Shown in pieces: positions 1-64,000 of a stretch of DNA of 64,000 bases. This DNA comes from Phenylobacterium sp. Root700. Lineage in GTDB: Bacteria; Pseudomonadota; Alphaproteobacteria; Caulobacterales; Caulobacteraceae. The notes under the pieces were generated by a model, which searched no databases, was not told the origin of the DNA, and saw nothing but the letters and a program-made list of their open reading frames with translations. The position numbers and the translations under genes are program-made. Position 1 is the first letter of the stretch; every line of letters begins with the position of its first letter. The stretch lies in assembly GCF_001429025.1 (NCBI RefSeq), contig NZ_LMHT01000022.1, positions 62,001-126,000 of the forward strand, read 5' to 3'.

Positions 1-1
1 G

Positions 2-448
2 ATGGCCGACGAAATCGCCCGCTGGCGGGCCAAGGGGCTGAAGGTCGGCTTCACCAACGGCTGCTTCGACATTCTGCATAAGGGTCATGTCGCCTATCTG
101 ACCCAGGCGCGGGCCTGGTGCGACCGGCTGATCGTCGGGGTCAATTCCGACCGGTCGGTGCGCGAACTGAAGGGCGAGGGGCGTCCAGTCAACGACCTGG
201 AGGGCCGCGCCGTGGTGTTGGCCGGGCTGGGCTCGGTGGACCTCGTCGCGCCGTTCGACGAGGACACCCCGATGAAGCTGATCGAGGCGGCGCGGCCTGA
301 CGTCCTGATCAAGGGCGCGGACTATGCCGAAAGCGAAGTGGTCGGCGGGGATTTCGTGAAGTCCTACGGCGGAGAGGTTAGGCTGGCGCAGATCGTCGAC
401 GGCTATTCGACCACGGCCGCCATCGCACGGATGCAGGAGAAAGCATGA
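2..448 (+). CDS. hldE: HldE C-terminal cytidylyltransferase domain (5' end outside window)
   Basis: Nucleotidyltransferase domain that in the ADP-heptose pathway attaches a nucleotide to heptose-1-phosphate for LPS inner-core synthesis. The visible 148 residues carry the family signature [12 protein letters not shown], with the HxGH nucleotide-binding motif, and later IKGADY and a C-terminal YSTTAAI. The domain starts almost at the window edge, so this is most likely the second half of bifunctional HldE (kinase plus nucleotidyltransferase), with the kinase half upstream. It overlaps the next gene by 4 bp (ATGA), which fits an hldE-hldD operon. A stand-alone RfaE2 starting at base 2 is possible but cannot be tested here. 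Confidence 0.88.
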
Positions 449-1443
449 CCCGCCGGATCATCTTCGTCACAGGCGGGGCCGGGTTCATCGGCTCCAACAT
501 CGTCGCCAAGCTGGCCGAGGACCCGTCGCTGGACGTCGTCGTCTGCGACTGGCTGCACGAGGCCGAGCTCGGCAAATGGCGCAACATCGCCAAACACCCG
601 ATCGGCGACTTCGTGGCCCCGGAATCGATGTTCGAATGGCTTGAGAAGCGTTGGCGCGACGTCGAGCTGGTCGTCCATATGGGCGCGGTGTCCTCCACCA
701 CGGAGCCGGACGCCGACAAGATCGTCCATGCGAACTTCACCCTCAGCCGCGACCTGTTCCGTTGGTGCGCCGACCATCAACGCCGGTTCGTCTACGCCTC
801 CTCGGCGGCGACGTATGGCGACGCCGTCGACTTCCGGGACCAGGACGACGTGGATTCGCTGGCCGCGCTCCGGCCGCTGAACACCTACGGCTGGTCCAAG
901 GCGCTGTTCGACCTGTTCGCGGCCCGCCAGGCGGCTCGGGATTACGCGCCGCCGCAATGGGCGGGGCTGAAATTCTTCAATGTCTACGGGCCGAACGAGG
1001 AACATAAGCACTCGATGAAGTCGGTGGCCTCGCAGATCTGGCCGAAGGTGCGCGACGGCCATGCGGTGCAGCTCTTCAAGTCCTATCGCGAGGGCGTCCC
1101 GGACGGCGGCCAGACCCGCGACTTCGTCTATGTGCGCGATGTCGCCGACGTGGTCGGCTGGCTGGCCAAGAACGAGCAGGTCAGCGGGATCTACAATCTC
1201 GGCTCGGGCACGGCGCGGACCTTCGAGGACATGGCCAAGGCCGTCTTCGCCGCCGTCGATCGGCCTGCCGAGATCGAGTACACGCCGATGCCGCCGGCCA
1301 TTCGCGACAAGTACCAGTACTTCACCCAGGCCCACATGGAACGCCTGCAGGCCGCCGGCTACAACCAGCCGATGACCGGGCTGGAAGAGGGTGTCGGCGA
1401 TTACGTGAAGCGTTACCTCTCTCAGCCCGACCCGTACCGGTAG
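445..1443 (+). CDS. hldD: ADP-L-glycero-D-manno-heptose 6-epimerase
   Basis: Epimerises ADP-D-glycero-D-manno-heptose to the L-glycero form, the last step of ADP-heptose supply for the LPS core; cytoplasmic. The 332-residue protein is a short-chain/extended Rossmann enzyme: TGGAGFIG near the N-terminus binds NADP, and YGWSK around residue 149 supplies the catalytic Tyr/Lys. Length and motifs such as [10 protein letters not shown] and FNVYGPNE are typical of HldD. It is translationally coupled to hldE by an ATGA overlap. Confidence 0.95.
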
Positions 1444-1456
1444 GGCCAGGGCGGTC

Positions 1457-2584
1457 ATGGCGGATCGTCCCAGGGGATTTCGGCGCCTGATCGCCGCTGG
1501 AGTTGTGCTGCTGGCCTTGCTGGTGGCCGCGGCGGCTTTCGTCTGGCGCGACGATATCCTGCGGACCCGGCTCGATCCCAAGGAACCGTTCCAGACCTAC
1601 GACCCGCCGCCGGCGCCGGACTATGCGACCAAGGCCGCCTGGGCCTTGCTGCCGGCCAATGCGGGGAGCCCGACGCCCAGGGATCCGCCGGCCGATGTGT
1701 TCTTCGTCGGGCCGACCACCTTTGACGGCGGCCGTCACTGGAACGCGCCGATCGATGATCCCAAGGCCGACCGGCTGTTTCGGGAGGTGATGGCGCCGAA
1801 CTATGCCGGGCCGTTCGTTCGGGTCGGCCGGATCTTCGCGCCGCGCTATCGGCAGGCCAGCCTCTACACGCTGATGACCCTGCGGGACGACGCCAAGGAG
1901 GCGCGCCGCTTCGCCTATTCCGACGTGGCGGCGGCCTTCCGGTACTATGTCGAGCACTACAACCAGGATCGGCCCTTCGTGGTTGTCGGCGTAGAGCAGG
2001 GCGGGACCCTGGCGGCGCGGCTGCTGGCGGAGGAAGTCGCGGCTCATCCGGAACTGAAGGCGCGGATCGCCGCAGCCTATCTGGTTCAGACGGTGATCCC
2101 TGCCAACTCGCCGCCGCTGCCCCCGTGCCTTGGTCCGGGGCAGCCTGGATGTGTCGCGGCCTGGGCCTCGGTGTTCGAGGGCGAGCCCGAGCGGGCCCAG
2201 GCGATCTTGGATCGCTCGTTGGTTTGGGGCGAAGGCGGCCAGCTGGTGAACCTCCAGGGCCGGGTTCCCATGTGCTTCAATCCGTTGCTGGGCGCGGCGA
2301 GCAACGCCGAGGCTCCGGCGCGTCTCAGCCTGGGCGCGGCCAACGCCACGGGCCTGGAATGGGGCGCGCGGCCGGCCTTCTTGAGCCGGCAGATCTCGGC
2401 GCGCTGCGAGAAGGGCGTGCTGCGCGTGTCGCGGCCGAAATCGACCTCGCTGAAGCCGTCGGGATCGTGGACCGATCGCCGCAAGTCACCGGCCTACAAC
2501 CTGTTCTACGGCGATCTGGAGGCCGATGCGAAGGCCCGGGTGGCTGCGCTGGAAGTCCAGCGATCCGATGGAATGCAGAACTAG
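1457..2584 (+). CDS. DUF3089 family protein, alpha/beta-hydrolase-like, nucleophile Ser replaced
   Basis: 375 residues. One N-terminal membrane anchor (about residues 9-29, hydrophobic after RR) leads into a periplasmic domain matching DUF3089: VFFVGPTTF near residue 81 and FAPRYRQA near 128 are family landmarks. The family has a GHSQG-type nucleophile elbow; here the same place reads GVEQG (residues 178-182), so the expected Ser is Glu180. The protein may be non-hydrolytic or use another nucleophile. It begins 13 bp after hldD, so it is probably in the same transcript, but no LPS role can be shown. Function unknown. Confidence 0.75.
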   Translation: MADRPRGFRRLIAAGVVLLALLVAAAAFVWRDDILRTRLDPKEPFQTYDPPPAPDYATKAAWALLPANAGSPTPRDPPADVFFVGPTTFDGGRHWNAPIDDPKADRLFREVMAPNYAGPFVRVGRIFAPRYRQASLYTLMTLRDDAKEARRFAYSDVAAAFRYYVEHYNQDRPFVVVGVEQGGTLAARLLAEEVAAHPELKARIAAAYLVQTVIPANSPPLPPCLGPGQPGCVAAWASVFEGEPERAQAILDRSLVWGEGGQLVNLQGRVPMCFNPLLGAASNAEAPARLSLGAANATGLEWGARPAFLSRQISARCEKGVLRVSRPKSTSLKPSGSWTDRRKSPAYNLFYGDLEADAKARVAALEVQRSDGMQN

Positions 2585-2608
2585 CGTGCTCGTGCAGGGG
2601 GTTTTCGC

Positions 2609-3865
2609 GTGAACCAATCGTCGGCCCCCGCTCATCGTCCTCAGGTCGTCATCATCGGCGGCGGCTTTGGCGGTCTGGCCGCGGCGCGCGAACTGGCCAA
2701 GGCGCCGGTCGACATCACCCTGCTGGATCGTCGCAACTATCACCTGTTTCAGCCGCTGCTCTATCAAGTCGCGACCGCGGCCTTGTCGCCATCAGAGATC
2801 GCCTGGCCGATCAGGCATCTGTTGCGGGGGCAGCCGAACGCGCGGGTCCTGCTGGCCGAAGCGACCGGGGTCGATCTTGATCGGCGCTGCGTCCAGACCA
2901 CGGTCGGCGACCAGGCGTTTGACTATCTGGTGGTCGCCACCGGCGCCGATCACTCCTATTTCGGCCACCCGGAATGGTCGGAAAGCGCGCCGGGCCTGAA
3001 GAGCATTGAGGACGCGACAGCGATCCGTCGGCGGGTGCTGGGCGCGTTCGAGAGGGCGGAGAACGCGCCGCTCGCCGAGCGCGAGGCGCTGCTCACCTTC
3101 GTTATCGTCGGCGGCGGGCCGACCGGGGTGGAGATGGCCGGCGCGGTCGCCGAACTCGCCCGCGACGCCCTGGCCCGCGACTTCCGCAACGTCGATCCGC
3201 GTGAGGCCAAGGTGATGCTGGTCGAGGCTGGTCCCCGCATCCTGGCGGCCTTTCCCGAGCCGTTGGCCGCCTATGCGGCGCGGGTTCTGCGGCGGCTGGG
3301 CGTGAGCGTCATGACCGAGACCGCCGTCACGGGGTGTAGCGCGGACGGCGTCGAACTCGGCGAACGCCATCTGGCGTCCAGCACAGTCATCTGGGCGGCC
3401 GGCGTGGCCGCCTCGCCGTTGGCGGCAGGCCTCACCGGCCCTCATGACCGGGCGGGTCGATCCGTGGTGCAGGACGATCTCTCGCTGGAAGGTCACCCCA
3501 ATGTCTTCGTGGTCGGCGACGCCGCGTCGACGAAGGGACCCGCGGGCGCGTCCGTGCCCGGCATCGCCCCAGCCGCCAAGCAAGCGGGCCGGCATGCGGC
3601 TGGCGTGATCGCGGCTCGCATTAGCGGGCGTCCCGGGCCGGGCGCGTTCCGCTACCGCCATGCCGGCGACCTCGCCACCATTGGCCGTAGCGCCGCCGTC
3701 GTGCGGTTCGACGGGTTCCATCTCACCGGCTGGCTCGGCTGGGTCTTCTGGGGCCTGGCGCACATCTACTTCCTGATCGGCCTGCGTAACCGGATCGCCG
3801 TCGCGCTCGACTGGTCCTGGAGTTGGCTCACCCGCCAGCGGCACGTGCGGTTGATCATCGGCTAG
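2609..3865 (+). CDS. ndh: Type II NADH dehydrogenase-like NAD(P)/FAD oxidoreductase
   Basis: Single-subunit NADH:quinone oxidoreductase family, feeding electrons to the quinone pool without proton pumping. The 418-residue product has GGGFGGL (FAD) near residue 18 and a second nucleotide site GGGPTGVEMAGA near residue 168. VFVVGDAA near 300 is the FAD-closing motif. The C-terminal LTGWLGWVFWGLAHIYFL is the amphipathic membrane-binding segment expected of NDH-2. The GTG start at 2609 is only 24 bp after the DUF3089 gene. A soluble-oxidoreductase role is less likely given the C-terminal helix. Confidence 0.88.
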   Translation: MNQSSAPAHRPQVVIIGGGFGGLAAARELAKAPVDITLLDRRNYHLFQPLLYQVATAALSPSEIAWPIRHLLRGQPNARVLLAEATGVDLDRRCVQTTVGDQAFDYLVVATGADHSYFGHPEWSESAPGLKSIEDATAIRRRVLGAFERAENAPLAEREALLTFVIVGGGPTGVEMAGAVAELARDALARDFRNVDPREAKVMLVEAGPRILAAFPEPLAAYAARVLRRLGVSVMTETAVTGCSADGVELGERHLASSTVIWAAGVAASPLAAGLTGPHDRAGRSVVQDDLSLEGHPNVFVVGDAASTKGPAGASVPGIAPAAKQAGRHAAGVIAARISGRPGPGAFRYRHAGDLATIGRSAAVVRFDGFHLTGWLGWVFWGLAHIYFLIGLRNRIAVALDWSWSWLTRQRHVRLIIG

Positions 3866-3933
3866 GTTCGATTGACCTGCGCCGCCGCCAAGGGCCATCG
3901 TGCCGGCCCAGAGCGCCCCAGGGAGATAACGCC

Positions 3934-4929
3934 ATGACCAATCGCCAGATCGTCCTCGAGCAACTTCCCCAGGGCAAACTGTCGCCGGACCACTTCCGCC
4001 TGACCGAGACGGCGACGCCGACACCTGGCGATGGGGAGGTGCTGCTTCGGACCCGCTACATCTCGCTGGACGCCGCCAACCGGGCCTGGATGCAGGGCGC
4101 GACCTATCGCGCGGCCCTGGCGGCAGGCGATGTCATGGCCGGCGGATCGCTGGCCGAGGTGGTGGAGAGCAAGGCGCCGGGCCTGGCCAAGGGCGACTTC
4201 GTGTTCGCTGACACCGGCTGGCAGGACTATGCGGTGCTGGCGGGCGAGGGGCTCTCCAAGCTGCCGGACCTGAAGCCGATGACGCACCTGCTCAGCGTTT
4301 ATGGCGTGGCCGGGCTGACCGCCTATTTCGGCCTGCTGGAATGCGGCCAGCCAAAAGCCGGGGAGACGGTCGTGGTTTCGGCGGCGGCCGGCTCGGTCGG
4401 CTCCCTGGTCGGGCAGATCGCCAAGATCCGCGGCTGCAAGGTGGTCGGGATCGCCGGCGGCGCCGAGAAGTGCGCCTGGCTGAAGGACGAACTCGGGTTC
4501 GATGAGGCCGTCGACTACAAGGCCGGTGACGTTCGGCGCGCCTTACGGGCGGCATGTCCGAAGGGGATCGACGTCTATTTCGACAATGTGGGCGGCGACG
4601 TCTTCGAGGCGGCGCTGTTCAACATGAACAATTTCGGCCGGATCGCCTGCTGCGGGGCGGTCTCGCAATACGACGGCAGCGCGCCGCCGCACGGTCCGCG
4701 TGGCATTCCCGGCCTGATCGTCACCAAGCGCCTGAACGTGCGGGGCTTCATCGTCTCCGACTTCAACGCTCAGCGTGAGGCCGCGCTGTCCGACCTGGAG
4801 AGCTGGGTCGAGACCGGCAAGCTGGAGGTGTTGGAGGATGTCATCGACGGACTTGAGAACGCGCCGTCGGCCCTGGTCGGCCTGCTGGCGGGGGAGAACC
4901 GCGGCAAGCGTATGGTGAAGGTTAGCTGA
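3934..4929 (+). CDS. NADP-dependent medium-chain (MDR) oxidoreductase
   Basis: 331 residues from the ATG at 3934, which has GGGAGA 7 nt upstream; the longer upstream frame lacks support. The N-terminal GroES-like half contains RYISLDAANRAWM. The Rossmann half carries AAAGSVGSLVGQIAK, and the pattern VYFDNVGGDVFEAAL is typical of the leukotriene B4 dehydrogenase / CurA-like zinc-free reductases, which reduce alpha,beta-unsaturated carbonyls with NADPH. The substrate cannot be read from sequence. It follows ndh with about 70 bp between. Confidence 0.85.
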   Translation: MTNRQIVLEQLPQGKLSPDHFRLTETATPTPGDGEVLLRTRYISLDAANRAWMQGATYRAALAAGDVMAGGSLAEVVESKAPGLAKGDFVFADTGWQDYAVLAGEGLSKLPDLKPMTHLLSVYGVAGLTAYFGLLECGQPKAGETVVVSAAAGSVGSLVGQIAKIRGCKVVGIAGGAEKCAWLKDELGFDEAVDYKAGDVRRALRAACPKGIDVYFDNVGGDVFEAALFNMNNFGRIACCGAVSQYDGSAPPHGPRGIPGLIVTKRLNVRGFIVSDFNAQREAALSDLESWVETGKLEVLEDVIDGLENAPSALVGLLAGENRGKRMVKVS

Positions 4930-4936
4930 TCTTCCC

Positions 4937-5055
4937 GCTCGTCATCCTCCGATCAGCCGAAGGCTGATCCGGGGGACCCAAGCTGACTTCGCAGAATGTG
5001 GTGAGCCCGTCTGGGTCCCCCGGATTGTCTTTCAGACGACCGGAGGATGACGAGC
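4937..5055. repeat. Nested palindromic intergenic element (REP/MITE-like)
   Basis: 119 bp filling the gap between the reductase and recG. Perfect 15-bp outer arms GCTCGTCATCCTCCG (4937-4951) and its complement (5041-5055) enclose three inner stems: ATCAGCC/GGCTGAT (4952-4968), CCGGGGGACCCA pairing 5012-5023, and GTCT/AGAC (5027-5037). The whole can fold as a branched cruciform or RNA. It resembles the palindromic intergenic repeats common in alphaproteobacteria (TCATCC...GGATGA type). No second copy is evident in this window. Confidence 0.75.
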
Positions 5056-5065
5056 ATCAATAGTG

Positions 5066-7141
5066 CTAACCCGCGTCCCTCAGCGGCGAGCTCGGGCGCC
5101 AGTCGAAGAGTTCCTGCAACACCCGCAAGGCCTTGCCGCGCTCGGAGGTGAGCTCGGGATCACGATCCACGATCATGCGAGCATCGTCGCCGGCCGTGGC
5201 GATCAGGTCGCGGTGGGCGATGGGATCGGCGAAGACATAGGCGGGGAAACCCGACTGTCGCAGGCCCAGCGCATCGCCGCCGCCACGCAGTTCGAGGTCG
5301 ACCTCGGCGATCTGGAACCCGTCATCGGTGCGCCGCAGGATGTCGAGCCGCTTCTGGGCGGTCTCCGACAGCGGCGGATCATAGAGCAGGACGCAGGCGC
5401 TTTCGCGCGAACCGCGCCCGACCCGGCCGCGAAGTTGGTGAAGCTGGGCCAGGCCGAAGCGTTCGGCCTGTTCGATCACCATGATGGTCGCATTGGGGAC
5501 ATTGACCCCGACCTCGACGACCGTGGTCGCCACCAGCAGGCTGATCTTGCCGTCGGCGAAGTCGGCCATGACCGCATCCTTCTCCGGGCCGCTCATCTTG
5601 CCGTGCACCAGGCCGACGCCAGGACCGATTTTCTGGCGCAGCTCGGCGGCGCGCTTCTCGGCGGCCTTCAGGTCGATCAATTCGGATTCGGAAACCAGCG
5701 GGCAGATCCAGAAGGCCTGGGCGCCGTTGGCGATCACATCGCGCAGCCGGGCCTCGACCTCCTCGACCCGGCTCATGGGGACGGCGCGGGTGGCGACCGG
5801 CGTGCGGCCCGGTGGCTTCTCGTCGATGCGCGAGACGTCGAGATCGCCGTAGACGGTCAGTTCCAAGGTCCGCGGGATCGGGGTGGCGGACATGGCGATC
5901 AGGTGGACAGCTTCGCCCTTGGCCTGGAGCCGCTGACGCTCAGCCACGCCGAAGCGGTGCTGCTCATCGACGACGGCCAGTTGCAGGCGTTGGAAATTCA
6001 CATCGTCCTGGAAAAGGGCGTGGGTGCCGACCGCGACCTGGACGGCGCCGGAGGCCAGGGCGCGCAGCTTTTCGGCGCGGGCCAGGCCCTTGTCTCGGCC
6101 AGTGAGCAGGACAGCGCTGATCCCGTGGTCGGAGAGCGGACCGGAGAGGGTCTCGAAGTGCTGGCGGGCCAGGATCTCGGTCGGGGCCATCAGCGCGCTC
6201 TGGCCCCCGCCGCCCGCGACATCGGCCATGGCCAGCATGGCCACCACGGTCTTGCCGGAGCCGACATCGCCCTGGATCAGCCGGCTCATCCGCTCGCCGG
6301 CGGCGAAGTCATTGCGAATGTCGGCGAGGGCGCGCTCCTGGGCTCCGGTCAGGGAGAAGGGGAGGTCAGCCCTGATCTTGGCGGAAATCTCGGCGGGAAC
6401 GAGCTTGGCGGCCGGCTCGCGGCGGCGGTCGGCCTTGCGTTGGGCCATGGCCAACTGATGGGCGAGGAGTTCGTCATAGGCCAGGCGGCGAATGTGCGGC
6501 GTCTGCGGGGCCAGGTCGATTTCGCCGGCCGGAGCGTGGAGCCGGACCAGGGCCTCGCGCCAGGTCGGGAGCTGTTCGCGCGCCAACCAGGCGGCGTCCT
6601 GCCACTCGGGCAGTTCGGGCGCGCGTTCCAGAGCCTCCAACGCAAACTTGCGGACCGTGCGGGCGGGGAGGCCCGCCGTGGCTGGATAGACCGCCTCGAA
6701 GAGGGCGATCTCGTCGGCCCGTTCCGGAGGCAGGAAATAGTCCGGATGGGCGATCTGCAGGTTCAGGCCGAAGCGCTCGACCTTGCCGCTGACCAGCCGC
6801 TTGGCGCCCAGCGGGTGCTTCTGCTCGAGCTGTCCACCGAACCCGCCAAAGAAGACCAGGGTGAGGACGCCGGTGCCGTCATAGGTCTCCACGCGCCAGG
6901 GCTGCTGCGGGCTGCGCGGCTTCTTGAAGGCGTCGATCTGGACTTCGAAGATCTGGGTCGCGCCCTCGATGGCGGTGTTCACCGTGGCGTGGGTCCGCTG
7001 GATCACCGAGTGAGGGCGAAGGAACAGGACGTCGCGGACGACGGGGCCAGCCAGTTTTTCCAGCAAGGGAGCCACGCGAACGCCGACCCCCTTGAGCGAG
7101 GTGATGGGCGCGTAAAGCGGGAATAGAATCTCAGGCCGCAT
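5066..7141 (-). CDS. recG: ATP-dependent DNA helicase RecG
   Basis: Branch-migrating helicase that remodels stalled forks and Holliday junctions. 691 residues, normal length. An N-terminal wedge/OB region (TSLKGVGVRVAPLLEKL) is followed by the helicase core: Walker A GDVGSGKT near residue 290, DEQH box near 390, SATPIPRTL motif III, and QLRGRVGRG motif VI. The C-terminal GLRQSG... is the RecG-specific TRG region. It is convergent with the reductase gene across the palindromic repeat and is divergently placed from the lipoprotein gene. Confidence 0.97.
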   Translation of the reverse strand: MRPEILFPLYAPITSLKGVGVRVAPLLEKLAGPVVRDVLFLRPHSVIQRTHATVNTAIEGATQIFEVQIDAFKKPRSPQQPWRVETYDGTGVLTLVFFGGFGGQLEQKHPLGAKRLVSGKVERFGLNLQIAHPDYFLPPERADEIALFEAVYPATAGLPARTVRKFALEALERAPELPEWQDAAWLAREQLPTWREALVRLHAPAGEIDLAPQTPHIRRLAYDELLAHQLAMAQRKADRRREPAAKLVPAEISAKIRADLPFSLTGAQERALADIRNDFAAGERMSRLIQGDVGSGKTVVAMLAMADVAGGGGQSALMAPTEILARQHFETLSGPLSDHGISAVLLTGRDKGLARAEKLRALASGAVQVAVGTHALFQDDVNFQRLQLAVVDEQHRFGVAERQRLQAKGEAVHLIAMSATPIPRTLELTVYGDLDVSRIDEKPPGRTPVATRAVPMSRVEEVEARLRDVIANGAQAFWICPLVSESELIDLKAAEKRAAELRQKIGPGVGLVHGKMSGPEKDAVMADFADGKISLLVATTVVEVGVNVPNATIMVIEQAERFGLAQLHQLRGRVGRGSRESACVLLYDPPLSETAQKRLDILRRTDDGFQIAEVDLELRGGGDALGLRQSGFPAYVFADPIAHRDLIATAGDDARMIVDRDPELTSERGKALRVLQELFDWRPSSPLRDAG

Positions 7142-7216
7142 GGCGCGAACATAGCGCGACCATGGACAGGGTGCGGCGCCCGTGATGATCTTCTTTCAAA
7201 CAGGGGGGAATCTACC

Positions 7217-7816
7217 ATGCGTAGCGCGCTCATCGCGACGGTCGCCGTCGTTCTGCTGGCCGGTTGCGGTCAATCTGCCGAGACGGCCAAGAGCGAGGCC
7301 GCGGCGGCCCCGGCGCTGCCGCCGGCGGTGGCGATCGACCCCAGCTTCACCGGTTTCGCCAAGCCCAAGGGCGACGATCAGTTCGGCTATTACCTGCCGG
7401 CCGCCGAGGTGAAGGTGGGCGACTACAGGCTCGATAACCTGCACATCGCCGGGCAACAGGGCTTTGGCGACTGGGAACGGGGAGACCGGACCAAGACCTA
7501 TGGTCCGGTCATGCTCGAATTCGTCGACATCACCAGTCCGGCCCGTAAGAACGCGCTGGGCAATGTGACCTATTCGGTGAAGTTGAAAGTGCTGCCCGCG
7601 GCCTACGCCGTCACCGACGATCGGGTGCGGCTGGTGGGCAAGCATCCCAAGCTCGGCGATGTGCGGATGGACGTGAAGATCGACCCCGCGGCGTTGAAAA
7701 AATCAAAGGCGACCAAGGGCAAGGACGGCGTGACGGTCGCGACCGGCGCGCTGCAGGTCGGGGACACGCCGTTCAAGGACGTGGCTTTCACCTGGCGGGG
7801 AGGCGATTGGGGCTGA
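7217..7816 (+). CDS. Predicted lipoprotein of unknown function
   Basis: 199 residues with a clear lipoprotein signal: hydrophobic h-region and lipobox LAGC (Cys at residue 17). An Ala-rich linker follows, then a mostly beta, charged domain (FGYYLPAAEVKVGDYRLDN onwards) with no motif I recognise. The start ATG is preceded by GGGGGAA. It lies alone between recG (divergent) and sdhE. Probably periplasmic; function unknown. Confidence 0.75.
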   Translation: MRSALIATVAVVLLAGCGQSAETAKSEAAAAPALPPAVAIDPSFTGFAKPKGDDQFGYYLPAAEVKVGDYRLDNLHIAGQQGFGDWERGDRTKTYGPVMLEFVDITSPARKNALGNVTYSVKLKVLPAAYAVTDDRVRLVGKHPKLGDVRMDVKIDPAALKKSKATKGKDGVTVATGALQVGDTPFKDVAFTWRGGDWG

Positions 7817-7862
7817 TCGCCCCTGGCGTGGGACGACGGGGGGGCCTATATCGGCCTCCCTC

Positions 7863-8153
7863 ATGAACACCCACGAAACACGACTGAAAAAGGTGAAGTT
7901 CCGGGCCTGGCACCGGGGCTTTCGCGAAGCGGACCTCATCTTGGGGCCGTTCGCGGACCGCTACGCCGCGAGCCTGAGCGTCAGCCAGCTCGACGCCTTC
8001 GAGGCGTTGATGGAAGAGGCCGACCAGGACCTCTATGAGTGGATCGTCGAGCGGACGCCGACTCCGCCTGAGTTCGACGGCGAAATCATGAAAATGATCA
8101 AAGCTTTCCGCTTCGAAGCTTATGAGGCTCGCGGAGAGGATCATGGCGGCTGA
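7863..8153 (+). CDS. sdhE: SdhE-type FAD assembly factor of succinate dehydrogenase
   Basis: Small cytoplasmic chaperone (96 residues, typical size) that promotes covalent flavinylation of SdhA. The family motif RGxxEAD-like WHRGFREADLILGPFAD lies at residues 16-32, with the usual helical continuation LDAFEALMEEADQDLYEWI. It sits directly in front of mfd and overlaps it by 11 bp; sdhE-mfd adjacency is common in alphaproteobacteria. Confidence 0.9.
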   Translation: MNTHETRLKKVKFRAWHRGFREADLILGPFADRYAASLSVSQLDAFEALMEEADQDLYEWIVERTPTPPEFDGEIMKMIKAFRFEAYEARGEDHGG

Positions 8154-11100
8154 CGGCGCGCGCGCGCCGACGGCGGCTGACCATCGGCGGATAGCTCAGG
8201 ATCCTGGGCGGCTTGACCTTGTGGGCGCGCCGGAGGGTTTCGACGCCCTGGTGATGGCCGATATCGTCAAGGCCCGTGGGGGCCTGTCGATGTTTGTCGC
8301 CCGCGACGGCTCGCGGCTTTCGGCCTTCATCGACGCCTTCACCTTCTTCTCGCCGCAGGTGCAGATCTTGCGGTTCCCGTCGTGGGATTGCCTGCCTTAC
8401 GACCGCATCGGGCCTTCGCCAGGCTCCGCCGCCGAGCGGATGACCACCCTGGCGCGGCTGGCCAAGGGGCTAGACCCCAAGAAGCCGTCGCTGCTGGTGA
8501 CCACGGTCCCGGCGCTGCTGCAACGGGTTCCGCCGAAGTCGACCGTCGAGGGCGCGGCCTATTCGGCCAAGGTCGGCAATGTGGTCGAGATCGCCGATCT
8601 CGAACGCTATTTCGCGATCAATGGCTACCAACGGGCCTCGACGGTGTCGGAGCGCGGCGAGTTCGCGATCCGCGGCGGGGTGATCGACGTCTTCCCGCCG
8701 AGCGCCGAGGAGCCGGTGCGGCTCGACCTGTTCGGCGACACGCTGGAATCGATCCGGGGCTTTGATCCCGAGACTCAGCGCTCAACCCGCCAGCTCAAGG
8801 ACGTCTCGCTGCTGCCGGTGAGCGAGTGCCTGCTGGACAAGGATGCGATCTCGCGTTTCCGGCGCGGCTATGTCGAGACGTTCGGCGCGCCCGGCGGCGA
8901 CCCGCTGTACGAAACCGTCAGCGAAGGCGGTCGCCGCGCGGGCATGGAACATTGGCTGCCGCTGTTCTATCCGGACATGGCGACCCTGCTGGACTACCTG
9001 CCCAGCAACACCTTGATCGCCACCGATCACCTGGCTGAATCGGCCCGCGAAGAGCGGATGTCGATGATCGCCGACGCCTACGATTCCAGGGCGCAGGCCG
9101 ACCGCAAGGTTCACTATCATCCGCTGTCGCCCGACCGGCTCTATATGGACGCCGACGAATGGCGCGAGCGGCTGGCGGCGCGGCCGACCCGGCGGTTCTC
9201 GGCCTTCCAGGAAGTGGAAGGCGACACCGTCGTCGACATGGGCGCGCGGCTCGGCCGGACGTTCGTTGCCGAGCGTCAGCAGGATTCGGTCAATCTGTTC
9301 GAGGCCACGGCCGACCACGCCCGGAAGAAGGCCGCTGAAGGCAAGCGCGTGCTGTTCGCCTCCTGGTCGGACGGTTCGTCGGACCGCCTGGGCGCCATGC
9401 TGGCCGATCATGGCCTGAAGAACATTTCGCTCGCGCCTTATTGGGATGCGGCCAAGGCCGCCGATCCGAAGAGCCCGCAGCGCGTGGTGCTGCCGCTGGA
9501 GTCCGGTTTCGAGACCGAGAACCTGGCGGTCATCTCCGAGACCGACATTCTCGGCGACCGGCTGGCGCGTCCGCGCCGCAAGCGCCGGGCCGCGAACTTC
9601 CTGGCCGAGGCCTCGTCCCTGACGCCAGGCGATCTGGTGGTCCATATCGACCACGGGATCGGGCGTTATGAGGGCCTGAAGACCCTCGACGTCCAGGGCG
9701 CCCCGCACGACTGCCTGGAACTGCAATACGGCGGCGAGGCCAAGCTCTATCTGCCGGTCGAGAACATCGACCTGCTGACCCGTTACGGCTCGGACGGCGA
9801 GAACGTCCAGCTTGACCGCCTCGGCGGGGCGGCCTGGCAGGCGCGTAAGGCGCGGGCCAAGGAGCGCCTGCGCGAGATGGCCATGGGCCTGATCGGCATC
9901 GCCGCCGAGCGCGCGACCAAGGTCACCGACCCGGTCGTGCCGCCGCATGGCGTGTTCGACGAATTCTGCGCCCGCTTCCCCTATGAAGAGACCGAAGACC
10001 AGCTCAACGCCATCGGCGATGTCCTGGAAGACCTGGGCGCCGGCCGGCCGATGGATCGCCTGATCTGCGGCGACGTCGGCTTCGGCAAGACCGAGGTCGC
10101 CCTGCGCGCCGCCTTCGTGGTGGCGATGAGCGGCCTGCAGGTCGCGATCGTGGCCCCAACGACCCTGCTGGCCCGCCAGCACTTCAAGACCTTCTCCGAG
10201 CGCTTCCAGGGTTGGCCGATCAAGGTCCGGCGTCTGTCGCGCCTGGTTCCCGCCAAGGAAGCGGCCGAAACCCGCGAGGAGCTCAAGAACGGCGAGGTCG
10301 AGATCATCGTCGGCACCCATGCGGTGCTGTCCAAGCAGGTCGGGTTCAAGAACCTCGGCCTGGTGATTGTCGACGAGGAGCAGCACTTCGGCGTGAAGCA
10401 CAAGGAGAAGCTCAAGGAGCTTCGCACCGACGTGCACATGCTGACCCTGACCGCGACGCCGATCCCGCGGACCTTGCAGATGTCGCTGTCGGGCATCCGC
10501 GAGATGTCGATCATCGCCACGCCGCCGGTCGACCGGTTGGCGGTGCGGACCTATGTCACGCCCTTCGATCAGGTGGTGATCCGCGAGGCGCTGCTGCGCG
10601 AGAAGTATCGCGGCGGCCAGGCCTATTACGTCGCTCCGCGTCTTTCCGACCTGCCGGAGTTGGAACGGTTCCTGCGCGTGCAGGTGCCGGAGGTTCGCTA
10701 TGTGGTCGGCCACGGCCAGATGGCGCCGACCCAGCTCGAGGAGGTGATGAGCGCCTTCTACGAAGGGCAGTATGACGTGCTGCTGTCGACCACCATCGTC
10801 GAGAGCGGGCTGGATATCCCGACCGCCAACACCATGATCCTGCACCGCGCCGACATGTTCGGCCTGGCCCAGATGTACCAGCTGCGCGGCCGGGTCGGCC
10901 GGGCCAAGGCGCGGGCCTACGCCTATCTGACCACCCCGGCCGAGAAGCCGATCACGCTGTCGGCCGAGCGCCGCCTGAAGGTGCTGCAGTCGCTCGACAG
11001 CCTCGGTGCCGGCTTCCAGCTCGCGAGCCATGACCTGGACCAGCGCGGCGGGGGCAACCTGCTGGGCGAGGAACAGTCGGGCCATATCCGCGAGATCGGG

Positions 11101-11634
11101 GTCGAGCTCTATCAGCAGATGCTGGAAGACGCGGTCAACGAGCTGAAGGAACTGGCCGGCAAGGGCGACGGCGCCGCCGACCGTGGTTGGTCGCCGCAGA
11201 TCAACACCGGCGCGGCCGTGCTGATCCCCGAGGAATACGTGCCCGACCTGAACGTGCGCCTGTCGCTCTATCGCCGTCTGTCCGACGCCGAGAAGTCGGG
11301 CGACCGCGAAGCCCTGGCCGCCGAGATGATCGACCGCTTCGGTCCGCTGCCGCCGGAGGCTGGCCAGCTGCTGAAGGTCGTGGCCATCAAGGGCCTGTGC
11401 CGCGAGGCCAATGTCGCCAAGATCGACGTCGGCCCCAAGGGCGCGGTCGTCACGTTCCGGGGCGATGAATTCAAGAACCCGATGGGTCTGGTCGGCTTCG
11501 TCCAGAAGAACCAGATCGCCTGGAGAATCCGTCCCGACCACAAGGTCGTGGTGAAGGGCGAGTGGGAAACCCCGGAGCAACGGCTCGCCGCCGCCGAGCG
11601 GGTGCTGGCCGAGCTCGCCAAGCTGGCGGCCTAG
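8143..11634 (+). CDS. mfd: Transcription-repair coupling factor Mfd
   Basis: Translocase that removes RNA polymerase stalled at lesions and recruits UvrA. The start at ATG 8143 is preferred because GGAGAGGA ends 3 nt upstream; an in-frame ATG at 8122 inside sdhE lacks this. 1163 residues. N-terminal UvrB-like module, RNAP-interaction domain (SLTPGDLVVHIDHGIGRYEG), then the RecG-like motor: GDVGFGKTEVALRAA near residue 642, DEEQHFG near 743, TATPIPRTLQMSL, QLRGRVGRAKARAYAY, and the TRCF C-terminal domain. Complete. Confidence 0.97.
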   Translation: MAADGARAPTAADHRRIAQDPGRLDLVGAPEGFDALVMADIVKARGGLSMFVARDGSRLSAFIDAFTFFSPQVQILRFPSWDCLPYDRIGPSPGSAAERMTTLARLAKGLDPKKPSLLVTTVPALLQRVPPKSTVEGAAYSAKVGNVVEIADLERYFAINGYQRASTVSERGEFAIRGGVIDVFPPSAEEPVRLDLFGDTLESIRGFDPETQRSTRQLKDVSLLPVSECLLDKDAISRFRRGYVETFGAPGGDPLYETVSEGGRRAGMEHWLPLFYPDMATLLDYLPSNTLIATDHLAESAREERMSMIADAYDSRAQADRKVHYHPLSPDRLYMDADEWRERLAARPTRRFSAFQEVEGDTVVDMGARLGRTFVAERQQDSVNLFEATADHARKKAAEGKRVLFASWSDGSSDRLGAMLADHGLKNISLAPYWDAAKAADPKSPQRVVLPLESGFETENLAVISETDILGDRLARPRRKRRAANFLAEASSLTPGDLVVHIDHGIGRYEGLKTLDVQGAPHDCLELQYGGEAKLYLPVENIDLLTRYGSDGENVQLDRLGGAAWQARKARAKERLREMAMGLIGIAAERATKVTDPVVPPHGVFDEFCARFPYEETEDQLNAIGDVLEDLGAGRPMDRLICGDVGFGKTEVALRAAFVVAMSGLQVAIVAPTTLLARQHFKTFSERFQGWPIKVRRLSRLVPAKEAAETREELKNGEVEIIVGTHAVLSKQVGFKNLGLVIVDEEQHFGVKHKEKLKELRTDVHMLTLTATPIPRTLQMSLSGIREMSIIATPPVDRLAVRTYVTPFDQVVIREALLREKYRGGQAYYVAPRLSDLPELERFLRVQVPEVRYVVGHGQMAPTQLEEVMSAFYEGQYDVLLSTTIVESGLDIPTANTMILHRADMFGLAQMYQLRGRVGRAKARAYAYLTTPAEKPITLSAERRLKVLQSLDSLGAGFQLASHDLDQRGGGNLLGEEQSGHIREIGVELYQQMLEDAVNELKELAGKGDGAADRGWSPQINTGAAVLIPEEYVPDLNVRLSLYRRLSDAEKSGDREALAAEMIDRFGPLPPEAGQLLKVVAIKGLCREANVAKIDVGPKGAVVTFRGDEFKNPMGLVGFVQKNQIAWRIRPDHKVVVKGEWETPEQRLAAAERVLAELAKLAA

Positions 11635-11695
11635 CGGGGTTTGCCTCGCGATGGCGCTGCTCTAGGTTGCGGCGTCGGGGTGTAAGGGAACGTTC

Positions 11696-12070
11696 GTGCA
11701 AAAAGTCATCACCGCAGCAGCTCTGACTGCATCGCTATTCATGGCCGGCGGTGCGAGGGCGCAGGATGCTGAGACCTTGGGCGACCTGAAGTGCATCGCT
11801 GTCATATCGATCGCCGCCGGCCAACAGACAGATCCGGCCGCCGTCATGAGCGCGGGGATGGGAATCCTCTATTTCATGGGCCGGATCGAAGGCCGCGTCC
11901 CGGGCTTCAACGTCGAGAACGGCCTGCGAGTCGAGGTGGGGAAGCTGACCAGCGCCGGCGTGACGACCGAACTTGTCCGCTGTGGCGGGGCGCTGACCTC
12001 GAAGGGCAAAGAACTGCAGGCCATCGGACGCAGCATGCAAAGCATGCCCGACTTGAAGCCGGACACCTGA
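11696..12070 (+). CDS. Small secreted protein, unknown function
   Basis: 124 residues from a GTG start (GTAAGGGAA upstream). Residues 1-22 form a signal peptide ending ARAQ. The mature part is short with two cysteines (LKCIAV and VRCGGA) that could form a disulfide. Methionines and glycines cluster at AGMGILYFMGRIEG. No family is recognised with confidence. It converges on the popA-linked membrane-protein gene, 7 bp away. Confidence 0.65.
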   Translation: MQKVITAAALTASLFMAGGARAQDAETLGDLKCIAVISIAAGQQTDPAAVMSAGMGILYFMGRIEGRVPGFNVENGLRVEVGKLTSAGVTTELVRCGGALTSKGKELQAIGRSMQSMPDLKPDT

Positions 12071-12077
12071 GCCTGGT

Positions 12078-12584
12078 TCAGGAGGCTTCCGTCGCCGTCA
12101 ACAGGCGCCGTGCCCGGATCCACATTTCAAGCCGCTGGGCGCAGACCAGGCCCGCCGCGAACAGCAGGAAGACGTCGGTGATCTCCACCGGCGTGACATG
12201 CAGCTCGCTTGCGTGGCTCATCGCATAGTCCCTGAACGAGAAGCGCAGCAGGAAGACGCCGGCGATCAGCGCCATGCCGAGCGGCGAGGCCTTGCTGGTA
12301 AAGGCGTGGGTGGCTGGATCGATGGTGATGGCGACAGTCCGTCCGCGCCACCAGCCCATGCCGACGCCCATGCCAAGCGCAAACATCTCCGCGGCCAGAA
12401 CCGGAAGACGCGGCGCGGCTTGGGCGGAGAGGCTGAGGATGACCGCAGTTAGGATCAAGGTCGGCATGATCCACATGCGTTCGATCCGCAGGCGGCGTGC
12501 GCGGCTTCCGCGCAGGACCATGATCGCTATGGCGATGAGCGGAACAAGGTAGGTCCAGGGGACCGCCGAGTTCTGCGGCTCCAT
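12078..12584 (-). CDS. Integral membrane protein, DUF1453/CcdC-like
   Basis: 168 residues with about four hydrophobic segments. The early sequence RARRLRIERMWIMPTLIL, then a conserved-looking GMGWWRGR and TIDPATHAF stretch, recall the CcdC/DUF1453 membrane family. Its ATG overlaps the popA stop (TGATG), so it is translationally coupled to popA. The role is unknown; its tie to popA is by position only. Confidence 0.6.
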   Translation of the reverse strand: MEPQNSAVPWTYLVPLIAIAIMVLRGSRARRLRIERMWIMPTLILTAVILSLSAQAAPRLPVLAAEMFALGMGVGMGWWRGRTVAITIDPATHAFTSKASPLGMALIAGVFLLRFSFRDYAMSHASELHVTPVEITDVFLLFAAGLVCAQRLEMWIRARRLLTATEAS

Positions 12585-13912
12585 CAGCTGGCTTTCTGAT
12601 GGGCGCGCGCGGCCGCCTCTTCCAACGCCTTGCCGACTGCGTCGGGGGATGCGACCTCGGCGACGCCGATGTCGAAATCGACCACGAAGGGCGGCTTGCC
12701 GTCACCGGCCTCGAAGGCGGTGCAGCCAATGACCGCGGCGATCCGTTCGCCGGCGGCGCGGGCCGCGGCCTTGTTGGTGGCGGGTAGCGCGAGCGCGAAG
12801 ACTTCAGGACCCAGACGGGCGGCGGTGTCCTCGACGCGGACCAGGCGGCCGATCATCGAGCCGATCTGCGGTATGGCGCGATCGAGCCAGCCGCCGGCGC
12901 GGGCGTGAGAGACGTCGGTGCGTTCTGCGACCTTGAGCACGCAGACCGAGAGCGGCCGCCCGCGAACCCGCGAGGCCTGGGCCAGTCGGCCCACGTGACG
13001 GGCGAAGAGGTCGCGGGTGAAGAGGCCGGTGGCCGCGTCCATCAGGCCCGAGGTGCGGGCCTTCTCCAGGGCGCGGCGGACCGCGCTCTGATGGCGGTAA
13101 CTGCGGGCCAATTCCAGAACACGCCGGGCGGTCTCGGTCTCCGGAGTTTCCGGCGAGGCCACATCGGAGACGCCCCGATGGTAGGCCTCGGACATGGTCA
13201 CGTAGCTTTCCTGGCGCATGTAGAGCAGGGCGGGCGTGTGATAGAGGCGGGTGTTGCGGCGCATGCCGGCGGCGATCGACAACGCCTCCTGGCTGGTGTC
13301 GCCGGCCCACAGCACCACGGCGTCGAACGGCCGCTCATGCAGGTAGTCGAAGGCCGTGTACGCGGTGAAGGCGCCAACCACCTCGGCCCCCGACCGGGTG
13401 AGGGCGTTGGCCAGGGCCAGGAACTGCGGGGCCGGTTCGCCGATGGCCAGCACCTGGAACGGCGAGGCGTCGGGTTCGGGCATGTCCAGCCGGCGGCCAC
13501 GGTCGGCGAAGGTCTCGAGCCGAAGTTCGAACTCTTCTTCCGCCACGGCGGTCCGGACCAGTGTCTCCAGCCGCATCACCGCCTGGGCGGGGTGCAGCGG
13601 GGCCGCCAAGGTCAGGTCGAAATCATAGGTGTCGAGCTCGGGGCCCGGATCGCCAATGGCGATGACCGGCAGCCGGCGCGGGGCGCAGGCCGCTTTCAGG
13701 CGGCGCGCCATGGTCAGGGCTTCGTGACCGCCGCTGGCGAGGTCGACGATGGCCGCCTCAACCCCCAGGTCGCCCAGGGCCGCGAGCGCCGCATAGGGGC
13801 CGCGGGCGGTGACCGTGCGCCAGCCGAGCCTGTCCAGACCCTCGGCGAGAGGGCCCGCCAGGGCGTCGTCGCGTGCAACAATCAAGACGCGCGCCTGGAC
13901 GCCAGCCGTCAT
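12584..13912 (-). CDS. popA: PopA-like c-di-GMP effector: REC-REC-degenerate GGDEF
   Basis: 442 residues. The first receiver domain has a phosphoryl-acceptor-like Asp in AAIVDLAS (residue 57). A second receiver-like domain lacks an obvious acceptor. The C-terminal GGDEF-like domain reads RLGPEVF (active-site loop degenerate at 368-372), so cyclase activity is unlikely. A product-binding I-site RVED (359-362) lies exactly five residues upstream. In Caulobacter, PopA with this layout binds c-di-GMP and helps RcdA deliver CtrA to ClpXP at the pole. The assignment rests on architecture; other PleD paralogues are possible. Confidence 0.8.
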   Translation of the reverse strand: MTAGVQARVLIVARDDALAGPLAEGLDRLGWRTVTARGPYAALAALGDLGVEAAIVDLASGGHEALTMARRLKAACAPRRLPVIAIGDPGPELDTYDFDLTLAAPLHPAQAVMRLETLVRTAVAEEEFELRLETFADRGRRLDMPEPDASPFQVLAIGEPAPQFLALANALTRSGAEVVGAFTAYTAFDYLHERPFDAVVLWAGDTSQEALSIAAGMRRNTRLYHTPALLYMRQESYVTMSEAYHRGVSDVASPETPETETARRVLELARSYRHQSAVRRALEKARTSGLMDAATGLFTRDLFARHVGRLAQASRVRGRPLSVCVLKVAERTDVSHARAGGWLDRAIPQIGSMIGRLVRVEDTAARLGPEVFALALPATNKAAARAAGERIAAVIGCTAFEAGDGKPPFVVDFDIGVAEVASPDAVGKALEEAAARAHQKAS

Positions 13913-14045
13913 TTCCGAGAATCCTCGCCCAGTTTCCGCGACGCCCTTACCCGGTGTGGGCGGGAATCGAAGCGCAGAAGGACTATACAGCCCCAGCGCG
14001 CATGGGACAGCGACCGCGCGTCGCAGGGAGAAGAGAAGGATGGTT

Positions 14046-14822
14046 ATGGATCAGATGCTTAAGGGCCAGGTGGCGGTGATTACGGGCGCTTCGGGCGGCC
14101 TGGGCGCGCATTTTGCGGGTCTGCTGGCGCGGGCGGGGGCTTCGGTGGCCCTCACGGCCCGTCGGCTCGATCTTGTGGAGAACCATGCTGGTGTCATCGC
14201 GGGCGAAGGCGGACGCGCCATGGCGCTGAAACTGGACGTGGCGGACGCCGCGTCCATCGGTCCGGTCTTCGACGAGGTGGAGACCGCGCTCGGTCCGATC
14301 TCGATCCTGATCAACAACGCCGGCGTCGGCGGCGAGGGGCTGGCCCTGGACCTCTCCATCGACGAGTGGGATCGGACCTTCGACGTTAATGTGCGCGGGG
14401 TCTTCTTCGCCGCCCAACAGGCCGCCAAGCGGATGATCGCCTCGGGCGTCGCCGAGCGGGGCGACGGACGGATCGTCAACATCGCCTCGATCGCCGCGCA
14501 CACGGTGCTGCCGGGCCTTTCAGCCTACTGCGCCTCCAAGGCTTCGGTCGCGATGCTGACCAAGGGGCTGGCGCGCGAATGGGCGCGACGTGGCGTAGCG
14601 GTGAACGCGATTTGCCCGGGCTATATCGAAACCGACATCAACGCCGATTGGTTCGCCACTGAAGGCGGGCAGAAGCAGATGAAGAGCTTCCCGCGGCGGC
14701 GGCTGATGGAGGCCGGTGACCTGGACGCCGCGCTGATGATGCTCTGCGGCCCGGCCGCCCGCGCGATCACCGGGACCGTCATCACCGTCGATGATGGCCA
14801 GTCGTTGCCCGGCGGCGGCTGA
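14046..14822 (+). CDS. Short-chain dehydrogenase/reductase
   Basis: 258 residues from ATG 14046, which has AGAAGG 6 nt upstream; ATG 14040 is in frame but abuts the ribosome site. Classical SDR: TGASGGLGAH (NAD(P)), NNAG, catalytic Ser in NIASIAA and YCASK (Tyr/Lys), then CPGYIETDIN. These enzymes oxidise or reduce hydroxyl/keto groups of acyl or other small substrates. The CoA-transferase/racemase homologue 60 bp downstream suggests a lipid or branched-acid catabolic use. Confidence 0.88.
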   Translation: MDQMLKGQVAVITGASGGLGAHFAGLLARAGASVALTARRLDLVENHAGVIAGEGGRAMALKLDVADAASIGPVFDEVETALGPISILINNAGVGGEGLALDLSIDEWDRTFDVNVRGVFFAAQQAAKRMIASGVAERGDGRIVNIASIAAHTVLPGLSAYCASKASVAMLTKGLAREWARRGVAVNAICPGYIETDINADWFATEGGQKQMKSFPRRRLMEAGDLDAALMMLCGPAARAITGTVITVDDGQSLPGGG

Positions 14823-14882
14823 TGGTTGGCTGACGGAGCGTCACCACTTCTAAGCTCTCAGCACAATCAAGGGAGACGACAC

Positions 14883-16016
14883 ATGGGCCAGGGACCGCTT
14901 TCGGGGCTTAAGATCGTGGAGTTCGCCGGGATCGGACCTGGCCCGTTCTGCGGCATGTTGTTGTCGGACCTGGGGGCCGACGTCGTGCGGATCGACCGCA
15001 AGGGTCAGGGCCGGGCCTCGCCCGCCGACATCACCAGTCGCGGGCGGCGCTCGGTGGCCCTGGACCTGAAGAACCCGGCGGCCATCGAAACCTGCCTGAA
15101 GCTGATGGAAGGGGCGGACGCCGTCTTCGAGGGCTTCCGCCCAGGCGTCATGGAGCGGCTCGGGCTCGGCCCCGAGGTGGCGCTGAAGCGCAATCCGAAG
15201 CTGGTCTATGGCCGGATGACCGGGTGGGGGCAGTTTGGCCCCTACGCCAATGCGGCTGGCCACGACATGAACTACATCGCCATCACCGGGGCGCTGCACG
15301 CCATCGGGTCCAAGGACAAGCCGGTCCCGCCGCTGAACCTGGTCGGCGATTTCGGCGGCGGCGCGCTCTATCTCGCCTTTGGCCTGCTGGCCGGGGTGCT
15401 GAGCGCACGCTCGACCGGCCGCGGCCAAGTCATCGATTGCGCGATGAGCGACGGCGCGGCCTCGCTGATGTCGATGTTCTACGGCTTCAAGGCTAGCGGG
15501 ATGTGGAAGGACGAGCGGCGGGCGAACCTGCTCGACGGCGGCGCGCACTTCTACGACACCTATCAATGCGCCGACGGCAAGTGGATCTCGATCGGCTCGA
15601 TCGAGCCGCAGTTCTACGCGTTGCTGCTGGAGAAGACCGGGATCACCGACCCTGAGTTCGCGGCCCAGATGAACCGCGGCAGCTGGGATTCGCTGCGCGA
15701 GAAGCTGGCCGAGGTGATCGCCAAGAAAACCCAGGCCGAATGGTGCGAGATCATGGACGCCACCGACGTCTGTTTCGCGCCGGTGCTGGACCTCGATGAA
15801 GCCCCCAAGCACGCGCATAACGTGGCGCGGCAGACCTTTGTGGAACTGGAAGGCGTGGTTCAGCCCGCTCCGGCGCCGCGGTTTTCGGTGACGCCTGGGG
15901 CGATCCAAGGACCGCCGCCGGCCATCGGCGCCCACGACCAGGAAGCCTTGGGAGATTGGGGCTTCTCACCGGCCGCCATCGACGCGCTGAAGGCTTCGGG
16001 CGCGCTGGCGGGGTAG
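14883..16016 (+). CDS. CaiB/BaiF family protein, alpha-methylacyl-CoA racemase-like
   Basis: 377 residues; ATG 14883 is preceded by AGGGAGACG. Class III CoA-transferase fold: [18 protein letters not shown] at the N-terminus, GRMTGWGQ, then GHDMNY and [14 protein letters not shown], which carry the His/Asp pair used by alpha-methylacyl-CoA racemase. That family interconverts (R)/(S)-2-methylacyl-CoA in branched fatty acid degradation. The neighbouring SDR is consistent. A CoA-transferase role cannot be excluded. Confidence 0.85.
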
Positions 16017-16026
16017 GCGCGTCGCG

Positions 16027-16056
16027 CTCCGGATCGACCAGGCGGCCGATCCGGAG
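16027..16056. terminator. Bidirectional hairpin between convergent genes
   Basis: CTCCGGATCG (16027-16036) pairs perfectly with CGATCCGGAG (16047-16056) across a 10-nt loop. It sits in the 53-bp gap between the CoA-transferase homologue and pstS, which converge. No T-run follows on either side, so it may act as an mRNA 3'-end stem rather than an intrinsic terminator. Confidence 0.45.
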
Positions 16057-16069
16057 GCGACCTCAAATA

Positions 16070-17149
16070 CTACTTCGTCGGGGCGGTCATCGCCGTCATC
16101 GCGGTGGCGACTTCCTTCTGAGCGGCGTGGGCGTCGGCCGCGAGCGGGATCAGGCCGCGTTGCTGCAGATAACCGCCCTTGCCGGTCGCGCCGTCGGAGA
16201 CGAAGGCCGAGACGAACTCGCGCAGGCCCGGCGTCACGCCGATATTGGCCTTTTTCACGTAGATGTAGAGCGAGCGCGACACCGGGTAGGTGCCGTTGGA
16301 AATGGTCTCGAACGTCGGGGCGACGCCGTCGACCTTGGCCGCCTTGACGGTGTCCATGTTGTTTTCGAGGAACGAGTAACCGAAGACGCCGAGCGCGTTC
16401 GGGGTCTTGGTCAGGGTTTGGACGATGGCGTTGTCGTTCTCGCCAGCGTCGACCCAGGAGCCGTCGCTGCGGATCGTGTGAGCCTTGGCCTTGAAGGCGT
16501 CCTCGTCCTTGCCGTGCAGGGCGTCGAGAGCCGGGATCTTGCGGGCGCCCTTTTCCAGGCCGAGTTCGACGAAGGCGTCGCGAGTGCCCGAGGTGGGCGG
16601 CGGGCCGTAGACCAAGATCGCCTGGGCGGGCAGGGAAGCGTCGACGTCCTTCCAGCTCTTGGCGCTGTTCTTGGCGAAACCGGCCCCATCGGGCAGTTCG
16701 GCGGCCACGCCGCGATAGACCTGATCGAGCTTGAAGTCGTAGGTCGGGCCGGACTTGGCGTTGGCGATCACGATGCCGTCATAGCCGATCTTGATCTCGA
16801 CGATGTCGGTGACGCCGTTGGTCACGCACTGCTCGAATTCCGACTTCTTGATTGGACGCGAAGCGTTGGCGACGTCGGGGAACGCCGCGCCGCTACCGCC
16901 GCAGAACAGCTTGAAGCCGCCGCCGGTGCCCAGGCTTTCGACCTTGGCCGGACGACCGCCCGTGGTCTTGGCGACATTCTCGGCCACGCGGGTGGCGAAG
17001 GGGAAGACCGTGGAGGAGCCGGCGGCCCAGACCTGGTCGCGCCCGCTGGCGCTGGGACCTGCAGCCTTCTCGGCGCCGCTCTTGGAAGGTTGCTGACCAC
17101 AGGCGCTCAAGGCGACCGCGACGACGGCGAGATAGGCAAAAGTCTTCAT
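16070..17149 (-). CDS. pstS: Phosphate ABC transporter substrate-binding lipoprotein PstS
   Basis: Periplasmic phosphate-binding component of the Pst high-affinity uptake system. 359 residues from ATG 17149, which has GGAG at 17157-17160. Lipobox LSAC lies at residues 14-17, so it is lipid-anchored. AAGSSTVFPFA and TGGGFKLFC are the PstS-type phosphate loop, and GPPPTSGTRDAF supplies the other binding loop. No pstCAB genes are adjacent, so it is a detached pstS. A candidate Pho box lies 47 bp upstream of the start. Confidence 0.93.
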   Translation of the reverse strand: MKTFAYLAVVAVALSACGQQPSKSGAEKAAGPSASGRDQVWAAGSSTVFPFATRVAENVAKTTGGRPAKVESLGTGGGFKLFCGGSGAAFPDVANASRPIKKSEFEQCVTNGVTDIVEIKIGYDGIVIANAKSGPTYDFKLDQVYRGVAAELPDGAGFAKNSAKSWKDVDASLPAQAILVYGPPPTSGTRDAFVELGLEKGARKIPALDALHGKDEDAFKAKAHTIRSDGSWVDAGENDNAIVQTLTKTPNALGVFGYSFLENNMDTVKAAKVDGVAPTFETISNGTYPVSRSLYIYVKKANIGVTPGLREFVSAFVSDGATGKGGYLQQRGLIPLAADAHAAQKEVATAMTAMTAPTK

Positions 17150-17195
17150 GGGATGGCTCCGCACCAGTTTAGGTGGCTGGCGCTAACATCCAAGT

Positions 17196-17213
17196 TTGAC
17201 AGTTCCGTGAAGG
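17196..17213 (-). promoter_or_regulatory. Candidate Pho box upstream of pstS
   Basis: On the minus strand the sequence reads CCTTCAC-GGAA-CTGTCAA: two 7-bp half-sites with a 4-bp spacer, matching the CTGTCAT direct repeat bound by PhoB at 5/7 and 6/7 positions. It lies 47 bp upstream of the pstS start, where activation by PhoB under phosphate starvation would be expected. Confidence 0.45.
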
Positions 17214-17452
17214 TCACGTGACGGCTTACCCAGCGGATGAACGGGTTCCGTGAACGGCGTTCACGCAGGGTTCAGCCGAGAAGCCCCAAAACCACGCCAG
17301 ATTGGTCGCCGCAAACTCCCGTCCCTCGACGTGGCGGCTGGTCTGGTGGAACGACACGCCCATCGGCGGCGCGCCGGTTTCCCGCAAGGGGCCGGCGCGC
17401 CGTTTCACATGCGCGAGGGGCCTGCGATGATCGCTTGCGCCGGGAGGCGACG

Positions 17453-18421
17453 TTGATCACCTTCCGCGCCATGTCGATCCGCCAGAGAATCCGTCAGTTG
17501 CGAGAGATCGATTGGGACCCGTCACATTGGGCGCGGCTCATTCTGATCATCACCGGACGGGCCTTGAGCCGGCTCTGGGGCCGCGACGTCATGCTTTATG
17601 TGGGCGGCGTCTCGTTCTTCGTCATGCTCGCGGTGTTTCCCGCCCTGGCGATCAGCATCGGGATCTACAGCCTGCTGGCTGATCCCAGCACAGCAGCGCA
17701 TCAGGCCGAGATGTTGGCGCGGCTGATGCCGGCCGGCGCCCAGAGTCTGTTCCAGGCCGAGCTGGAGCGCTTGGCCCACGCCCCGTTCCAGGCGATCTCG
17801 ACCCAGAGCATGGTTGCGCTGGTGGTCGGCGGATACGCGGCCCATCGCGGCTTCAAGGCCTTGCTCGCCGGCTTGTCGTTCATCCATGACGACGAGGCGC
17901 CGCGTGGCTTCCTGGGGTTCAATCTCCTGGCGCTGGGGGTGCTGATCGCAGCGTTCGCGATGATGGCGTTCTTCTCCACCATCTTCTTCTATTTCCGGTT
18001 CGTCGCCGCGGCGTTCGGACTCAAGCCGCTGGCCGGCGTGTCCTGGCTCTATAGCGAGTGGACCTGGGCGAGCCTTGGCCTGACCTTCGCCATGAGCCTG
18101 ATCTACCGCTTCGCCATGTCCAGCCGACCGGTCGACTGGCGCGCCTCGATCCTAGGCGGGGCGTCGGCGGCGATCCTTTGCCTGTTCGTGTCCTGGGCCA
18201 GCGCCTTCTATGTCGAACAGATCGCCCACCTGGGCGCGACCTACGGCTCGGTGGCCGCTGTCGTCATCTTCCTGATCTGGCTGTCGTGGAGCGTAAACGC
18301 GGTGTTCTTCGGCGGGGCCTTCGCCACCGAGATCGAGATCGTCCTGAACGAGCGGCGGTCGTTGCCGCTGCTGGACGATCAGCGAGAGAAACCTAAGCTG
18401 GTTTCCCGATCAGAAAACTGA
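17453..18421 (+). CDS. YihY/BrkB family inner-membrane protein
   Basis: 322 residues from TTG 17453, with GGGAGG 5 nt upstream; an in-frame ATG at 17471 is the alternative. About six membrane segments. Family landmarks include RLWGRDVMLYVGGVSFFVMLAVFPAL, where YihY proteins have A-aSLAYyTllSLaPll, and GATYGSVAAVVIFLIWLSWSV near the C-terminus. The function of the family is unsettled; despite the old name it is not an RNase. It converges on and overlaps the tusA-like gene by 29 bp. Confidence 0.85.
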   Translation: MITFRAMSIRQRIRQLREIDWDPSHWARLILIITGRALSRLWGRDVMLYVGGVSFFVMLAVFPALAISIGIYSLLADPSTAAHQAEMLARLMPAGAQSLFQAELERLAHAPFQAISTQSMVALVVGGYAAHRGFKALLAGLSFIHDDEAPRGFLGFNLLALGVLIAAFAMMAFFSTIFFYFRFVAAAFGLKPLAGVSWLYSEWTWASLGLTFAMSLIYRFAMSSRPVDWRASILGGASAAILCLFVSWASAFYVEQIAHLGATYGSVAAVVIFLIWLSWSVNAVFFGGAFATEIEIVLNERRSLPLLDDQREKPKLVSRSEN

Positions 18422-18626
18422 GCACGCCGTCGTCCTCGGCGACATCGAGCACCTCGAAACCACCACTGGCGGCGAAGTGTGGCACGTCGATCCGCGCCAG
18501 CGGGTCGTCGGCATAGAGACGGACCAAGGCGCCCGAGGGGGCGTTTTCCAACGCGCGCCGCAAGCGAAGGGTCGGCACCGGGCAGCGGTGACCGCGGGCG
18601 TCCACGGTGATTTCAGTCGAAGGCAT
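18393..18626 (-). CDS. TusA/SirA-family sulfur carrier protein
   Basis: 77 residues from ATG 18626, chosen because the family begins just before ITVDARGHRCPVP. The Cys-Pro-x-Pro motif (RCPVP) provides the persulfide-carrying cysteine. The rest forms the small beta-alpha-beta fold (LRLRRALENAP, IDVPHFAASGGFEVL). These proteins relay sulfur for tRNA 2-thiolation, molybdenum cofactor or other sulfur trafficking. The 3' end overlaps the convergent yihY-like gene. Confidence 0.85.
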   Translation of the reverse strand: MPSTEITVDARGHRCPVPTLRLRRALENAPSGALVRLYADDPLARIDVPHFAASGGFEVLDVAEDDGVLSFLIGKPA

Positions 18627-18676
18627 GCCTGCGGCCATACAGGTTCGAAGCCCTAAACCCAAGCGTGGCCTTCGTC

Positions 18677-20092
18677 CTAAACCGGCCAAGCGGCCGGGTG
18701 ACTGCCCAGCGGCATGGTCGGCCGCGCCCAGCCGACTGGGGTCGCCGACATCGACACCGGCGCGCGCAGGTGGCGAACAGGCCCGAAACCAGAGTCGGAG
18801 TCGATCCGCCAGCCGTCGATCTCCTGGGGCGACAGGGGCTGAACTTCGCTCAAGGCCTCAACTGTTTTGAGCCCGAGCCCGCGCACCCAGACCCCGGTCT
18901 GGGCCAGGGAAACCCGGACCAGATAGCTCCCGCCGAAGCGGGCGCGGCGATCCAGCGCGACCATGGTTCCGAAGGCGGCGAGGAAGCCGGTCGTGTAGTC
19001 GGTGACAGCGCCGGGCTGAAGTTGCGGTCCTCTAGCCCCGCCGTGAATATCGGCCATGCCGGTCACGGTCTGGGCCAGTTGCTCCCAGCCGGGACGCTGG
19101 CTCCAAGGGCCTTCATGACCGTAGGCGTTGATCGAGGTGTAGATGATCCCGGGCCGCAGCCGAGCGAGGTCCAGCGGTCCCAGGCCCATGCGTTCGAGAG
19201 CTCCGGCCCTGTAGCCCTGACTGAACACGTCGCACTCGGCGATCAGGGCCTTGAGGCGGGTCAGCTCGGCCGGATCGGTTAGATCCAGCCAGGTCGATAG
19301 CTTGCCGTGGTTGACGTCGCTGATGAAGTACTCGGTCGCCGGCAGCTTTGGCGAGGCCACGTAGAGAACGTCAGCGCCGTGCTGAGCCAGGGTCCGGCCG
19401 CAGGTCGGGCCGGCCAGGACGCGGGTCAGGTCCAAGGCCCGGACACCCGAAAGCGGCTGGTCGCCGTGGGCGGGCAGGGGCATCGGCGGGCCTTCGGCGA
19501 TCTTGATCACCTCGACGACCGGCCGCGAGGCCAGGATCTGGCCCTGTTCCGAGGCGTCCCATTCATCGGCCGTGCGGACCATGGCGCCGCACACGCCGGC
19601 GTCGACGATGGCCTTCTCCAGGTCCAGCGCGTTCCAGGTCAGGACGTTGGCGGCGACCGCCGCGTTGTCGGCGGGTGAGCCGATCAACTTCAGCAGCTTG
19701 GCGGTGCTGGCCGGGAAGCTCGGGTGCAGGAACACCGCGCGGCCGTCCTTGGTCGGGAAGAAGCCCTGGCCAAGAATCGCCGGAGCCCCGCCGAGTTCCC
19801 CGGGGAGCGGGGGCGGCGCCCGCGACGCATCGGTGAAGTTCTGGAACGCGAAACTGAGAAGGGCCGCGCCCGCTTCGCGCGTGGAGACCGTGACGTCCTG
19901 CGTCTGGCCGGTGCGCTGGGTCCAAAGGTCGGCGGCCATGGCGCCGGTCGCGGCGAGGGCGGCGGCGGCGGCGGCTTCGGCGTGAAACCGGGTCTTCAAT
20001 CCGGCCGCCTCCTCGGTGATCGCGACGGACGCTGAGGGCGCCTTGCCCGCTATCCGCATCAGTTGCGCGAACGCATCAGTCGCCGCCGTCAT
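18677..20092 (-). CDS. Class III CoA transferase with circularly permuted domain order
   Basis: 471 residues from ATG 20092. CaiB-family proteins normally start with PLSGvrvlDLtrvlAGP and put the RTGqGq...vSl and FxTkDG segments later. Here the order is reversed: TGQTQDVTVS near residue 61 and FFPTKDGRAVFLHPSF near 111 come first. PLSGVRALDLTRVLAGP starts at 213, followed by YGHEGPWSQRPGWEQLAQ. The putative catalytic Asp is in VTDYTTG (Asp365). Catalytic elements are kept, so it is probably active; the substrate is unknown. Confidence 0.75.
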   Translation of the reverse strand: MTAATDAFAQLMRIAGKAPSASVAITEEAAGLKTRFHAEAAAAAALAATGAMAADLWTQRTGQTQDVTVSTREAGAALLSFAFQNFTDASRAPPPLPGELGGAPAILGQGFFPTKDGRAVFLHPSFPASTAKLLKLIGSPADNAAVAANVLTWNALDLEKAIVDAGVCGAMVRTADEWDASEQGQILASRPVVEVIKIAEGPPMPLPAHGDQPLSGVRALDLTRVLAGPTCGRTLAQHGADVLYVASPKLPATEYFISDVNHGKLSTWLDLTDPAELTRLKALIAECDVFSQGYRAGALERMGLGPLDLARLRPGIIYTSINAYGHEGPWSQRPGWEQLAQTVTGMADIHGGARGPQLQPGAVTDYTTGFLAAFGTMVALDRRARFGGSYLVRVSLAQTGVWVRGLGLKTVEALSEVQPLSPQEIDGWRIDSDSGFGPVRHLRAPVSMSATPVGWARPTMPLGSHPAAWPV

Positions 20093-20226
20093 CGAGATCC
20101 CCACCCTGGTCTTTTGACCATTATGGAAGGTGTCGCGCGGCGGTGGCAACAGGGACCACCTGGGCGCCAAGCAGTTGGAAAGACGTGTAAACCAGGGCGA
20201 AACAACTTCCCCGCTATGCTCGATGG

Positions 20227-22764
20227 GTGAAGCGAGCTCGGGGTGGCATGCAGTCTCTGTCGCGCAGGTTCCAGGTCAGCCTGGGGGTGATGTCGCTTGT
20301 CGTCACCGCGCTCGGAACCCTGGGAGCCTTCGTGGTCTTTCAGCGCGAGCTTTCGAGCCGGCAGATCACCTATCTGGCCGACTATGTGCAAGAGCGCAGC
20401 AGCAACGTCGATAAGCGCTTCTCCAACCTCGAGAACCTTCACAAGTCCGCGGCGCACGAACTGGAGCGGCGGGTGAATCAGCTCTCGCCGGCCCAGGTCG
20501 AGCAAATGATGGAGACCTATTATCCGTTGCGGCCGGACGGTACGCGACGGAGCCGACCGGAACATTTTGAAGGCCACCAGACCTCGGCGGGCAAGATCAT
20601 CTATGGGGTCGGCGCCTTCGTTTCGCGGCCGCAAACCGCAACGATGGCGGAGAAGGCGGCGATGGTCGCGGCTTTCGAGATCGTGTCCGACTTCGGTCAG
20701 GCCGCCCGCGGCGACTACGACAACTTCTACTTCGTCACACCCGAGACGCGGCTGGTGATGTTCGGGCCCGATCGGCCCGATCGCCTGATGTTCTATCGCG
20801 AGGAAGCCCCCGCCGACCTTGATGTCGGCAAGGAGGAGATGGCCACCCTGACCACCCCAGGGAATGATCCGGAGCGCTCCACCCGCTGCACCAGCCTGCA
20901 GCGCCTGATCCAGGACAATCACGGCGAGCGTCTGGCGACCGCCTGCATGACGCCGGCCTATGTGAACGGCCAGTATGTGGGCGCGTTCGGATCCTCCATC
21001 GAGCTGACGGGCTTCTTCCTCAACGCCATTCGTCACACCCTGCCTGGCGCATCGAACCTGGTCGTCACGGGGAAGGGGCAGCTTATCGCCTATCCCGGGT
21101 TTGAGACGCGCGGGACCGCGTCGGAAACCACGATCCGCAACTACGAGCAGAACCTGGACGTGAAGGCGCTGGTCCGCGCCATCCGAGCCGACGGCAAGAC
21201 CCACGGCGTGATCCTGAGCCCGTCGGGGAAGGATATCGTCGCCTATGGCAAGCTGACCGGACCCGACTGGTATCTGCTGCTCACCTACCCAAAATCGGCG
21301 GTGACATGGTCGGCGGCGAAGTCGGCCTCGTGGGTCTTGCTGCTGGGCTTGTTGGCCGCCGTCGCCCAGATGCTGATGGTCCTCGCAGTCGCCCGGCGCA
21401 CCATCGTCCAGCCGTTACGGCGACTGGCCGCCTCCTGCGAGCCGGAGGCGTTCGGCGAACGCGACCGCACCGACGTGACCGATATCGAGGCGCGTGACGA
21501 CGAGATCGGCGTGCTGGCCAAGGCGCTGCGAGGTGAGCGCGACAAGGTCGATCAGGTCTTGGCCTCGCTCGAGGACCGAGTCCACGAGCGGACCGCGCAG
21601 TTCGAACGCGCCAACGCCGAGAAGTCGCGGTTCCTGGCCAATATGAGCCACGAACTGCGAACCCCGCTGAACGGGGTGATCGCGATCTCCGAAACCCTGG
21701 CTCAGCAACAGAAGACCCAGCAGAGCCGTGAACTGGCTGAGCTGATCGTGTCGTCCGGCCGGCTGCTGGAACAGGTGCTGACCGACATCCTGGACTTCTC
21801 GAAAATCGAGGCCGGCGAGATTTCGCTCGGCAGCGAGGCGTTCTCGATGCCCGAGGTGGTCGGGCGGATCGCCGAATTGCATCGCGCCTCGGCCGAAACC
21901 AAGGGGCTGGTGCTCGCCTGGAGCGTGGAGGCGGGCGTCGATGGCCGATTCATGGGCGACCCCGTCCGGCTGACACAGGTGCTTTCGAACCTGCTGTCCA
22001 ATGCTGTGAAATTCACGGACGCTGGATCGATCCGGCTGGAGGTCCGAGGCCATGGCCGGGCCGTCCAGTTCACGGTCACCGACACCGGCATCGGTTTCGA
22101 CGACGAGGTGAAGCAGCGACTGTTCCGCCGTTTCGAACAGGCTGACGCCTCGATCCGCCGGCGGTTTGGAGGCACAGGGTTGGGACTGGCGATCAGCCGG
22201 TCGCTGGTCGAATTGATGGGCGGAGGGATCGACGTCGAGTCCGAGGCTGGAATCGGTTCGACCTTCGCCTTCACGCTTCCCCTCGAGCGGGCCGCCGAAG
22301 AGACGGCGGCGCCCGCGCCTTGTCCGACCGAGAGCTTCGACATCACCGGCCGACGGGTGTTGCTGGCGGAAGATCACCCCACCAATCAGAGGGTCGTTCA
22401 GCTGATCCTGCAGTCGGTGGGCGTCGATCCGGTCATCGTGGAGAACGGCGCCCTGGCGTTGGAGGCGCTGCGGGCCGAGCGGTTCGACGTGGTGTTGATG
22501 GATATGCAGATGCCGGAACTCGACGGCCTGTCGGCGACCGCGCTGCTACGAGACTTCGAGCAGGCGCAAGGCTTGACCCGCACCCCGGTGATCATGCTCA
22601 CGGCCAACGCCTTGGATGAACATGTCCGGGCCAGCCACGACGCCGGAGCGGACCAGCATCTGTCCAAACCGATCCGGGCCGGCGCCTTGATCGAGGCGAT
22701 CGTCCAAGCGATCGCTGGCGCTGAACCGAAGGCCGAGGCCTTGAAACCGGCGGTCGGCGGCTGA
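20227..22764 (+). CDS. Hybrid sensor histidine kinase/response regulator
   Basis: 845 residues from GTG 20227; an in-frame ATG at 20248 is an alternative start. Order: TM helix near the N-terminus, a ~310-residue periplasmic Cache-like sensor, a second TM (SWVLLLGLLAAVAQMLMVLA), a coiled linker, HisKA with NMSHELRTPLNG (His475), HATPase with NLLSNAVKF, DTGIGF and GGTGLGLAIS, then a receiver domain with phospho-acceptor Asp759 in LMDMQMPELDG and the conserved Lys in HLSKPI. The signal is unknown. No partner regulator is adjacent; output may pass through a phosphotransfer protein. Confidence 0.93.
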   Translation: MKRARGGMQSLSRRFQVSLGVMSLVVTALGTLGAFVVFQRELSSRQITYLADYVQERSSNVDKRFSNLENLHKSAAHELERRVNQLSPAQVEQMMETYYPLRPDGTRRSRPEHFEGHQTSAGKIIYGVGAFVSRPQTATMAEKAAMVAAFEIVSDFGQAARGDYDNFYFVTPETRLVMFGPDRPDRLMFYREEAPADLDVGKEEMATLTTPGNDPERSTRCTSLQRLIQDNHGERLATACMTPAYVNGQYVGAFGSSIELTGFFLNAIRHTLPGASNLVVTGKGQLIAYPGFETRGTASETTIRNYEQNLDVKALVRAIRADGKTHGVILSPSGKDIVAYGKLTGPDWYLLLTYPKSAVTWSAAKSASWVLLLGLLAAVAQMLMVLAVARRTIVQPLRRLAASCEPEAFGERDRTDVTDIEARDDEIGVLAKALRGERDKVDQVLASLEDRVHERTAQFERANAEKSRFLANMSHELRTPLNGVIAISETLAQQQKTQQSRELAELIVSSGRLLEQVLTDILDFSKIEAGEISLGSEAFSMPEVVGRIAELHRASAETKGLVLAWSVEAGVDGRFMGDPVRLTQVLSNLLSNAVKFTDAGSIRLEVRGHGRAVQFTVTDTGIGFDDEVKQRLFRRFEQADASIRRRFGGTGLGLAISRSLVELMGGGIDVESEAGIGSTFAFTLPLERAAEETAAPAPCPTESFDITGRRVLLAEDHPTNQRVVQLILQSVGVDPVIVENGALALEALRAERFDVVLMDMQMPELDGLSATALLRDFEQAQGLTRTPVIMLTANALDEHVRASHDAGADQHLSKPIRAGALIEAIVQAIAGAEPKAEALKPAVGG

Positions 22765-22814
22765 CGCGAGGCTGTTGCGCGGCTACAAGCGGCGTGGCGA
22801 TTGCGGAGGATGTA

Positions 22815-23426
22815 GTGACCATCATCACCACGACCGAACAACTGGAAGCCCTTTACGGCGTTCCGGGCGAGGCCTCGACGGTCAAGGAGACCGACCAGAT
22901 CACGCCGGAATATCGCGCGCTGATGGACGCTTCGCCGTTCGTGGCCCTGGCCACGGCCGGGCCGGAGGGCCTGGACTGCTCGCCGCGCGGCGACGCCGGG
23001 CAGGCGGTGAGGGTGGTCGACGAACGGACCCTGATGATGCCCGACCGGCGCGGCAACAACCGCTGCGACTCGCTGCGCAACATCGTGCGTGACCCGCGTG
23101 TCGCCTTGCTCTTCCTGATCCCCGGCTCGGGGACGACCTTGCGCGTCTATGGAACGGCCCAGCTATCGGTGGACCCCGAGCTGCTGACCTCGTTCGCGGT
23201 CAAGGGCCAGGCGCCGCGCTCCGTCATCGTGATCACGATCCAGAGCATCTATTTCCAATGCGCCCGGGCCATCGTGCGCTCGGAACTGTGGAACCCGGAA
23301 CGTCATGTCGATCCGGCGACCCTGCCGACGCCAGGGGACATCCTGGCCTCGATGAGCCAGGCGCGGGTCGGGGGACGGGCCTATGACGAGGAATGGCCCG
23401 AACGCGCCGCCAAGACCATGTGGTGA
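22815..23426 (+). CDS. PPOX-type FMN-binding flavoprotein
   Basis: 203 residues from GTG 22815, with GGAGGA 4 nt upstream; an earlier GTG at 22794 lacks such a site. Split-barrel fold of the pyridoxamine-phosphate oxidase superfamily: ASPFVALATAGPEGLDCSPRGD and MMPDRRGNNRCDSLRNI match the MSMEG_1061-like subgroup. Members bind FMN or F420 and reduce small molecules; the true substrate here is unknown. The sequence IYFQCARAIVRS is the usual C-terminal segment. Confidence 0.82.
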   Translation: MTIITTTEQLEALYGVPGEASTVKETDQITPEYRALMDASPFVALATAGPEGLDCSPRGDAGQAVRVVDERTLMMPDRRGNNRCDSLRNIVRDPRVALLFLIPGSGTTLRVYGTAQLSVDPELLTSFAVKGQAPRSVIVITIQSIYFQCARAIVRSELWNPERHVDPATLPTPGDILASMSQARVGGRAYDEEWPERAAKTMW

Positions 23427-23430
23427 GCTT

Positions 23431-24168
23431 CTAGCCCGCGAACACCAGCTCGGCGGTCGCGGCCTGCAGCACCCTATGCGCGCCCGGCTCCAGGTCGTCA
23501 GGCAGGATAAGGCCGCCGATACGGTCGCGATGCAAATCGACCACATGATTGCCCACCGCGGCGAACATGCGCCTGACCTGGTGGTAGCGGCCCTCCTCGA
23601 TGATCAGTCGGGCCTTGGTTTCCGAGAGCGGCTCGAGGATCGCCGGGAGCAGGGGCTTCTCCTCGCTCTCCAGCATCAGAGTCCCGGCGGCGAACACCGC
23701 GCCTTCCTCCCCGGTCAGGGGCCGATCAAGCGTGGCGATGTAGCTCTTGGGCACGTGGCGCTTGGGCGAGATCACTCGGTGCAGGAACCCGCCGTCGTCG
23801 GTGATCAGCAGCAGGCCGGACGTATCCTTGTCCAATCGCCCAACGCTCGACAGCGCAGGGTCGCGAACCCGCCAGCGCGGCGGCAACAGGTCATAGATGC
23901 GACGGCCGGCTTCCTTGTGCGAGCAGACAACGCCGACCGGCTTGTGCAGCATGATGACGACCGGCGGCGGCGGATCGACCGGATGGCCCATGATCGTCAT
24001 CCGAACCGGCAAGTCGGGGCCGATAGCGATCCGCGCATTGGCGTCGGTGAGTTCGACCCCGTCGAGGGTCACCTCGCCGGCGGCGACCAGACCGTGCATC
24101 TCCTTGCGACTGCCGTAGCCCAGATTGGCCAGCAGACGGTCCAGGCGCATGGTCGGGGTCTTGCTCAT
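23431..24168 (-). CDS. rsuA: RsuA-family pseudouridine synthase
   Basis: Isomerises uridine in rRNA; the RsuA type targets U516 of 16S rRNA. 245 residues: N-terminal S4 RNA-binding domain (MRLDRLLANLGYGSRKEM), then the catalytic core with the Asp motif SVGRLDKDTSGLLL and the ending EGRYHQVRRM. The four-base overlap with rsmC upstream (ATGA) couples two ribosome-modifying enzymes. Length fits RsuA better than RluB/E, but the target position is inferred. Confidence 0.85.
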   Translation of the reverse strand: MSKTPTMRLDRLLANLGYGSRKEMHGLVAAGEVTLDGVELTDANARIAIGPDLPVRMTIMGHPVDPPPPVVIMLHKPVGVVCSHKEAGRRIYDLLPPRWRVRDPALSSVGRLDKDTSGLLLITDDGGFLHRVISPKRHVPKSYIATLDRPLTGEEGAVFAAGTLMLESEEKPLLPAILEPLSETKARLIIEEGRYHQVRRMFAAVGNHVVDLHRDRIGGLILPDDLEPGAHRVLQAATAELVFAG

Positions 24169-25094
24169 CGTCGCGCCTCATAGACCTTGAAGCCGCTGGC
24201 GTCCGCCACCGGTTTCACAACCTTGAACACTTCGCCAAGCACCGCCTCATAGGGCAGATGGCGATTGGCGGTCAGCCAGAGCGAGCCGCCCTTGCGCAAA
24301 GAGCTTGAAGCGGCCCGGATAAAGGCCTGGCCCAGCGCACGGTCCTCGGCGCCGCCGTCGTGGAACGGCGGGTTCATCACCACGAAGTCAAGGTCAGCGA
24401 GGGTGGCGGAGGCGCCCCGGACGTCGGCCCATTCGAGCGAGACGCGGGGATCCTGGACGTTGCGTTTCACGCAGTCGACCGCCCGACGATCCAGTTCGAT
24501 GAGCTTGAGGCTGGTGACCTCAGGATAACTCAACACCTTTTGCGACAGCCAACCGATCCCGCATCCGAGGTCCGCGCCTCGGCCTTTCAGTTTCGGAAGG
24601 TGCTTGATCAGCAGTTCGCTGCCGGGGTCGAGCCGCTCCCAGCTGAACACGCCGGGCTGGGACCAGAGGCCCGAGGCCAGCTGCCGTGGCGCGCCATCAG
24701 CGATGGCCTGCTCCAGCCCTACCAACGCCGCCGGCCGCTCGACCGAACAGATGCGATGATGGCGGCGCGAAACCTCAGCGACCTCGCAGCCGAAGCCTTC
24801 CAGCGTACGCTTCAGACGCAAGCCGCCACGATCCTTGGGGGCCGCAGCGGTCAGGGTCCCGCCCGGCGTCAGGACCCGCAGGGCCTGGGCCACGACAAAG
24901 CGCGCCTCGACCGCGCCTGGCGGAACCAGCAACGCAACCTCGTCCAGCGAGGCGTCCGCGAGTTGGGCCAGATCGTCCGAGCCGGGGATCAGCGGCGATA
25001 GCTGCCGAGCTCCCTTAGGCGTCTCGATGACGTCGGCGGGCGGGTTTCCATAGACTGCAGTAGGCAAGGGGCAGGTCCGAACGGCGAATCTCAA
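24165..25094 (-). CDS. rsmC: RsmC-like 16S rRNA guanine-N2 methyltransferase
   Basis: 309 residues with a duplicated MTase layout: a degenerate N-terminal half and a C-terminal Rossmann domain with GADLGCGIGWLSQ (SAM) and VMNPPFHDGGAEDRALG, the NPPFH motif of base-N2/N6 methyltransferases. RsmC makes m2G1207 in 16S rRNA. The start is taken as TTG 25094 just behind AGGAGAGG; the spacing is short, so the exact start is unsure. Operon with rsuA. Confidence 0.8.
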   Translation of the reverse strand: MRFAVRTCPLPTAVYGNPPADVIETPKGARQLSPLIPGSDDLAQLADASLDEVALLVPPGAVEARFVVAQALRVLTPGGTLTAAAPKDRGGLRLKRTLEGFGCEVAEVSRRHHRICSVERPAALVGLEQAIADGAPRQLASGLWSQPGVFSWERLDPGSELLIKHLPKLKGRGADLGCGIGWLSQKVLSYPEVTSLKLIELDRRAVDCVKRNVQDPRVSLEWADVRGASATLADLDFVVMNPPFHDGGAEDRALGQAFIRAASSSLRKGGSLWLTANRHLPYEAVLGEVFKVVKPVADASGFKVYEARR

Positions 25095-25194
25095 ACCTCT
25101 CCTTTAGGCTATTGGGCCGCCTGGCGCCTCGCTCCGTCGCAATCAGACATGCAAGTTGAGTTGGCCCGTGATGTGCGAAGCCTAGGGTCTGGCG

Positions 25195-25989
25195 ATGGCG
25201 AACGTTCACTCCACCGCGGTCATCGCACCTAGCGCGTCTATTCATGAGACCAGCGAGGTCGGACCCTACGCCGTCATCGGTCCGCAGGTTCGTCTAGGGC
25301 CTGGGAATGTGGTGGGGCCGCATGTGGTGATCGAGGGCGACACCGAGATCGGGGCCGACAACCGTTTCTTGGCGTCCTGCTCGATCGGCGCCAGTCCGCA
25401 GATCACCGGGCGGAGCGGCCACGTCGGGCGCCTGATGATCGGCGATGGCAATGTCTTCCGGGAGTTTGTCACCGTCCACGCAGGCGGCGAGGGTGTCACC
25501 GTCCTGGGTTGCCGCAATCTGATCATGGCGACGGCTCACGTGGCTCATGATTGCCGGCTAGGCGACGACATCGTCCTCGCGAACGGCGCGACCCTGGGCG
25601 GTCATGTGCAGATCGAGGACGCGGCCCAGGTCAGCGGGCTCTGCGCCATCCATCAGCATGTGCGAATCGGAACCAACGCCTTCGTGGCGGGTGGCTCAAT
25701 CGTCACGCAGGACGTGGCCCCCTATTGCCTGGTGCAGGGCGATCGAGCGCGCCTGGTCTCGCTGAACCTGGTGGGGTTGAAGCGGGCAGGGCTGTCGACG
25801 ATCGAAGTGGCCGCCTTGAAGCGGGTCTATCGGGCGCTGTTTCGTGGGCCTGGTTCAATGGCCCAGCGGATCGCCGCCCTGGACGCCAGCGCGCCCGATC
25901 AGCGCGCGCGTCGCCTTCTGACGTTCCTGCGGACCAGCGAGCGCGGGGTCATCACGACACCGCGCCGGAGCTTTGCAACTGCGGCCTAA
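25195..25989 (+). CDS. lpxA: LpxA-type acyl-ACP--UDP-sugar O-acyltransferase, isolated from the lpx cluster
   Basis: 264 residues of left-handed parallel beta-helix hexapeptide repeats followed by a helical C-terminus. The LpxA landmarks are present: FREFVTVHAG, MATAHVAHDC carrying the catalytic His, and AGGSIVTQDVAPYCLVQGDRA. LpxA transfers a 3-hydroxyacyl chain to UDP-GlcNAc as the first step of lipid A synthesis. No lpxD, fabZ, lpxI or lpxB is nearby, so this is either a relocated lpxA or a paralogue with another sugar or chain preference. The symbol is given for family, not proven role. Confidence 0.75.
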   Translation: MANVHSTAVIAPSASIHETSEVGPYAVIGPQVRLGPGNVVGPHVVIEGDTEIGADNRFLASCSIGASPQITGRSGHVGRLMIGDGNVFREFVTVHAGGEGVTVLGCRNLIMATAHVAHDCRLGDDIVLANGATLGGHVQIEDAAQVSGLCAIHQHVRIGTNAFVAGGSIVTQDVAPYCLVQGDRARLVSLNLVGLKRAGLSTIEVAALKRVYRALFRGPGSMAQRIAALDASAPDQRARRLLTFLRTSERGVITTPRRSFATAA

Positions 25990-26046
25990 GGCCCAATCGT
26001 TCACCTTCGGCTTGCCGTTTGTCGCCCGATAGGCGAAGTGACCGCC

Positions 26047-26202
26047 ATGGCCATTGGACGCAGGAGAGTAGATCGGGCGCAACGCTTTCGGGCGCGCCGG
26101 GTCTGGTGGGAACGGCACGGCGCGTTTACGCGGGGCGTGGTCACGGGCGTCGTGTTGTGCGCCGTGGTCATGTGGATCGCGCGGATCGCCGCCACCTTCT
26201 AA
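26047..26202 (+). CDS. Small single-pass membrane protein, 51 residues
   Basis: Short ORF in the gap between the lpxA homologue and the ftsZ-like gene. It starts with a strongly basic stretch (MAIGRRRVDRAQRFRARR) and ends with one hydrophobic helix (GVVTGVVLCAVVMWIARIAA), then a TAA stop. Positively charged N-terminus plus one C-terminal helix predicts N-in topology. The ribosome site (GAAGTGA) is weak. No homology recognised; it could be a spurious ORF. Confidence 0.45.
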   Translation: MAIGRRRVDRAQRFRARRVWWERHGAFTRGVVTGVVLCAVVMWIARIAATF

Positions 26203-26319
26203 GAGCTGGGGATAGGTCGCGGGCCGCCCGGTTCAAACCACATTCCTGTGGAACTGGTCCGCGCTCGGTTGCGGAATCGCAGCCGATCACGACAGGGACA
26301 TACGAGGGATTTTCGGAGC

Positions 26320-27396
26320 ATGGCAGTGTCACCCCACAACGGTTCGCGGCCGGCGGTCACCCAATTGAAGCCTCGCATCGTCGTGTTCGGCGTTGGGGGC
26401 GCCGGGGTCAACGCCGTCAACAATATGATCGAATCGGGCCTTGAGGGCGTCGATTTCGTGGTGGCCAACACCGACGCCCAGCAGTTGTCGCTGGCGCTGG
26501 CCAGCCAACGCATCCAGCTGGGCATGCACGTGACCCAAGGTCTCGGCGCCGGCGCGAACCCGAACGCCGGCCTGAGCGCGGCCGAAGAATCGATGAGCGA
26601 CATCGTCCACTACCTGGACGGCGCCGACATGGTCTTCATCACCGCGGGCATGGGCGGCGGCACCGGCACCGGGGCCGCGCCCTTCGTGGCCCGCTGCGCC
26701 CGGGAGCGCGGCATCCTGACTGTCGCCGTGGTCTCCAAGCCGTTCCGCTTCGAGGGCCGTCACCGGATGCGCCTGGCCGAGGCTGGCCTGCGCGAGTTGC
26801 AGCAGTTCGTCGACACCTCGATCATCGTGCCGAACCAGAACCTGTTCCGCGTCGCCACCGAACAGACCACCTTCGCCGAAGCCTTCAACATGGCCGACCA
26901 GGTGCTGCACGCCGGCGTGCGTTCGATCACCGACCTGATGGTGCTGCCGGGCCTGATCAATCTCGACTTCGCCGACGTGCTCAGCGTCATGGGCGGGATG
27001 GGCAACGCCATGATGGGCACCGGCGAGGCGGTCGGCGAAGGCCGCGCCAGCGTCGCGGCCCACAACGCCATCCAGAATCCGCTGCTGGACGAAACCTCGC
27101 TGGCCGGCGCCAAGGCCGTGCTGGTGAACGTCACCGGCGGCTCGGACATGACGCTGCTGGAGGTCGATGAGGCCGCCAACGTCATCGCCGACCAGGCCGA
27201 TCCGGACGCCAACATCATCTTCGGCGCGGCCTTCGACGCCTCGTTGGAAGGCAAGCTGCGGGTCTCGGTCGTGGCGACCGGCATGTCCTCGGGCAACACC
27301 GACGCGCCGATCGGACCGGCGCCGGGCGCCCCGCCGCCTCAGGCCGAAGAACCGGGCGGCGGAGAGCCTACGCCCGCCACGCGCCGCTTCTGGTGA
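26320..27396 (+). CDS. ftsZ2: FtsZ-like GTPase without long linker or C-terminal peptide
   Basis: 358 residues, against about 500 for the main FtsZ of Caulobacter relatives. The tubulin-fold core is intact: [37 protein letters not shown] (nucleotide binding), and NLDFADV (T7 loop with catalytic Asp). The core ends near VVATGM and is followed by only about 40 Pro/Gly/Glu-rich residues ending ATRRFW. The usual LRRQ-type C-terminal peptide that binds FtsA/ZipA-like partners is missing. It is not next to ftsQA. Probably a second, accessory FtsZ like the short FtsZ2 of rhizobia. GTG 26326 is an alternative start. Confidence 0.85.
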
Positions 27397-27503
27397 TCGA
27401 CCGGGCGGCGCGATCTTTAGCAGGCGTCGCCGTCATCCAGGTCTAAGGTTTCTCTTCGGGACGAGCGGCATAGGACCGACCTCGTCCCGAGGGAGCCTTC
27501 GCC

Positions 27504-28199
27504 TTGCCTGATCCCATCCTCGACCGCCGCCAGATGCTGGTCATCGGCGCGGCGGTGTCCGGCGCAGCAGCCGTTCCGGCCGTGGCCGCCACCGCCCCGT
27601 CACCCGCCTTCACCGCCAAGCCGCTGCCCTTCGATCCCAAGGCTGTGCCCGGATTGTCGGAAAAGCTGCTGGTCAGCCATTTCGAGAACAACTACGGCAA
27701 CGCCGTCCGCAAGATCGGGGCGATCACCGCCGAGGTCGCGGCGATGGATGTCGCCACAGCGCCCGGCTATCGGCTCAACGGGCTGAAGCGCGAAGAGCTG
27801 CTGGCCTGGAACTCCGTGGTCCTGCACGAGCTCTATTTCGCCGGCCTGGGCCTGGCCGTGGCGCCGAGCCCGGCGCTAGCCAGAGCGCTTGAGCGTGATT
27901 TCGGCGGCCATGAGGCTTGGCGCGCCCAGTTTTCGGCCATAGGCAAGGCGCTGGGCGGCGGATCAGGCTGGGTGATCCTGGCCTGGAGCCGACGCGACGG
28001 ACGCCTGGTCAACCAGTGGGCGGGCGATCACACCATGAGCCTGGCCGACGGCGCGCCGCTGCTGGCGCTGGACATGTACGAACACGCCTACGCCATGGAC
28101 TACGGCGCCAAAGCGGCCAGCTATGTGGACGCCTTCATGAAGGCGATGACCTGGAGCGAGGCCAATCGCCGCTTCGCCCGGGAGATCGCAGAGGCCTAG
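27504..28199 (+). CDS. Exported, divergent Fe/Mn superoxide dismutase
   Basis: 231 residues from TTG 27504 with GAGGGAG upstream. A twin-arginine-like signal (DRRQMLVIGAAVSG...) predicts export. Metal ligands of Fe/Mn SOD are recognisable: His59, His108, Asp190 and His194 (LDMYEHAYAMDY), plus GGGSGWVILAW. The usual HHxxYV helix is replaced by HFENNYGNAV, so the paired histidines and active-site tyrosine of classical SODs are lost. It may detoxify periplasmic superoxide or have drifted in chemistry. Confidence 0.82.
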   Translation: MPDPILDRRQMLVIGAAVSGAAAVPAVAATAPSPAFTAKPLPFDPKAVPGLSEKLLVSHFENNYGNAVRKIGAITAEVAAMDVATAPGYRLNGLKREELLAWNSVVLHELYFAGLGLAVAPSPALARALERDFGGHEAWRAQFSAIGKALGGGSGWVILAWSRRDGRLVNQWAGDHTMSLADGAPLLALDMYEHAYAMDYGAKAASYVDAFMKAMTWSEANRRFAREIAEA

Positions 28200-28202
28200 G
28201 CG

Positions 28203-29513
28203 CTATTCGACGGGCCGCGCCAGATAGGCCGCCTCGTCGAGCTCGCCCTCCCACTTGGCGACGGTCACCGCGACGGACAGATCGCTGGTGGCGTTGGTGA
28301 TCGTGCGGGTCATGTCCAGCAGCCGGTCGAAGGGGAGGACGAAGCCGACCACCAGAGCGGTCTGTTCGGCGCTCAATCCGATGACCTGCAGGACGGCGGC
28401 CAGCATGAACAGCGAGGCCGACGGCACCGGGGCGGTGCCCAGAGCCACGACCGTGGTCGTGATGCCAAGCATCAGATACTGCGCGAAGGTCAGGTCGACA
28501 CCGAAGGCTTGCGCCGACAGCATGGCCAGCAAGGCCACGTAGAGCGCGGTGCCGTCCATGCTCAGGGTGACGCCCAGCGGCAGCGCCGTCGAGGCCACGG
28601 TGTGGCTGACCCCCAGGTTCTTCTCCGCCACCCGCATCGCCACCGGCAGGGTCGCGGCGCTGGAGGAGGTTGAGAACGCGATGGTCACCGCGTCGGTGAT
28701 GTCGCGAAAGAAGGGGAGGGCCGGCAACCGCGCGACGAGGCGGATCAATCCGCCATGGATGAGCAAGGTCTGGATCGCGCAGCCGACAATCAGAGCCGCG
28801 GCGAGCTTCAGGACATGGACGAACGCGCCTGGGCCTGACGTCCCCATGACCCAGGCGACCAGGGCGAAAACCCCAAATGGGGCGACCTCCATGATGAAGC
28901 GGACGATCTGCAGCATGATATCCGCGCCGGCCTGGAAGAGGCGTGCGGCGATCTCGGCCTTCGGCGCGATGGTCAGGATGCCCAGGCCCACCAGGATGCC
29001 GAAGAAGATCACCGACTGGATTTCCCCGGCGGCGAGCGCGGCGATCGGATTGGTCGGGATGATGCTGATCAGGTGCTCGCCCAGCCCCGGCGGCGCCTTG
29101 GCGATCACCTCAGGCGTCGCCCCGCTGACGTTCATACCAACGCCGGGTTGGAACAGCGTGCCGATGCTCAGGCCGACGCTGACCGCGATCACGGTGAGCG
29201 TCAGGTAGAGGGCCAGGGTCTTGACCCCGATGGAACCCAACCGCCGCGCGTCGCTCATGCCGGCGATCCCGGAGACGATAGAGAAGAACACCAGCGGCGC
29301 CACGACCATCCGGATGAGGCGTATGAAGACATCGCCCATCCATTTGATCTGCACGGCGACCTCGCCAAGCACCAGTCCAATGATCGTGCCGAGCACCAAG
29401 GCCGCCAGGATGCGCTTCCACAGGACGACGTCGAACCAATAGCGCCGGATCAGACCGCCGACGCCCGGGCGTCGGGCTACTGGTGGGGCGGCGGGATCAG
29501 GGTCGATGGCCAT
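28203..29513 (-). CDS. Dicarboxylate/amino acid:cation symporter (DAACS family)
   Basis: 436 residues, multi-pass inner-membrane transporter of the GltP/DctA fold. Family signatures: IRMVVAPLVFFSIVSGI, AFSTSSSAATLPV (serine-rich hairpin HP1), GVTLSMDGTALYVAL (substrate motif), and the HP2/TM8 end RLLDMTRTITNATSDL. Imports C4-dicarboxylates or acidic/neutral amino acids with Na+ or H+. It converges on the sod gene with 3 bp between stops and is divergent from the sigma factor. Confidence 0.93.
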   Translation of the reverse strand: MAIDPDPAAPPVARRPGVGGLIRRYWFDVVLWKRILAALVLGTIIGLVLGEVAVQIKWMGDVFIRLIRMVVAPLVFFSIVSGIAGMSDARRLGSIGVKTLALYLTLTVIAVSVGLSIGTLFQPGVGMNVSGATPEVIAKAPPGLGEHLISIIPTNPIAALAAGEIQSVIFFGILVGLGILTIAPKAEIAARLFQAGADIMLQIVRFIMEVAPFGVFALVAWVMGTSGPGAFVHVLKLAAALIVGCAIQTLLIHGGLIRLVARLPALPFFRDITDAVTIAFSTSSSAATLPVAMRVAEKNLGVSHTVASTALPLGVTLSMDGTALYVALLAMLSAQAFGVDLTFAQYLMLGITTTVVALGTAPVPSASLFMLAAVLQVIGLSAEQTALVVGFVLPFDRLLDMTRTITNATSDLSVAVTVAKWEGELDEAAYLARPVE

Positions 29514-29658
29514 GGAAGCATCCTAGGTTACGCCGTGCCGAGATACGCCGGACAACGATAGTTGCGTCGGTATCTCCAACACTAGCCTGACCGGGCGGCG
29601 GATTTCGGGAACCTTTCGAGATCTCCGTCATCCAATCGAGCGAACAAGGGGCAGAGCC

Positions 29659-30378
29659 ATGAGCGTCCAACCGCAGATCGACTACGAAACGCTCAGCGAT
29701 CTGGAGCTCGCGGCCTTTGTCGCGGTTCGGGACGCGGCGGCGGTGCGGGTGATCACCGGCAGGAACAACCAGCGCCTGTTCCGCGCCGCCTGGAGCATCC
29801 TGAAGAACCGCAGCGAAGCCGAGGATGCGGTGCAGACCGCCTACCTCAAGGCGTTCGCCGCCATCGCGGGGTTCAACGGCGGGTCTTCGCTCGCGACCTG
29901 GCTGACCCGTATCGCCATCAACGAGGCCTTAGAACGACGCCGCGCCAGTCGTCGGCGCGAGGCGCAAATCGACGCCGGATCCGTGGTCGTCATGGAGGAG
30001 TACCGGGACAAGCTCATGCGTGGATCGACCAACGGCCAACCCGATGGCGCGCTGCTGCGCGCCCAGATCCGCCGCCTTCTGGAGGAGGCCATAGGCCGGC
30101 TCCCCGACGACTTCCGTCTGGTCTTCGTCCTGCGGGAAATCGAAGGCCTGAGCGTGGAGGAGGCGGCCGAGGTGCTGGGCATTCCGCAACCGACCGTGAA
30201 GACACGGCACCTGCGGGCCCGGCGCCGGCTTCAAAACGAACTCGACCCCGAACTCAAGACCGCCCTCGAAGGCGCCTTTCCCTTTGCCGGCGTGGACTGC
30301 GAGGCGCTGACCGAGCGGGTCCTAGCGCAGTTCTGCGACATACCTTCACTTCCCACCGGAGATCTCGAAAATGACTGA
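29659..30378 (+). CDS. ECF-type sigma-70 family RNA polymerase sigma factor
   Basis: 239 residues. Region 2: RLFRAAWSILKNRSEAEDAVQTAYLKAFAAI with FNGGSSLATWLTRIAINEALERRR. Region 4: LPDDFRLVFVLREIEGLSVEEAAEVLGIPQPTVKTRHLRARRRL, a clear helix-turn-helix. It overlaps the next gene by 8 bp. No anti-sigma gene lies on either side, unlike most ECF loci. GGAACC at 29608-29613 upstream resembles an ECF -35 element, but a matching -10 is not convincing. Confidence 0.92.
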   Translation: MSVQPQIDYETLSDLELAAFVAVRDAAAVRVITGRNNQRLFRAAWSILKNRSEAEDAVQTAYLKAFAAIAGFNGGSSLATWLTRIAINEALERRRASRRREAQIDAGSVVVMEEYRDKLMRGSTNGQPDGALLRAQIRRLLEEAIGRLPDDFRLVFVLREIEGLSVEEAAEVLGIPQPTVKTRHLRARRRLQNELDPELKTALEGAFPFAGVDCEALTERVLAQFCDIPSLPTGDLEND

Positions 30379-30949
30379 TCAAATGCGGTTCATTGACCGC
30401 CGCGCGGCGCTGGCTCTCGGAACCTCCACCCTTTCTGCCGCTGGCGTCCTGGCGGTGCTGGGCGTGGCCACACCGCGCAGCGCCTTCGCCGCCGGCGCGC
30501 CGACCCAGGACGTGCAACTTCTCAACGCCGCCATCGCCTTGGAGCATGAAGGCATCGCGGCCTATCAGATCGCCGCCGAAAGCGGACTGCTGACCCCCGA
30601 CGTGTTGAAGATCGGGATCACCTTCCAGGGACACCACAAGCAGCACCGCGACGACCTGGCCTCGGCGGTTCGCCGCCTGGGCGGCCAGCCGGTGGCGGCC
30701 AAGGCCCTGAGCGCCTACGCCACCGATCTGGGCGCGGGGTCGCTGAAGGATCAGACCGGGGTGCTGAAGCTGGCCCTCAAGTTGGAGCGGGGCGCGGCCA
30801 ACGCCTATCTTGGCCTGATCCCGTCGCTGGACCAGACCGACTTCCATGTCCTGGCCGCCCGCATGGCCGGTGACGAGGCCTTCCACGCCGCCACGCTGGG
30901 CAATGCGCTGGGCGAGGCCATCCCGCAGAAGGCGCTCATCTTCGGCTGA
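30371..30949 (+). CDS. Tat-exported ferritin-like domain protein
   Basis: 192 residues. N-terminal DRRAALALGTSTLSAAGVLA is a twin-arginine-like signal. The mature part is a four-helix ferritin-like bundle with carboxylate/His pairs at ALEHEGIAAYQ, GHHKQHRDDL, LERGAANAY and DEAFHAATL, which could hold a di-iron site. It belongs to the DUF4439-like group. Co-transcribed with the sigma factor (8-bp overlap) and cytochrome c; a role in periplasmic iron or oxidant handling is an inference. Confidence 0.82.
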   Translation: MTDQMRFIDRRAALALGTSTLSAAGVLAVLGVATPRSAFAAGAPTQDVQLLNAAIALEHEGIAAYQIAAESGLLTPDVLKIGITFQGHHKQHRDDLASAVRRLGGQPVAAKALSAYATDLGAGSLKDQTGVLKLALKLERGAANAYLGLIPSLDQTDFHVLAARMAGDEAFHAATLGNALGEAIPQKALIFG

Positions 30950-30962
30950 GCCAGGACACGCC

Positions 30963-31373
30963 ATGACACCGCTTCGCTTCGCAATTCCCGCAGTCGCCGC
31001 GGTGCTCATGGTCTGCCCGCCTGCCGCGGCCGCTTCGCTCCCCGGTGATCCCCAGCGGGGGGCGAGCCTCTATGAGACCCGGTGTGGGGCTTGTCATTCC
31101 CTTGACGCCAACCGGATCGGGCCTAGCCATCGCGGGGTCGTCGGACGGCGCGCAGGGGTGGTTCCAGGGTTCGCCTACACCCAGGCCCTGAAAGCTTCGG
31201 GCCTGGTCTGGACACCGAGCAACCTCGACCGCTGGCTGACGGCGCCGACCAGCCTAGCAAAAGGAACCGCCATGGGCTTCCGGATGCCCGCCGCCCAGGA
31301 CCGCGCCGACGTCATCGCCTATCTCGCCAGCCCCGCGGTCGCTGGAGCCAAGCGGCCCGCCGCCGGACGATAG
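30963..31373 (+). CDS. Small class I cytochrome c
   Basis: 136 residues with a Sec signal peptide (about 24 residues). Single haem site CGACH at 41-45, distal Met in GFRMPAA (Met108) and GPSHRGVVGRRAG resembling mitochondrial/bacterial cytochrome c2. It follows the ferritin-like gene by 13 bp. It likely shuttles electrons in the periplasm for whatever the sigma-controlled operon does. Confidence 0.88.
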   Translation: MTPLRFAIPAVAAVLMVCPPAAAASLPGDPQRGASLYETRCGACHSLDANRIGPSHRGVVGRRAGVVPGFAYTQALKASGLVWTPSNLDRWLTAPTSLAKGTAMGFRMPAAQDRADVIAYLASPAVAGAKRPAAGR

Positions 31374-31536
31374 ACCGATATTCCTCCCGCAGAACGATCA
31401 GGAGTTGCACCTGGCGATGGGATCGCCGATGCGATGGTCAGAGCCATGGCGAGCGGCCCCCTCGGGGACGCCTTCTCGACTGGCCGCGCGCTTGATTTCG
31501 TTGTTGCAGCGCCCCCAAGGCGCAGGAAGGAAACCG
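31374..31536 (+). promoter_or_regulatory. Leader of metY with serial hairpins, no known riboswitch recognised
   Basis: 163 bp between the cytochrome c stop and metY. It holds GGCGAT-ggg-ATCGCC (31413-31427), ATGG/CCAT (31434-31447), CCCC/GGGG (31458-31467) and GCGGCC (31453-31458) pairing with GGCCGC (31482-31487). Genes of this type are often under SAM-II riboswitches in alphaproteobacteria, but the SAM-II core GCUAAA motif is not seen. Confidence 0.3.
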
Positions 31537-32814
31537 ATGACCTCGCCGAAGCTGGAGACGCTGGCCATCCACGCCGGAGCCGCGCCCGATCCGACCACCA
31601 AGGCGCGGATCACCCCGATCTATCAAACCGCGTCCTATGTCTTCGACGACGCCGACCACGCTGCGGCGCTGTTCAATCTGGAGCAGGGCGGCAACATCTA
31701 CACCCGGCTGATGAACCCGACGACCAGCGTCCTGGAAGAACGGGTCGCGGCGCTAGAAGGCGGCATGGCCGCCTTGGCCGTCGCCAGCGGCCACGCCGCC
31801 CAGTTCATCGTCTTCCACACCCTGATGGAACCCGGCTGCAACATCGTGGCCTCACGCAAGCTCTATGGCGGGTCGATCAACCAACTCGGCCAGAGCTTCA
31901 AGCGGATGGGCTGGGGCGTGACCTTCATCGACAGCGACGAGGCGTCGGACTTCGCCGCCGCCATCGACGACAAGACCCGCGCGGTGTTCGTAGAATCGAT
32001 CGCCAATCCGGGCGGCGTCATCACCGACATCGCTGCGATCGCCGAGGTCGCCCATGCCGCCGGCGTGCCGCTGGTCGTCGACAACACCATGGCCAGCCCG
32101 TACCTGTGCCGGCCGTTCGAGCATGGGGCGGACATCATCGTCCACTCGCTGACCAAGTTCCTGGGCGGCCACGGCAATTCGCTGGGCGGCGTGATCGTCG
32201 ACAGCGGCCGCTTCGACTGGAAGGCCGGGGGCAAGTACCCGTACCTGTCGGAACCCAACCCCAGCTACCATGGCAAGGTCTTCACCGAGGCCTTCGGCCC
32301 CGTCGCGTTCATCGTGGCCTGCCGGGCGCTCGGCCTGCGCGACCTGGGTCCCGCCCTGTCGCCGTTCAACGCCTTCATGATCCTCACGGGCATCGAGACC
32401 CTGCCGCTGCGGATGGAGCGGCACGTCCAGAACGCGCTGGCCGTGGCCCAGTGGCTGCAGAAGCACCCCAAGGTGGCCTGGGTGTCCTATGCCGGGCTCC
32501 CGGACGATCCCTACTACGCCAAGGCGCAGAAGTACGCGCCGCGGGGCGCCGGTTCGGTGTTCACCTTCGGGCTGAAGGCCGGCTTTGACGCTGGCGTGAA
32601 GTTGGTCAGCGGCGTGAAGCTGTTCTCCCACCTGGCCAATCTTGGCGACACGCGCAGCCTGATCATCCATCCGGCCTCGACCACGCACCGGCAATTGGAA
32701 GAGGCGGCTCAGCGCGCGGCCGGCGCTGGTCCCGACGTAGTCCGGCTCTCGGTCGGGCTGGAGCATATCGACGACATCATCGGCGATCTGGACCAGGCCT
32801 TGGCCCAGATCTAG
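31537..32814 (+). CDS. metY: O-acetylhomoserine aminocarboxypropyltransferase (sulfhydrylase)
   Basis: PLP enzyme making homocysteine from O-acetyl- or O-succinylhomoserine and sulfide in methionine synthesis. 425 residues from ATG 31537, with AGGAAGG 6 nt upstream; the longer frame from 31405 is leader. Signatures: YTRLMNPTTSVLEERVAALEGG, VVDNTMASPYLCRP, the PLP lysine in HSLTKFLGGHG (about residue 207), and HPASTTHRQL near the end. The long MetY type rather than MetZ/MetB. Confidence 0.93.
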   Translation: MTSPKLETLAIHAGAAPDPTTKARITPIYQTASYVFDDADHAAALFNLEQGGNIYTRLMNPTTSVLEERVAALEGGMAALAVASGHAAQFIVFHTLMEPGCNIVASRKLYGGSINQLGQSFKRMGWGVTFIDSDEASDFAAAIDDKTRAVFVESIANPGGVITDIAAIAEVAHAAGVPLVVDNTMASPYLCRPFEHGADIIVHSLTKFLGGHGNSLGGVIVDSGRFDWKAGGKYPYLSEPNPSYHGKVFTEAFGPVAFIVACRALGLRDLGPALSPFNAFMILTGIETLPLRMERHVQNALAVAQWLQKHPKVAWVSYAGLPDDPYYAKAQKYAPRGAGSVFTFGLKAGFDAGVKLVSGVKLFSHLANLGDTRSLIIHPASTTHRQLEEAAQRAAGAGPDVVRLSVGLEHIDDIIGDLDQALAQI

Positions 32815-32825
32815 GGCGAGGCTTT

Positions 32826-32847
32826 CCGGCGGGCCTGCGCTCGCCGG
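32826..32847. terminator. Short hairpin between convergent metY and hemD
   Basis: CCGGCG (32826-32831) pairs with CGCCGG (32842-32847) in the 41-bp gap between the two stop codons. There is no T-run, so termination activity is uncertain. Confidence 0.3.
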
Positions 32848-32855
32848 GACCTTCA

Positions 32856-33581
32856 TCACGCTGAGCCCAGCGCCGCGAGCATCGCCGCCTCACCGGGGTG
32901 GGCGGCGATGACGACCGGGTGTCCGGCTTCGATCAAGGGCTGGGCCGCCGCCTTTGAGATGCAGATGATGCGGCTGGCCGCTGGATGGCTCAGCAAGCCG
33001 GCGAGCCGGCGTCCAGCTCTTGGCGAATGCACCAGCACGGCGGCCATGTCGCCAGAGGCCAATCTACCGATCTCGGGGCCGCCAGCGTCGAGGTCCGTGG
33101 CCGTCGTCTCGTAGACGACGCAGCTTTCCCCCTGGATGCCCAGCGCCGCCAGAGCGCCGTCGAGGTCGCCGGCCGGCTCACGCGGGCCGGGGCGTAGCAG
33201 GCGGCCGGAGAAGCTCTCCCGCCGCGCATCGATCAGGCCCACAAGATCGTGGACGTCGCCAGCCGCCGAGATCACCTCGGCGAAACCGGCGCAGCGAGCA
33301 GCGTCAGCCGTCCCGTCACCGACCGCGAAGACGGGCAGGGCCCGTTCGGTCCGCAGACGCGCGAAGGCTGCAACTCCATTGGGGCTGGTGAACGCCAGGG
33401 CACCCACCTCGTCCAGTGCGACCGGAGCATCGAGCAGCCGGACCTCCAGCAAGGGGCTGACCAACGGCGTCCAGCCGAGCGCTCGCACCCGCGCGGCGGT
33501 GAGCGCGGCGCCCGGCAGGGTGCGCGTGATCCAGACAGTCAGGCTCGGGAGGCCCACGGCTCGAACGGAGCCCTCAACCAT
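32856..33581 (-). CDS. hemD: Uroporphyrinogen-III synthase
   Basis: Cyclises hydroxymethylbilane to uroporphyrinogen III in haem synthesis. 241 residues with the weakly conserved HemD pattern: VWITRTLPGAALTAARVRALGW, ALAFTSPNGVAAFAR, VFAVGDGTADAARCAGF, and VLVHSPRAGRRL. The start ATG at 33581 lies 43 bp inside the upstream gene's end. An in-frame GTG at 33557 is the other option. hemC is not in the window. Confidence 0.85.
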   Translation of the reverse strand: MVEGSVRAVGLPSLTVWITRTLPGAALTAARVRALGWTPLVSPLLEVRLLDAPVALDEVGALAFTSPNGVAAFARLRTERALPVFAVGDGTADAARCAGFAEVISAAGDVHDLVGLIDARRESFSGRLLRPGPREPAGDLDGALAALGIQGESCVVYETTATDLDAGGPEIGRLASGDMAAVLVHSPRAGRRLAGLLSHPAASRIICISKAAAQPLIEAGHPVVIAAHPGEAAMLAALGSA

Positions 33582-34195
33582 TTCCAGACACCGCCCCTTT
33601 TCGGCTGTGACCTCGTACGCTCGGTTTTGCGAGGTTTGACCGCCTCCAGCCGCAGGCTCAAGCCGAGTTCCCCGGCCCGCATGAGCCGGCGCGCGTCCAG
33701 GTCGGCGGTGATCCTGGGGTCATCCCATAGGGCGGACTGCAAGACGATCTCGTCGCTGAGCCGCTCAGTTAACTGACGCGCGGCGGTGAAGGAGTCGCCG
33801 CCGTCCTGCAGCAGGCGCGCCTCGATGCTCGCGGCCACCGAGGCGGCGACCGCGTCGGCCGGCTGGTAGGGTGTCACCAGCCGCCTGAGTTCCGCCCGGC
33901 TTTCGGGGCTCGGACGAAGCTCCTCGGCGAAGAAGGTCGGCCAGTTGGAGAGGGCGGCGCGACCCCAGGCGAGATCATCCGCGGCCGCTTCGAGCGCGCG
34001 GCTCTTGAGCTGTTCGCGGGCCGCGCCGGAGTGGGCCAGCTCGGCCGCTCGCTCGCGGAGCCGCGCTACGACGCCGGCGCGGCCTGCATGGCGGGCGAGG
34101 CCGTGGATCTCCTCATGGACCTCGATGATCGCCGCGGCGGCGGCCGAGGCGACAATGGAGTCGGCGATCCCGACCGGCGGGGACGTGGATGTCAT
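33539..34195 (-). CDS. Unrecognised protein upstream of hemD
   Basis: 218 residues from ATG 34195. Acidic-to-neutral, mostly helical: an Ala-rich N-terminal helix (DSIVASAAAAAIIEVHEEIHGLARHAGRAG), a middle with WGRAALSNWPTFFAEELRP, and a basic C-terminus (KPRKTERTRSQPKRGGVWKWLR). No signal peptide and no membrane segment. It lies between a 67-residue ORF (10 bp upstream) and hemD (43-bp overlap), so it is probably an operon member. Function unknown. Confidence 0.6.
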   Translation of the reverse strand: MTSTSPPVGIADSIVASAAAAAIIEVHEEIHGLARHAGRAGVVARLRERAAELAHSGAAREQLKSRALEAAADDLAWGRAALSNWPTFFAEELRPSPESRAELRRLVTPYQPADAVAASVAASIEARLLQDGGDSFTAARQLTERLSDEIVLQSALWDDPRITADLDARRLMRAGELGLSLRLEAVKPRKTERTRSQPKRGGVWKWLRAPFEPWASRA

Positions 34196-34205
34196 GGCTG
34201 GGTTC

Positions 34206-34409
34206 CTAGCGCCGATAGGCGGCTTGGGAGGCGCCGCCCTCAAGCAGCCCGGCGGCGCCCTTGGCCCCTTTGGCGCGCAGGGCGAGCGCGGCTTGGCTCA
34301 CAGCGAAGGTGTTCGCCGGATGGGTCGCGGCGAAGGTCTGGACCAGGGCGGCGAGCGCGGTCTCCAGATCGACGATCCGAAGCTGATGATCGTGAAGGCT
34401 GAGCGACAT
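34206..34409 (-). CDS. Small helical protein, 67 residues, unknown
   Basis: Starts at ATG 34409 with GGAG 6-9 nt upstream. Two helices are likely (LRIVDLETALAALVQTFAA and FAVSQAALALRAKG), with a Gly/Ala-rich basic tail. It comes 10 bp ahead of the 218-residue gene, so both probably share a transcript with hemD. No family recognised. Confidence 0.55.
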   Translation of the reverse strand: MSLSLHDHQLRIVDLETALAALVQTFAATHPANTFAVSQAALALRAKGAKGAAGLLEGGASQAAYRR

Positions 34410-35032
34410 GAATGGTCTCCGGTTGGCGCGCGACGTCGAGGCGCAGGACCGTCGGCGCGGGGAGGCGATTGTTCTGTGTGATTTGTCCCGTCGAAGGCTC
34501 GCGGTCAGGCGAGCCTGCCCCGAGCTTGGCGGGGGGACGCCTAAGCTCGGGGTGGCTCACCTTCGACGCGCCGGCCTGCATGGCAGCGGCGGCCATCGGG
34601 AGGGGGGAGGGACCACATGACCCCCTGAACATGGCCAGCCAAATCGGAAAGTCAATCGCGCGGCGGCGGCGTTGTGGAAAATCTAGATAAGAAACCGCGA
34701 TTTGACATGCGGCATGGGCTGGCCCATCCTTGGCGCATCATGAATTTGCGGACCTCGACCAGCCCGCGCCGAAAGCAACAACGCGGCGCCATCGAACAGT
34801 CTTAGCCCCGAACTGCTTGCGGCATAGGTCGCGCGGTTCGGGGAAGACTTCATTGTCCCTGTCATAAATTGCATGAAAGCTTGTCGGATACCTTAGTCCC
34901 GCAAGAATGAATCGTGTCTCATCAACAGAAGAAACCGGCGCCTTCAGGCGCGGGTGAGACGGCCGTGGCCGCTCGCAGCGCAGGCCTGAGCGCCCCGCAG
35001 CGGGGGTATAGAGCCGTCTCGCGAGGCCCCTC
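34410..35032. other. Long intergenic region with no convincing gene
   Basis: 623 bp between the minus-strand 67-residue gene and the first plus-strand candidate. Reading frames on both strands are short, Arg/Gly/Ala-rich and lack ribosome sites. The region contains the nested palindrome at 34489-34568. From about 34660 to 34930 it is noticeably AT-richer than its surroundings, which suits promoters for the Rnk-NUDIX cassette, but I could not assign a convincing -35/-10 pair. Confidence 0.5.
34489..34568. repeat. Three-stem nested palindrome
   Basis: 80 bp that folds as a three-way junction on either strand. Outer stem CGTCGAAGG (34489-34497) with CCTTCGACG (34560-34568). Inner stems GGCTCGC (34496-34502) with GCGAGCC (34509-34515), and CCCCGAGCTT (34518-34527) with AAGCTCGGGG (34543-34552), the latter extended by GGCG/CGCC (34528-34541). 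The architecture parallels the element at 4937-5055, but the sequence differs. It could be a mobile repeat or a structured leader of the 67-residue gene. Confidence 0.65.
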
Positions 35033-35230
35033 GTGATCGGCGCAGTCCTGCTCGGGCTGCTGGCGGCCGGCCCTGCCGGGCTCGCACGCTGGCTGACCTT
35101 CAACCGCGCCGCCCATGCCGGCCGTTTCGACGATCCGATCGGCGCGATCTTCGCCGTCTGGCTGGCCGTTCCCACCGCGCCGCCTGACGCCCGCGCCAGC
35201 CAACATCCATTCCGAAGGAGTTTCACATGA
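35033..35230 (+). CDS. Possible small membrane protein coupled to Rnk-like gene
   Basis: 65 residues from GTG 35033 (GAGG upstream). The first half has an N-terminal hydrophobic helix (MIGAVLLGLLAAGPAGLA) and strong third-position G/C as in real genes here; the last ten codons do not fit this bias. Its TGA overlaps the next ATG by 4 bp. It may be a real small gene or a decayed 3' fragment. Confidence 0.3.
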   Translation: MIGAVLLGLLAAGPAGLARWLTFNRAAHAGRFDDPIGAIFAVWLAVPTAPPDARASQHPFRRSFT

Positions 35231-35613
35231 CCAATACCTCGCCGCCGCCGGTCTTCGCGTCGAACGACGACTTCCTCGCGCTCTCCAGTCTTGGACAAAC
35301 CCTCGAGGGATCCACCGCGCCGGGGCCGATGCTGCTGGCCGCCGAGATCGGCCGCCTGTCCGTTGTCGAAGATCCGAAGGCCGGGGCGCCGTTCGTGCGG
35401 ATCGGCTCGCGCGTGACCTACTGCGACGTGCAACGCCGCCGCGTGCGGACCGCTCGCGTGGTGATGCCGGGACAGGACAGCATCCACGAGAGCACCATCC
35501 CGGTCACCTCGCCGATCGGCGCGGCCTTGCTCGGCCTGGGTGTCGGCGACGTGTTCAGTTGGTGGACCAATGGCGGGATGCGCAGCGTCCACGTCCTGGA
35601 CATCGGCAAGTGA
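35227..35613 (+). CDS. Rnk-like protein with GreA/GreB C-terminal domain
   Basis: 128 residues, ATG 35227 behind GAAGGAG. The C-terminal 70 residues match the GreA/GreB C-terminal (FKBP-like) fold: VRIGSRVTYCDV, then VTSPIGAALLGLGVGDVFSWW and VHVLDI. The long coiled coil of GreA is absent, as in Rnk, the regulator of nucleoside diphosphate kinase that also binds RNA polymerase. It overlaps the NUDIX gene by 4 bp. Confidence 0.8.
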   Translation: MTNTSPPPVFASNDDFLALSSLGQTLEGSTAPGPMLLAAEIGRLSVVEDPKAGAPFVRIGSRVTYCDVQRRRVRTARVVMPGQDSIHESTIPVTSPIGAALLGLGVGDVFSWWTNGGMRSVHVLDIGK

Positions 35614-36053
35614 GCGGCGCGGAGACCAAGCTCCGCCGTCAGTTCGCCGCCCTGCCGTTCACGGTGGGGAGCGACGGCGACGTCCGCATCCTGCTGGTCA
35701 CCTCGCGCGGGACCGGCCGCTGGGTCTTGCCGAAAGGCTGGCCCAATGCGGCCGACGCCACCAACGCCGACACCGCTCGGCGCGAAGCCTTCGAAGAGGC
35801 CGGAATTCACGGCGATATCGTCGGTCTCAAGGAGGTCGGAGCCTATCGCTATGAGCAGGTTGGGAAGGACGGGGTGGCCGCGACATGCCGGGTGGGGGTC
35901 TTTCCCCTACGGGTCTCAGGTCTGGCCAAGACTTGGCCCGAGAAGGGCCAGCGGGTTCTGCGCTGGTGCACTCCCAAGCAAGGCGCTCGGCTGGTTCAGG
36001 AGCCTGAACTGGCCGCGCTGTTATCGGGCTTCAAGGCGCCCGGCGAATTCTGA
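35610..36053 (+). CDS. NUDIX hydrolase, diphosphoinositol-polyphosphate type
   Basis: 147 residues from GTG 35610, overlapping the previous stop (GTGA). The NUDIX helix reads REAFEEAGI preceded by LPKGWP, the hallmark of the DIPP-like branch. The outer Glu of the canonical box (Gx5E) appears as Asp or is shifted by one residue. Enzymes of this branch hydrolyse phosphoanhydrides in dinucleoside polyphosphates, inositol pyrophosphates or related nucleotides. Lying between two Rnk-like genes, a link to nucleotide-pool or alarmone signalling is plausible but inferred. Confidence 0.85.
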   Translation: MSGAETKLRRQFAALPFTVGSDGDVRILLVTSRGTGRWVLPKGWPNAADATNADTARREAFEEAGIHGDIVGLKEVGAYRYEQVGKDGVAATCRVGVFPLRVSGLAKTWPEKGQRVLRWCTPKQGARLVQEPELAALLSGFKAPGEF

Positions 36054-36069
36054 CGACAAGAGGATAGCC

Positions 36070-36447
36070 ATGTTCACACGACCGCCCGTCTACGCGCTCG
36101 CCGACGACGTTCCCAAACTGCAGGTTCTGGCCCAGAGGTCAGAAAGGGACGCCCCGGGCGCCGTTCTGTTCGCCGAGGAATTCGATCGCCTCTGCGTCCT
36201 CTCTCACGGCGGCAAGGACCCGTTCGTTCGTCCGGGATCGTGGCTGACCTATCGCGACCTACGCACCAAGGAGGAACGCCGGGTTCGCCTCTCGCATCCA
36301 GGCGATGGCGATCAGGGCGCGGACGACGTCTCGATGCTGTCGCCGCTCGGCGCCGCACTGATCGGTCTGATGGAGGATGCGATCTTCCGCTGGTCGGAGG
36401 CCGATGGTCGGCTGAGGGCGATAAAGGTCGTGTCTATCGAGACTTGA
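36070..36447 (+). CDS. Second Rnk-like GreA/GreB C-terminal domain protein
   Basis: 125 residues from ATG 36070, with AGAGGATA upstream. It is a diverged paralogue of the product at 35227: FVRPGSWLTYRDL and MLSPLGAALIGLMEDAIFRW align with VRIGSRVTYCDV and VTSPIGAALLGLGVGDVFSW. N-terminal segments differ. 16 bp after the NUDIX gene, so the three genes form one cassette. Confidence 0.78.
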   Translation: MFTRPPVYALADDVPKLQVLAQRSERDAPGAVLFAEEFDRLCVLSHGGKDPFVRPGSWLTYRDLRTKEERRVRLSHPGDGDQGADDVSMLSPLGAALIGLMEDAIFRWSEADGRLRAIKVVSIET

Positions 36448-36464
36448 TCCCGCCCCCGGCGGCG

Positions 36465-36581
36465 TCAGAGCAACCAGGTGCGGATCACCATGCTGACCGC
36501 GCCGACCGTCAGGACGCCGCCGAGCCACAGTCCGAGGAACCACAGCAACCGGCGCCAGAGCGGGGTCGGGCCGGCGGCCAT
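36465..36581 (-). CDS. DUF2474-type small subunit of cytochrome bd oxidase
   Basis: 38 residues: a short cytoplasmic N-terminus (MAAGPTPLWRRLLWF) and one transmembrane helix ending VIRTWLL. Small proteins of this size and layout (DUF2474, CydX-like) close cydAB operons and stabilise the oxidase. Its ATG overlaps the cydB stop (TGATG), which strongly supports co-translation. Confidence 0.8.
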   Translation of the reverse strand: MAAGPTPLWRRLLWFLGLWLGGVLTVGAVSMVIRTWLL

Positions 36582-37588
36582 CAATGATAGCCCTCCTGCC
36601 CGACCTTGCCGCGGAACACCCAGTAGGCATAGCCGGTGTAGGCCAGGATGATCGGCACCAAGACGACCGCACCCACCAGCATGAAGATCAGGCTGGAGTC
36701 CGGAGCGGCGGCCTGCCAGATCGTCACCGCGCCCGGCACGACATAGGGGAACATGCTGATCCCCAGGCCGATGAAGCTCAGACCGAACAGGCCGAGCGCC
36801 AGCAGGAACGGCCACCGCTCATGGCCGCGCCGCAGGCTGCGGAAGAACAGCACGGTTCCGATCAGCACCAGCAGCGGCACCTGCGCCGTCAGCAGGACGT
36901 TCGGCCAGGCGAACCAGTTCTCGTAGTAGGCGCCTTTCAGGAACGGCGTCACCGCGCTGACCACGCCGATCAGGCCGACGGTCCCGGCGCCCAGCCATCC
37001 GGCCAGGCGGCGCACATGGGCCTGCATGTCGCCCTCGGTCTTCATCACCAGCCAGGTCGCGCCGAGGAAGGCGTAGCCGACCACGAGGCTGACGCCGGTC
37101 AGCAGGCTGAACGGGGTCAGCCAATCCCACCAGCCGCCGCCATACTGCCGGCCGTCGACGGCGACGCCTTGGAGCAGGGCGCCCAGGGTGATCCCCTGGG
37201 CCAGGGTGCCGATGATCGAGCCGCCGGTGAAGGCCACGTCCCAGAAGGCGCGGTGATCGGGGTCGCGCCAGCGGAATTCGAAGGCCACGCCACGGAAGAT
37301 CAGAGCCAGCAGCATGATGATGATCGGTGCGTAGAGCGCCGGCAGGATGATCGCATAGGCCAGCGGGAAGGCCGCCATCAGGCCGCCGCCGCCGAGCACC
37401 AGCCAGGTCTCGTTGCCGTCCCAGACCGGAGCGACGGAGTTCATGGCCGAGTCGCGCTCGCGCCCCGGCTTAAAGGTCGGGAACAGGATGCCGATGCCGA
37501 GGTCGAAGCCGTCCATCACCACATAGGCGAACACGGCGAAGGCGATGATGCAGGCCCAGATGGTCGGGAGGTCCAGAGCCAGGCTCAT
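36581..37588 (-). CDS. cydB: Cytochrome bd-type quinol oxidase subunit II
   Basis: 335 residues, multi-pass membrane subunit. Landmarks: WACIIAFAVFAYVVMDGFDLGIGIL at the start, VWDGNETWLVLGGGGLMAAFPLAYA, and RGVAFEFRW. The start ATG at 37588 overlaps the cydA stop by 4 bp. With CydA it reduces oxygen to water using quinol, at high oxygen affinity or in the presence of cyanide-like inhibitors. Confidence 0.93.
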   Translation of the reverse strand: MSLALDLPTIWACIIAFAVFAYVVMDGFDLGIGILFPTFKPGRERDSAMNSVAPVWDGNETWLVLGGGGLMAAFPLAYAIILPALYAPIIIMLLALIFRGVAFEFRWRDPDHRAFWDVAFTGGSIIGTLAQGITLGALLQGVAVDGRQYGGGWWDWLTPFSLLTGVSLVVGYAFLGATWLVMKTEGDMQAHVRRLAGWLGAGTVGLIGVVSAVTPFLKGAYYENWFAWPNVLLTAQVPLLVLIGTVLFFRSLRRGHERWPFLLALGLFGLSFIGLGISMFPYVVPGAVTIWQAAAPDSSLIFMLVGAVVLVPIILAYTGYAYWVFRGKVGQEGYH

Positions 37589-39006
37589 GACGCATCTCCC
37601 TCTGAGGCGTGTTGGATGCCGGGGGCGGGCGTAATGCCGGCCGTCCGCACCGGATGGTCGGGGCCTTGCTCCAGGCCAGGTTCGCCGGCGTGGGGCGCGT
37701 GGCTCATCAGTTTCAGGATGTAGCCGGTGCCCGCGGAGAAGACGACGAAGTAGACGATGACGAAGGCGAGCAGGGAGGCGGCGACGGCCGGAGCGTCCAG
37801 CGGCGCAGCCGAGTGCGCGGTGCGCAGCAGGCCATAGACCGTGAACGGCTGGCGCCCGACCTCCGTCGTCACCCAACCAGCCAGGACGGCCACGAAGCCG
37901 GCCGGCCCCATGACCAGAGCGAAGCGGTGCAGCAGCGGCCAGTCGTAGAGCCCGCGCCGAACCCGCGCCAGGACGCTGAAGGCGCCCAGGGCCAGCATCA
38001 GCATGCCGAGCCCGACCATGATCCGGAAGGACCAGAAGACGACAGGCACCGAGGGCCAGTCCTCGCGCGGCACGGTGTCCAGGCCCGCCAGCGGGGCGTT
38101 CGGGTCGTGCTTGAGGATCAGCGAGGACGCCTTGGGGATCGCAATCTGTGCGCGGACCTCGCCAGCCTTCTGGTCGGGGATGCCGAACAGGATCAGCGGC
38201 GCGCCGTCAGGGTGGCTCTGGTAGTGGCCTTCCATGGCCATCACCTTGGCGGGCTGGTGCTCGAGCGTGTTGAGCCCATGCATGTCGCCCGCGAAGATCT
38301 GGATGGGCGCTGCGACGGCGACCAGGCCCATCGCCATGTTGAACATCACCCGCGCGCCGGGGTTGGTTCTGTCCTTAAGCAAATGCCAGGCGCCGACCGC
38401 GCCGACCACCAGGGCCGTGGTCAGGTAGGCGCCGAGCACCGTGTGGACCAGGCGGTAGGGGAACGACGGATTGAAGATGATCGCCAGCCAGTCGGCCGGG
38501 GCGAACTGGCCCGCGGCGTTCATGGTGAAGCCTTGCGGCGTCTGCATCCAGCTATTGGCCGACAGGATCCAGAAGGCCGAGATGAAGGTGCCGACCGCCA
38601 CCGCCAGGGTGGCCACGAAGTGCAGTTTCGGTCCGACCCGGTTCATGCCGAACAGCATGACCCCCAGGAAACCCGCCTCGAGGAAGAAGGCGGTCATCAC
38701 CTCATAGGCCATCAGCGGCCCAATGATCGGTCCGGCCTTGTCGGAGAACACCGACCAGTTGGTGCCGAACTGGTAGGACATGGTGATGCCCGAGACGACG
38801 CCCATGGCGAAGGCCAGGGCGAAGATCTTCAGCCAGTATTTGAAGAGGTTGAGATAGACCTCGTTCTTGGTGCGCAGCCAAAGCGCTTCCAGAACCGCAA
38901 GGTAGCTGGCCAGGCCGATGGAGAAGGCCGGGAAGATGAAGTGGAACGAGACGGTGAAGGCGAACTGAGCCCGCGCCAGATTGAGCGCACTGATGTCGTC
39001 AAACAT
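37585..39006 (-). CDS. cydA: Cytochrome bd-type quinol oxidase subunit I, CIO-like
   Basis: 473 residues from ATG 39006, behind GAGGGG. Haem-ligand His lies in FHFIFPAFSIG, and GTNWSVFSDKAGPIIGPLMAYEVMTAFFLEAGFLGVMLFG carries the conserved GWxxxExGRQP-equivalent region; WVTTEVGRQPF is the signature near residue 400. The periplasmic Q-loop is short, as in the cyanide-insensitive (CioA) subgroup. First structural gene after the GbsR-type regulator, 1 bp away. Confidence 0.92.
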   Translation of the reverse strand: MFDDISALNLARAQFAFTVSFHFIFPAFSIGLASYLAVLEALWLRTKNEVYLNLFKYWLKIFALAFAMGVVSGITMSYQFGTNWSVFSDKAGPIIGPLMAYEVMTAFFLEAGFLGVMLFGMNRVGPKLHFVATLAVAVGTFISAFWILSANSWMQTPQGFTMNAAGQFAPADWLAIIFNPSFPYRLVHTVLGAYLTTALVVGAVGAWHLLKDRTNPGARVMFNMAMGLVAVAAPIQIFAGDMHGLNTLEHQPAKVMAMEGHYQSHPDGAPLILFGIPDQKAGEVRAQIAIPKASSLILKHDPNAPLAGLDTVPREDWPSVPVVFWSFRIMVGLGMLMLALGAFSVLARVRRGLYDWPLLHRFALVMGPAGFVAVLAGWVTTEVGRQPFTVYGLLRTAHSAAPLDAPAVAASLLAFVIVYFVVFSAGTGYILKLMSHAPHAGEPGLEQGPDHPVRTAGITPAPGIQHASEGDAS

Positions 39007-39007
39007 C

Positions 39008-39592
39008 TCATTGCCCCTCGGTTCTTGGCCGTCGACGCAGCTTACCCCCGGCGACAACCTTCAGGCGATCTTTCATTTCGAACACCTTCTGAACCTTGGA
39101 GCCCACCTCCAACAGTTGAATGAGGGTCTCGGTCTCGAGCTTCTGGATGTCTTCCGACCAGCGGGTGATCAGTTCGATCAGGCCGTGCATCTCGGCCATG
39201 CGGTCCTGGGCGTGGCGCTCGCCCGGCGTGGCGGGGGTTTCGACCAGGGCCTGCCGCAGCATGGAGAGCGTCGGGTCGATCTCGCGCTTGCGCCGCTCCT
39301 CGGCCAGGATGCGGACGATTTCCCAGATGTCCTCGGGCGTGGAGAAGTACTCGCGTCGGTCGCCGGGCTTGTGCTGCAGCTTGACCAGCCGCCAGGAGGT
39401 CAGTTCCTTCAGCCCCATGCTGACGTTCGAGCGCGAGAAGCCGAGCTTCTCGGTGATGTCGTCGGCGTTCAGTGGATTCTCGGCCAGGAACAGCAGGGCG
39501 TAGATCTGGCCGACCGTGCGGCTGATCCCCCAACGGCTGCCCATTTCCCCGAAGTGGAGAACGAAGGATTGGGTGAGTGGCGGCAAATTCAT
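39008..39592 (-). CDS. GbsR/MarR-family transcriptional regulator of the bd oxidase operon
   Basis: 194 residues. Winged-helix DNA-binding domain: ISRTVGQIYALLFL, LNADDITEKLGFSRSNVSMGLKEL (recognition helix), then KPGDRREYFSTPED, the wing typical of GbsR. A helical C-terminal dimerisation region follows. It is the first gene of the operon, and an 18-bp palindrome overlaps its promoter, so autoregulation together with cydAB is likely. Inducer unknown. Confidence 0.87.
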   Translation of the reverse strand: MNLPPLTQSFVLHFGEMGSRWGISRTVGQIYALLFLAENPLNADDITEKLGFSRSNVSMGLKELTSWRLVKLQHKPGDRREYFSTPEDIWEIVRILAEERRKREIDPTLSMLRQALVETPATPGERHAQDRMAEMHGLIELITRWSEDIQKLETETLIQLLEVGSKVQKVFEMKDRLKVVAGGKLRRRPRTEGQ

Positions 39593-39603
39593 TTTCGTGA
39601 ACT

Positions 39604-39621
39604 TTCAGGAATTCCTGAAAA
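39604..39621. promoter_or_regulatory. Perfect 18-bp palindromic operator
   Basis: TTTCAGGAATTCCTGAAA, a perfect inverted repeat ending 12 bp upstream of the regulator start and touching the predicted -10 box. A dimeric MarR/GbsR-type repressor is the obvious ligand. Confidence 0.7.
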
Positions 39622-39648
39622 TTAGAAACATTAAGCCGCCGGGTCAAC
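39620..39648 (-). promoter_or_regulatory. Sigma-70-type promoter of the gbsR-cydAB operon
   Basis: On the minus strand TTGACC (39643-39648) is followed by exactly 17 bp and TAATTT (39620-39625). The palindromic operator begins at the -10 box, so bound repressor would block open-complex formation. Confidence 0.6.
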
Positions 39649-39688
39649 CGCCGCGGTGACGCGGCGGCACCCTCTCGATGGCTAGGGC

Positions 39689-41425
39689 CTATTCCGCGGC
39701 GATCGCCATGCCGGCGTGCTGGGGACCGCGGATCAGTTTCCCGGGCATCTCGCCGGTGGCCTCGCCCGCCTCGAACGTGACCACGCCGCTGACGATGGTG
39801 GCGACATAGCCTTGCGCCCGCTGGATCAGGCGTCGGCCCTGGGCCGGCAGGTCGAAGGCCATTTCCGGCGCCAGGATCTCCAGCCTGTCGTAGTCGATCA
39901 GGTTGAAGTCGGCCTTCATGCCAGGCGCGATGGTTCCCCGGTCGTTGAGCCCATAGAGCCGCGCGGTGTCCCGGGTCTGCATCGAGACCACCTTCTCCAG
40001 CGACAGGCGCGCGCCCCGGACCCGGTCGCGAGCCCAGTGGGTCAGCATGTAGGTTGGGAAGCTGGCGTCGCAGATCACCCCGCAGTGAGCCCCGCCGTCC
40101 GAGAGGCTGAGCACGGTGTTGGGGTGGTTCATCATCTCGTGGATGTGGTCGAAGTTGAACTCAGCGTAGTTGAGCAGCGGCAGGTAGATGTAGCCGGCGC
40201 CGTCCTTCTCCATGAGCATGTCGTAGACGATGGCGTCCGGCTCCTGGCCGGTGGCGGCGGCGAGGGCGGCGATCGAGTCCTCCGCCCGCGGCTCGTAGTC
40301 GAGACCGCTTTCCTGCTCCAACCGGAACATCCGATCAAAGCCGCGTGTCAGGATCATGCCGATGGCGCCCATCTGCTTCGAGGGCTCGCTAAGGATCTGG
40401 GCGCGTACGGCCGGATCACGCAGATGCACGATCCGTTCGGCGAAGGGCAGGTGGGCCAGTTCGCGATAGGTGGCGCGGCCCACGAACGGGTGCACCGAGC
40501 TCTGCCAGCCGAGCACCATGCCGGTCGGGCGGCAGGCGATCTGGGCGGTGATCTGGGCGCCCTCGGCCCGGGCCTCCTCGGTCAGGGCCAGCATCTTCTT
40601 CCAATTGTCGGCCTTGGTCGGAGATTGCAGCAGGCCGTAGGTCACAGGCACGCCGGTCTCAGCCGACATCGCCTTCATCCATTGGAATTCGTCCTCGGCC
40701 GGGGCCATGTCGGAGGCCATCTCGAACACGCCGTGACCGACCGCGCCCATGGCCCGGCCGATCCCCAGCAGTTCGTCCTCGGCGGCGAAGGTGCCAGGCA
40801 CCGGCTCGCCGTCCTTGGCCAGGTGCAGCATGGTGCGCGAGGTCGAGAAGCCGAGCGCGCCGGCGGCGACGCCTTCACCGACGATGCGCGACATCTCCAC
40901 GATATCCTCGGCGGTGGCCGGTTCGTTGCGCGCGCCGCGCTCGCCCATCACATAGGCTCGGACCGCGCCATGCGGCACCTGGGTCGCCACGTCGATGACG
41001 CGCGGAAGGACCTCCAGGCTGTCGAGATATTCGGGGAAGCTCTCCCAGGTCCACTTGATGCCTTCGGAGAGCGCTGCGCCGGGAATGTCCTCGACGCCTT
41101 CCATCAGCTCGATCAGCCACTCGTGGCGGTCTGGCCGGACCGGCGCGAAGCCGACGCCGCAATTGCCCATCACCACGGTCGTCACCCCATGCCAGCTCGA
41201 CGGCGCGAGATAGGGGTCCCACGTGACCTGGCCATCGTAGTGGGTGTGGATGTCGACCCAGCCCGGCGTCACGATCAGGCCGGCGGCGTCGATCTCGCGC
41301 CGGCCGCGCCCGTCGATCTTGCCCACGGCTGTGATCTTGCCGCCATCCACGGCGATGTCGGCCGTGAAGGCGGCGGTTTCGGCGCCATCGACCACGCGCC
41401 CGTTACGGATCACCAGATCATGCAT
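39689..41425 (-). CDS. N-acyl-D-amino-acid deacylase family amidohydrolase
   Basis: 578 residues from ATG 41425, with GGAGGG upstream. Metal-dependent amidohydrolase: N-terminal [32 protein letters not shown] (HxH zinc ligands), [17 protein letters not shown], the mid-barrel [12 protein letters not shown], and SDGGAHCG near the C-terminus (catalytic Asp). This matches the D-aminoacylase/dihydroorotase-like group that cleaves N-acyl-D-amino acids or related amides. The substrate is not determinable. No racemase or transporter is adjacent. Confidence 0.88.
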
Positions 41426-41657
41426 GCTTCCACCCTCCGTCGAGGTGCTCGCAAGCGTCATTCCGTCCGCGCCTGCGTACCCGACAGCGGAGAGTATGAC
41501 TCCATCCCGAATGTTCGAAAAGTGTGACGCAGCGGTAAGACGCCGCAGGGACGCTCGCCAGCGAGGTTCAGGGGGCACGAGTTTTCGGAAGAGCTATCCT
41601 TGCCTACAGGAGATTCGCACGCCACTGCGTGTCGGCTAGCGAGTATGAAAGCCAGTA

Positions 41658-42683
41658 ATGAGCACAGATTCTAAGCTTGGCATGCCTGGTGAGGTGCTTT
41701 TGATCCGCGGCGCGCCCCTCGACCAGAACTGTAAGATCGACGTGCGAGACGGCTTCGACACGCCGCGCATGGTCGTCAATGGCACTGCGAGCTTTCTGCC
41801 CTACGTGCCGGAGCTGTTGTCGCGCGCCCGGAAATTGTGGCTGAGTTCTGGCGAGTGGACACAGCCGGTAACCCTGGGCCGCCTTCCGGTCATCAACTAT
41901 ATGGCCGACGCCGACCTCTACGAGGCGGCCCTGCGCAAAGCCGACGAGGTCGTCCAGTTGGTCAACCGGCCGGCGTTCAATGCTCCGGCCGCGATCCAGC
42001 GCACGCGGCGCGACCAGGTCGCCGCCAGTCTGGCTGGCCTGCCAGGCGTGTCGATACCGCGGACCATCCGCACGCCGGCGCCCGACCGGGCGACACTAGC
42101 CGAGGCGATCGCCGCGGCGAGCCTGACATTCCCGCTGCTGATCCGCCCGGCTGGCGCGCATGGCGGCGCTGGCATGATCAAGGTCGACCGCCGCGAGGAC
42201 CTGGAGACGGCGAAGGTCCGTTTCGATGACGGACCGGTCTACGTCACCGAGTTCGCCGACTTCGCCGACGCCGACGGGCTCTATCGCAAGGCCCGGTTGG
42301 TGGTGGTCGGCGAGGAGATCTTCCTGCGCCACATCATCATCGGCGACAGTTGGTTGCTGCACGCCGAGCGGCGGGCGCAGAACACTCAGACTGAAGAGGA
42401 GGCGGCGCTGGCGGCCTTCGCCGAGCAGACCTGCCCGGCCATCCGCCCGGCGGTGATGGCCGTGGCCGACGCCCTGGACCTCGACTATTTCGGGATCGAC
42501 TGCTCGCTACGGCCGGACGGCGCCATGCTGGTGTTCGAGGCCAACGCCTGCATGAACGTGCTGCACAACAGCGCCTCATCACCGAACATGTGGGACGCCC
42601 CGATCGCCACGATCCTAGCGGCGCTGCGCGGCCTGCTGGCCGAGCCCGCCCGCTGGCGCGCCCAGCCGCCGGCCGCCGCATGA
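41658..42683 (+). CDS. ATP-grasp domain protein, unknown product
   Basis: 341 residues. The N-terminal part (GEVLLIRGAPLDQNCKID... VVQLVNRPAFNAPAAIQRTRRDQVAASLAGLPGV) and C-terminal ATP-grasp (FPLLIRPAGAHGGAGMIKV, VYVTEFADFADADGLYRKARLVV, DYFGIDCSLRPDGAMLVFEANACMNVL) match the ATP-grasp module often found fused behind TPR repeats in proteobacteria. Here it is free-standing. ATP-grasp enzymes join a carboxylate to an amine or thiol; the substrate is unknown. It overlaps the methyltransferase by 4 bp. Confidence 0.78.
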   Translation: MSTDSKLGMPGEVLLIRGAPLDQNCKIDVRDGFDTPRMVVNGTASFLPYVPELLSRARKLWLSSGEWTQPVTLGRLPVINYMADADLYEAALRKADEVVQLVNRPAFNAPAAIQRTRRDQVAASLAGLPGVSIPRTIRTPAPDRATLAEAIAAASLTFPLLIRPAGAHGGAGMIKVDRREDLETAKVRFDDGPVYVTEFADFADADGLYRKARLVVVGEEIFLRHIIIGDSWLLHAERRAQNTQTEEEAALAAFAEQTCPAIRPAVMAVADALDLDYFGIDCSLRPDGAMLVFEANACMNVLHNSASSPNMWDAPIATILAALRGLLAEPARWRAQPPAAA

Positions 42684-43393
42684 ATCTGGAGTACGGCGAC
42701 ATCTTCGAGACGCGCGGCCGGCCCTATCACCGGGCGATGACGCGCCAGCCACAAGCGCGGCGGCGCGAGTTCGAGCAACTCTTCGCCCGGCGGCCGCTAG
42801 GGGCGGGGGAGACGATCCTCGATCTGCCGGCGGGCGGCGGCTACCTCCAAACCATGGTTCCGGATGGATGCCTGGTCGAGGGCTACGAGCTGAGCGCCGG
42901 TTTCGGCGGTAGGGAGACGGTGCTGGACCCGGCCGAGCCCTGGCCGCTGGACCGGTTCGACCGCGTGGTCTGCCTGGCGGCGCTGCATCACATCGAGGAC
43001 AAGGCCGGGTTCCTAGGCAAGCTCATCTCGCACACCGCGCCGGGCGGAGTGCTGCACGCCGCGGACGTCGCCCAGGACGCGCCGATCGCCGCCTTCCTTG
43101 ACGACTTCGTCGGCCGCTTCAACGTCACAGGGCACGAAGGCGCCTATCTGGACCGGCGGACCTTCGAGCAGGTCGAGGGCGCTCAGATCGCGGCCTACGA
43201 GGAGCGCGACTGCCCCTGGGCCTTCGAGACCGAGGCGGCCATGCTTGAGTTCTGCGCCGACCTGTTCGGCCTGACAGCCTGCCCGCCAGACGAACTGCTT
43301 GCGGCGCTGAAGCGATATGTAGGGATAGCCGATGGGGCGGGCGGCCCGGTCCTGAATTGGCGGCTAACCTATGTGGACCTGATCCCGACCTAG
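42680..43393 (+). CDS. Class I SAM-dependent methyltransferase
   Basis: 237 residues from ATG 42680 (ATGA overlap). SAM-binding motif I is LDLPAGGGYLQTMVP, followed by VEGYELS and the post-motif VVCLAALHHIEDKAGFLGKL, as in small-molecule (ubiE/COQ5-like) methyltransferases. The C-terminal part is unusual and may recognise substrate. Strict coupling with the ATP-grasp gene implies a common product. Target unknown. Confidence 0.82.
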   Translation: MNLEYGDIFETRGRPYHRAMTRQPQARRREFEQLFARRPLGAGETILDLPAGGGYLQTMVPDGCLVEGYELSAGFGGRETVLDPAEPWPLDRFDRVVCLAALHHIEDKAGFLGKLISHTAPGGVLHAADVAQDAPIAAFLDDFVGRFNVTGHEGAYLDRRTFEQVEGAQIAAYEERDCPWAFETEAAMLEFCADLFGLTACPPDELLAALKRYVGIADGAGGPVLNWRLTYVDLIPT

Positions 43394-43429
43394 GTGATCG
43401 AGGCGGCCGAACGCGCCTGGACGCCCTTC

Positions 43430-43519
43430 TGGCGGACGGGGTGGGATTCGAACCCACGGTAGGCTCACACCTACGGCGGTTTTCAAGACCGCTGCCTTAA
43501 ACCACTCGGCCACCCGTCC
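43430..43519 (-). tRNA. tRNA-Ser (anticodon UGA)
   Basis: Full class II cloverleaf on the minus strand. The acceptor GGACGGG pairs with CCCGTCC, the D-arm includes GCCGAGTGGTT, the anticodon loop CTTGAAAAC reads TGA, and a long variable arm (TAGGTGTGAGCCTA) is typical of tRNA-Ser. The T-arm is GGGTTCGAATCCC. The CCA end is encoded (43430-43432). Confidence 0.97.
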
Positions 43520-43675
43520 GGGGTGGGGGCTATAGCAGGAGCCGGGCGCTGGCTCCAACCCACGGAAACAGCCTTAACGAAAAAGCCTTCGGCGTTAACC
43601 CTGGCTCAAAGTTCTAGGGGCACCCTGGCCATGAGATTCCGGCGCTGGGGAGCGTAAACTAGAGGAACCGCGGCC

Positions 43676-44641
43676 ATGACCCGCAATCGTTCGCGCGCCC
43701 GCAACTTGGCCGTCGTACTCCTGGCCGGCGCTTCGTTGGCCGCCTGCGCCACCCCGCACCCCAAATTCGCCGCCAAGCATCCCGTCACGGGACCGACGCC
43801 CGGACAAATGCCGGCCGGCGCGGGCGGCAAGTACAAGGTCGGCGCGCCTTACCAGGTCGCTGGCGTCTGGTACTCGCCGAAGGAAGAGCGGGACTACGAC
43901 CAGCAAGGGCTCGCCACCTGGTACGGCGCAGAACACCACCTGAAGCCCACCGCCAATGGCGAGATCTTCGACAGGTTCGCGCTGTCGGCGGCCCATACCA
44001 CCCTGCCGCTGCCGTCGATCGTCGAGGTCACCAACCTGGAAAACGGCAAGTCGATCCAGGTCCGCGTGAACGATCGCGGGCCATTCCATGACGGCGGCCT
44101 GATCGATCTGTCGCAGGCCGCCGCCCAGCAGCTTGGCTTCGAGCAGCAGGGCCGGGCCAATGTCCGCGTGCGTTATGTGGGGCCTGCGCCGCTGGGCGCG
44201 CCCGACGCGGGGCTGCGCTATTCCGGATACACGCCAAGTTCGCCGTCGGATCAGTTGCCCGGCGGGCCGATACCCTATGCGGGTCTGACCCCGTCGCCGA
44301 GCACCGCGCCGTTGTCGCCAGCGGTCGGTTCGACCCCGCTGGCGCCGGTTGGCGCTAACGCGTATGCGCCCCCAACCTCGACCTCGACCTCGACTTCGGG
44401 TGGCCTGGCCTACCGTATCCAGGCGGGCGCCTTCGCCGATCCGGCCAACGCCCAGCGCGTGGTCGGTCAGCTGGGAAGCGCGGTCAGCGCCACCGTCGAG
44501 CCGTTCCAGCGCGCCGACGGCGTGACACTCTATCGCGTGATGGTGCAGGGCACGCCGGACGAGGCCGAGGCCTGGGCTCTGCGTGATCGGGTCGCAGCCT
44601 ACGGCTTCACCGAGGCCCGCGTCGTACGTCCAGGACTTTAG
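43676..44641 (+). CDS. rlpA: RlpA-family lytic transglycosylase lipoprotein with SPOR domain
   Basis: 321 residues. Lipobox LAAC near residue 24; the double-psi beta-barrel domain has GLATWYGAEHHLKPTANGEIFD and VRVNDRGPFHDGGLIDLS, with the catalytic Asp of RlpA in NDRGPF. A Pro/Ser/Thr linker with a run of TSTSTSTS precedes the C-terminal SPOR domain (YRIQAGAFADPANAQRV), which binds denuded septal peptidoglycan. It acts in cell separation. tmk follows directly; the dacC-type gene often found there is absent. Confidence 0.92.
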   Translation: MTRNRSRARNLAVVLLAGASLAACATPHPKFAAKHPVTGPTPGQMPAGAGGKYKVGAPYQVAGVWYSPKEERDYDQQGLATWYGAEHHLKPTANGEIFDRFALSAAHTTLPLPSIVEVTNLENGKSIQVRVNDRGPFHDGGLIDLSQAAAQQLGFEQQGRANVRVRYVGPAPLGAPDAGLRYSGYTPSSPSDQLPGGPIPYAGLTPSPSTAPLSPAVGSTPLAPVGANAYAPPTSTSTSTSGGLAYRIQAGAFADPANAQRVVGQLGSAVSATVEPFQRADGVTLYRVMVQGTPDEAEAWALRDRVAAYGFTEARVVRPGL

Positions 44642-44680
44642 CGCGCATCGCGGCTGGACAAACCGGGCGAACCGGCCATT

Positions 44681-45337
44681 TTGGCCGGCGTGACGCGCGG
44701 GCGGTTCATCACCTTCGAAGGCGGGGAAGGGGCCGGGAAATCCACCCAGGTCCGGCGCCTAGTCGCGCGCCTGCAAAACGAGGGCGTCGACGTCGTCGCC
44801 ACGCGCGAGCCGGGCGGCTCGCCAGGGGCCGAAGCCATCCGCAATCTGGTGCTGAAGGGCGACGCCGATCGCTGGAGCCCGGTCACCGAGACCCTGCTGA
44901 TGTACGGCGCGCGGCGCGACCACATCGAGCGGACGATCCTGCCGGCCCTGACGCGCGGCGCCTGGGTGGTCTGCGACCGCTTCGCCGACTCGACACGGGC
45001 CTATCAGGGCGGCGCCGGCGGCGTGGAACCGGTGTTGATCTCGGCGCTAGAGGCCCATGTCCTGGCCGACGTCCGCCCCGACCTGACCCTGGTCTTCGAC
45101 CTGCCCGTCGAGGTCGGCTTGGCGCGGGCTGAGACCTTCGCCAAGGCCGATGGTCACGCTGAAACCCGTTTCGAATCCAAGGGCGTGGCCTTCCATGAGC
45201 GGCTGCGCGCGGCGTTCCTCGACATCGCCAAGAGCGAACCCAATCGTTGCGCGCTGATCGACGCCTCCGGCGCGATGGACGTGGTCGAGGGCCAGGTGTG
45301 GGCCGCGGTCAACAGCCGGCTGGCGGTTCATGGCTGA
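44681..45337 (+). CDS. tmk: Thymidylate kinase
   Basis: Phosphorylates dTMP to dTDP. 218 residues from TTG 44681; GTG 44690 is in frame and plausible. P-loop FEGGEGAGKSTQ, TREPGGSPGAE (DRX/TMP site), and VCDRFADSTRAYQGG are canonical. Complete. It overlaps holB by 8 bp. Confidence 0.95.
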   Translation: MAGVTRGRFITFEGGEGAGKSTQVRRLVARLQNEGVDVVATREPGGSPGAEAIRNLVLKGDADRWSPVTETLLMYGARRDHIERTILPALTRGAWVVCDRFADSTRAYQGGAGGVEPVLISALEAHVLADVRPDLTLVFDLPVEVGLARAETFAKADGHAETRFESKGVAFHERLRAAFLDIAKSEPNRCALIDASGAMDVVEGQVWAAVNSRLAVHG

Positions 45338-46328
45338 TCAAGCCACCCATCCGCGCGAGGTCTTCGACCTCAAGGGCCACGAGGCCGCCGAGATCGCTTT
45401 CGAGGAAGCGCGCAGCCGTGGGCGCCTGCATCACGCCTGGCTGCTGACTGGTCCTGAAGGCGTCGGAAAGGCGACGTTCGCCTACCGCGCCGCCCGCCGA
45501 CTACTCGGCGCGCCGCCAGAGCCGTCCTATGGCGTGCTGGGCGCCGCACCGGGCCACCCGGTCAGCCGCCAGATCATCGCCCGCTCGCACCCCGACATCA
45601 TGGTGCTGGAGCGGATCGGCGAGGACGGCAAGGTCCGCAAGGCCATTCCGGTCGACGAGGCCCGCAAGCTCTCGGACTTCTTCTCCAAGTCGCCGGCCAG
45701 CGCTCCGCACCGCGTGGCGATTATCGACGCGGCCGACGATCTGAACGTCAATTCCGCTAACGCGGTGCTCAAGACGCTGGAAGAACCGCCCGAGCGCGGC
45801 ATCCTGCTGCTGATCTCGCACTCGCCGGGCCGGTTGCTGCCGACCATCCGCTCGCGGTGTCGGCGGCTGGCCTTTGGCGGCCTGGCCGAAAGCGACGTGA
45901 CTGAGTTCGTGCAGTCGCGGACCTCGGCCAACGCCGAGGACTCGATCCGTTTGGCGCGGATGGCCAATGGCGCGCCTGGTCGCGCCCTGGCCCTGGCGCT
46001 GGCCGGCGCGGTGGCGGTGGACGACGCCGCCAAGGAAATCCTGATCGGCCTGCCGCAGATCAACGAGGCCGCGGCGCTGGCGCTGGCCGACCGGTTCCGG
46101 GGCGGGGAGGGGCAGGCGCAGTTCAACCTGCTGTTCGAACGGCTGGCCGAGCGCGTCCACAGCCACACCACGCGGCTGGCGAGCGAGGGTTATGGCGGTC
46201 TTGATCGCTGGGCCTCGGCGTGGGAGACGCTGCAGCGCCTGCCGCGCGAGGTTGAGGCCGTCAATCTGGACCGGACGGACGCCTTCTTCACCGCGCTTTC
46301 CGAACTGCGCGCCGCCGCGCGCGCCTGA
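45330..46328 (+). CDS. holB: DNA polymerase III subunit delta'
   Basis: Clamp-loader subunit. 332 residues with AAA+ features: HHAWLLTGPEGVGKATFAYRAAR (Walker A-like), VAIIDAADDLNVNSANAVLKTLEEPPERGILLLISHSPGRLLPTIRSRC (Walker B/sensor and SRC motif). Stands in the usual tmk-holB-tatD order. Confidence 0.93.
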   Translation: MADQATHPREVFDLKGHEAAEIAFEEARSRGRLHHAWLLTGPEGVGKATFAYRAARRLLGAPPEPSYGVLGAAPGHPVSRQIIARSHPDIMVLERIGEDGKVRKAIPVDEARKLSDFFSKSPASAPHRVAIIDAADDLNVNSANAVLKTLEEPPERGILLLISHSPGRLLPTIRSRCRRLAFGGLAESDVTEFVQSRTSANAEDSIRLARMANGAPGRALALALAGAVAVDDAAKEILIGLPQINEAAALALADRFRGGEGQAQFNLLFERLAERVHSHTTRLASEGYGGLDRWASAWETLQRLPREVEAVNLDRTDAFFTALSELRAAARA

Positions 46329-46341
46329 GTTTCTCCGTTCC

Positions 46342-47118
46342 ATGCTGATCGACAGCCACGTCAACCTGCACGCGCACCAGTTCGATGAGGATCGGGACGA
46401 GGTGATCGCCCGCGCCCGCGCCGCCGGCATCGGCCTGATGGTCAATATCAGCGACAAGGTCTCGCATTTCGAGGCGGTGCGCGCCCTGGCCGATCATCCT
46501 GACATCTGGTGCACGGTCGGCACCCATCCGCATGAGGCCAAGGAGAATCCCGATCTCAGCGCCGCCGACCTGATCGCGCTGGCCGCCGATCCGCGCGTGG
46601 TCGGGATCGGCGAGACGGGCCTGGACTTCCACTACGACCTGAGCCCCCGCGACATCCAGGCCAAGGTGTTCCGCGCCCACGTGGCCGCGGCGCGGGAGAC
46701 CGGCCTGCCGCTGGTCGTCCATACCCGGCAGGCCGACGAGGTCATGGGCGACATCCTCGAGGAGGAGTACGCCCGCGGGCCGTTCAAGATGCTGATGCAC
46801 TGCTACACCTCGGGCGCGGAGCTGGCGGCGCGGGCCGCGGCGCTGGGCAGCTGGTTCTCGGTCTCCGGGATCGCGACCTTCAAGGCCGCCGAAGACGTCC
46901 GCGCCGTGGTGCGCGACATGCCGGCCGACCGGATCATCGTGGAGACCGATTGCCCCTACCTGGCGCCGGTCCCCCATCGCGGGCGGCGCAATGAGCCGGC
47001 CTATCTGCCGGCCGTGCTCGCCAAACTGGCCGAGATCCGTAGCTGGTCGGGCGAGGAGGCCGAGCAGAAAACCGAGGACGCCTTCTTCGCCCTGTTCGAC
47101 AGGATCCCACGGCCATGA
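46342..47118 (+). CDS. tatD: TatD-family metal-dependent hydrolase
   Basis: 258 residues from ATG 46342. TIM-barrel metallohydrolase with GTHPHEAKE, GIGETGLDFHYD, LVVHTRQADE, MHCYTSG and ETDCPYLAPVPHRGRRNEP. The N-terminal metal motif reads DSHVNL instead of DSHCHL, as also occurs in E. coli TatD. Members have 3'-5' exonuclease activity on DNA/RNA. Overlaps the next gene by 4 bp. Confidence 0.92.
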   Translation: MLIDSHVNLHAHQFDEDRDEVIARARAAGIGLMVNISDKVSHFEAVRALADHPDIWCTVGTHPHEAKENPDLSAADLIALAADPRVVGIGETGLDFHYDLSPRDIQAKVFRAHVAAARETGLPLVVHTRQADEVMGDILEEEYARGPFKMLMHCYTSGAELAARAAALGSWFSVSGIATFKAAEDVRAVVRDMPADRIIVETDCPYLAPVPHRGRRNEPAYLPAVLAKLAEIRSWSGEEAEQKTEDAFFALFDRIPRP

Positions 47119-47936
47119 GCGGGGTGCTGGAGTTCACCATTCTCGGCTGCGGATCGTCCGGGGGCGTACCGCGCGCCGATGGCGACTGGGGTGACTGCAA
47201 CCCGGCCAATCCGAAGAACCGCCGTCGCCGCTGCTCGCTGCTGGTTCGCCGCAAGGGCGTGAGCGCCGAGAGCGAAACGACTTTGATTGTCGACACTTCG
47301 CCCGATCTGGTTTGGCAGACCTCAGGCGCCGGCGCCAAGCGCATGGACGCCGTCCTGCTGACCCACGACCACGCCGACCAGACCCACGGCATCGATGACA
47401 TCCGCGCCTTCTTCATCCGCCAGCGGGCGAAGATCGGCTGCCACATGGATGCGGCGACGGCGGAGTCGATGCGTCGGCGCTTCGGCTACATCTTCGAGAG
47501 CGAAGGCGGATATCCCGCCATTGGCGACATCCGCATCGTTCCCGATCATGGCGCGACCTGGTCGGTCGAGGGACCGTCGGGCGTGATCCCGGTGACCACC
47601 TTCGATCAGGACCATGGCGGTGTGAGGTCTCTCGGCTATCGCTTTGGAAACGTGGCCTATTCCAGCGATGTGGTCGGACTGGACGAGGCGGCGTTCGAAG
47701 CCCTTCAGAATCTCGACGTCTGGATTGTCGACGCCCTGCGCTGGCGGCCTCACCCGACCCACGCCCATGTCGACATGGCGCTGGAATGGATCGAACGGGT
47801 CAAGCCACGACGCGCGATCCTCACCAACATGCATATCGATCTCGACTTCGACGATCTCGCTGCGCGGTTGCCGCCCGGCGTCGAACCAGCCTTCGACGGC
47901 CTGCGTTTCGAACATCAGCTTGACGAGAGTTTCTGA
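47115..47936 (+). CDS. MBL-fold hydrolase, PhnP/cyclic-phosphodiesterase type
   Basis: 273 residues. Metallo-beta-lactamase motif THDHADQTHG, plus FTILGCGSSGGVPR at the N-terminus and VPDHG and DQDHGG metal ligands, then SSDVVGLDE. The pattern matches the PhnP-like phosphoribosyl 1,2-cyclic phosphate phosphodiesterases. Common fourth gene of the tmk-holB-tatD run. No phn genes are present, so it may have a general phosphodiesterase or housekeeping role. Confidence 0.87.
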   Translation: MSGVLEFTILGCGSSGGVPRADGDWGDCNPANPKNRRRRCSLLVRRKGVSAESETTLIVDTSPDLVWQTSGAGAKRMDAVLLTHDHADQTHGIDDIRAFFIRQRAKIGCHMDAATAESMRRRFGYIFESEGGYPAIGDIRIVPDHGATWSVEGPSGVIPVTTFDQDHGGVRSLGYRFGNVAYSSDVVGLDEAAFEALQNLDVWIVDALRWRPHPTHAHVDMALEWIERVKPRRAILTNMHIDLDFDDLAARLPPGVEPAFDGLRFEHQLDESF

Positions 47937-48541
47937 TGAGTTCTCCGCCACTTAAGCTTGGCTTTTTAGCCTCACGTAACGGCTCCAGCATGCGGGCGTT
48001 GATCGAAGCGATCGAGGCCGGCGATCTGGCCGCCGAGGCCCTGCTGGTGGTCAGCAACAACAAGACGGCCGGGGCGCTGGAATTCGCGGCCACTCACGAC
48101 GTGCCGACCCTGGTCATTCCGACCCAGGCCGACCCGGAGGCCGCCGATGCGCGTCTGTGCGCGGCCATGGACGCGGCCGGTGTCGAGCTGATCGTGGCTT
48201 CGGGCTATCTGCGCCGACTGGGACCCAGGACGCTCGGGCGCTATCGCAACCGGGTCATCAACATTCATCCGGGCGCCCTGCCGGCGTTCGGCGGCGAGGG
48301 CATGTACGGCCGCCGGGTCCATGAGGCGGTGATCGCCGCCGGCGTCGCCGAGAGCGGCGTCACCATCCATGCGGTGGACGAGATCTACGACCACGGTCCT
48401 GTGATCGCGCAGCGTTCGGTTCCGCTCGCGGCTGGCGAGACAGCCGACAGCCTCGAGGCCAAGATCATCGCCCTGGAGCCCGCCTTCTTCGTCGAGACCC
48501 TGCAGCGCATCGCCGGCGGCGACCTGGCCCTGCCGGACTAG
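47936..48541 (+). CDS. purN: Phosphoribosylglycinamide formyltransferase
   Basis: Transfers a formyl group from 10-formyl-THF to GAR in purine synthesis. 201 residues. Catalytic Asn/His in NIHPGALPAFGG, Asp in VDEIYDHGPVI; the phosphate-binding loop reads ASRNGSSM rather than SGxGSN. The ATG overlaps the previous stop (TGATG). A related formyltransferase is possible but less likely. Confidence 0.88.
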   Translation: MSSPPLKLGFLASRNGSSMRALIEAIEAGDLAAEALLVVSNNKTAGALEFAATHDVPTLVIPTQADPEAADARLCAAMDAAGVELIVASGYLRRLGPRTLGRYRNRVINIHPGALPAFGGEGMYGRRVHEAVIAAGVAESGVTIHAVDEIYDHGPVIAQRSVPLAAGETADSLEAKIIALEPAFFVETLQRIAGGDLALPD

Positions 48542-49929
48542 CTGTCGTGCAGCGCCGGCCGTGAGGCGGCCAGAGGCGTGCGGCCAGGCACCGGCAAACG
48601 ATTGCCCGCCGCCATGGCGCGCTTGCCGCCTCGGGCGATCTCCTTGTGCAGGTCGGCCACGTAGGTGTTGAAGTCGACCTGAATGGTATGGCGCTTGGAC
48701 CGGTAGTAGTGGCCCAGATGCGTCGCCTCGTCCTTGACGATGATCTGCGCCATCTCGGCCGGCGAGGGCGGTTGGTAGAGGCCCGCAAGGTAGGCGGCCG
48801 CCAGCTTGGCCTGCTGTTCGGCGAAATTGACCAGGGTCGGTAGCGGCTGGGCCAGGGCCATATAGAAGAGGTTCGGCACGCCGGGTTTCATCATCCGCTT
48901 GAACAGCGGCAGCCGGTGATCGGCGTCCGGAGCCAGCGCCGGATCATCGAAGAACGGGAAGCGCATGTCGTAGCCGGTGGCGAAGATGATCACGTCGACA
49001 TCCTCCACCGTGCCGTCAGCAAAGCGGACCTGATCGCCATCCAGTGCCTCGATGGCCGGCTTGAACTTGATGTCGCCGCAGCCCGCGCGGGTCAGGAACT
49101 CGCCGCTGACCGAGGGATGGGCCTCCAGCGGTTCATGGTCGGGCTTGGGCAGACCATAGTCCTCCATCGCCCCGATGGCCTTCTTGATCACCTTGCGAGC
49201 CAGGGCGAGGCCAAATTTCCGCGGCATCCAGGGCGGCATGGCCGATTTGTCGGCCGGTTTGCCGTTCATGTACTTGGGCAGCACCCAGACCCCGCGCCGC
49301 GCCGAAACCCATAGGGTCTTGGCGATCGGCCGCTGGGCGAGCTCGGAGGCGATATCCATCGCCGAATTGCCCATGCCGACCACGACGACGTTCTTGCCGC
49401 GCATGTCGACGGGATCGAACGGGTCGGAATAGGCGTGGCTATGGAACGCCGCGCCATCGAACTCACCGGGATAGTCCGGAATGCGCGGGCTCCAATGGTG
49501 GCCGTTGCAGACGAAGAGCACGTCATAGACGCGCATCTCGCCGGTCGAGAGCGTGACCTCCCATAGGCCGTCGGCGTTGCGTCGGGCTTTCTCGACCGCC
49601 GTCTCGAAGGTGATCGTCTCGCGCAGCTCGAAATGCTCGACATAGTCCTTGAAGTACTGGTGCAGCTGGGCGTGGTGAGGGAAGTCCGGCCAGTCAGTAG
49701 GAACTGGGAAATCCTCGAACGCCAGGCGCCACTTTGAAGTGTCGATGTGGAGGCTTTCGTAGCAGGCCGACATCCCGTTGGGGTTCTTGTAGTACCAGTT
49801 GCCGCCGATCTCGTCGGAGATCTCGAAGCAATCGTACGGAATGCCGAAATCCTTCAGCCGCTTGGCCGTCGTGAACCCCGAACACCCCGCACCAATGATG
49901 CAGGCTTTGGGCAGACGCGTCTCGGCCAC
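48538..49929 (-). CDS. Flavin-containing monooxygenase
   Basis: 463 residues. FAD motif GAGCSGFTTAKRL, NADPH motif GMGNSAMDIASEL, and the FMO signature FxGxxxHxxxY at FDGAAFHSHAY. Also IGGNWYYKN and ATGYDMRFPFF. Such enzymes oxygenate soft nucleophiles (N, S) or ketones. It converges on purN with a 4-bp overlap. Substrate unknown. Confidence 0.9.
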   Translation of the reverse strand: MAETRLPKACIIGAGCSGFTTAKRLKDFGIPYDCFEISDEIGGNWYYKNPNGMSACYESLHIDTSKWRLAFEDFPVPTDWPDFPHHAQLHQYFKDYVEHFELRETITFETAVEKARRNADGLWEVTLSTGEMRVYDVLFVCNGHHWSPRIPDYPGEFDGAAFHSHAYSDPFDPVDMRGKNVVVVGMGNSAMDIASELAQRPIAKTLWVSARRGVWVLPKYMNGKPADKSAMPPWMPRKFGLALARKVIKKAIGAMEDYGLPKPDHEPLEAHPSVSGEFLTRAGCGDIKFKPAIEALDGDQVRFADGTVEDVDVIIFATGYDMRFPFFDDPALAPDADHRLPLFKRMMKPGVPNLFYMALAQPLPTLVNFAEQQAKLAAAYLAGLYQPPSPAEMAQIIVKDEATHLGHYYRSKRHTIQVDFNTYVADLHKEIARGGKRAMAAGNRLPVPGRTPLAASRPALHDS

Positions 49930-49994
49930 TGGGGCCTCCCTGACTTATCGTTGTTCAGAAAAGCCTAGCAGCCCGTCGCACCCGGTCAAACCGA

Positions 49995-51401
49995 CTAGGC
50001 GTTGTCTTCGGCCAGAGGCCGGACTGCCTTTGCGCCTAACACTCGGTCGAGCAATAGCACCAAGGCCAGCGATCCCCCGGCCAGTGGGAAGATGGTCCCC
50101 AAGCCGATTGTGATCAGGGCGACCGTTCGAAGTCGCAGCGGCTGAAGTTCGCGCGGAGCGCCCAATGCGCCTTTCGGTCGCCGGCGCCACCACATGAGCG
50201 GGCCGGTGATCGACAACATGCTGACGCCCAGGCACGCGATCAGCATGACGATCTGATTGGCGCGCCCGAAATAGTTGCCCATGTGCAGTTGGACGCCCAA
50301 CTCGACCCCCTTGGCCGCCCAGCCGTAGTCGGCGAAGGCCACGTCGCCCAGGACCTGCCCGGAATACTGGTCGATATGGATCGTCCGCTGCCCCTCCGGT
50401 CGGTCCGGATAGGTATAGGCGGTGAAGGCGCCGGTCGGGCCGGACGGCAGAAACAGGCGGTAGGCCGGGTTCATCCCTTCGCGCGCCAGGATGAAGACGG
50501 CCTGGTCGACGCCTATGGCGCCGGGAAGGGCGTCCATGGTCATGCCGGCATGGCCGCCGTGATGTTCCGCGTGAGGGTCGGAGGCCGGCATCGGGGCGTT
50601 CTCGACTGTCCAGGGCGCCTCGCCGAGGGTCTGCCTGATCGTGGCGGCGGGCGGCGCTCCATGCAGCCGATGATTGGCTGGATAGCCGATCCCCGCTGCG
50701 TCGGTCCCTCGCTTCAGGAGATCACCCCAGACATTGGCCCAGGGCAGGCCGGTGACGATCAGGAAGGCGATGAGCAGCGCGGTCCAGAGGCCGGTGACCG
50801 CATGCAAGTCGCGCCAGAACACTCGCCCCTCAGCCTTGAGGCGCGGCAGGATCACGCCCTCCGCCCGCAGTCGCCCGCGCGGCCACCACAGATAGAGGCC
50901 GGTGATCACCAGGATCAGCCCCCAGCAGGCGGCCAATTCGACAATCCCGTCGCCAAACTTGCCGATCATCAGCGAGCCGTGCGCCAGGTCGGCGAAGCCG
51001 ACCAGGGTCTGGGCGTAGACATAGGCGCCCAGCACCGCGCCGGTCCCCGGATCGACATAGACGCGGACAGGCTCGCCGGTCTTCGGGGTCACGAACACCT
51101 GGGCGCTGCGTCCCGGCTCAGTCGGCATGTCGATGCGGGTGGCCGAACCGCCCGGATAGCCCGCCAGCGCGGCGGCGATCAGGACGCTGGTCGGCTGTTG
51201 CTCGGCAGATGTGGCGACCAACCGCTGCGCGGGATGCAGGGCGTCGTTGATCTCGTCGTTGAACAGATAGATCGCGCCCGTCACGGCCAGGATCAGCATG
51301 AAGGGCGCGACCAGCAGCCCGGCGTAGAAATGCCAGCGCCAGATCGTCCGGTAGAGGCCGGCGGGGCCGATGCTGATGCTCTGCGATGTCGTCGTCGCCA
51401 T
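49995..51401 (-). CDS. PepSY-associated membrane protein with His/Met-rich periplasmic loop
   Basis: 468 residues, four or more TM helices with two PepSY-like periplasmic loops: WRWHFYAGLLVAPFMLILAVTG, DLAHGSLMIG, FWRDLHAVTGLWTALLIAFLIVTGLPWANVWGD, and VQLHMGNYFG. These conserved His residues suggest b-type haem, as in ferric/cupric reductase-like partners of TonB receptors. Residues 277-289 (HAEHHGGHAGMTM) are strikingly His/Met-rich, pointing to copper. Starts 2 bp after the receptor gene. Confidence 0.85.
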   Translation of the reverse strand: MATTTSQSISIGPAGLYRTIWRWHFYAGLLVAPFMLILAVTGAIYLFNDEINDALHPAQRLVATSAEQQPTSVLIAAALAGYPGGSATRIDMPTEPGRSAQVFVTPKTGEPVRVYVDPGTGAVLGAYVYAQTLVGFADLAHGSLMIGKFGDGIVELAACWGLILVITGLYLWWPRGRLRAEGVILPRLKAEGRVFWRDLHAVTGLWTALLIAFLIVTGLPWANVWGDLLKRGTDAAGIGYPANHRLHGAPPAATIRQTLGEAPWTVENAPMPASDPHAEHHGGHAGMTMDALPGAIGVDQAVFILAREGMNPAYRLFLPSGPTGAFTAYTYPDRPEGQRTIHIDQYSGQVLGDVAFADYGWAAKGVELGVQLHMGNYFGRANQIVMLIACLGVSMLSITGPLMWWRRRPKGALGAPRELQPLRLRTVALITIGLGTIFPLAGGSLALVLLLDRVLGAKAVRPLAEDNA

Positions 51402-51403
51402 GA

Positions 51404-53569
51404 TCAGAAGCTCCGGACCAGGGTGAGATCGACGCTGCGCGGCGCGCCCAGATAGACCTGGGTCGCGCCATAGCCGGACCAGTCGGCGTAGAGCGTGTCG
51501 AAGAGATTGCGGCCGCGCAGGGTCAGCCGTCCGAACGGCGCGCGCCAGCTCACCTGTGCGTCGACGACGGTCCGGGCCTCGACACGATAGGTGTTGGCGT
51601 TGCTGGTGTAGAAGTCGCCGTCGTAGCGGACCGTGGCGCCGAAGGTCAGCGGCAGGGTCGCCAGGCTGTAATAGGCGCTGAGGTCGAACATCTGCTCGGG
51701 CACATTGGGAGGCCGGTTACCGGCTCGGTCGAGCCCACCGGCCTCGATCAGGGTATCGAATTTGCTCTTGAGCAGCGCGGCGCTGGCGTCGATCCGCAGT
51801 TGGTCGGTGAGGGCGGCGGAGAGCGAAACCTCGACACCCTTGGACGACTGCTCGCCGCCCTGGACGGTCAGCGCCGGATTGGCCGGATCGCGGGTCAGGA
51901 TGTCGTCCTGGGCGATGTGGTAGAGCGCCGCCGTCAGGTCGATGCGGTCGTTCCAGAGGCTGCTCTTGATCCCGACCTCGACGGCGTCGCCGGCGCTGAG
52001 ATCGAACTTGGCGTTGGCCGCATTGAGGAACAGGAAGCTGCTGACTGGAGTCACGGCATGGCTGAACTGGCCGTAGATCTGGGTCTTGGGCGCCAGATCG
52101 TACACCGTGCCGACCCGCCAGGAGATCGGATCATAGGTCTGGCCGAAGGCGGCGGCCGCGCCGGTGTTGAGGTCCAGGGTCCGGCGATCCAGTTTGACAT
52201 GATCATAGCGAACGCCGCCGACCAGCAGCCACCTCGTGGTGAGGTTGAAGGCCTCCTCGGCGAAGATCGCGGCGCTCGTCGCATCGCTGGTCCAGTCGAC
52301 GCGATTGCCGGCGCCCGGGAAGTTGGCGGCCGTAACCTCCGGGAAGCGGCCCCGAAGCGGATTGAAACGGTCGACCGGCGTCGTGGCCCCGAACCGCCGA
52401 TTGGTGACGAAGTGCGTGTCGCTGTACTCGGCGCCGACCGTGAAACGGTTGCGACGCCCGAGCAGCGGGCCATCGAAGGCGGCATAGGCGCGGTCGACCC
52501 AATATTGGTGATCGTGGGCGATCAAGGTCGTGCTGCGGTTCAGCCGGCCGGTGGCCGCGTTGAACGTCACGTCCTCGGAGTTCTTCCAGAGCCGGTCGGC
52601 CGTGTACCACGCCAACTCGTTGGAGAGGGTCCAACGGTCGGAGAGGCGGTAGTCGGCGCGGGCGCGAAGCTGCCAGGAGGTCGAGCTCATCTCCCCGTCG
52701 TCGACATTGTAATTCCGCTTGATCGTCGCTCGGTCGAGCACCAAGCCCTGGCTGTTGCGGATCAGGTTCGAGGGATCACGCGCGAAGGCGGCGGGAACCA
52801 GGGTCGCGCCGAAATAGGCGGTCGAATAGTCGTCGTCATAGTAGTCGCCCGACAGGGTGATCGTCAGGCGTTCCGTCGGCTTCAGCAGCAGGGAGGCCGT
52901 CACCGCCCGGGTGAGCGAGCCGGTGTCGTCCACCCAGCCTGACGAGCGATTCAAGCTGACGTCGGCGCGCAGCGCGACCGTGTCGCTGAGCGCGACATTG
53001 CCGCCCAGTCCGGTGCGCAGAGTGTCGAAACTGCCGATGCTGATCAGCGCCTCACCGTTGGTCTCGCCCAGATGTGCGCGCTTCGGAACCAGGTTGATGG
53101 CGCCGGCCAGAGCGCCTTCGCCGTAGAGCACGGAGGCTGGCCCCTTCAGCACCTCGATCCGCTCGAAATTAAAGGTGTCGAAGTTGCGGATGGAGCTGTT
53201 GGAACCGGTCACCCGCACCCCGTCGAACAGATAGGCGATGGCCGCGCTGGTGAAGCCGCGCATCGAGGTGACGCCGACCGAGCCGGGCAAGGTCCCGCCG
53301 TTAACGCCGGGCGCGGCGTTGAACGCCTCGACGGAGGTGCGCAGGCCCTCGACCTGCATCCGCTGCTGGCCGACGACGTCGAGGGTGGCGGGGGTCTCGC
53401 GATTAGTGAGGCCGAGCCGGTTGGCGGCGGGCGCGGCCTGGTCGAGCGCCAGGGCCGCCGGGCGGCCGGTGACCAGCAGTTCGTCGACGCTGGTCGCGTT
53501 ATCGGCGTAGGCGAGGGCGGGTGAAAAGCAGGCGCCAAGCGCGCTGGCGGCCAGGAGAAGAGATTTCAT
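51404..53569 (-). CDS. TonB-dependent outer-membrane receptor, probably for copper
   Basis: 721 residues from ATG 53569 (AGGA upstream); signal peptide through about residue 23. N-terminal TonB box region DELLVTG, plug domain with FEAFNAAPGV, MRGFTSAAIAYLFDG, and IEVLKGPASVLYGEGALAGAINLVPKR, then a 22-strand barrel ending in VDLTLVRSF. The sequence resembles siderophore receptors. Its neighbours (DUF2946, PCuAC, SCO) suggest copper or a copper chelate instead. Confidence 0.88.
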   Translation of the reverse strand: MKSLLLAASALGACFSPALAYADNATSVDELLVTGRPAALALDQAAPAANRLGLTNRETPATLDVVGQQRMQVEGLRTSVEAFNAAPGVNGGTLPGSVGVTSMRGFTSAAIAYLFDGVRVTGSNSSIRNFDTFNFERIEVLKGPASVLYGEGALAGAINLVPKRAHLGETNGEALISIGSFDTLRTGLGGNVALSDTVALRADVSLNRSSGWVDDTGSLTRAVTASLLLKPTERLTITLSGDYYDDDYSTAYFGATLVPAAFARDPSNLIRNSQGLVLDRATIKRNYNVDDGEMSSTSWQLRARADYRLSDRWTLSNELAWYTADRLWKNSEDVTFNAATGRLNRSTTLIAHDHQYWVDRAYAAFDGPLLGRRNRFTVGAEYSDTHFVTNRRFGATTPVDRFNPLRGRFPEVTAANFPGAGNRVDWTSDATSAAIFAEEAFNLTTRWLLVGGVRYDHVKLDRRTLDLNTGAAAAFGQTYDPISWRVGTVYDLAPKTQIYGQFSHAVTPVSSFLFLNAANAKFDLSAGDAVEVGIKSSLWNDRIDLTAALYHIAQDDILTRDPANPALTVQGGEQSSKGVEVSLSAALTDQLRIDASAALLKSKFDTLIEAGGLDRAGNRPPNVPEQMFDLSAYYSLATLPLTFGATVRYDGDFYTSNANTYRVEARTVVDAQVSWRAPFGRLTLRGRNLFDTLYADWSGYGATQVYLGAPRSVDLTLVRSF

Positions 53570-53634
53570 ACGGGCGTCCTTCGACGGCCGGGCAGGCGCC
53601 GCGGCGGTCGTCATGTCGATGATCTGGATGGAGA

Positions 53635-53650
53635 CCGCGCGGTCGCGCGG
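53635..53650 (-). promoter_or_regulatory. GC hairpin just beyond the second DUF2946 stop
   Basis: CCGCGCG and CGCGCGG form a tight stem 3 nt downstream of the DUF2946 stop codon, 66 bp before the receptor start. Its place next to a proline-rich stall-like C-terminus suggests leader regulation; it is not a typical T-tailed terminator. Confidence 0.4.
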
Positions 53651-53653
53651 CAG

Positions 53654-54034
53654 TCAGATCGACAGGGGAGGCCCACGCGCCGGCGGCGGCGGTGCGCAAA
53701 GCCCGAGCCCCGGTGTCGCCGCGTAGGGGCGCGGCAGGAGCGGCTGATAAACCGCGATCGGCAGATACAGTCGGTGGGCGTCGCTCGGCGGCTGCGCCCC
53801 GACGCCATGACCGGCGAAGACGCAGGGAGCGTCATGGTCGCTCGTCGGCGTGTCGTGGGTCGCGCCGCCGGGCTCGATCTCGACGGCTCCCTGGGCGGTG
53901 CAGATGACGATGGCGAACGGCAGGTCGTTCGTTCGCGGCGCGACCATGTAGCCGGCGGGGATCGCCACCTTCAGGGCGAGCGCCAGCAAGGCCAGCGTCA
54001 GGATGACGCCGCGCCGTACTTGCACCCAAGCCAT
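53654..54034 (-). CDS. DUF2946 protein, candidate copper-responsive upstream ORF
   Basis: 126 residues from MAWVQVRR (ATG 54034). One N-terminal TM segment (GVILTLALLALALKVAIPAGYM) with basic flank, then LPFAIVICTAQGAVEIEPG, a His/Asp-rich stretch (THDTPTSDHDAPC), CVFAGHG and a proline-rich tail ending ARGPPLSI. The Cys/His set could bind copper(I). A related DUF2946 ORF, CruR of Bordetella, is known to control a downstream TonB receptor/PepSY pair by copper-sensitive translation. Here it directly precedes the receptor. Confidence 0.82.
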   Translation of the reverse strand: MAWVQVRRGVILTLALLALALKVAIPAGYMVAPRTNDLPFAIVICTAQGAVEIEPGGATHDTPTSDHDAPCVFAGHGVGAQPPSDAHRLYLPIAVYQPLLPRPYAATPGLGLCAPPPPARGPPLSI

Positions 54035-54059
54035 GAAGCCGCCGCCCCGCATGACGCCC

Positions 54060-54656
54060 CTAGCCCTGCGTCGCCAGTTTCTTCAGCTGGGCCACGACCC
54101 GCTCGTGCGGCGTGCCGTATCCGATGGGCTCGACGAAGCGGCCCTTACGGTCGAACAGGTAGATCGCCGACGAGTGGTCGACGGTGTAGCGGCCGCCCTC
54201 CAGCGGGACCTTCTTGTAGAAGACCCGATAGGCCTTCGCAGCTTGGGCGATAGCCTCCGGCGTGCCGGTGAAACCCTGGATGCGGGGATCGAAGCTCGAC
54301 AGGTAGAGCTTCATCTGCTCGGGCGTATCGCGCTCCGGGTCGACCGAGACGATGACGACATTGAGCTTGTCGGCGTCGCGGCCGAGGGCCTTCATCGCCG
54401 CGCTCAGTTCGGTAAGCGTGGTCGGGCAGACCTCCGGACAATAGGTGAAGCCGAAGAACACCACGCTCGGCTTGCCGAGCAGCGCCTTCTCCGTCACCGC
54501 CCGCCCTTGAGTGTCGAGGAGTTGGAAGGACCCGCCGATGTCCACGGCGGCGACGGTCGCCACCGGCGCCTGCCTGAGCTGGACGAAGGCGATCGCCCCC
54601 ATCAACGCGACGGCGAGCGCGGCCAGCCCGATCAGGATGGGAAGCCGCCGGCTCAT
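54060..54656 (-). CDS. SCO/SenC family copper chaperone
   Basis: 198 residues, N-terminal TM anchor, then a periplasmic thioredoxin-like fold. The copper site is CPEVC (FGFTYCPEVCPTTL) with the distal His in YTVDHSS. VSVDPERDTPEQM is the family signature. SCO proteins deliver copper to the CuA centre of cytochrome oxidases. Overlaps the PCuAC stop by 4 bp. Confidence 0.92.
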   Translation of the reverse strand: MSRRLPILIGLAALAVALMGAIAFVQLRQAPVATVAAVDIGGSFQLLDTQGRAVTEKALLGKPSVVFFGFTYCPEVCPTTLTELSAAMKALGRDADKLNVVIVSVDPERDTPEQMKLYLSSFDPRIQGFTGTPEAIAQAAKAYRVFYKKVPLEGGRYTVDHSSAIYLFDRKGRFVEPIGYGTPHERVVAQLKKLATQG

Positions 54657-55123
54657 TGGTCGTGGCTCATGCCGTGGTCCATCTGATGATCCATCACGGC
54701 TGGGCGGATCGGCGCCTGGATGCTCTGGGACGGGGCCTTCTCGAACTTAAAGGTCAGGGGGACCTCGCCGCCGATGGCCAGGGCCTGTTTCGGGCCGATG
54801 ATCATCAAGTGCTCGCCGCCGGAGGCCAGCGCGACTGCCTTTCCGGCCGGCAGGGGCAGACCGCCTTCGAGCTTGCGCATCCGCATCACGCCGCCGGCCA
54901 TGTCCATGCTGTGGATCTCCGCGCGCTCGGCGACGGCGGTCTCCACCGCCACGAGCCGATCCTCCGCGCTGGCGGTCAGGGTGACGTAGCAGCCGCCGGT
55001 CATGGCGCCGGCCGGCGCCGCGCGGCACCAGGCGTCGGTCACGGCGACCGTCGGAGGGGCCTGCGGGGCGCGATCGCAGGCGGCGACCAGGACGAGGGGA
55101 ATAAGGGCGACGAGAGCTTTCAT
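54653..55123 (-). CDS. PCuAC-family periplasmic copper chaperone
   Basis: 156 residues with lipobox VAAC (Cys16). The H(M)x10Mx21HxM copper(I) site is seen as EIHSMDMAGGVMRM and GGEHLMIIG. The last residues MDHQMDHGMSHDQ add a His/Met-rich tail. PCuAC supplies copper to SCO or cytochrome oxidase. AGGAG lies 9 nt upstream of the start. Begins about 143 bp after the first DUF2946 gene. Confidence 0.92.
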   Translation of the reverse strand: MKALVALIPLVLVAACDRAPQAPPTVAVTDAWCRAAPAGAMTGGCYVTLTASAEDRLVAVETAVAERAEIHSMDMAGGVMRMRKLEGGLPLPAGKAVALASGGEHLMIIGPKQALAIGGEVPLTFKFEKAPSQSIQAPIRPAVMDHQMDHGMSHDQ

Positions 55124-55247
55124 GGAAGCAGGCTCCTGGCTGAAGAGGCGCGGGCGGCTCTATGAGCGACCGCGAAGGATCAAACGCGATAGGGAAGGGT
55201 GCGCAGCATCTCGCGCCGCGCAACAGCGGCGCACACATCTGCGCGCT

Positions 55248-55261
55248 CGGCCGCGAGGCCG
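55248..55261 (-). promoter_or_regulatory. GC hairpin just beyond the first DUF2946 stop
   Basis: CGGCC-tcgc-GGCCG stem 5 nt downstream of the DUF2946 stop codon (minus strand), in the 143-bp leader before the PCuAC gene. Mirrors the hairpin after the second DUF2946 gene. Confidence 0.4.
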
Positions 55262-55266
55262 GCGTC

Positions 55267-55695
55267 CTAGATCAGCAGGGTTGGCGGCCCGCGGGCAGGT
55301 AGCGGCGGCGCGGCGAGGCCGCGACCGGGCGCGAGGTGGACCACCTGGATCGCCGCCGGCGCACGATAGGCCACGAACTCAACGTCGCGCGCGTCCAGCA
55401 GATTGGGTGGCGGAGCGGAGGTGGCGTGCCCCGCAAAGGCGCAGGGGCTGTCGTGAGCGCTCTTGGTGTCCGAGCCGTGATCGTCCTGGCTCTGTGAGGT
55501 CGCGGTCTCGCCCGGCTGGATGACGACTGCGCCTTGAGCGGTGCAGAGGACAAGGGCGAACGGCAGGTCATTGACCGGCGCTCTGGCGGTCATGAATCCC
55601 GCCGGGATCATGATCTTGATCGCAAGCGCCAAGGCGGCCAGCACCATGAAGGTGCTGCGCGGCGTCGGTCTGCGATGATCGAGAGCCCGGGTCAC
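55267..55695 (-). CDS. DUF2946 protein, first of two, heading the copper cluster
   Basis: 142 residues. Same layout as its paralogue at 53654: TM segment (STFMVLAALALAIKIMIPAGFM), LPFALVLCTAQGAVVIQPGE, His/Asp-rich DDHGSDTKSAHDSPCAFAGHA, and a C-terminal PARGPPTLLI. It is the first gene of the cluster and lies immediately upstream of the PCuAC-SCO pair. Candidate copper-sensing leader ORF by analogy with CruR. Confidence 0.8.
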   Translation of the reverse strand: MTRALDHRRPTPRSTFMVLAALALAIKIMIPAGFMTARAPVNDLPFALVLCTAQGAVVIQPGETATSQSQDDHGSDTKSAHDSPCAFAGHATSAPPPNLLDARDVEFVAYRAPAAIQVVHLAPGRGLAAPPLPARGPPTLLI

Positions 55696-55741
55696 GCCCC
55701 TGCCTTAGGCCAGGTTCCGGCGATTGTGGAGCCTTTTCGCG

Positions 55742-56875
55742 TCAGACCTCTCGCCCGCCGATCCAGGTGCGGCGCGCCGTCAGCTCGGCGCCCAGCAAGG
55801 TGAGGTCGGCTCTGAAGCCTGGCGCAATCTGGCCCACCTCTGCATCAAGCCCCAGGAAGGCGGCAGGGTTGGTCGAGGCCATCGCCGCGGCGTCGGCCAG
55901 GTCGAGGCCGGTCAATTGAACGGCGTTACGGACCGCGCTGGCCATGTCGAGGTCCGAGCCGGCCAGCGTCCCGTTCTCGTCGACGCAGACCCCGTCGACC
56001 ACCCGAATCGGCCGGCCCTGGATCGTGAAGGTCTTGTCGACCATCCCGACGCTGGGCATGGCGTCGGTGACCAGCATGAAGCGGTCGTGGCGCTTGGCCC
56101 TGAAGGCGATACGCAAGGCGGCGGGATGGATGTGCCGGCCGTCGATGATGACGCCGCACCAGCTATCTTGGTGATCCAGCGCGGCGCCGACCGCGCCTGG
56201 CTCACGGCTGGCCAGCGGCGACATGGCGTTGAACAGGTGGGTGAAGCCAGTGACCCCAGCGCCCAGGGCCTCCATGAGGCGATCATAGGTGGCGTTGGTG
56301 TGCCCCGCGGCGACCGTGACCCCGGCGGCGGCCAGCCGGCCGATCATTTCCGGCGTCGTGGTTTCCGGCGCCAGAGTGACCAGCGTCTTGCCATGCCGCG
56401 CCGAGGTCAGGAGCTGGAGGGACGCCTCGTCCAGCGTCCTGAACTTCGAGGCGTCATGAACGCCCTTGCGCCGCTCGCTCAGGAACGGTCCCTCGATATG
56501 GATGCCCAGGACGCCCGGCACGCCGGCCTCGATGGCTTCGTCGACGGCGGCGATCGCCTTGGCGACAGTCGCCAGATCGTCGCTGATCAGGGTCGGCAGG
56601 AAACCGGTGACGCCATATTTGCGATGCGCCGCGCCGATGGTGGCGATGGTGTCGGCGTTCGGAGCGTCGTTGAACAGCAGTCCGCCGCCGCCGTTGACCT
56701 GGGTGTCGATAAAGCCGGGGACGAGGAACCCGCCCTCCATATCGACCTGTTCGGCGCCCGCGATGGCGTCTGCCTCGGCGCCCAAGGCGACGATGCGGCC
56801 GCCCTCGACCAGGACGGTGGCGGGCGTGAACCGCCCATCGGTCAGAACCTGACCATTGACGAAAGCTACGGCCAT
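55742..56875 (-). CDS. nagA: N-acetylglucosamine-6-phosphate deacetylase
   Basis: 377 residues. Metal-dependent amidohydrolase: PGFIDTQVNGGGGLLFND, GIHIEGPFLSERRKGVHD, AGHTNATYD, THLFNAMSPLASREPG, and LVTDAMPSVGM. It removes acetate from GlcNAc-6-P for entry to glycolysis. The ATG overlaps the SIS-gene stop by one base. Confidence 0.95.
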   Translation of the reverse strand: MAVAFVNGQVLTDGRFTPATVLVEGGRIVALGAEADAIAGAEQVDMEGGFLVPGFIDTQVNGGGGLLFNDAPNADTIATIGAAHRKYGVTGFLPTLISDDLATVAKAIAAVDEAIEAGVPGVLGIHIEGPFLSERRKGVHDASKFRTLDEASLQLLTSARHGKTLVTLAPETTTPEMIGRLAAAGVTVAAGHTNATYDRLMEALGAGVTGFTHLFNAMSPLASREPGAVGAALDHQDSWCGVIIDGRHIHPAALRIAFRAKRHDRFMLVTDAMPSVGMVDKTFTIQGRPIRVVDGVCVDENGTLAGSDLDMASAVRNAVQLTGLDLADAAAMASTNPAAFLGLDAEVGQIAPGFRADLTLLGAELTARRTWIGGREV

Positions 56876-57915
56876 CAGATGGTCTCGGTCACCTTGTTCA
56901 GGTGCGGTGGCTTGTCGGGGTCGTGACCGCGCAGAATCGAGAGCGCGTTGGCCATCCGATAGAAGCTCTGAATCCGCGCGATCGGTTCTAGGTTCGGGTT
57001 GGTGCTGACGGTCGGCAGGGCGTCGAATCCCTCGCCGCCGCCAGCCAGCATGATGTCGGCGCCGCGCGTCGCCAGGCTGCGGGCCAAGGCGACGACGCCG
57101 GCCGCGCTCTGATCATCCTGGGCGAAGATCAGGACCGGAAACCCCTCTTGCACCAAGGCCATCGGTCCATGCAGGACCTCGGCGGCGCTAAATGCTTCGG
57201 CGTGCAGCCCGCAGGTCTCCTTGAACTTCAGCGCCGCTTCCTGGGCGATCCCGAAGCCGACGCCACGGCCCAGCACATAGAGGTTGTGAGCGGCCTTTAG
57301 ACGGTCGGAGGCGGGGCTCCAATCGAGCGCCCAGGCCTGGCTCAGAACGCGTGGCAATTCATCCAACGCCTGCGTCAGCGCCGCATCCTCGGTCCAGGCG
57401 GCGACCAACTGGGCGATGGCGGCCAGGGCGGCGATGTAGGATTTTGTGGCCGCGACGCTGATCTCCGGCCCGGCGTGCAGCGGCAGGACCCGGTCGGCCA
57501 GCGCCGCCAGGGGCGAGTTCTCGTCATTGACCAGGGCCACGACCAGCGCGCCGGCCTGCTTGGCGGCTTCGACCGCGGCCAGCAGGTCGGGACTCTTTCC
57601 CGACTGGGAGATCGCCAGATAAAGCACGCCCTCCAGCTTGGGCTCCGTCGCGTAGACCGAGCTGACCGACAGCGCCGCCGAGGAGGTGATGACGCCCGTG
57701 CCGGTTTCGATCAGATACTTGGCGTAGGTCGCGGCGTGGTCGGACGATCCCCGGGCGCAGGTGACGACCGCCCGCGGGGGATTGGCCCGCAATTCCGCGC
57801 CCAGGGCCTGGGCCGCCGATCTGTTGGCGGTCAACAACCGGGCCACGACGGCCGGGGCTTCGGCCGCCTCGCGAAACATCTGCGTGGTCTCCGGGGCGGG
57901 GGATTTCAGTGACAA
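56875..57915 (-). CDS. SIS-domain glucosamine-6-phosphate deaminase (NagB-II type)
   Basis: 346 residues from TTG 57915, with GGAG upstream; ATG 57879 is an alternative. Two SIS domains: CARGSSDHAATYAKYLIE and LAISQSGKSPDLLAAV, then LYVLGRGVGFGIAQEAALKFKETCGLHAEAFSAAEVLHGPMAL. This is the GlmS-isomerase-like deaminase used in place of classical NagB in many alphaproteobacterial nag loci. Follows nagR and precedes nagA. Confidence 0.88.
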   Translation of the reverse strand: MSLKSPAPETTQMFREAAEAPAVVARLLTANRSAAQALGAELRANPPRAVVTCARGSSDHAATYAKYLIETGTGVITSSAALSVSSVYATEPKLEGVLYLAISQSGKSPDLLAAVEAAKQAGALVVALVNDENSPLAALADRVLPLHAGPEISVAATKSYIAALAAIAQLVAAWTEDAALTQALDELPRVLSQAWALDWSPASDRLKAAHNLYVLGRGVGFGIAQEAALKFKETCGLHAEAFSAAEVLHGPMALVQEGFPVLIFAQDDQSAAGVVALARSLATRGADIMLAGGGEGFDALPTVSTNPNLEPIARIQSFYRMANALSILRGHDPDKPPHLNKVTETI

Positions 57916-57945
57916 ACGCGTTCTCCGGACCACAAGGCGTTCAAA

Positions 57946-58683
57946 TCAGACGGCGTTGAGCTCGGCGACGAAATCGTAGGCGTCGCCGCGATAGTAGGAC
58001 TGGGTGACTTCCACCGCCCGGCCGTCCTTCAGGAAGCCCCGGCGTTCGATCAGCAGGCCAGGATCGCGCGGGGCCACCTTGAGCAACTCGGCCTGTTCCG
58101 GCGTGAAGAGGACGGCGCGGAGACGCTGCAGGGCGCGCACCGGGCGATGCCCGGTCTTCTCCAGGGCCTCGTAAAGCGAAGTCTCCACGAAATCCGGGCT
58201 CGGCATGCAGAACGCAGCCAGGGTCGAATATTCCAGCGCCATCGGCGCCCCGTCGGCATAGCGGATCCGGTTGAAGCGATAGACCGGCGCCCCGGGCGAC
58301 AGGCCGAGCGTCAGCGACTCCTCGGGCGTGACCTGACCTTCAGTGCGCGACAGCCAGGTCGAATGCGGAACCCGGCCGCGGGAGATCATGTCCTCGGTGA
58401 AGGACGAGAGCTTGGAGAAGTTCTTCTCGACGCGGGCGGCGACGAAGGTGCCGGCGCCCTGACGGCGGATCAGCAGGCCTTCGCCGACCAATCCGTCGAG
58501 CGCCTTGCGCACGGTGATTCTGGAAACCCCCAGCTCGTCGGCGAAGTCGCGTTCGGCGGGGAGGGCGTCATCGGGACCGAGCAGCCGATTGGCGATGGCG
58601 TCGCGAAGAACCTTCTGGAGTTGCCGATAGAGCGGCGCGTGGTCCTGGGCGTCGAGCCGGCCGATACGGTCGGAAAAGGTCAA
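57946..58683 (-). CDS. GntR-family regulator of the nag locus
   Basis: 245 residues from TTG 58683, with GGGGAG 6 nt upstream; the frame stays open further upstream. N-terminal winged helix (PLYRQLQKVLRDAIAN, LPAERDFADELGVSRITVRKALDGLVGEGLLIRRQGAGTFV) and a HutC/UTRA ligand domain, expected to bind GlcNAc-6-P or GlcN-6-P. Candidate operators lie between it and the receptor gene. Confidence 0.9.
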   Translation of the reverse strand: MTFSDRIGRLDAQDHAPLYRQLQKVLRDAIANRLLGPDDALPAERDFADELGVSRITVRKALDGLVGEGLLIRRQGAGTFVAARVEKNFSKLSSFTEDMISRGRVPHSTWLSRTEGQVTPEESLTLGLSPGAPVYRFNRIRYADGAPMALEYSTLAAFCMPSPDFVETSLYEALEKTGHRPVRALQRLRAVLFTPEQAELLKVAPRDPGLLIERRGFLKDGRAVEVTQSYYRGDAYDFVAELNAV

Positions 58684-58743
58684 GGCTGTCTCCCCAGCTC
58701 GGTCGCCCATTCGCTGGGCGTAGATGCGTCTTGGGACCATTTA

Positions 58744-58777
58744 GATACCAATATGTACCAATAGCGCAATTGGTCTC
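58744..58777. promoter_or_regulatory. Candidate GntR operators near the regulator
   Basis: GATACCAAT (58744-58752), TACCAAT (58756-58762) and ATTGGTCTC (58769-58777) lie just upstream of the regulator. ACCAAT-N6-ATTGGT forms an inverted repeat. The ATTGGTATC core recurs at 58865. Confidence 0.5.
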
Positions 58778-58864
58778 TTTTTGGGCTTGTCAATTTTATG
58801 AAACTGCGCACAGTTCGGCTCCGCAGGGTCAGTGAACTCCGGTATTCGCAGAAACATGCGAACA

Positions 58865-58880
58865 ATTGGTATCACATTGG
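58865..58880. promoter_or_regulatory. Candidate GntR operator upstream of the TonB receptor
   Basis: ATTGGTATC (58865-58873) followed by ATTGG (58876-58880), 50-65 bp before the receptor start. The identical core found (inverted) at 58744-58752 suggests one regulator for both promoters. Confidence 0.5.
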
Positions 58881-58929
58881 GCTCGCGTCGGCTCCGGGTG
58901 GAGGCCCGGACTTTGGGGAGAGAAGCCGA

Positions 58930-61590
58930 GTGAAAAAACATCGCAAAAGCGTACTGATCGCGTCCGTCAGCCTGTTCTGCCTTACAGGCGCCGGCTCGGC
59001 CTTCGCCCAAGAGACGCAGGTCGACGAGTTGGTGGTCACCGGCATCCGCGCCTCGCTGCAGCAGTCGCTGGAAACCAAGCGCAAAGCCGACGCCATCGTC
59101 GACTCGGTCACCGCCGAGGACGTCGGCAAGTTCCCGAACACCAACGTCGCCGAAGCCCTGACCATGGTGCCCGGCGTCACCGTCGACCGCCAGTTCGGCC
59201 AAGGCGAAAAAGTCAGTATCCTGGGCACCGACCCGGCGCTGAACCGCACCTTGCTCAACGGCCAGACCGTGGCCTCGGCCGACTGGTTCATCCTCGACAG
59301 CCCGGGACGGACATTCAACTACGCGCTTCTGGCGCCCCAGATCGTGGGCCGGGTCGACATCTATAAGACGCCCGAGGCGCGGATCGACGAAGGCAGCATC
59401 GGCGGGACGGTGATCGTCAGCACCCGCAAGCCCTTCGATCTCAAGGCTGGGATCATCGCCGGGTCTGTCGGCTATCTCTACAACGACCGCTCCAAGAAGG
59501 GCGATTTCCAGGGCGCCCTGATGGGCAGCTGGAAGAACCAGGCCGAGACCATCGGCGTCGCCCTGTCCGTCCAGAAGGCGACCGATCAGCTCCGTCGCGA
59601 CGGGGTCGAGACCTACGGCACCATGGCGGCGAACCAGTGGGCGGGCGGCAACCCCGACAACCCTGTCGACTCCCGCAACAACGGCTGCCTCACGACCTGC
59701 GCCGCCACCCTGACGGCGAACCTTGGCGCCCGCAGCCCGAACGCCTTCGGCACCTCGTTCTTCGAGCAGGAACGTGATCGCCTGACCTACACCGGATCGG
59801 TGCAGTTCCGCCCGAACGACCAGCTGGAGCTGGAGTTCAACTGGCTGAAGATCAAGGCCGACTACGACAACCTGAACCAGTCGATGTACGCCTTCCAGGG
59901 CAACACCTGGAACAGCCTGGGCGCTTTGACCGGCCTCACCGTGAACAACGGCGTCGTCACCAAGGCCAGCTTCCACAACGCGCTCAGCGTACTGGACGTC
60001 CAGTACCGCGAAGCCGAGATGAACTCCGACACCTACGACTTCCGCGGCAAGTGGAAGGGCGACGGCTGGGACCTGTCCGGCAACGCCGGGATTTCGAAGG
60101 CTGATGGCGGCACCAAGCGCCAGGTGTTCCTCGAGTTCCTGAACTGGGCCGACTACACCGTCGACATCAGCGGCTCGCCGGGCAATCCCGGCCAGCTGAC
60201 CTACGCCAACAACGTCCAGGGCAATCCCGCCGCCTTCGCCACCGATCCAGGCTGGAGCGGCAACCTGGTCACCAAGCCGACCAAGGACGAGGAAAAGTAC
60301 GCCCAGGCCGACTTCGGCCTGGACCTCGACGGCGTGATCAAGCGGGTGGAGGTCGGCTACAAGTTCCGCCGCCACGAGACCAGCCAGGAATACGCCGGCA
60401 TCGCCATCACCGGCGTCGCGGCTCCGGCCAGCCTGTTCGCGCCCTCGACCGTGCCTGGCAACTACCTCCGCGGCTTCGGCTCCAACGACCAGATGCGCGG
60501 CCGCTTCCGGATCGACGGCGACTCGATGGTCGACTACGTGACCGGCGGCAAGTGGCTGGCGCCGGGCCAGACCATGCCCAAGCCTTCGATCTTCGCCGCG
60601 CCGGAATTCACGGCCGGGAACTGGGCGATCCAGGAAGACATCAACGCGGTCTACGCCCAGGCCAATGTCGAGGCCGGCGAACTGCGCGGCAACTTCGGCG
60701 TCCGCTATGTTCACACCGGCGTCGACAGCTCCGGCTATGTCTGCAATCCCGGTTCGGCCTGCTCGGGTCCTGCAGACTGGGGCTGGAAGAGTTCGTCGAA
60801 GTCCTACGACAACTTCCTGCCCAGCGTGAACCTCGCCTACAATCTGCGCGAAGACCTGATCCTGCGCTTCGCGGCCGCCCAGGTCATCGCCCGGCCGAAC
60901 TACGCCGACATGACCAACTTCTTCCAGCTTTCCGACGGCATCCTCATCGGATCGGGCGGCAACCCCAATCTGGATCCCTACAAGTCGAGCAACTTCAACT
61001 TCTCGGCCGAATGGTACTTCCAGCCGCAGGCCATCCTGGCCGCTGAGTTCTTCTACAAGGACATCAGCAACTACATCCTGCAGCAGACCGCTCCGGAGCA
61101 GTACTTCAACCAATCCCAGGGCCGGGTGACGACCTATCAGATCAGCCGCCCCCACAACGCCGGGTCGGCCGACGTGAAGGGCGTGTCGTTCGCCTACCAA
61201 CAGAACTACGCCTACGGCCTGGGTCTGCTCGCCAACTACACCTATGCCGACGGCAGCGGGCAGGACGGCGCGCCCCTGCCATTCAACTCCAAGCACCAGG
61301 TCAATCTCAGCCCGTTCTACGAGAACGGTCCTGTGCAGGTGCGGGCGACCTACACCTGGCGCTCGAAGTACTTCACCGGCGTCGACCGCGGGGACGACAT
61401 GTTCGTCCGGGCCTACAAGTCGGTGGACGTGTCGGGCACCTACAACTTCACGAAAAACGTCAGCCTGACGGTGGCCGGCATGAACCTGACGGACTCCGAG
61501 TACTTCGCCTACGCCAACACGCCGGCCCTGCCGCGCGGGGTCTACAAGACTGGCCGCAAGTACATGGCCACCCTCAATCTGACCTTCTGA
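58930..61590 (+). CDS. TonB-dependent receptor for chitooligosaccharides/GlcNAc
   Basis: 886 residues from GTG 58930 (GGGGAG upstream). Signal peptide MKKHRKSVLIASVSLFCLTGAGSAFAQ, TonB box DELVVTG, then the plug IRASLQQSLETKRKADAIVDSVTAEDVGKFPNTNVAEAL typical of the carbohydrate-type receptors of Caulobacter and Xanthomonas. A long barrel ends TLNLTF. Shared operators with the GntR regulator tie it to chitooligosaccharide uptake. Confidence 0.9.
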   Translation: MKKHRKSVLIASVSLFCLTGAGSAFAQETQVDELVVTGIRASLQQSLETKRKADAIVDSVTAEDVGKFPNTNVAEALTMVPGVTVDRQFGQGEKVSILGTDPALNRTLLNGQTVASADWFILDSPGRTFNYALLAPQIVGRVDIYKTPEARIDEGSIGGTVIVSTRKPFDLKAGIIAGSVGYLYNDRSKKGDFQGALMGSWKNQAETIGVALSVQKATDQLRRDGVETYGTMAANQWAGGNPDNPVDSRNNGCLTTCAATLTANLGARSPNAFGTSFFEQERDRLTYTGSVQFRPNDQLELEFNWLKIKADYDNLNQSMYAFQGNTWNSLGALTGLTVNNGVVTKASFHNALSVLDVQYREAEMNSDTYDFRGKWKGDGWDLSGNAGISKADGGTKRQVFLEFLNWADYTVDISGSPGNPGQLTYANNVQGNPAAFATDPGWSGNLVTKPTKDEEKYAQADFGLDLDGVIKRVEVGYKFRRHETSQEYAGIAITGVAAPASLFAPSTVPGNYLRGFGSNDQMRGRFRIDGDSMVDYVTGGKWLAPGQTMPKPSIFAAPEFTAGNWAIQEDINAVYAQANVEAGELRGNFGVRYVHTGVDSSGYVCNPGSACSGPADWGWKSSSKSYDNFLPSVNLAYNLREDLILRFAAAQVIARPNYADMTNFFQLSDGILIGSGGNPNLDPYKSSNFNFSAEWYFQPQAILAAEFFYKDISNYILQQTAPEQYFNQSQGRVTTYQISRPHNAGSADVKGVSFAYQQNYAYGLGLLANYTYADGSGQDGAPLPFNSKHQVNLSPFYENGPVQVRATYTWRSKYFTGVDRGDDMFVRAYKSVDVSGTYNFTKNVSLTVAGMNLTDSEYFAYANTPALPRGVYKTGRKYMATLNLTF

Positions 61591-61596
61591 TCCGGA

Positions 61597-61622
61597 AGCG
61601 CGGCCTATGCCCAGGCCGCGCT
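61597..61622 (+). terminator. Strong hairpin after the receptor gene
   Basis: AGCGCGGCCT and AGGCCGCGCT (10-bp perfect stem, 6-nt loop) start 7 nt after the receptor stop. No T-run follows; it may stabilise or end the mRNA. Confidence 0.5.
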
Positions 61623-61670
61623 CCACTCTCGCGGGGATGCAGGTTCTTCAGTCTAATCCCCCGCGACTCG

Positions 61671-61707
61671 AAGGCGAGCCGGTACGCCGGTTCGCCTTCC
61701 CCTTTTT
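61671..61707 (+). terminator. Intrinsic terminator directly before the GH20 gene
   Basis: AAGGCGAGCCGG pairs with CCGGTTCGCCTT (one mismatch) and is followed by CCCCTTTTT. The T-run ends two bases before an in-frame ATG (61709) of the GH20 gene, so it either ends receptor transcripts or acts as an attenuator of the hexosaminidase. Confidence 0.6.
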
Positions 61708-61726
61708 CATGGACGATAGTCGCACC

Positions 61727-64000
61727 ATGCGCTTGCCCCTCATGATCGCGATGGCTGCGAGTTTCGCGAGCCTCGCCTCCGCGCCCAACGCCGCGGTTCC
61801 CGCCCAGATCATTCCGGCCCCGGCCGTCGACACGCCCCGCGAAGGCGTCTTCCATCTCACCGTCCGGACGCCAATCATCGTGCCGCCTGGCGACGCCGAG
61901 GCGCGCGCCGCCGCACATCAGCTGGCTGATCTGCTAGCGCGCTCACGCGGTCTGAAGCTGTCGGTTCGCGAAGGCGTCGCCAGGCCAGGCGCCATCATGT
62001 TCCAACGCGGCGCGCCCCAGGGCGAGGCCTACGATCTGGAAGTGAGCGGGGATCGCCTCGTCGTGACCTCAGGCGGTTCGGCCGGCCTGTTCTACGGCGC
62101 TGTCAGCGTCTGGCAGCTCGCCACCGAGGTCGCGGGCAGGGGAGGCGTGGATATCGCCGCCCGCCGGATTGAGGACGCCCCACGTTTCGCCTGGCGCGGC
62201 CTGATGCTCGACGGCGCCCGGCACTTCCAGGACGTGGAGTTCGTGAAGGGCTTCATCGACCGCATGGCGCTCGCCAAGCTCAACACCCTGCACTGGCACC
62301 TGGTGGACGATCAGGGTTGGCGGCTGGAGATCAAGAAGTACCCGCGGCTGACCGAGGTCGGCGCCTGGCGCGTTCCCGCCGGTCCTGCCGCAGCGGCCGA
62401 CATCGATCCGAAGACCGAGAAGCCGCGGGTGACCGGCGGCTTCTATACCCAGGACCAGGTGCGTGAGGTCGTGGCCTACGCCGCGGCGCGCCACATCACC
62501 ATCGTGCCCGAGATCGAGATGCCGGGTCACGCGCATGCGCCCATCGTCGCCTATCCAGAGCTCGGTTCAGCGACGCCGGCGCCGACCGCGACATCCGGCG
62601 ACTGGGGGGTCTTTCCCTACCTCTACAATGTCGACGACAAGACCTTCGGCTTCCTGGAAGACGTCCTGACCGAGGTCGTCGACCTGTTCCCCAGCCGCTA
62701 CATCCACGTCGGCGGCGACGAGGCGGTGAAGGACCAGTGGAAATCCAACCCCGCCGTCCAGGCGCGGATGAAGGAACTTCATATCGCCAGCGAGGCCGCC
62801 CTGCAGGGCTGGTTCATCTCGCGGATCGAACAGGTGCTGAACGCCAAGGGTCGGCGGCTGATCGGCTGGGATGAAATCCTCGAAGGCGGAGTCGCGCCGA
62901 GCGCCACGGTGATGTCCTGGCGCGGGATCGACGGCGCCATCGTCGCGGCCAAGCTGGGCCACGACACGGTGCTGAGCCCGGCGCCGACCCTTTATCTCAA
63001 CCATCGCCAGACCGCCGCGCCGGACGGACTACCTGGCCGTGGTCAGGTGATCGGGCTGAAGGACGTCTACGACTACGATCCCATGCCGGCCGCCCTGAAC
63101 CCGGATGAACGCCACCACGTCCTGGGCGTCCAGGCCAATCTCTGGACCGAGCATATGCGCACCCAGGAGCGGGTCGCCTTGATGGCCTTCCCCCGCGCGG
63201 CGGCGCTGGCGGAAACGGCGTGGTCGCCGGCCGAACGCAAGGACTGGAAGGACTTCGCCGACCGCCTGCCAGCTGAACTCGGCCGCTATCACGCGCTCGG
63301 CCAGCCCGCCGACGAGACGGCGCTGCGCGTGCGCGCCATCGCCAGCCCGGACGGCGCAGGGGCCAGGGTCAGCCTGCTGGGCGCCGAGGAGGTGGGGGAG
63401 ATCCGCTACACCCTCGACGGCTCGGCGCCCAAGGCCTCGTCCTTGTCCTATCAGACCCCGATAGCCGCGCCGCTCGGATCGCGGATCCACGCCCAGGCGT
63501 TCCGGGACGATCAGCCCCTCGCGACCGCCTCCGAGATCGCGGTCGACGCCCGCTCGATCCGGACCCGCGCGAGCCAGGACCTGAAGTCCTGCAAGGACGG
63601 CTTAGTACTCAACCTTGAGGACGATGCGCCGGTGCGCGGCGACCGGGCGCGGTTCCTGATCGACGTCATGAACCCGTGCTGGATCTACCAGGACGCCGAC
63701 CTCGCCGGTGTGAGCGCCATCGAGGTGGCGGTCGGCCAACTGCCGTTCAATTTCCAGATCGGCAAGGACGTCGAGAACATCAAGTTCCGGCCTCCGGCCA
63801 CGCCCGACGGCGAATTGGAGGTGCGGCAGGGCTCCTGCGAAGGCGCGGTCGTCGCGACCCTGCCGCTGGCGCCGGCCACGAAATCGCAGGCGATCACCGT
63901 TCTGAAGGGTAGGATCGCCGGCGCCGCGGGGCCGCAGAACCTGTGTTTCACCTTCACCCAGAAGAGCGTCGAGCCGATGTGGGCTGTCGACCGTGTCACC
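61727..64000 (+). CDS. Family 20 beta-N-acetylhexosaminidase (3' end outside window)
   Basis: At least 758 residues, open to the window edge. Signal peptide (MRLPLMIAMAASFASLASA). GH20b domain, then the GH20 barrel: WRGLMLDGARHFQ, LHWHLVDDQGWRLEIKKYP, IVPEIEMPGHAHA, and the catalytic Asp/Glu pair in VGGDEAVKD (331-332). Cleaves terminal GlcNAc from chitooligosaccharides in the periplasm. ATG 61709 is an in-frame alternative start. Follows the receptor gene in the nag locus. Confidence 0.92.
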   Translation, partial: MRLPLMIAMAASFASLASAPNAAVPAQIIPAPAVDTPREGVFHLTVRTPIIVPPGDAEARAAAHQLADLLARSRGLKLSVREGVARPGAIMFQRGAPQGEAYDLEVSGDRLVVTSGGSAGLFYGAVSVWQLATEVAGRGGVDIAARRIEDAPRFAWRGLMLDGARHFQDVEFVKGFIDRMALAKLNTLHWHLVDDQGWRLEIKKYPRLTEVGAWRVPAGPAAAADIDPKTEKPRVTGGFYTQDQVREVVAYAAARHITIVPEIEMPGHAHAPIVAYPELGSATPAPTATSGDWGVFPYLYNVDDKTFGFLEDVLTEVVDLFPSRYIHVGGDEAVKDQWKSNPAVQARMKELHIASEAALQGWFISRIEQVLNAKGRRLIGWDEILEGGVAPSATVMSWRGIDGAIVAAKLGHDTVLSPAPTLYLNHRQTAAPDGLPGRGQVIGLKDVYDYDPMPAALNPDERHHVLGVQANLWTEHMRTQERVALMAFPRAAALAETAWSPAERKDWKDFADRLPAELGRYHALGQPADETALRVRAIASPDGAGARVSLLGAEEVGEIRYTLDGSAPKASSLSYQTPIAAPLGSRIHAQAFRDDQPLATASEIAVDARSIRTRASQDLKSCKDGLVLNLEDDAPVRGDRARFLIDVMNPCWIYQDADLAGVSAIEVAVGQLPFNFQIGKDVENIKFRPPATPDGELEVRQGSCEGAVVATLPLAPATKSQAITVLKGRIAGAAGPQNLCFTFTQKSVEPMWAVDRVT

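Follow-up and report, generated by a model that had tools for sequence, protein, structure and literature searches.

Two CruR-like DUF2946 leader ORFs in one copper gene cluster of Phenylobacterium sp. Root700, candidate attenuators in series

Introduction

The cruR-crtA-crpH operon of Bordetella pertussis (PMC9426467, PMC12914433, PMC13038864) is the closest described counterpart of the locus presented here. On its leader CruR (bp2923), copper relieves a ribosome arrest and Rho-dependent transcription termination follows, rather than the copper-dependent translation named in an earlier note on this DNA; a CXXC motif located 45 residues from the tail motif is required for copper control (PMC9426467). 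The arrest on CruR was shown by toeprinting and is abolished by an Arg-to-Ala exchange, and RGPP is a published arrest motif with the highest arrest stability in several contexts, so that the earlier note's reference to stalling at RxPP-type motifs is well founded (PMC12992588). RAPP/RGPP arrest-peptide uORFs were surveyed across 52,895 genomes; the words "tandem" and "multiple uORF" are absent from the main text of that survey, and no treatment of two arrest ORFs per operon was found in its passages (PMC12992588). CutF of Rhodobacter capsulatus is a further DUF2946 leader, with a CxxxC motif and a position before a multicopper oxidase gene, for which copper enhances the arrest and a stem masks the ribosome-binding site (PMC9973294). 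In Bradyrhizobium japonicum a cruR homologue heads a cytochrome oxidase biogenesis operon (cited in PMC9426467).

Here, a copper gene cluster with two DUF2946 ORFs, termed A and B, was analysed within the window, i.e. the whole stretch of 64,000 nucleotides of Phenylobacterium sp. Root700. The DUF2946 copper-leader type as such is already known, because both ORFs resemble CruR, their tail is a published arrest motif and CrtA is the best solved relative of the receptor encoded in the cluster. Less ordinary are the internal position of B, the stacking of two cassettes, the recurrence of internal DUF2946 ORFs in other genomes and a subfamily free of CXXC.

Results and discussion

Organization of the gene cluster

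On the minus strand the genes follow each other in the order DUF2946-A, PCuAC, SCO, DUF2946-B, CrtA-type TonB receptor and PepSY_TM (Table 1), which agrees with the two paralogues described in the earlier note, one before PCuAC-SCO and the other before the TonB receptor-PepSY pair. PCuAC and sco overlap, and the receptor and PepSY genes are spaced by 2 nt; the gap to the next gene measures 143 nt after A and 84 nt after B, and only 46 nt lie between nagA and A. When the receptor was compared with the PDB, 9RVQ, identified as CrtA, the copper receptor of B. pertussis, was the top of 24 matches at E <= 1e-10 with 278.9 bits, the next match reaching 137.1 bits. The gene order of block B is that of cruR-crtA-crpH, and the 84-nt gap behind B is shorter than the 162 nt behind CruR.

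Block A resembles the B. japonicum operon in that a DUF2946 leader precedes oxidase-biogenesis genes induced by copper starvation, with the difference that one leader is mentioned there instead of two. The oxidase-biogenesis genes behind the B. japonicum cruR homologue are presumably PCuAC and SCO genes.

Table 1. Features of the copper gene cluster (positions within the window)
Feature	Position	Strand	Remark
DUF2946-A, CruR-like leader ORF, GTG start, 142 aa, before PCuAC-SCO	55267..55695	-	
RGPP codons of A, predicted arrest site, then T-L-L-I-stop	55282..55293	-	arrest predicted from PMC12992588
First hairpin of A-PCuAC gap	55248..55261	-	begins 5 nt past A stop
Second hairpin of A-PCuAC gap	55215..55230	-	
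C/T-rich, G-poor tract past A-gap hairpins, possible Rho loading site	55187..55200	-	picked out by eye
PCuAC periplasmic copper chaperone	54653..55123	-	Pfam match
SCO1/SenC protein	54060..54656	-	start overlaps PCuAC stop (ATGA)
DUF2946-B, second CruR-like leader ORF, cluster-internal, before TonB receptor-PepSY	53654..54034	-	alternative start 54052
RGPP codons of B, then L-S-I-stop	53666..53677	-	
Hairpin after B	53634..53651	-	begins 2 nt past B stop
TonB-dependent receptor	51404..53569	-	best PDB match 9RVQ, CrtA of B. pertussis
PepSY_TM protein	49995..51401	-	Pfam family also of CrpH (Bordetella operon)
nagA-A gap, possible promoter or leader of A	55696..55741	-	conserved stretch in 4 window-type loci

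Family membership and motifs of the two leaders

Both ORFs match Pfam DUF2946 just above its cut-off of 23.7 bits (A, 24.2 bits; B, 24.1 bits), and they are the only matches in the genome at E <= 0.001. CTAQG, a His/Asp-rich stretch, CxFAGH and an ARGPP tail were found in A and in B, as the earlier note had it; its tail lengths of three or five residues need correction, since RGPP is followed by 4 residues in A (TLLI) and by 3 in B (LSI). For B the ATG at 54034 is probably the start rather than 54052, two orthologues having an ATG at the same place. The CxF site lies 46 (A) and 45 (B) residues before RGPP, within a subfamily range of 44-48. The resemblance to CruR claimed at the outset is thus borne out by family, by an RxPP motif a few residues from the end, by a distance of about 45 residues from the sensor site to the tail and by the copper genes downstream. 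The published survey also describes RGPP near the C-terminus of small exported proteins encoded upstream of TonB receptor, PCu(A)C and PepSY genes (PMC12992588).

In a rough gene prediction for the window (57 genes) RGPP occurs three times (0.57 expected from composition), and two of these occurrences are the C-termini of A and B. In 180 control ORFs (142 distinct), R[AG]PP was located in the last 12 residues of one only, a PepSY gene in L076. With respect to the conservation of the tail, which the earlier note had made a test of its proposal, ARGPP is kept in 7/7 leaders (4 A, 3 B) from clusters of the window type, whereas the Arg is missing from 22 of 69 complete sequences in the wider subfamily; these carry TGPP (15), QAPP (3), QGPP (2), HAPP (1) or IGPP (1).

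In place of the CXXC of CruR, A and B carry CxFA-x-H and an invariant distant Cys, and their tail reads RGPP instead of RAPP. In A the distant Cys is residue 51, and the Cys and His of the CxF site are residues 85 and 90. CXXC is absent from A (CAFA) and from B (CVFA), and none of the 69 complete subfamily members has its fourth-position Cys. When the best 30 loci by DUF2946 score were inspected, CXXC was present in 26, and the other four belong to the A/B subfamily. CutF shares with A and B the DUF2946 family, a Pro-rich C-terminus, a copper-linked operon and a stem-loop in the gap; it differs in having CxxxC where A and B have CxFAGH, and neither A nor B precedes a multicopper oxidase gene (PMC9973294).

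Most of A is unstructured in the structure model (pLDDT 61, pTM 0.24), as could be explained by a nascent-chain sensor or by a poor model, with a confident N-terminal helix at residues 12-29 (block means of pLDDT 85-88); the metal site was not placeable in so poor a model. The alignment underlying this model comprised the 2 window leaders and 53 of the 57 named-locus leaders (L079, L081, L083 and L089 omitted). The hydrophobic N-terminal segment formed by this helix, together with the conserved Cys and His, would suit a role as small, exported copper binders that work at the protein level, the RGPP tail being incidental. Such a role is very improbable in view of the conserved tail, its near-fixed distance from the CxF site and the predicted disorder. 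Additionally, among the matches listed, with two candidates scored per genome, a DUF2946 ORF immediately precedes a close receptor in 6/6 genomes, and complementation of CruR from another locus failed (PMC9426467).

Relation of A to B

By BLASTP, A and B share 53% identity over only 72 residues, and 50% across the multiple alignment. In a leader tree from 127 columns (69 of 70 leaders, truncated L061 omitted; deep forks unsure), A and most Caulobacter leaders fall into a 50-row clade (95/88), to which B and its two orthologues (support 91/98) do not belong. A recent tandem duplication was rejected on the grounds of the short alignment and the separate placement in the tree, and the paralogy of A and B appears to be old.

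It is hardly credible that only one of them is functional and the other a decaying copy. A locus without B does exist (L092), which also lacks the receptor and most of the PepSY gene but retains A-PCuAC-SCO; here B disappeared along with the genes that it heads, as would fit a functional unit. B is open and retains the ligand residues and ARGPP in the window, L090 and L093 at 61-63% identity.

Position of B and recurring arrays

B begins 25 nt past sco, or 7 nt if the alternative start is used, and in L090 and L093 an ATG likewise lies 25 nt past sco (4 nt if GTG is used). Same-strand DUF2946 arrays recur in other Pseudomonadota genomes, for example as DUF2946-PCuAC-DUF2946-TonB receptor-PepSY, and the pair is not unique to this genome. 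In 11 of 14 array loci the downstream DUF2946 ORF overlaps the previous ORF or lies <=25 nt from it, which is not the case in L112; the junction spacing is ambiguous in L095 and L125. Stop-start overlaps at the internal DUF2946 ORF were seen in L091, L094, L110, L111 and L124. These array counts are lower bounds, taken by eye from only some scored candidates per genome (the window's own genome shows one of its two leaders in the array listings), with some genomes shared between two of the listings, and ORF borders in the other loci come from simple scripts instead of annotation. Many array genomes are fragmented assemblies, several of them metagenome bins. In L095, a contig of 3 kb, the two leaders are separated by a shortened receptor-like ORF, and the receptor of L093/L115 contains one in-frame TAG. 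The internal DUF2946 ORFs of several genomes run against the published position of such leaders as systematically first.

Cassettes of both kinds were also found standing alone (L096, L100; L099, L108). The apparent age of the paralogy between A and B and the occurrence of each cassette by itself make the window cluster look like two ready-made cassettes stacked. In L099 and L108 the standalone B-type cassette opens a unit of its own that follows a divergent ORF, and a promoter of B could have accompanied the cassette. B would then be transcribed from inside sco, and two units would be under separate copper control, as proposed in the earlier note. This arrangement is unlikely. The spacing between sco and B leaves little room for a promoter in the window or in L090 and L093, and stop-start overlaps are found in the five arrays named above. 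A scan of 49800-56100 yielded no sigma-70-type promoter, only 0.5 being expected in shuffles, and it was blind to other promoter types. Since B follows sco so closely, two switches in series on one transcript are probably present instead of separate control of the two blocks.

Hairpins and signals in the leader gaps

The hairpins that the earlier note had described past both stops are present, with offsets and borders corrected as in Table 1. The 40 nt past the leader stops fold better than those past neighbouring genes used as controls (mean z of -1.11 for 68 of 70 leaders, the two without 40 nt of downstream DNA being omitted, vs -0.26 for 142 controls), also after clustering at 60% identity (-1.17 for 19 leaders vs -0.36 for 31 controls, p = 0.011). 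Across four orthologues the first hairpin of the A gap kept 19/20 base-pair cells with no pair changed on both sides, and the second 20/20 with one two-sided change, in L093; the combined value of 39/40 cells with one such change was as high in 143 of 500 shuffles, and the stems are thus not confirmed by covariation. Past the stop of the B orthologues in L090 and L093, hairpins of other sequence begin after 2 and 4 nt.

Intrinsic terminators were considered and rejected; the leader hairpins lack a U-run. In 49800-56100 three intrinsic terminator-like sites were predicted (2.1 expected in shuffles), none of them within the two leader gaps. One of them (53533-53549, minus strand) covers the first receptor codons about 105 nt past the B stop, and its T-run is missing from the alignment in L090 and L093. 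A C-over-G excess (C>G bubble), examined as a sign of Rho-dependent termination, is found around DUF2946 stops, with a mean maximum of 23.1% in 68 of 70 leaders vs 13.0% in 64 PCuAC/SCO genes; Pro codons account for part of it, and it is modest in the window itself (A, 12.1 in the 3' half and 7.0 in the gap; B, 7.9 and 11.9; receptor gene, 6.7), and many other bubbles of equal height occur elsewhere in the cluster. A search for known RNA families in 49800-57000 returned one sub-threshold match on the opposite strand inside nagA (22.3 bits; gathering 40). A shared element upstream of A was looked for and rejected, exact 8-base pieces occurring in 4 of 70 leaders.

The hairpins directly past both stops would also be compatible with a mechanism of the CutF type, in which arrest opens a stem that hides the next gene's ribosome-binding site; control would then be translational, possibly with the opposite copper sign, and could likewise be arranged in series. 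CutF belongs to the DUF2946 Pfam family too (PMC9973294). A weak CTCC/GGAG pairing that covers the ribosome-binding site of PCuAC could be drawn by eye in 3 of 4 loci, the window not among them. We nevertheless consider this mechanism rather unlikely, since the ribosome-binding sites of PCuAC and the receptor are located tens of nt downstream of the stop-proximal hairpins and are not covered by them, and neither CxxxC nor a multicopper oxidase is found here. Chaperone and importer genes would rather fit the starvation-on logic of CruR.

A serial model of copper control

It appears reasonably probable that A and B are arrest-peptide leaders of the CruR type, which act one after the other on a single transcript as attenuators under copper control. 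During copper scarcity, the ribosome on A would stall at RGPP, transcription would continue, and PCuAC and SCO would be made. Once transcription has passed sco, B would be translated and a second ribosome would stall at its RGPP, allowing the CrtA-type receptor and the PepSY_TM protein to be made. Copper may bind the nascent chain and relieve the arrest; the ribosome would leave, and transcription would stop after A, after B or after both, most likely by Rho. The uptake block would need both switches and the chaperone block only the first, so that import would be shut off more tightly or in a graded manner.

As judged from sequence comparison, the serial model is favoured by the DUF2946 matches with copper genes behind each ORF, the CruR-like spacing, the gene order of block B, the C-over-G excess, the recurring internal DUF2946 ORFs, the ATG spacing in L090/L093, the PCuAC-SCO overlap, the short receptor-PepSY gap and the standalone cassettes. 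The missing CXXC, the loss of the Arg in about a third of the subfamily, the modest C-over-G signal, covariation within the range of shuffles and the short gap behind B argue against this model, as does the closeness of A to nagA, which bears on the promoter of the whole unit.

Implications

More tentatively, copper operons in several lineages of Pseudomonadota might be built from stacked cassettes with translationally coupled internal DUF2946 attenuators, downstream genes needing more switches, which would order chaperone and import functions along a copper gradient. In this extension the nascent chain of the Caulobacteraceae subfamily would read copper through a Cys...CxFxxH ligand set instead of CXXC, and the natural tails RGPP, TGPP and QAPP would set the strength of the arrest.

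The two leaders of the present cluster differ from CruR in number and, for the second, in its internal rather than operon-first position. The literature searches revealed no serial arrangement of two such leaders. If the switches are serial, one transcript would carry two metal-sensing nascent chains, which, if true, would qualify the published view that such leaders systematically occupy the first position of an operon. With its natural RGPP and TGPP variants, the CXXC-free subfamily may help to separate the residues for copper sensing from those for arrest strength.

Organization of the copper cluster

Two DUF2946 leader ORFs, A and B, are located in one minus-strand copper cluster; at E <= 0.001, no other DUF2946 match occurs in the whole 4.58 Mb genome. 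They are best read as two attenuators in series, active at low copper, of the type of CruR, the arrest-peptide leader of Bordetella pertussis, and the analysis makes this reading fairly probable. A single transcript would carry A and then B, with ribosome arrest, copper response and Rho dependence all proposed.

Features of the copper cluster in minus-strand transcription order
Feature	Window coordinates	Strand	Remark
nagA	56875-55742	-	first of the listed genes
nagA-A gap	55696-55741		contains conserved stretch
DUF2946-A	55695-55267	-	Pfam match, leader ORF
PCuAC	55123-54653	-	Pfam
SCO	54656-54060	-	Pfam
DUF2946-B	54034 or 54052 to 53654	-	Pfam match, leader ORF, two possible starts
TonB-dependent receptor	53569-51404	-	Pfam
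PepSY_TM	51401-49995	-	Pfam
Further ORF	48538-49929	-	65 nt behind PepSY

PCuAC is joined to SCO by an ATGA overlap, and receptor and PepSY_TM are 2 nt apart. The further ORF, which we take to be flavin monooxygenase-like, is present at the same place in the loci L090, L092 and L093 and might be part of the cluster transcript. A short stretch of the nagA-A gap is conserved across these three and the window (together, the window-type clusters), and its exact 8-base pieces were absent upstream of the other 66 leaders of the subfamily, i.e. the CXXC-free DUF2946 leaders of Caulobacteraceae related to A and B. The best named matches to the two leaders were Phenylobacterium bins and the unclassified bin GS10. 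In the scanned cluster region, neither a sigma-70-like promoter nor an Rfam element above threshold was found, and terminator-like sites were not above chance. Parallel control, in which the two blocks are controlled separately, would require a promoter inside sco and is considered unlikely.

Putative sensor and tail of the leader ORFs

Both leaders have a hydrophobic N-terminus and a Pro-rich C-terminal end; between these lie CTAQG, an H/D-rich stretch and CxFAGH. The ARGPP tails described in the earlier note were confirmed for both, with four residues beyond the motif in A and three in B instead of the three or five counted there. A rough gene prediction for the window gave 57 genes; RGPP occurs three times among them, twice as the C-termini of A and B. 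The distance from the CxF site to RGPP (46 residues in A, 45 in B) is like that of CruR, where 45 residues intervene, a number kept within one or two in >2000 DUF2946 proteins (Roy et al., PMC9426467). RGPP and RAPP are described as causing ribosome arrest in several contexts, toeprinting of CruR located the arrest with both Pro codons occupying the P and A sites, and the genes behind surveyed RGPP/RAPP ORFs include TonB receptors, PCu(A)C and PepSY (PMC12992588). Tail, spacing, arrest motif and downstream gene types thus place both halves of the finding in a known class.

The collection of 89 leaders was reduced to 70 distinct ones, of which 69 are complete and one, L061, is truncated by the end of its contig. 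In the complete leaders the second Cys of CXXC is replaced by A (62), S (3), T (3) or V (1), whereas the F inside the Cys motif and a distant Cys (context CT in 66, CS in 3) are invariant. Among the 30 best-scoring DUF2946 loci of one search, 26 had CXXC and the other four belonged to this subfamily. Copper control by CruR requires CXXC and not its semiconserved Cys (PMC9426467), so that copper sensing in the subfamily, which lacks the second Cys, would have to rely on the remaining ligands and is a proposal.

The tails of the 70 leaders were RGPP (47), TGPP (15), QAPP (3), QGPP (2), HAPP (1), IGPP (1) and none (1, L061). ARGPP was retained in all seven leaders of window-type clusters (four A, three B), so that the motif loss named in the earlier note as an adverse outcome did not occur among them; outside these clusters, some Caulobacter included, leaders without the Arg were found. 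CruR arrest depends on this Arg (PMC12992588). The TGPP leaders, whose remaining tail is mostly alike, belong to Caulobacter and one unclassified bin (L051, L053, L055-L057, L060, L062, L070) and to L068, L072, L074-L076, L079 and L080. A PepSY_TM-like ORF (L076:10905-12344) ends in KRAPPH and was the sole control ORF with such a tail.

RNA features behind the leader stops

A hairpin lies behind each stop, beginning after 5 nt in A and 2 nt in B; the earlier note gave 3-5 nt for both. Orthologue hairpins begin 5 nt after the A stop, in the same alignment columns, and 2-4 nt after the B stop; stem covariation in the four sequences was no better than in shuffles. Subfamily-wide, the 40 nt 3' of leader stops fold more stably than the 40 nt behind neighbouring genes. 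A C-over-G excess surrounds the leader stops, as at the Rho terminator of CruR (PMC9426467), though Pro codons contribute to it and it is modest in the window itself. Control of the CutF type (PMC9973294), by which the ribosome-binding site of the next gene is unmasked, fits less well than attenuators in series and seems rather improbable.

Origin of the two cassettes

In a tree of the 69 leaders, B and two orthologues formed one clade outside the clade with A and most Caulobacter leaders, and a recent duplication is therefore unlikely. Lone cassettes of either kind exist, namely DUF2946-PCuAC-SCO (L096, L100) and, behind divergent ORFs, DUF2946-receptor-PepSY-like (L099, L108). L092 retains nagA-A-PCuAC-SCO, while B and the receptor are absent and PepSY is reduced to a remnant behind sco at the deletion site (L092:8000-8460); the genes of the second block were lost together.

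The best solved relative of the receptor is 9RVQ (278.9 bits; next 137.1 bits), which is CrtA of the B. pertussis cruR-crtA-crpH operon (PMC9426467, PMC12914433, PMC13038864). Of 388 Caulobacteraceae genomes, six contain a close CrtA-type receptor, and in each of the six a DUF2946 match of the subfamily ends 75-124 nt upstream of it. G176 has a seventh receptor match, more distant (47%), with no upstream DUF2946 among the matches listed.

Internal leaders and arrays in other genomes

DUF2946 leaders are described as 'systematically' first in the operon, and in other places of that paper as first 'in most cases' and 'overwhelmingly' (Roy et al., PMC9426467), whereas B is not first: it starts 25 (or 7) nt behind sco, and the two complete orthologous clusters (L090, L093) likewise have an ATG 25 nt behind sco. 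Same-strand DUF2946 neighbours (~5 kb), counted by eye as lower bounds, occur in at least 5 of the 133 Caulobacteraceae genomes that matched the subfamily among 390 searched (G000, G262, G268, G371, G374), at least 3 of the 101 alphaproteobacterial genomes that matched the Pfam family among 385 (G440, G655, G769) and at least 5 of the 50 Pseudomonadota genomes with a match among 239 (G881, G933, G936, G948, G982).

Gene orders of selected arrays
Locus	Order	Basis
L121	DUF2946-PCuAC-DUF2946-TonB receptor-PepSY (window order without SCO)	Pfam
L122	DUF2946-PCuAC-DUF2946-PepSY-TonB receptor	Pfam
L111	DUF2946-PCuAC-(unassigned)-SCO-DUF2946-DUF1775-CopC/CopD	Pfam; PCuAC and SCO by similarity to window
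L110	DUF2946-TonB-DUF2946-TonB receptor	Pfam
L124	DUF2946-PepSY-PCuAC-DUF2946-(unassigned)-DUF2946	Pfam

The junction was close in 11 of 14 array loci examined, not close in L112 and ambiguous in L095 and L125, the latter with a hairpin within the gap. The downstream leader overlaps the stop of PepSY (L091, L094), TonB (L110) or PCuAC (L124), overlaps that of SCO in L111 if GTG is used (otherwise 11 nt behind), and begins 11-24 nt behind the previous ORF in L121, L122 and L123. G936 and G948 each carry three consecutive same-strand DUF2946 ORFs: in G936 (L124:1-14001) they lie among PepSY and PCuAC genes, with the third leader 283 nt behind the previous ORF, and in G948 (L123:1-18001) among genes for TonB receptor, DsrE and PCuAC. 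A second array type was observed in two Phenylobacterium bins also holding the window-type or deleted cluster (L042/L094, L045/L091), with the order DUF2946-receptor-PepSY-DUF2946, followed by receptor-PCuAC in L091 and by the contig end in L094; in this type, the stop of PepSY and the ATG of the second leader share bases (TGATG).

Some leaders of L121, L122 and L124 end in RASP and two of L123 in AAPP, not RAPP, and the second leader of L110 differs from other leaders in that 18 residues follow its RAPP. In L121, L122 and L124, first leaders combine RASP with CWCC or no CXXC, and second leaders RAPP with CGYC or CAYC; judged by these motifs, the first and second switch of an array may be unequal in strength or in how they respond to metal.

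The CruR-type arrest-peptide leader is already known as a kind. A search of the open-access literature on DUF2946 and CruR, on arrest peptides in tandem and on copper-related stalling in Phenylobacterium found neither serial internal leaders nor a CXXC-free sensor. Relative to that literature, the new elements would be the serial, internal placement of the leaders and the putative CXXC-free sensor. The TGPP leaders, with Thr in place of Arg, offer a natural test of the need for Arg.
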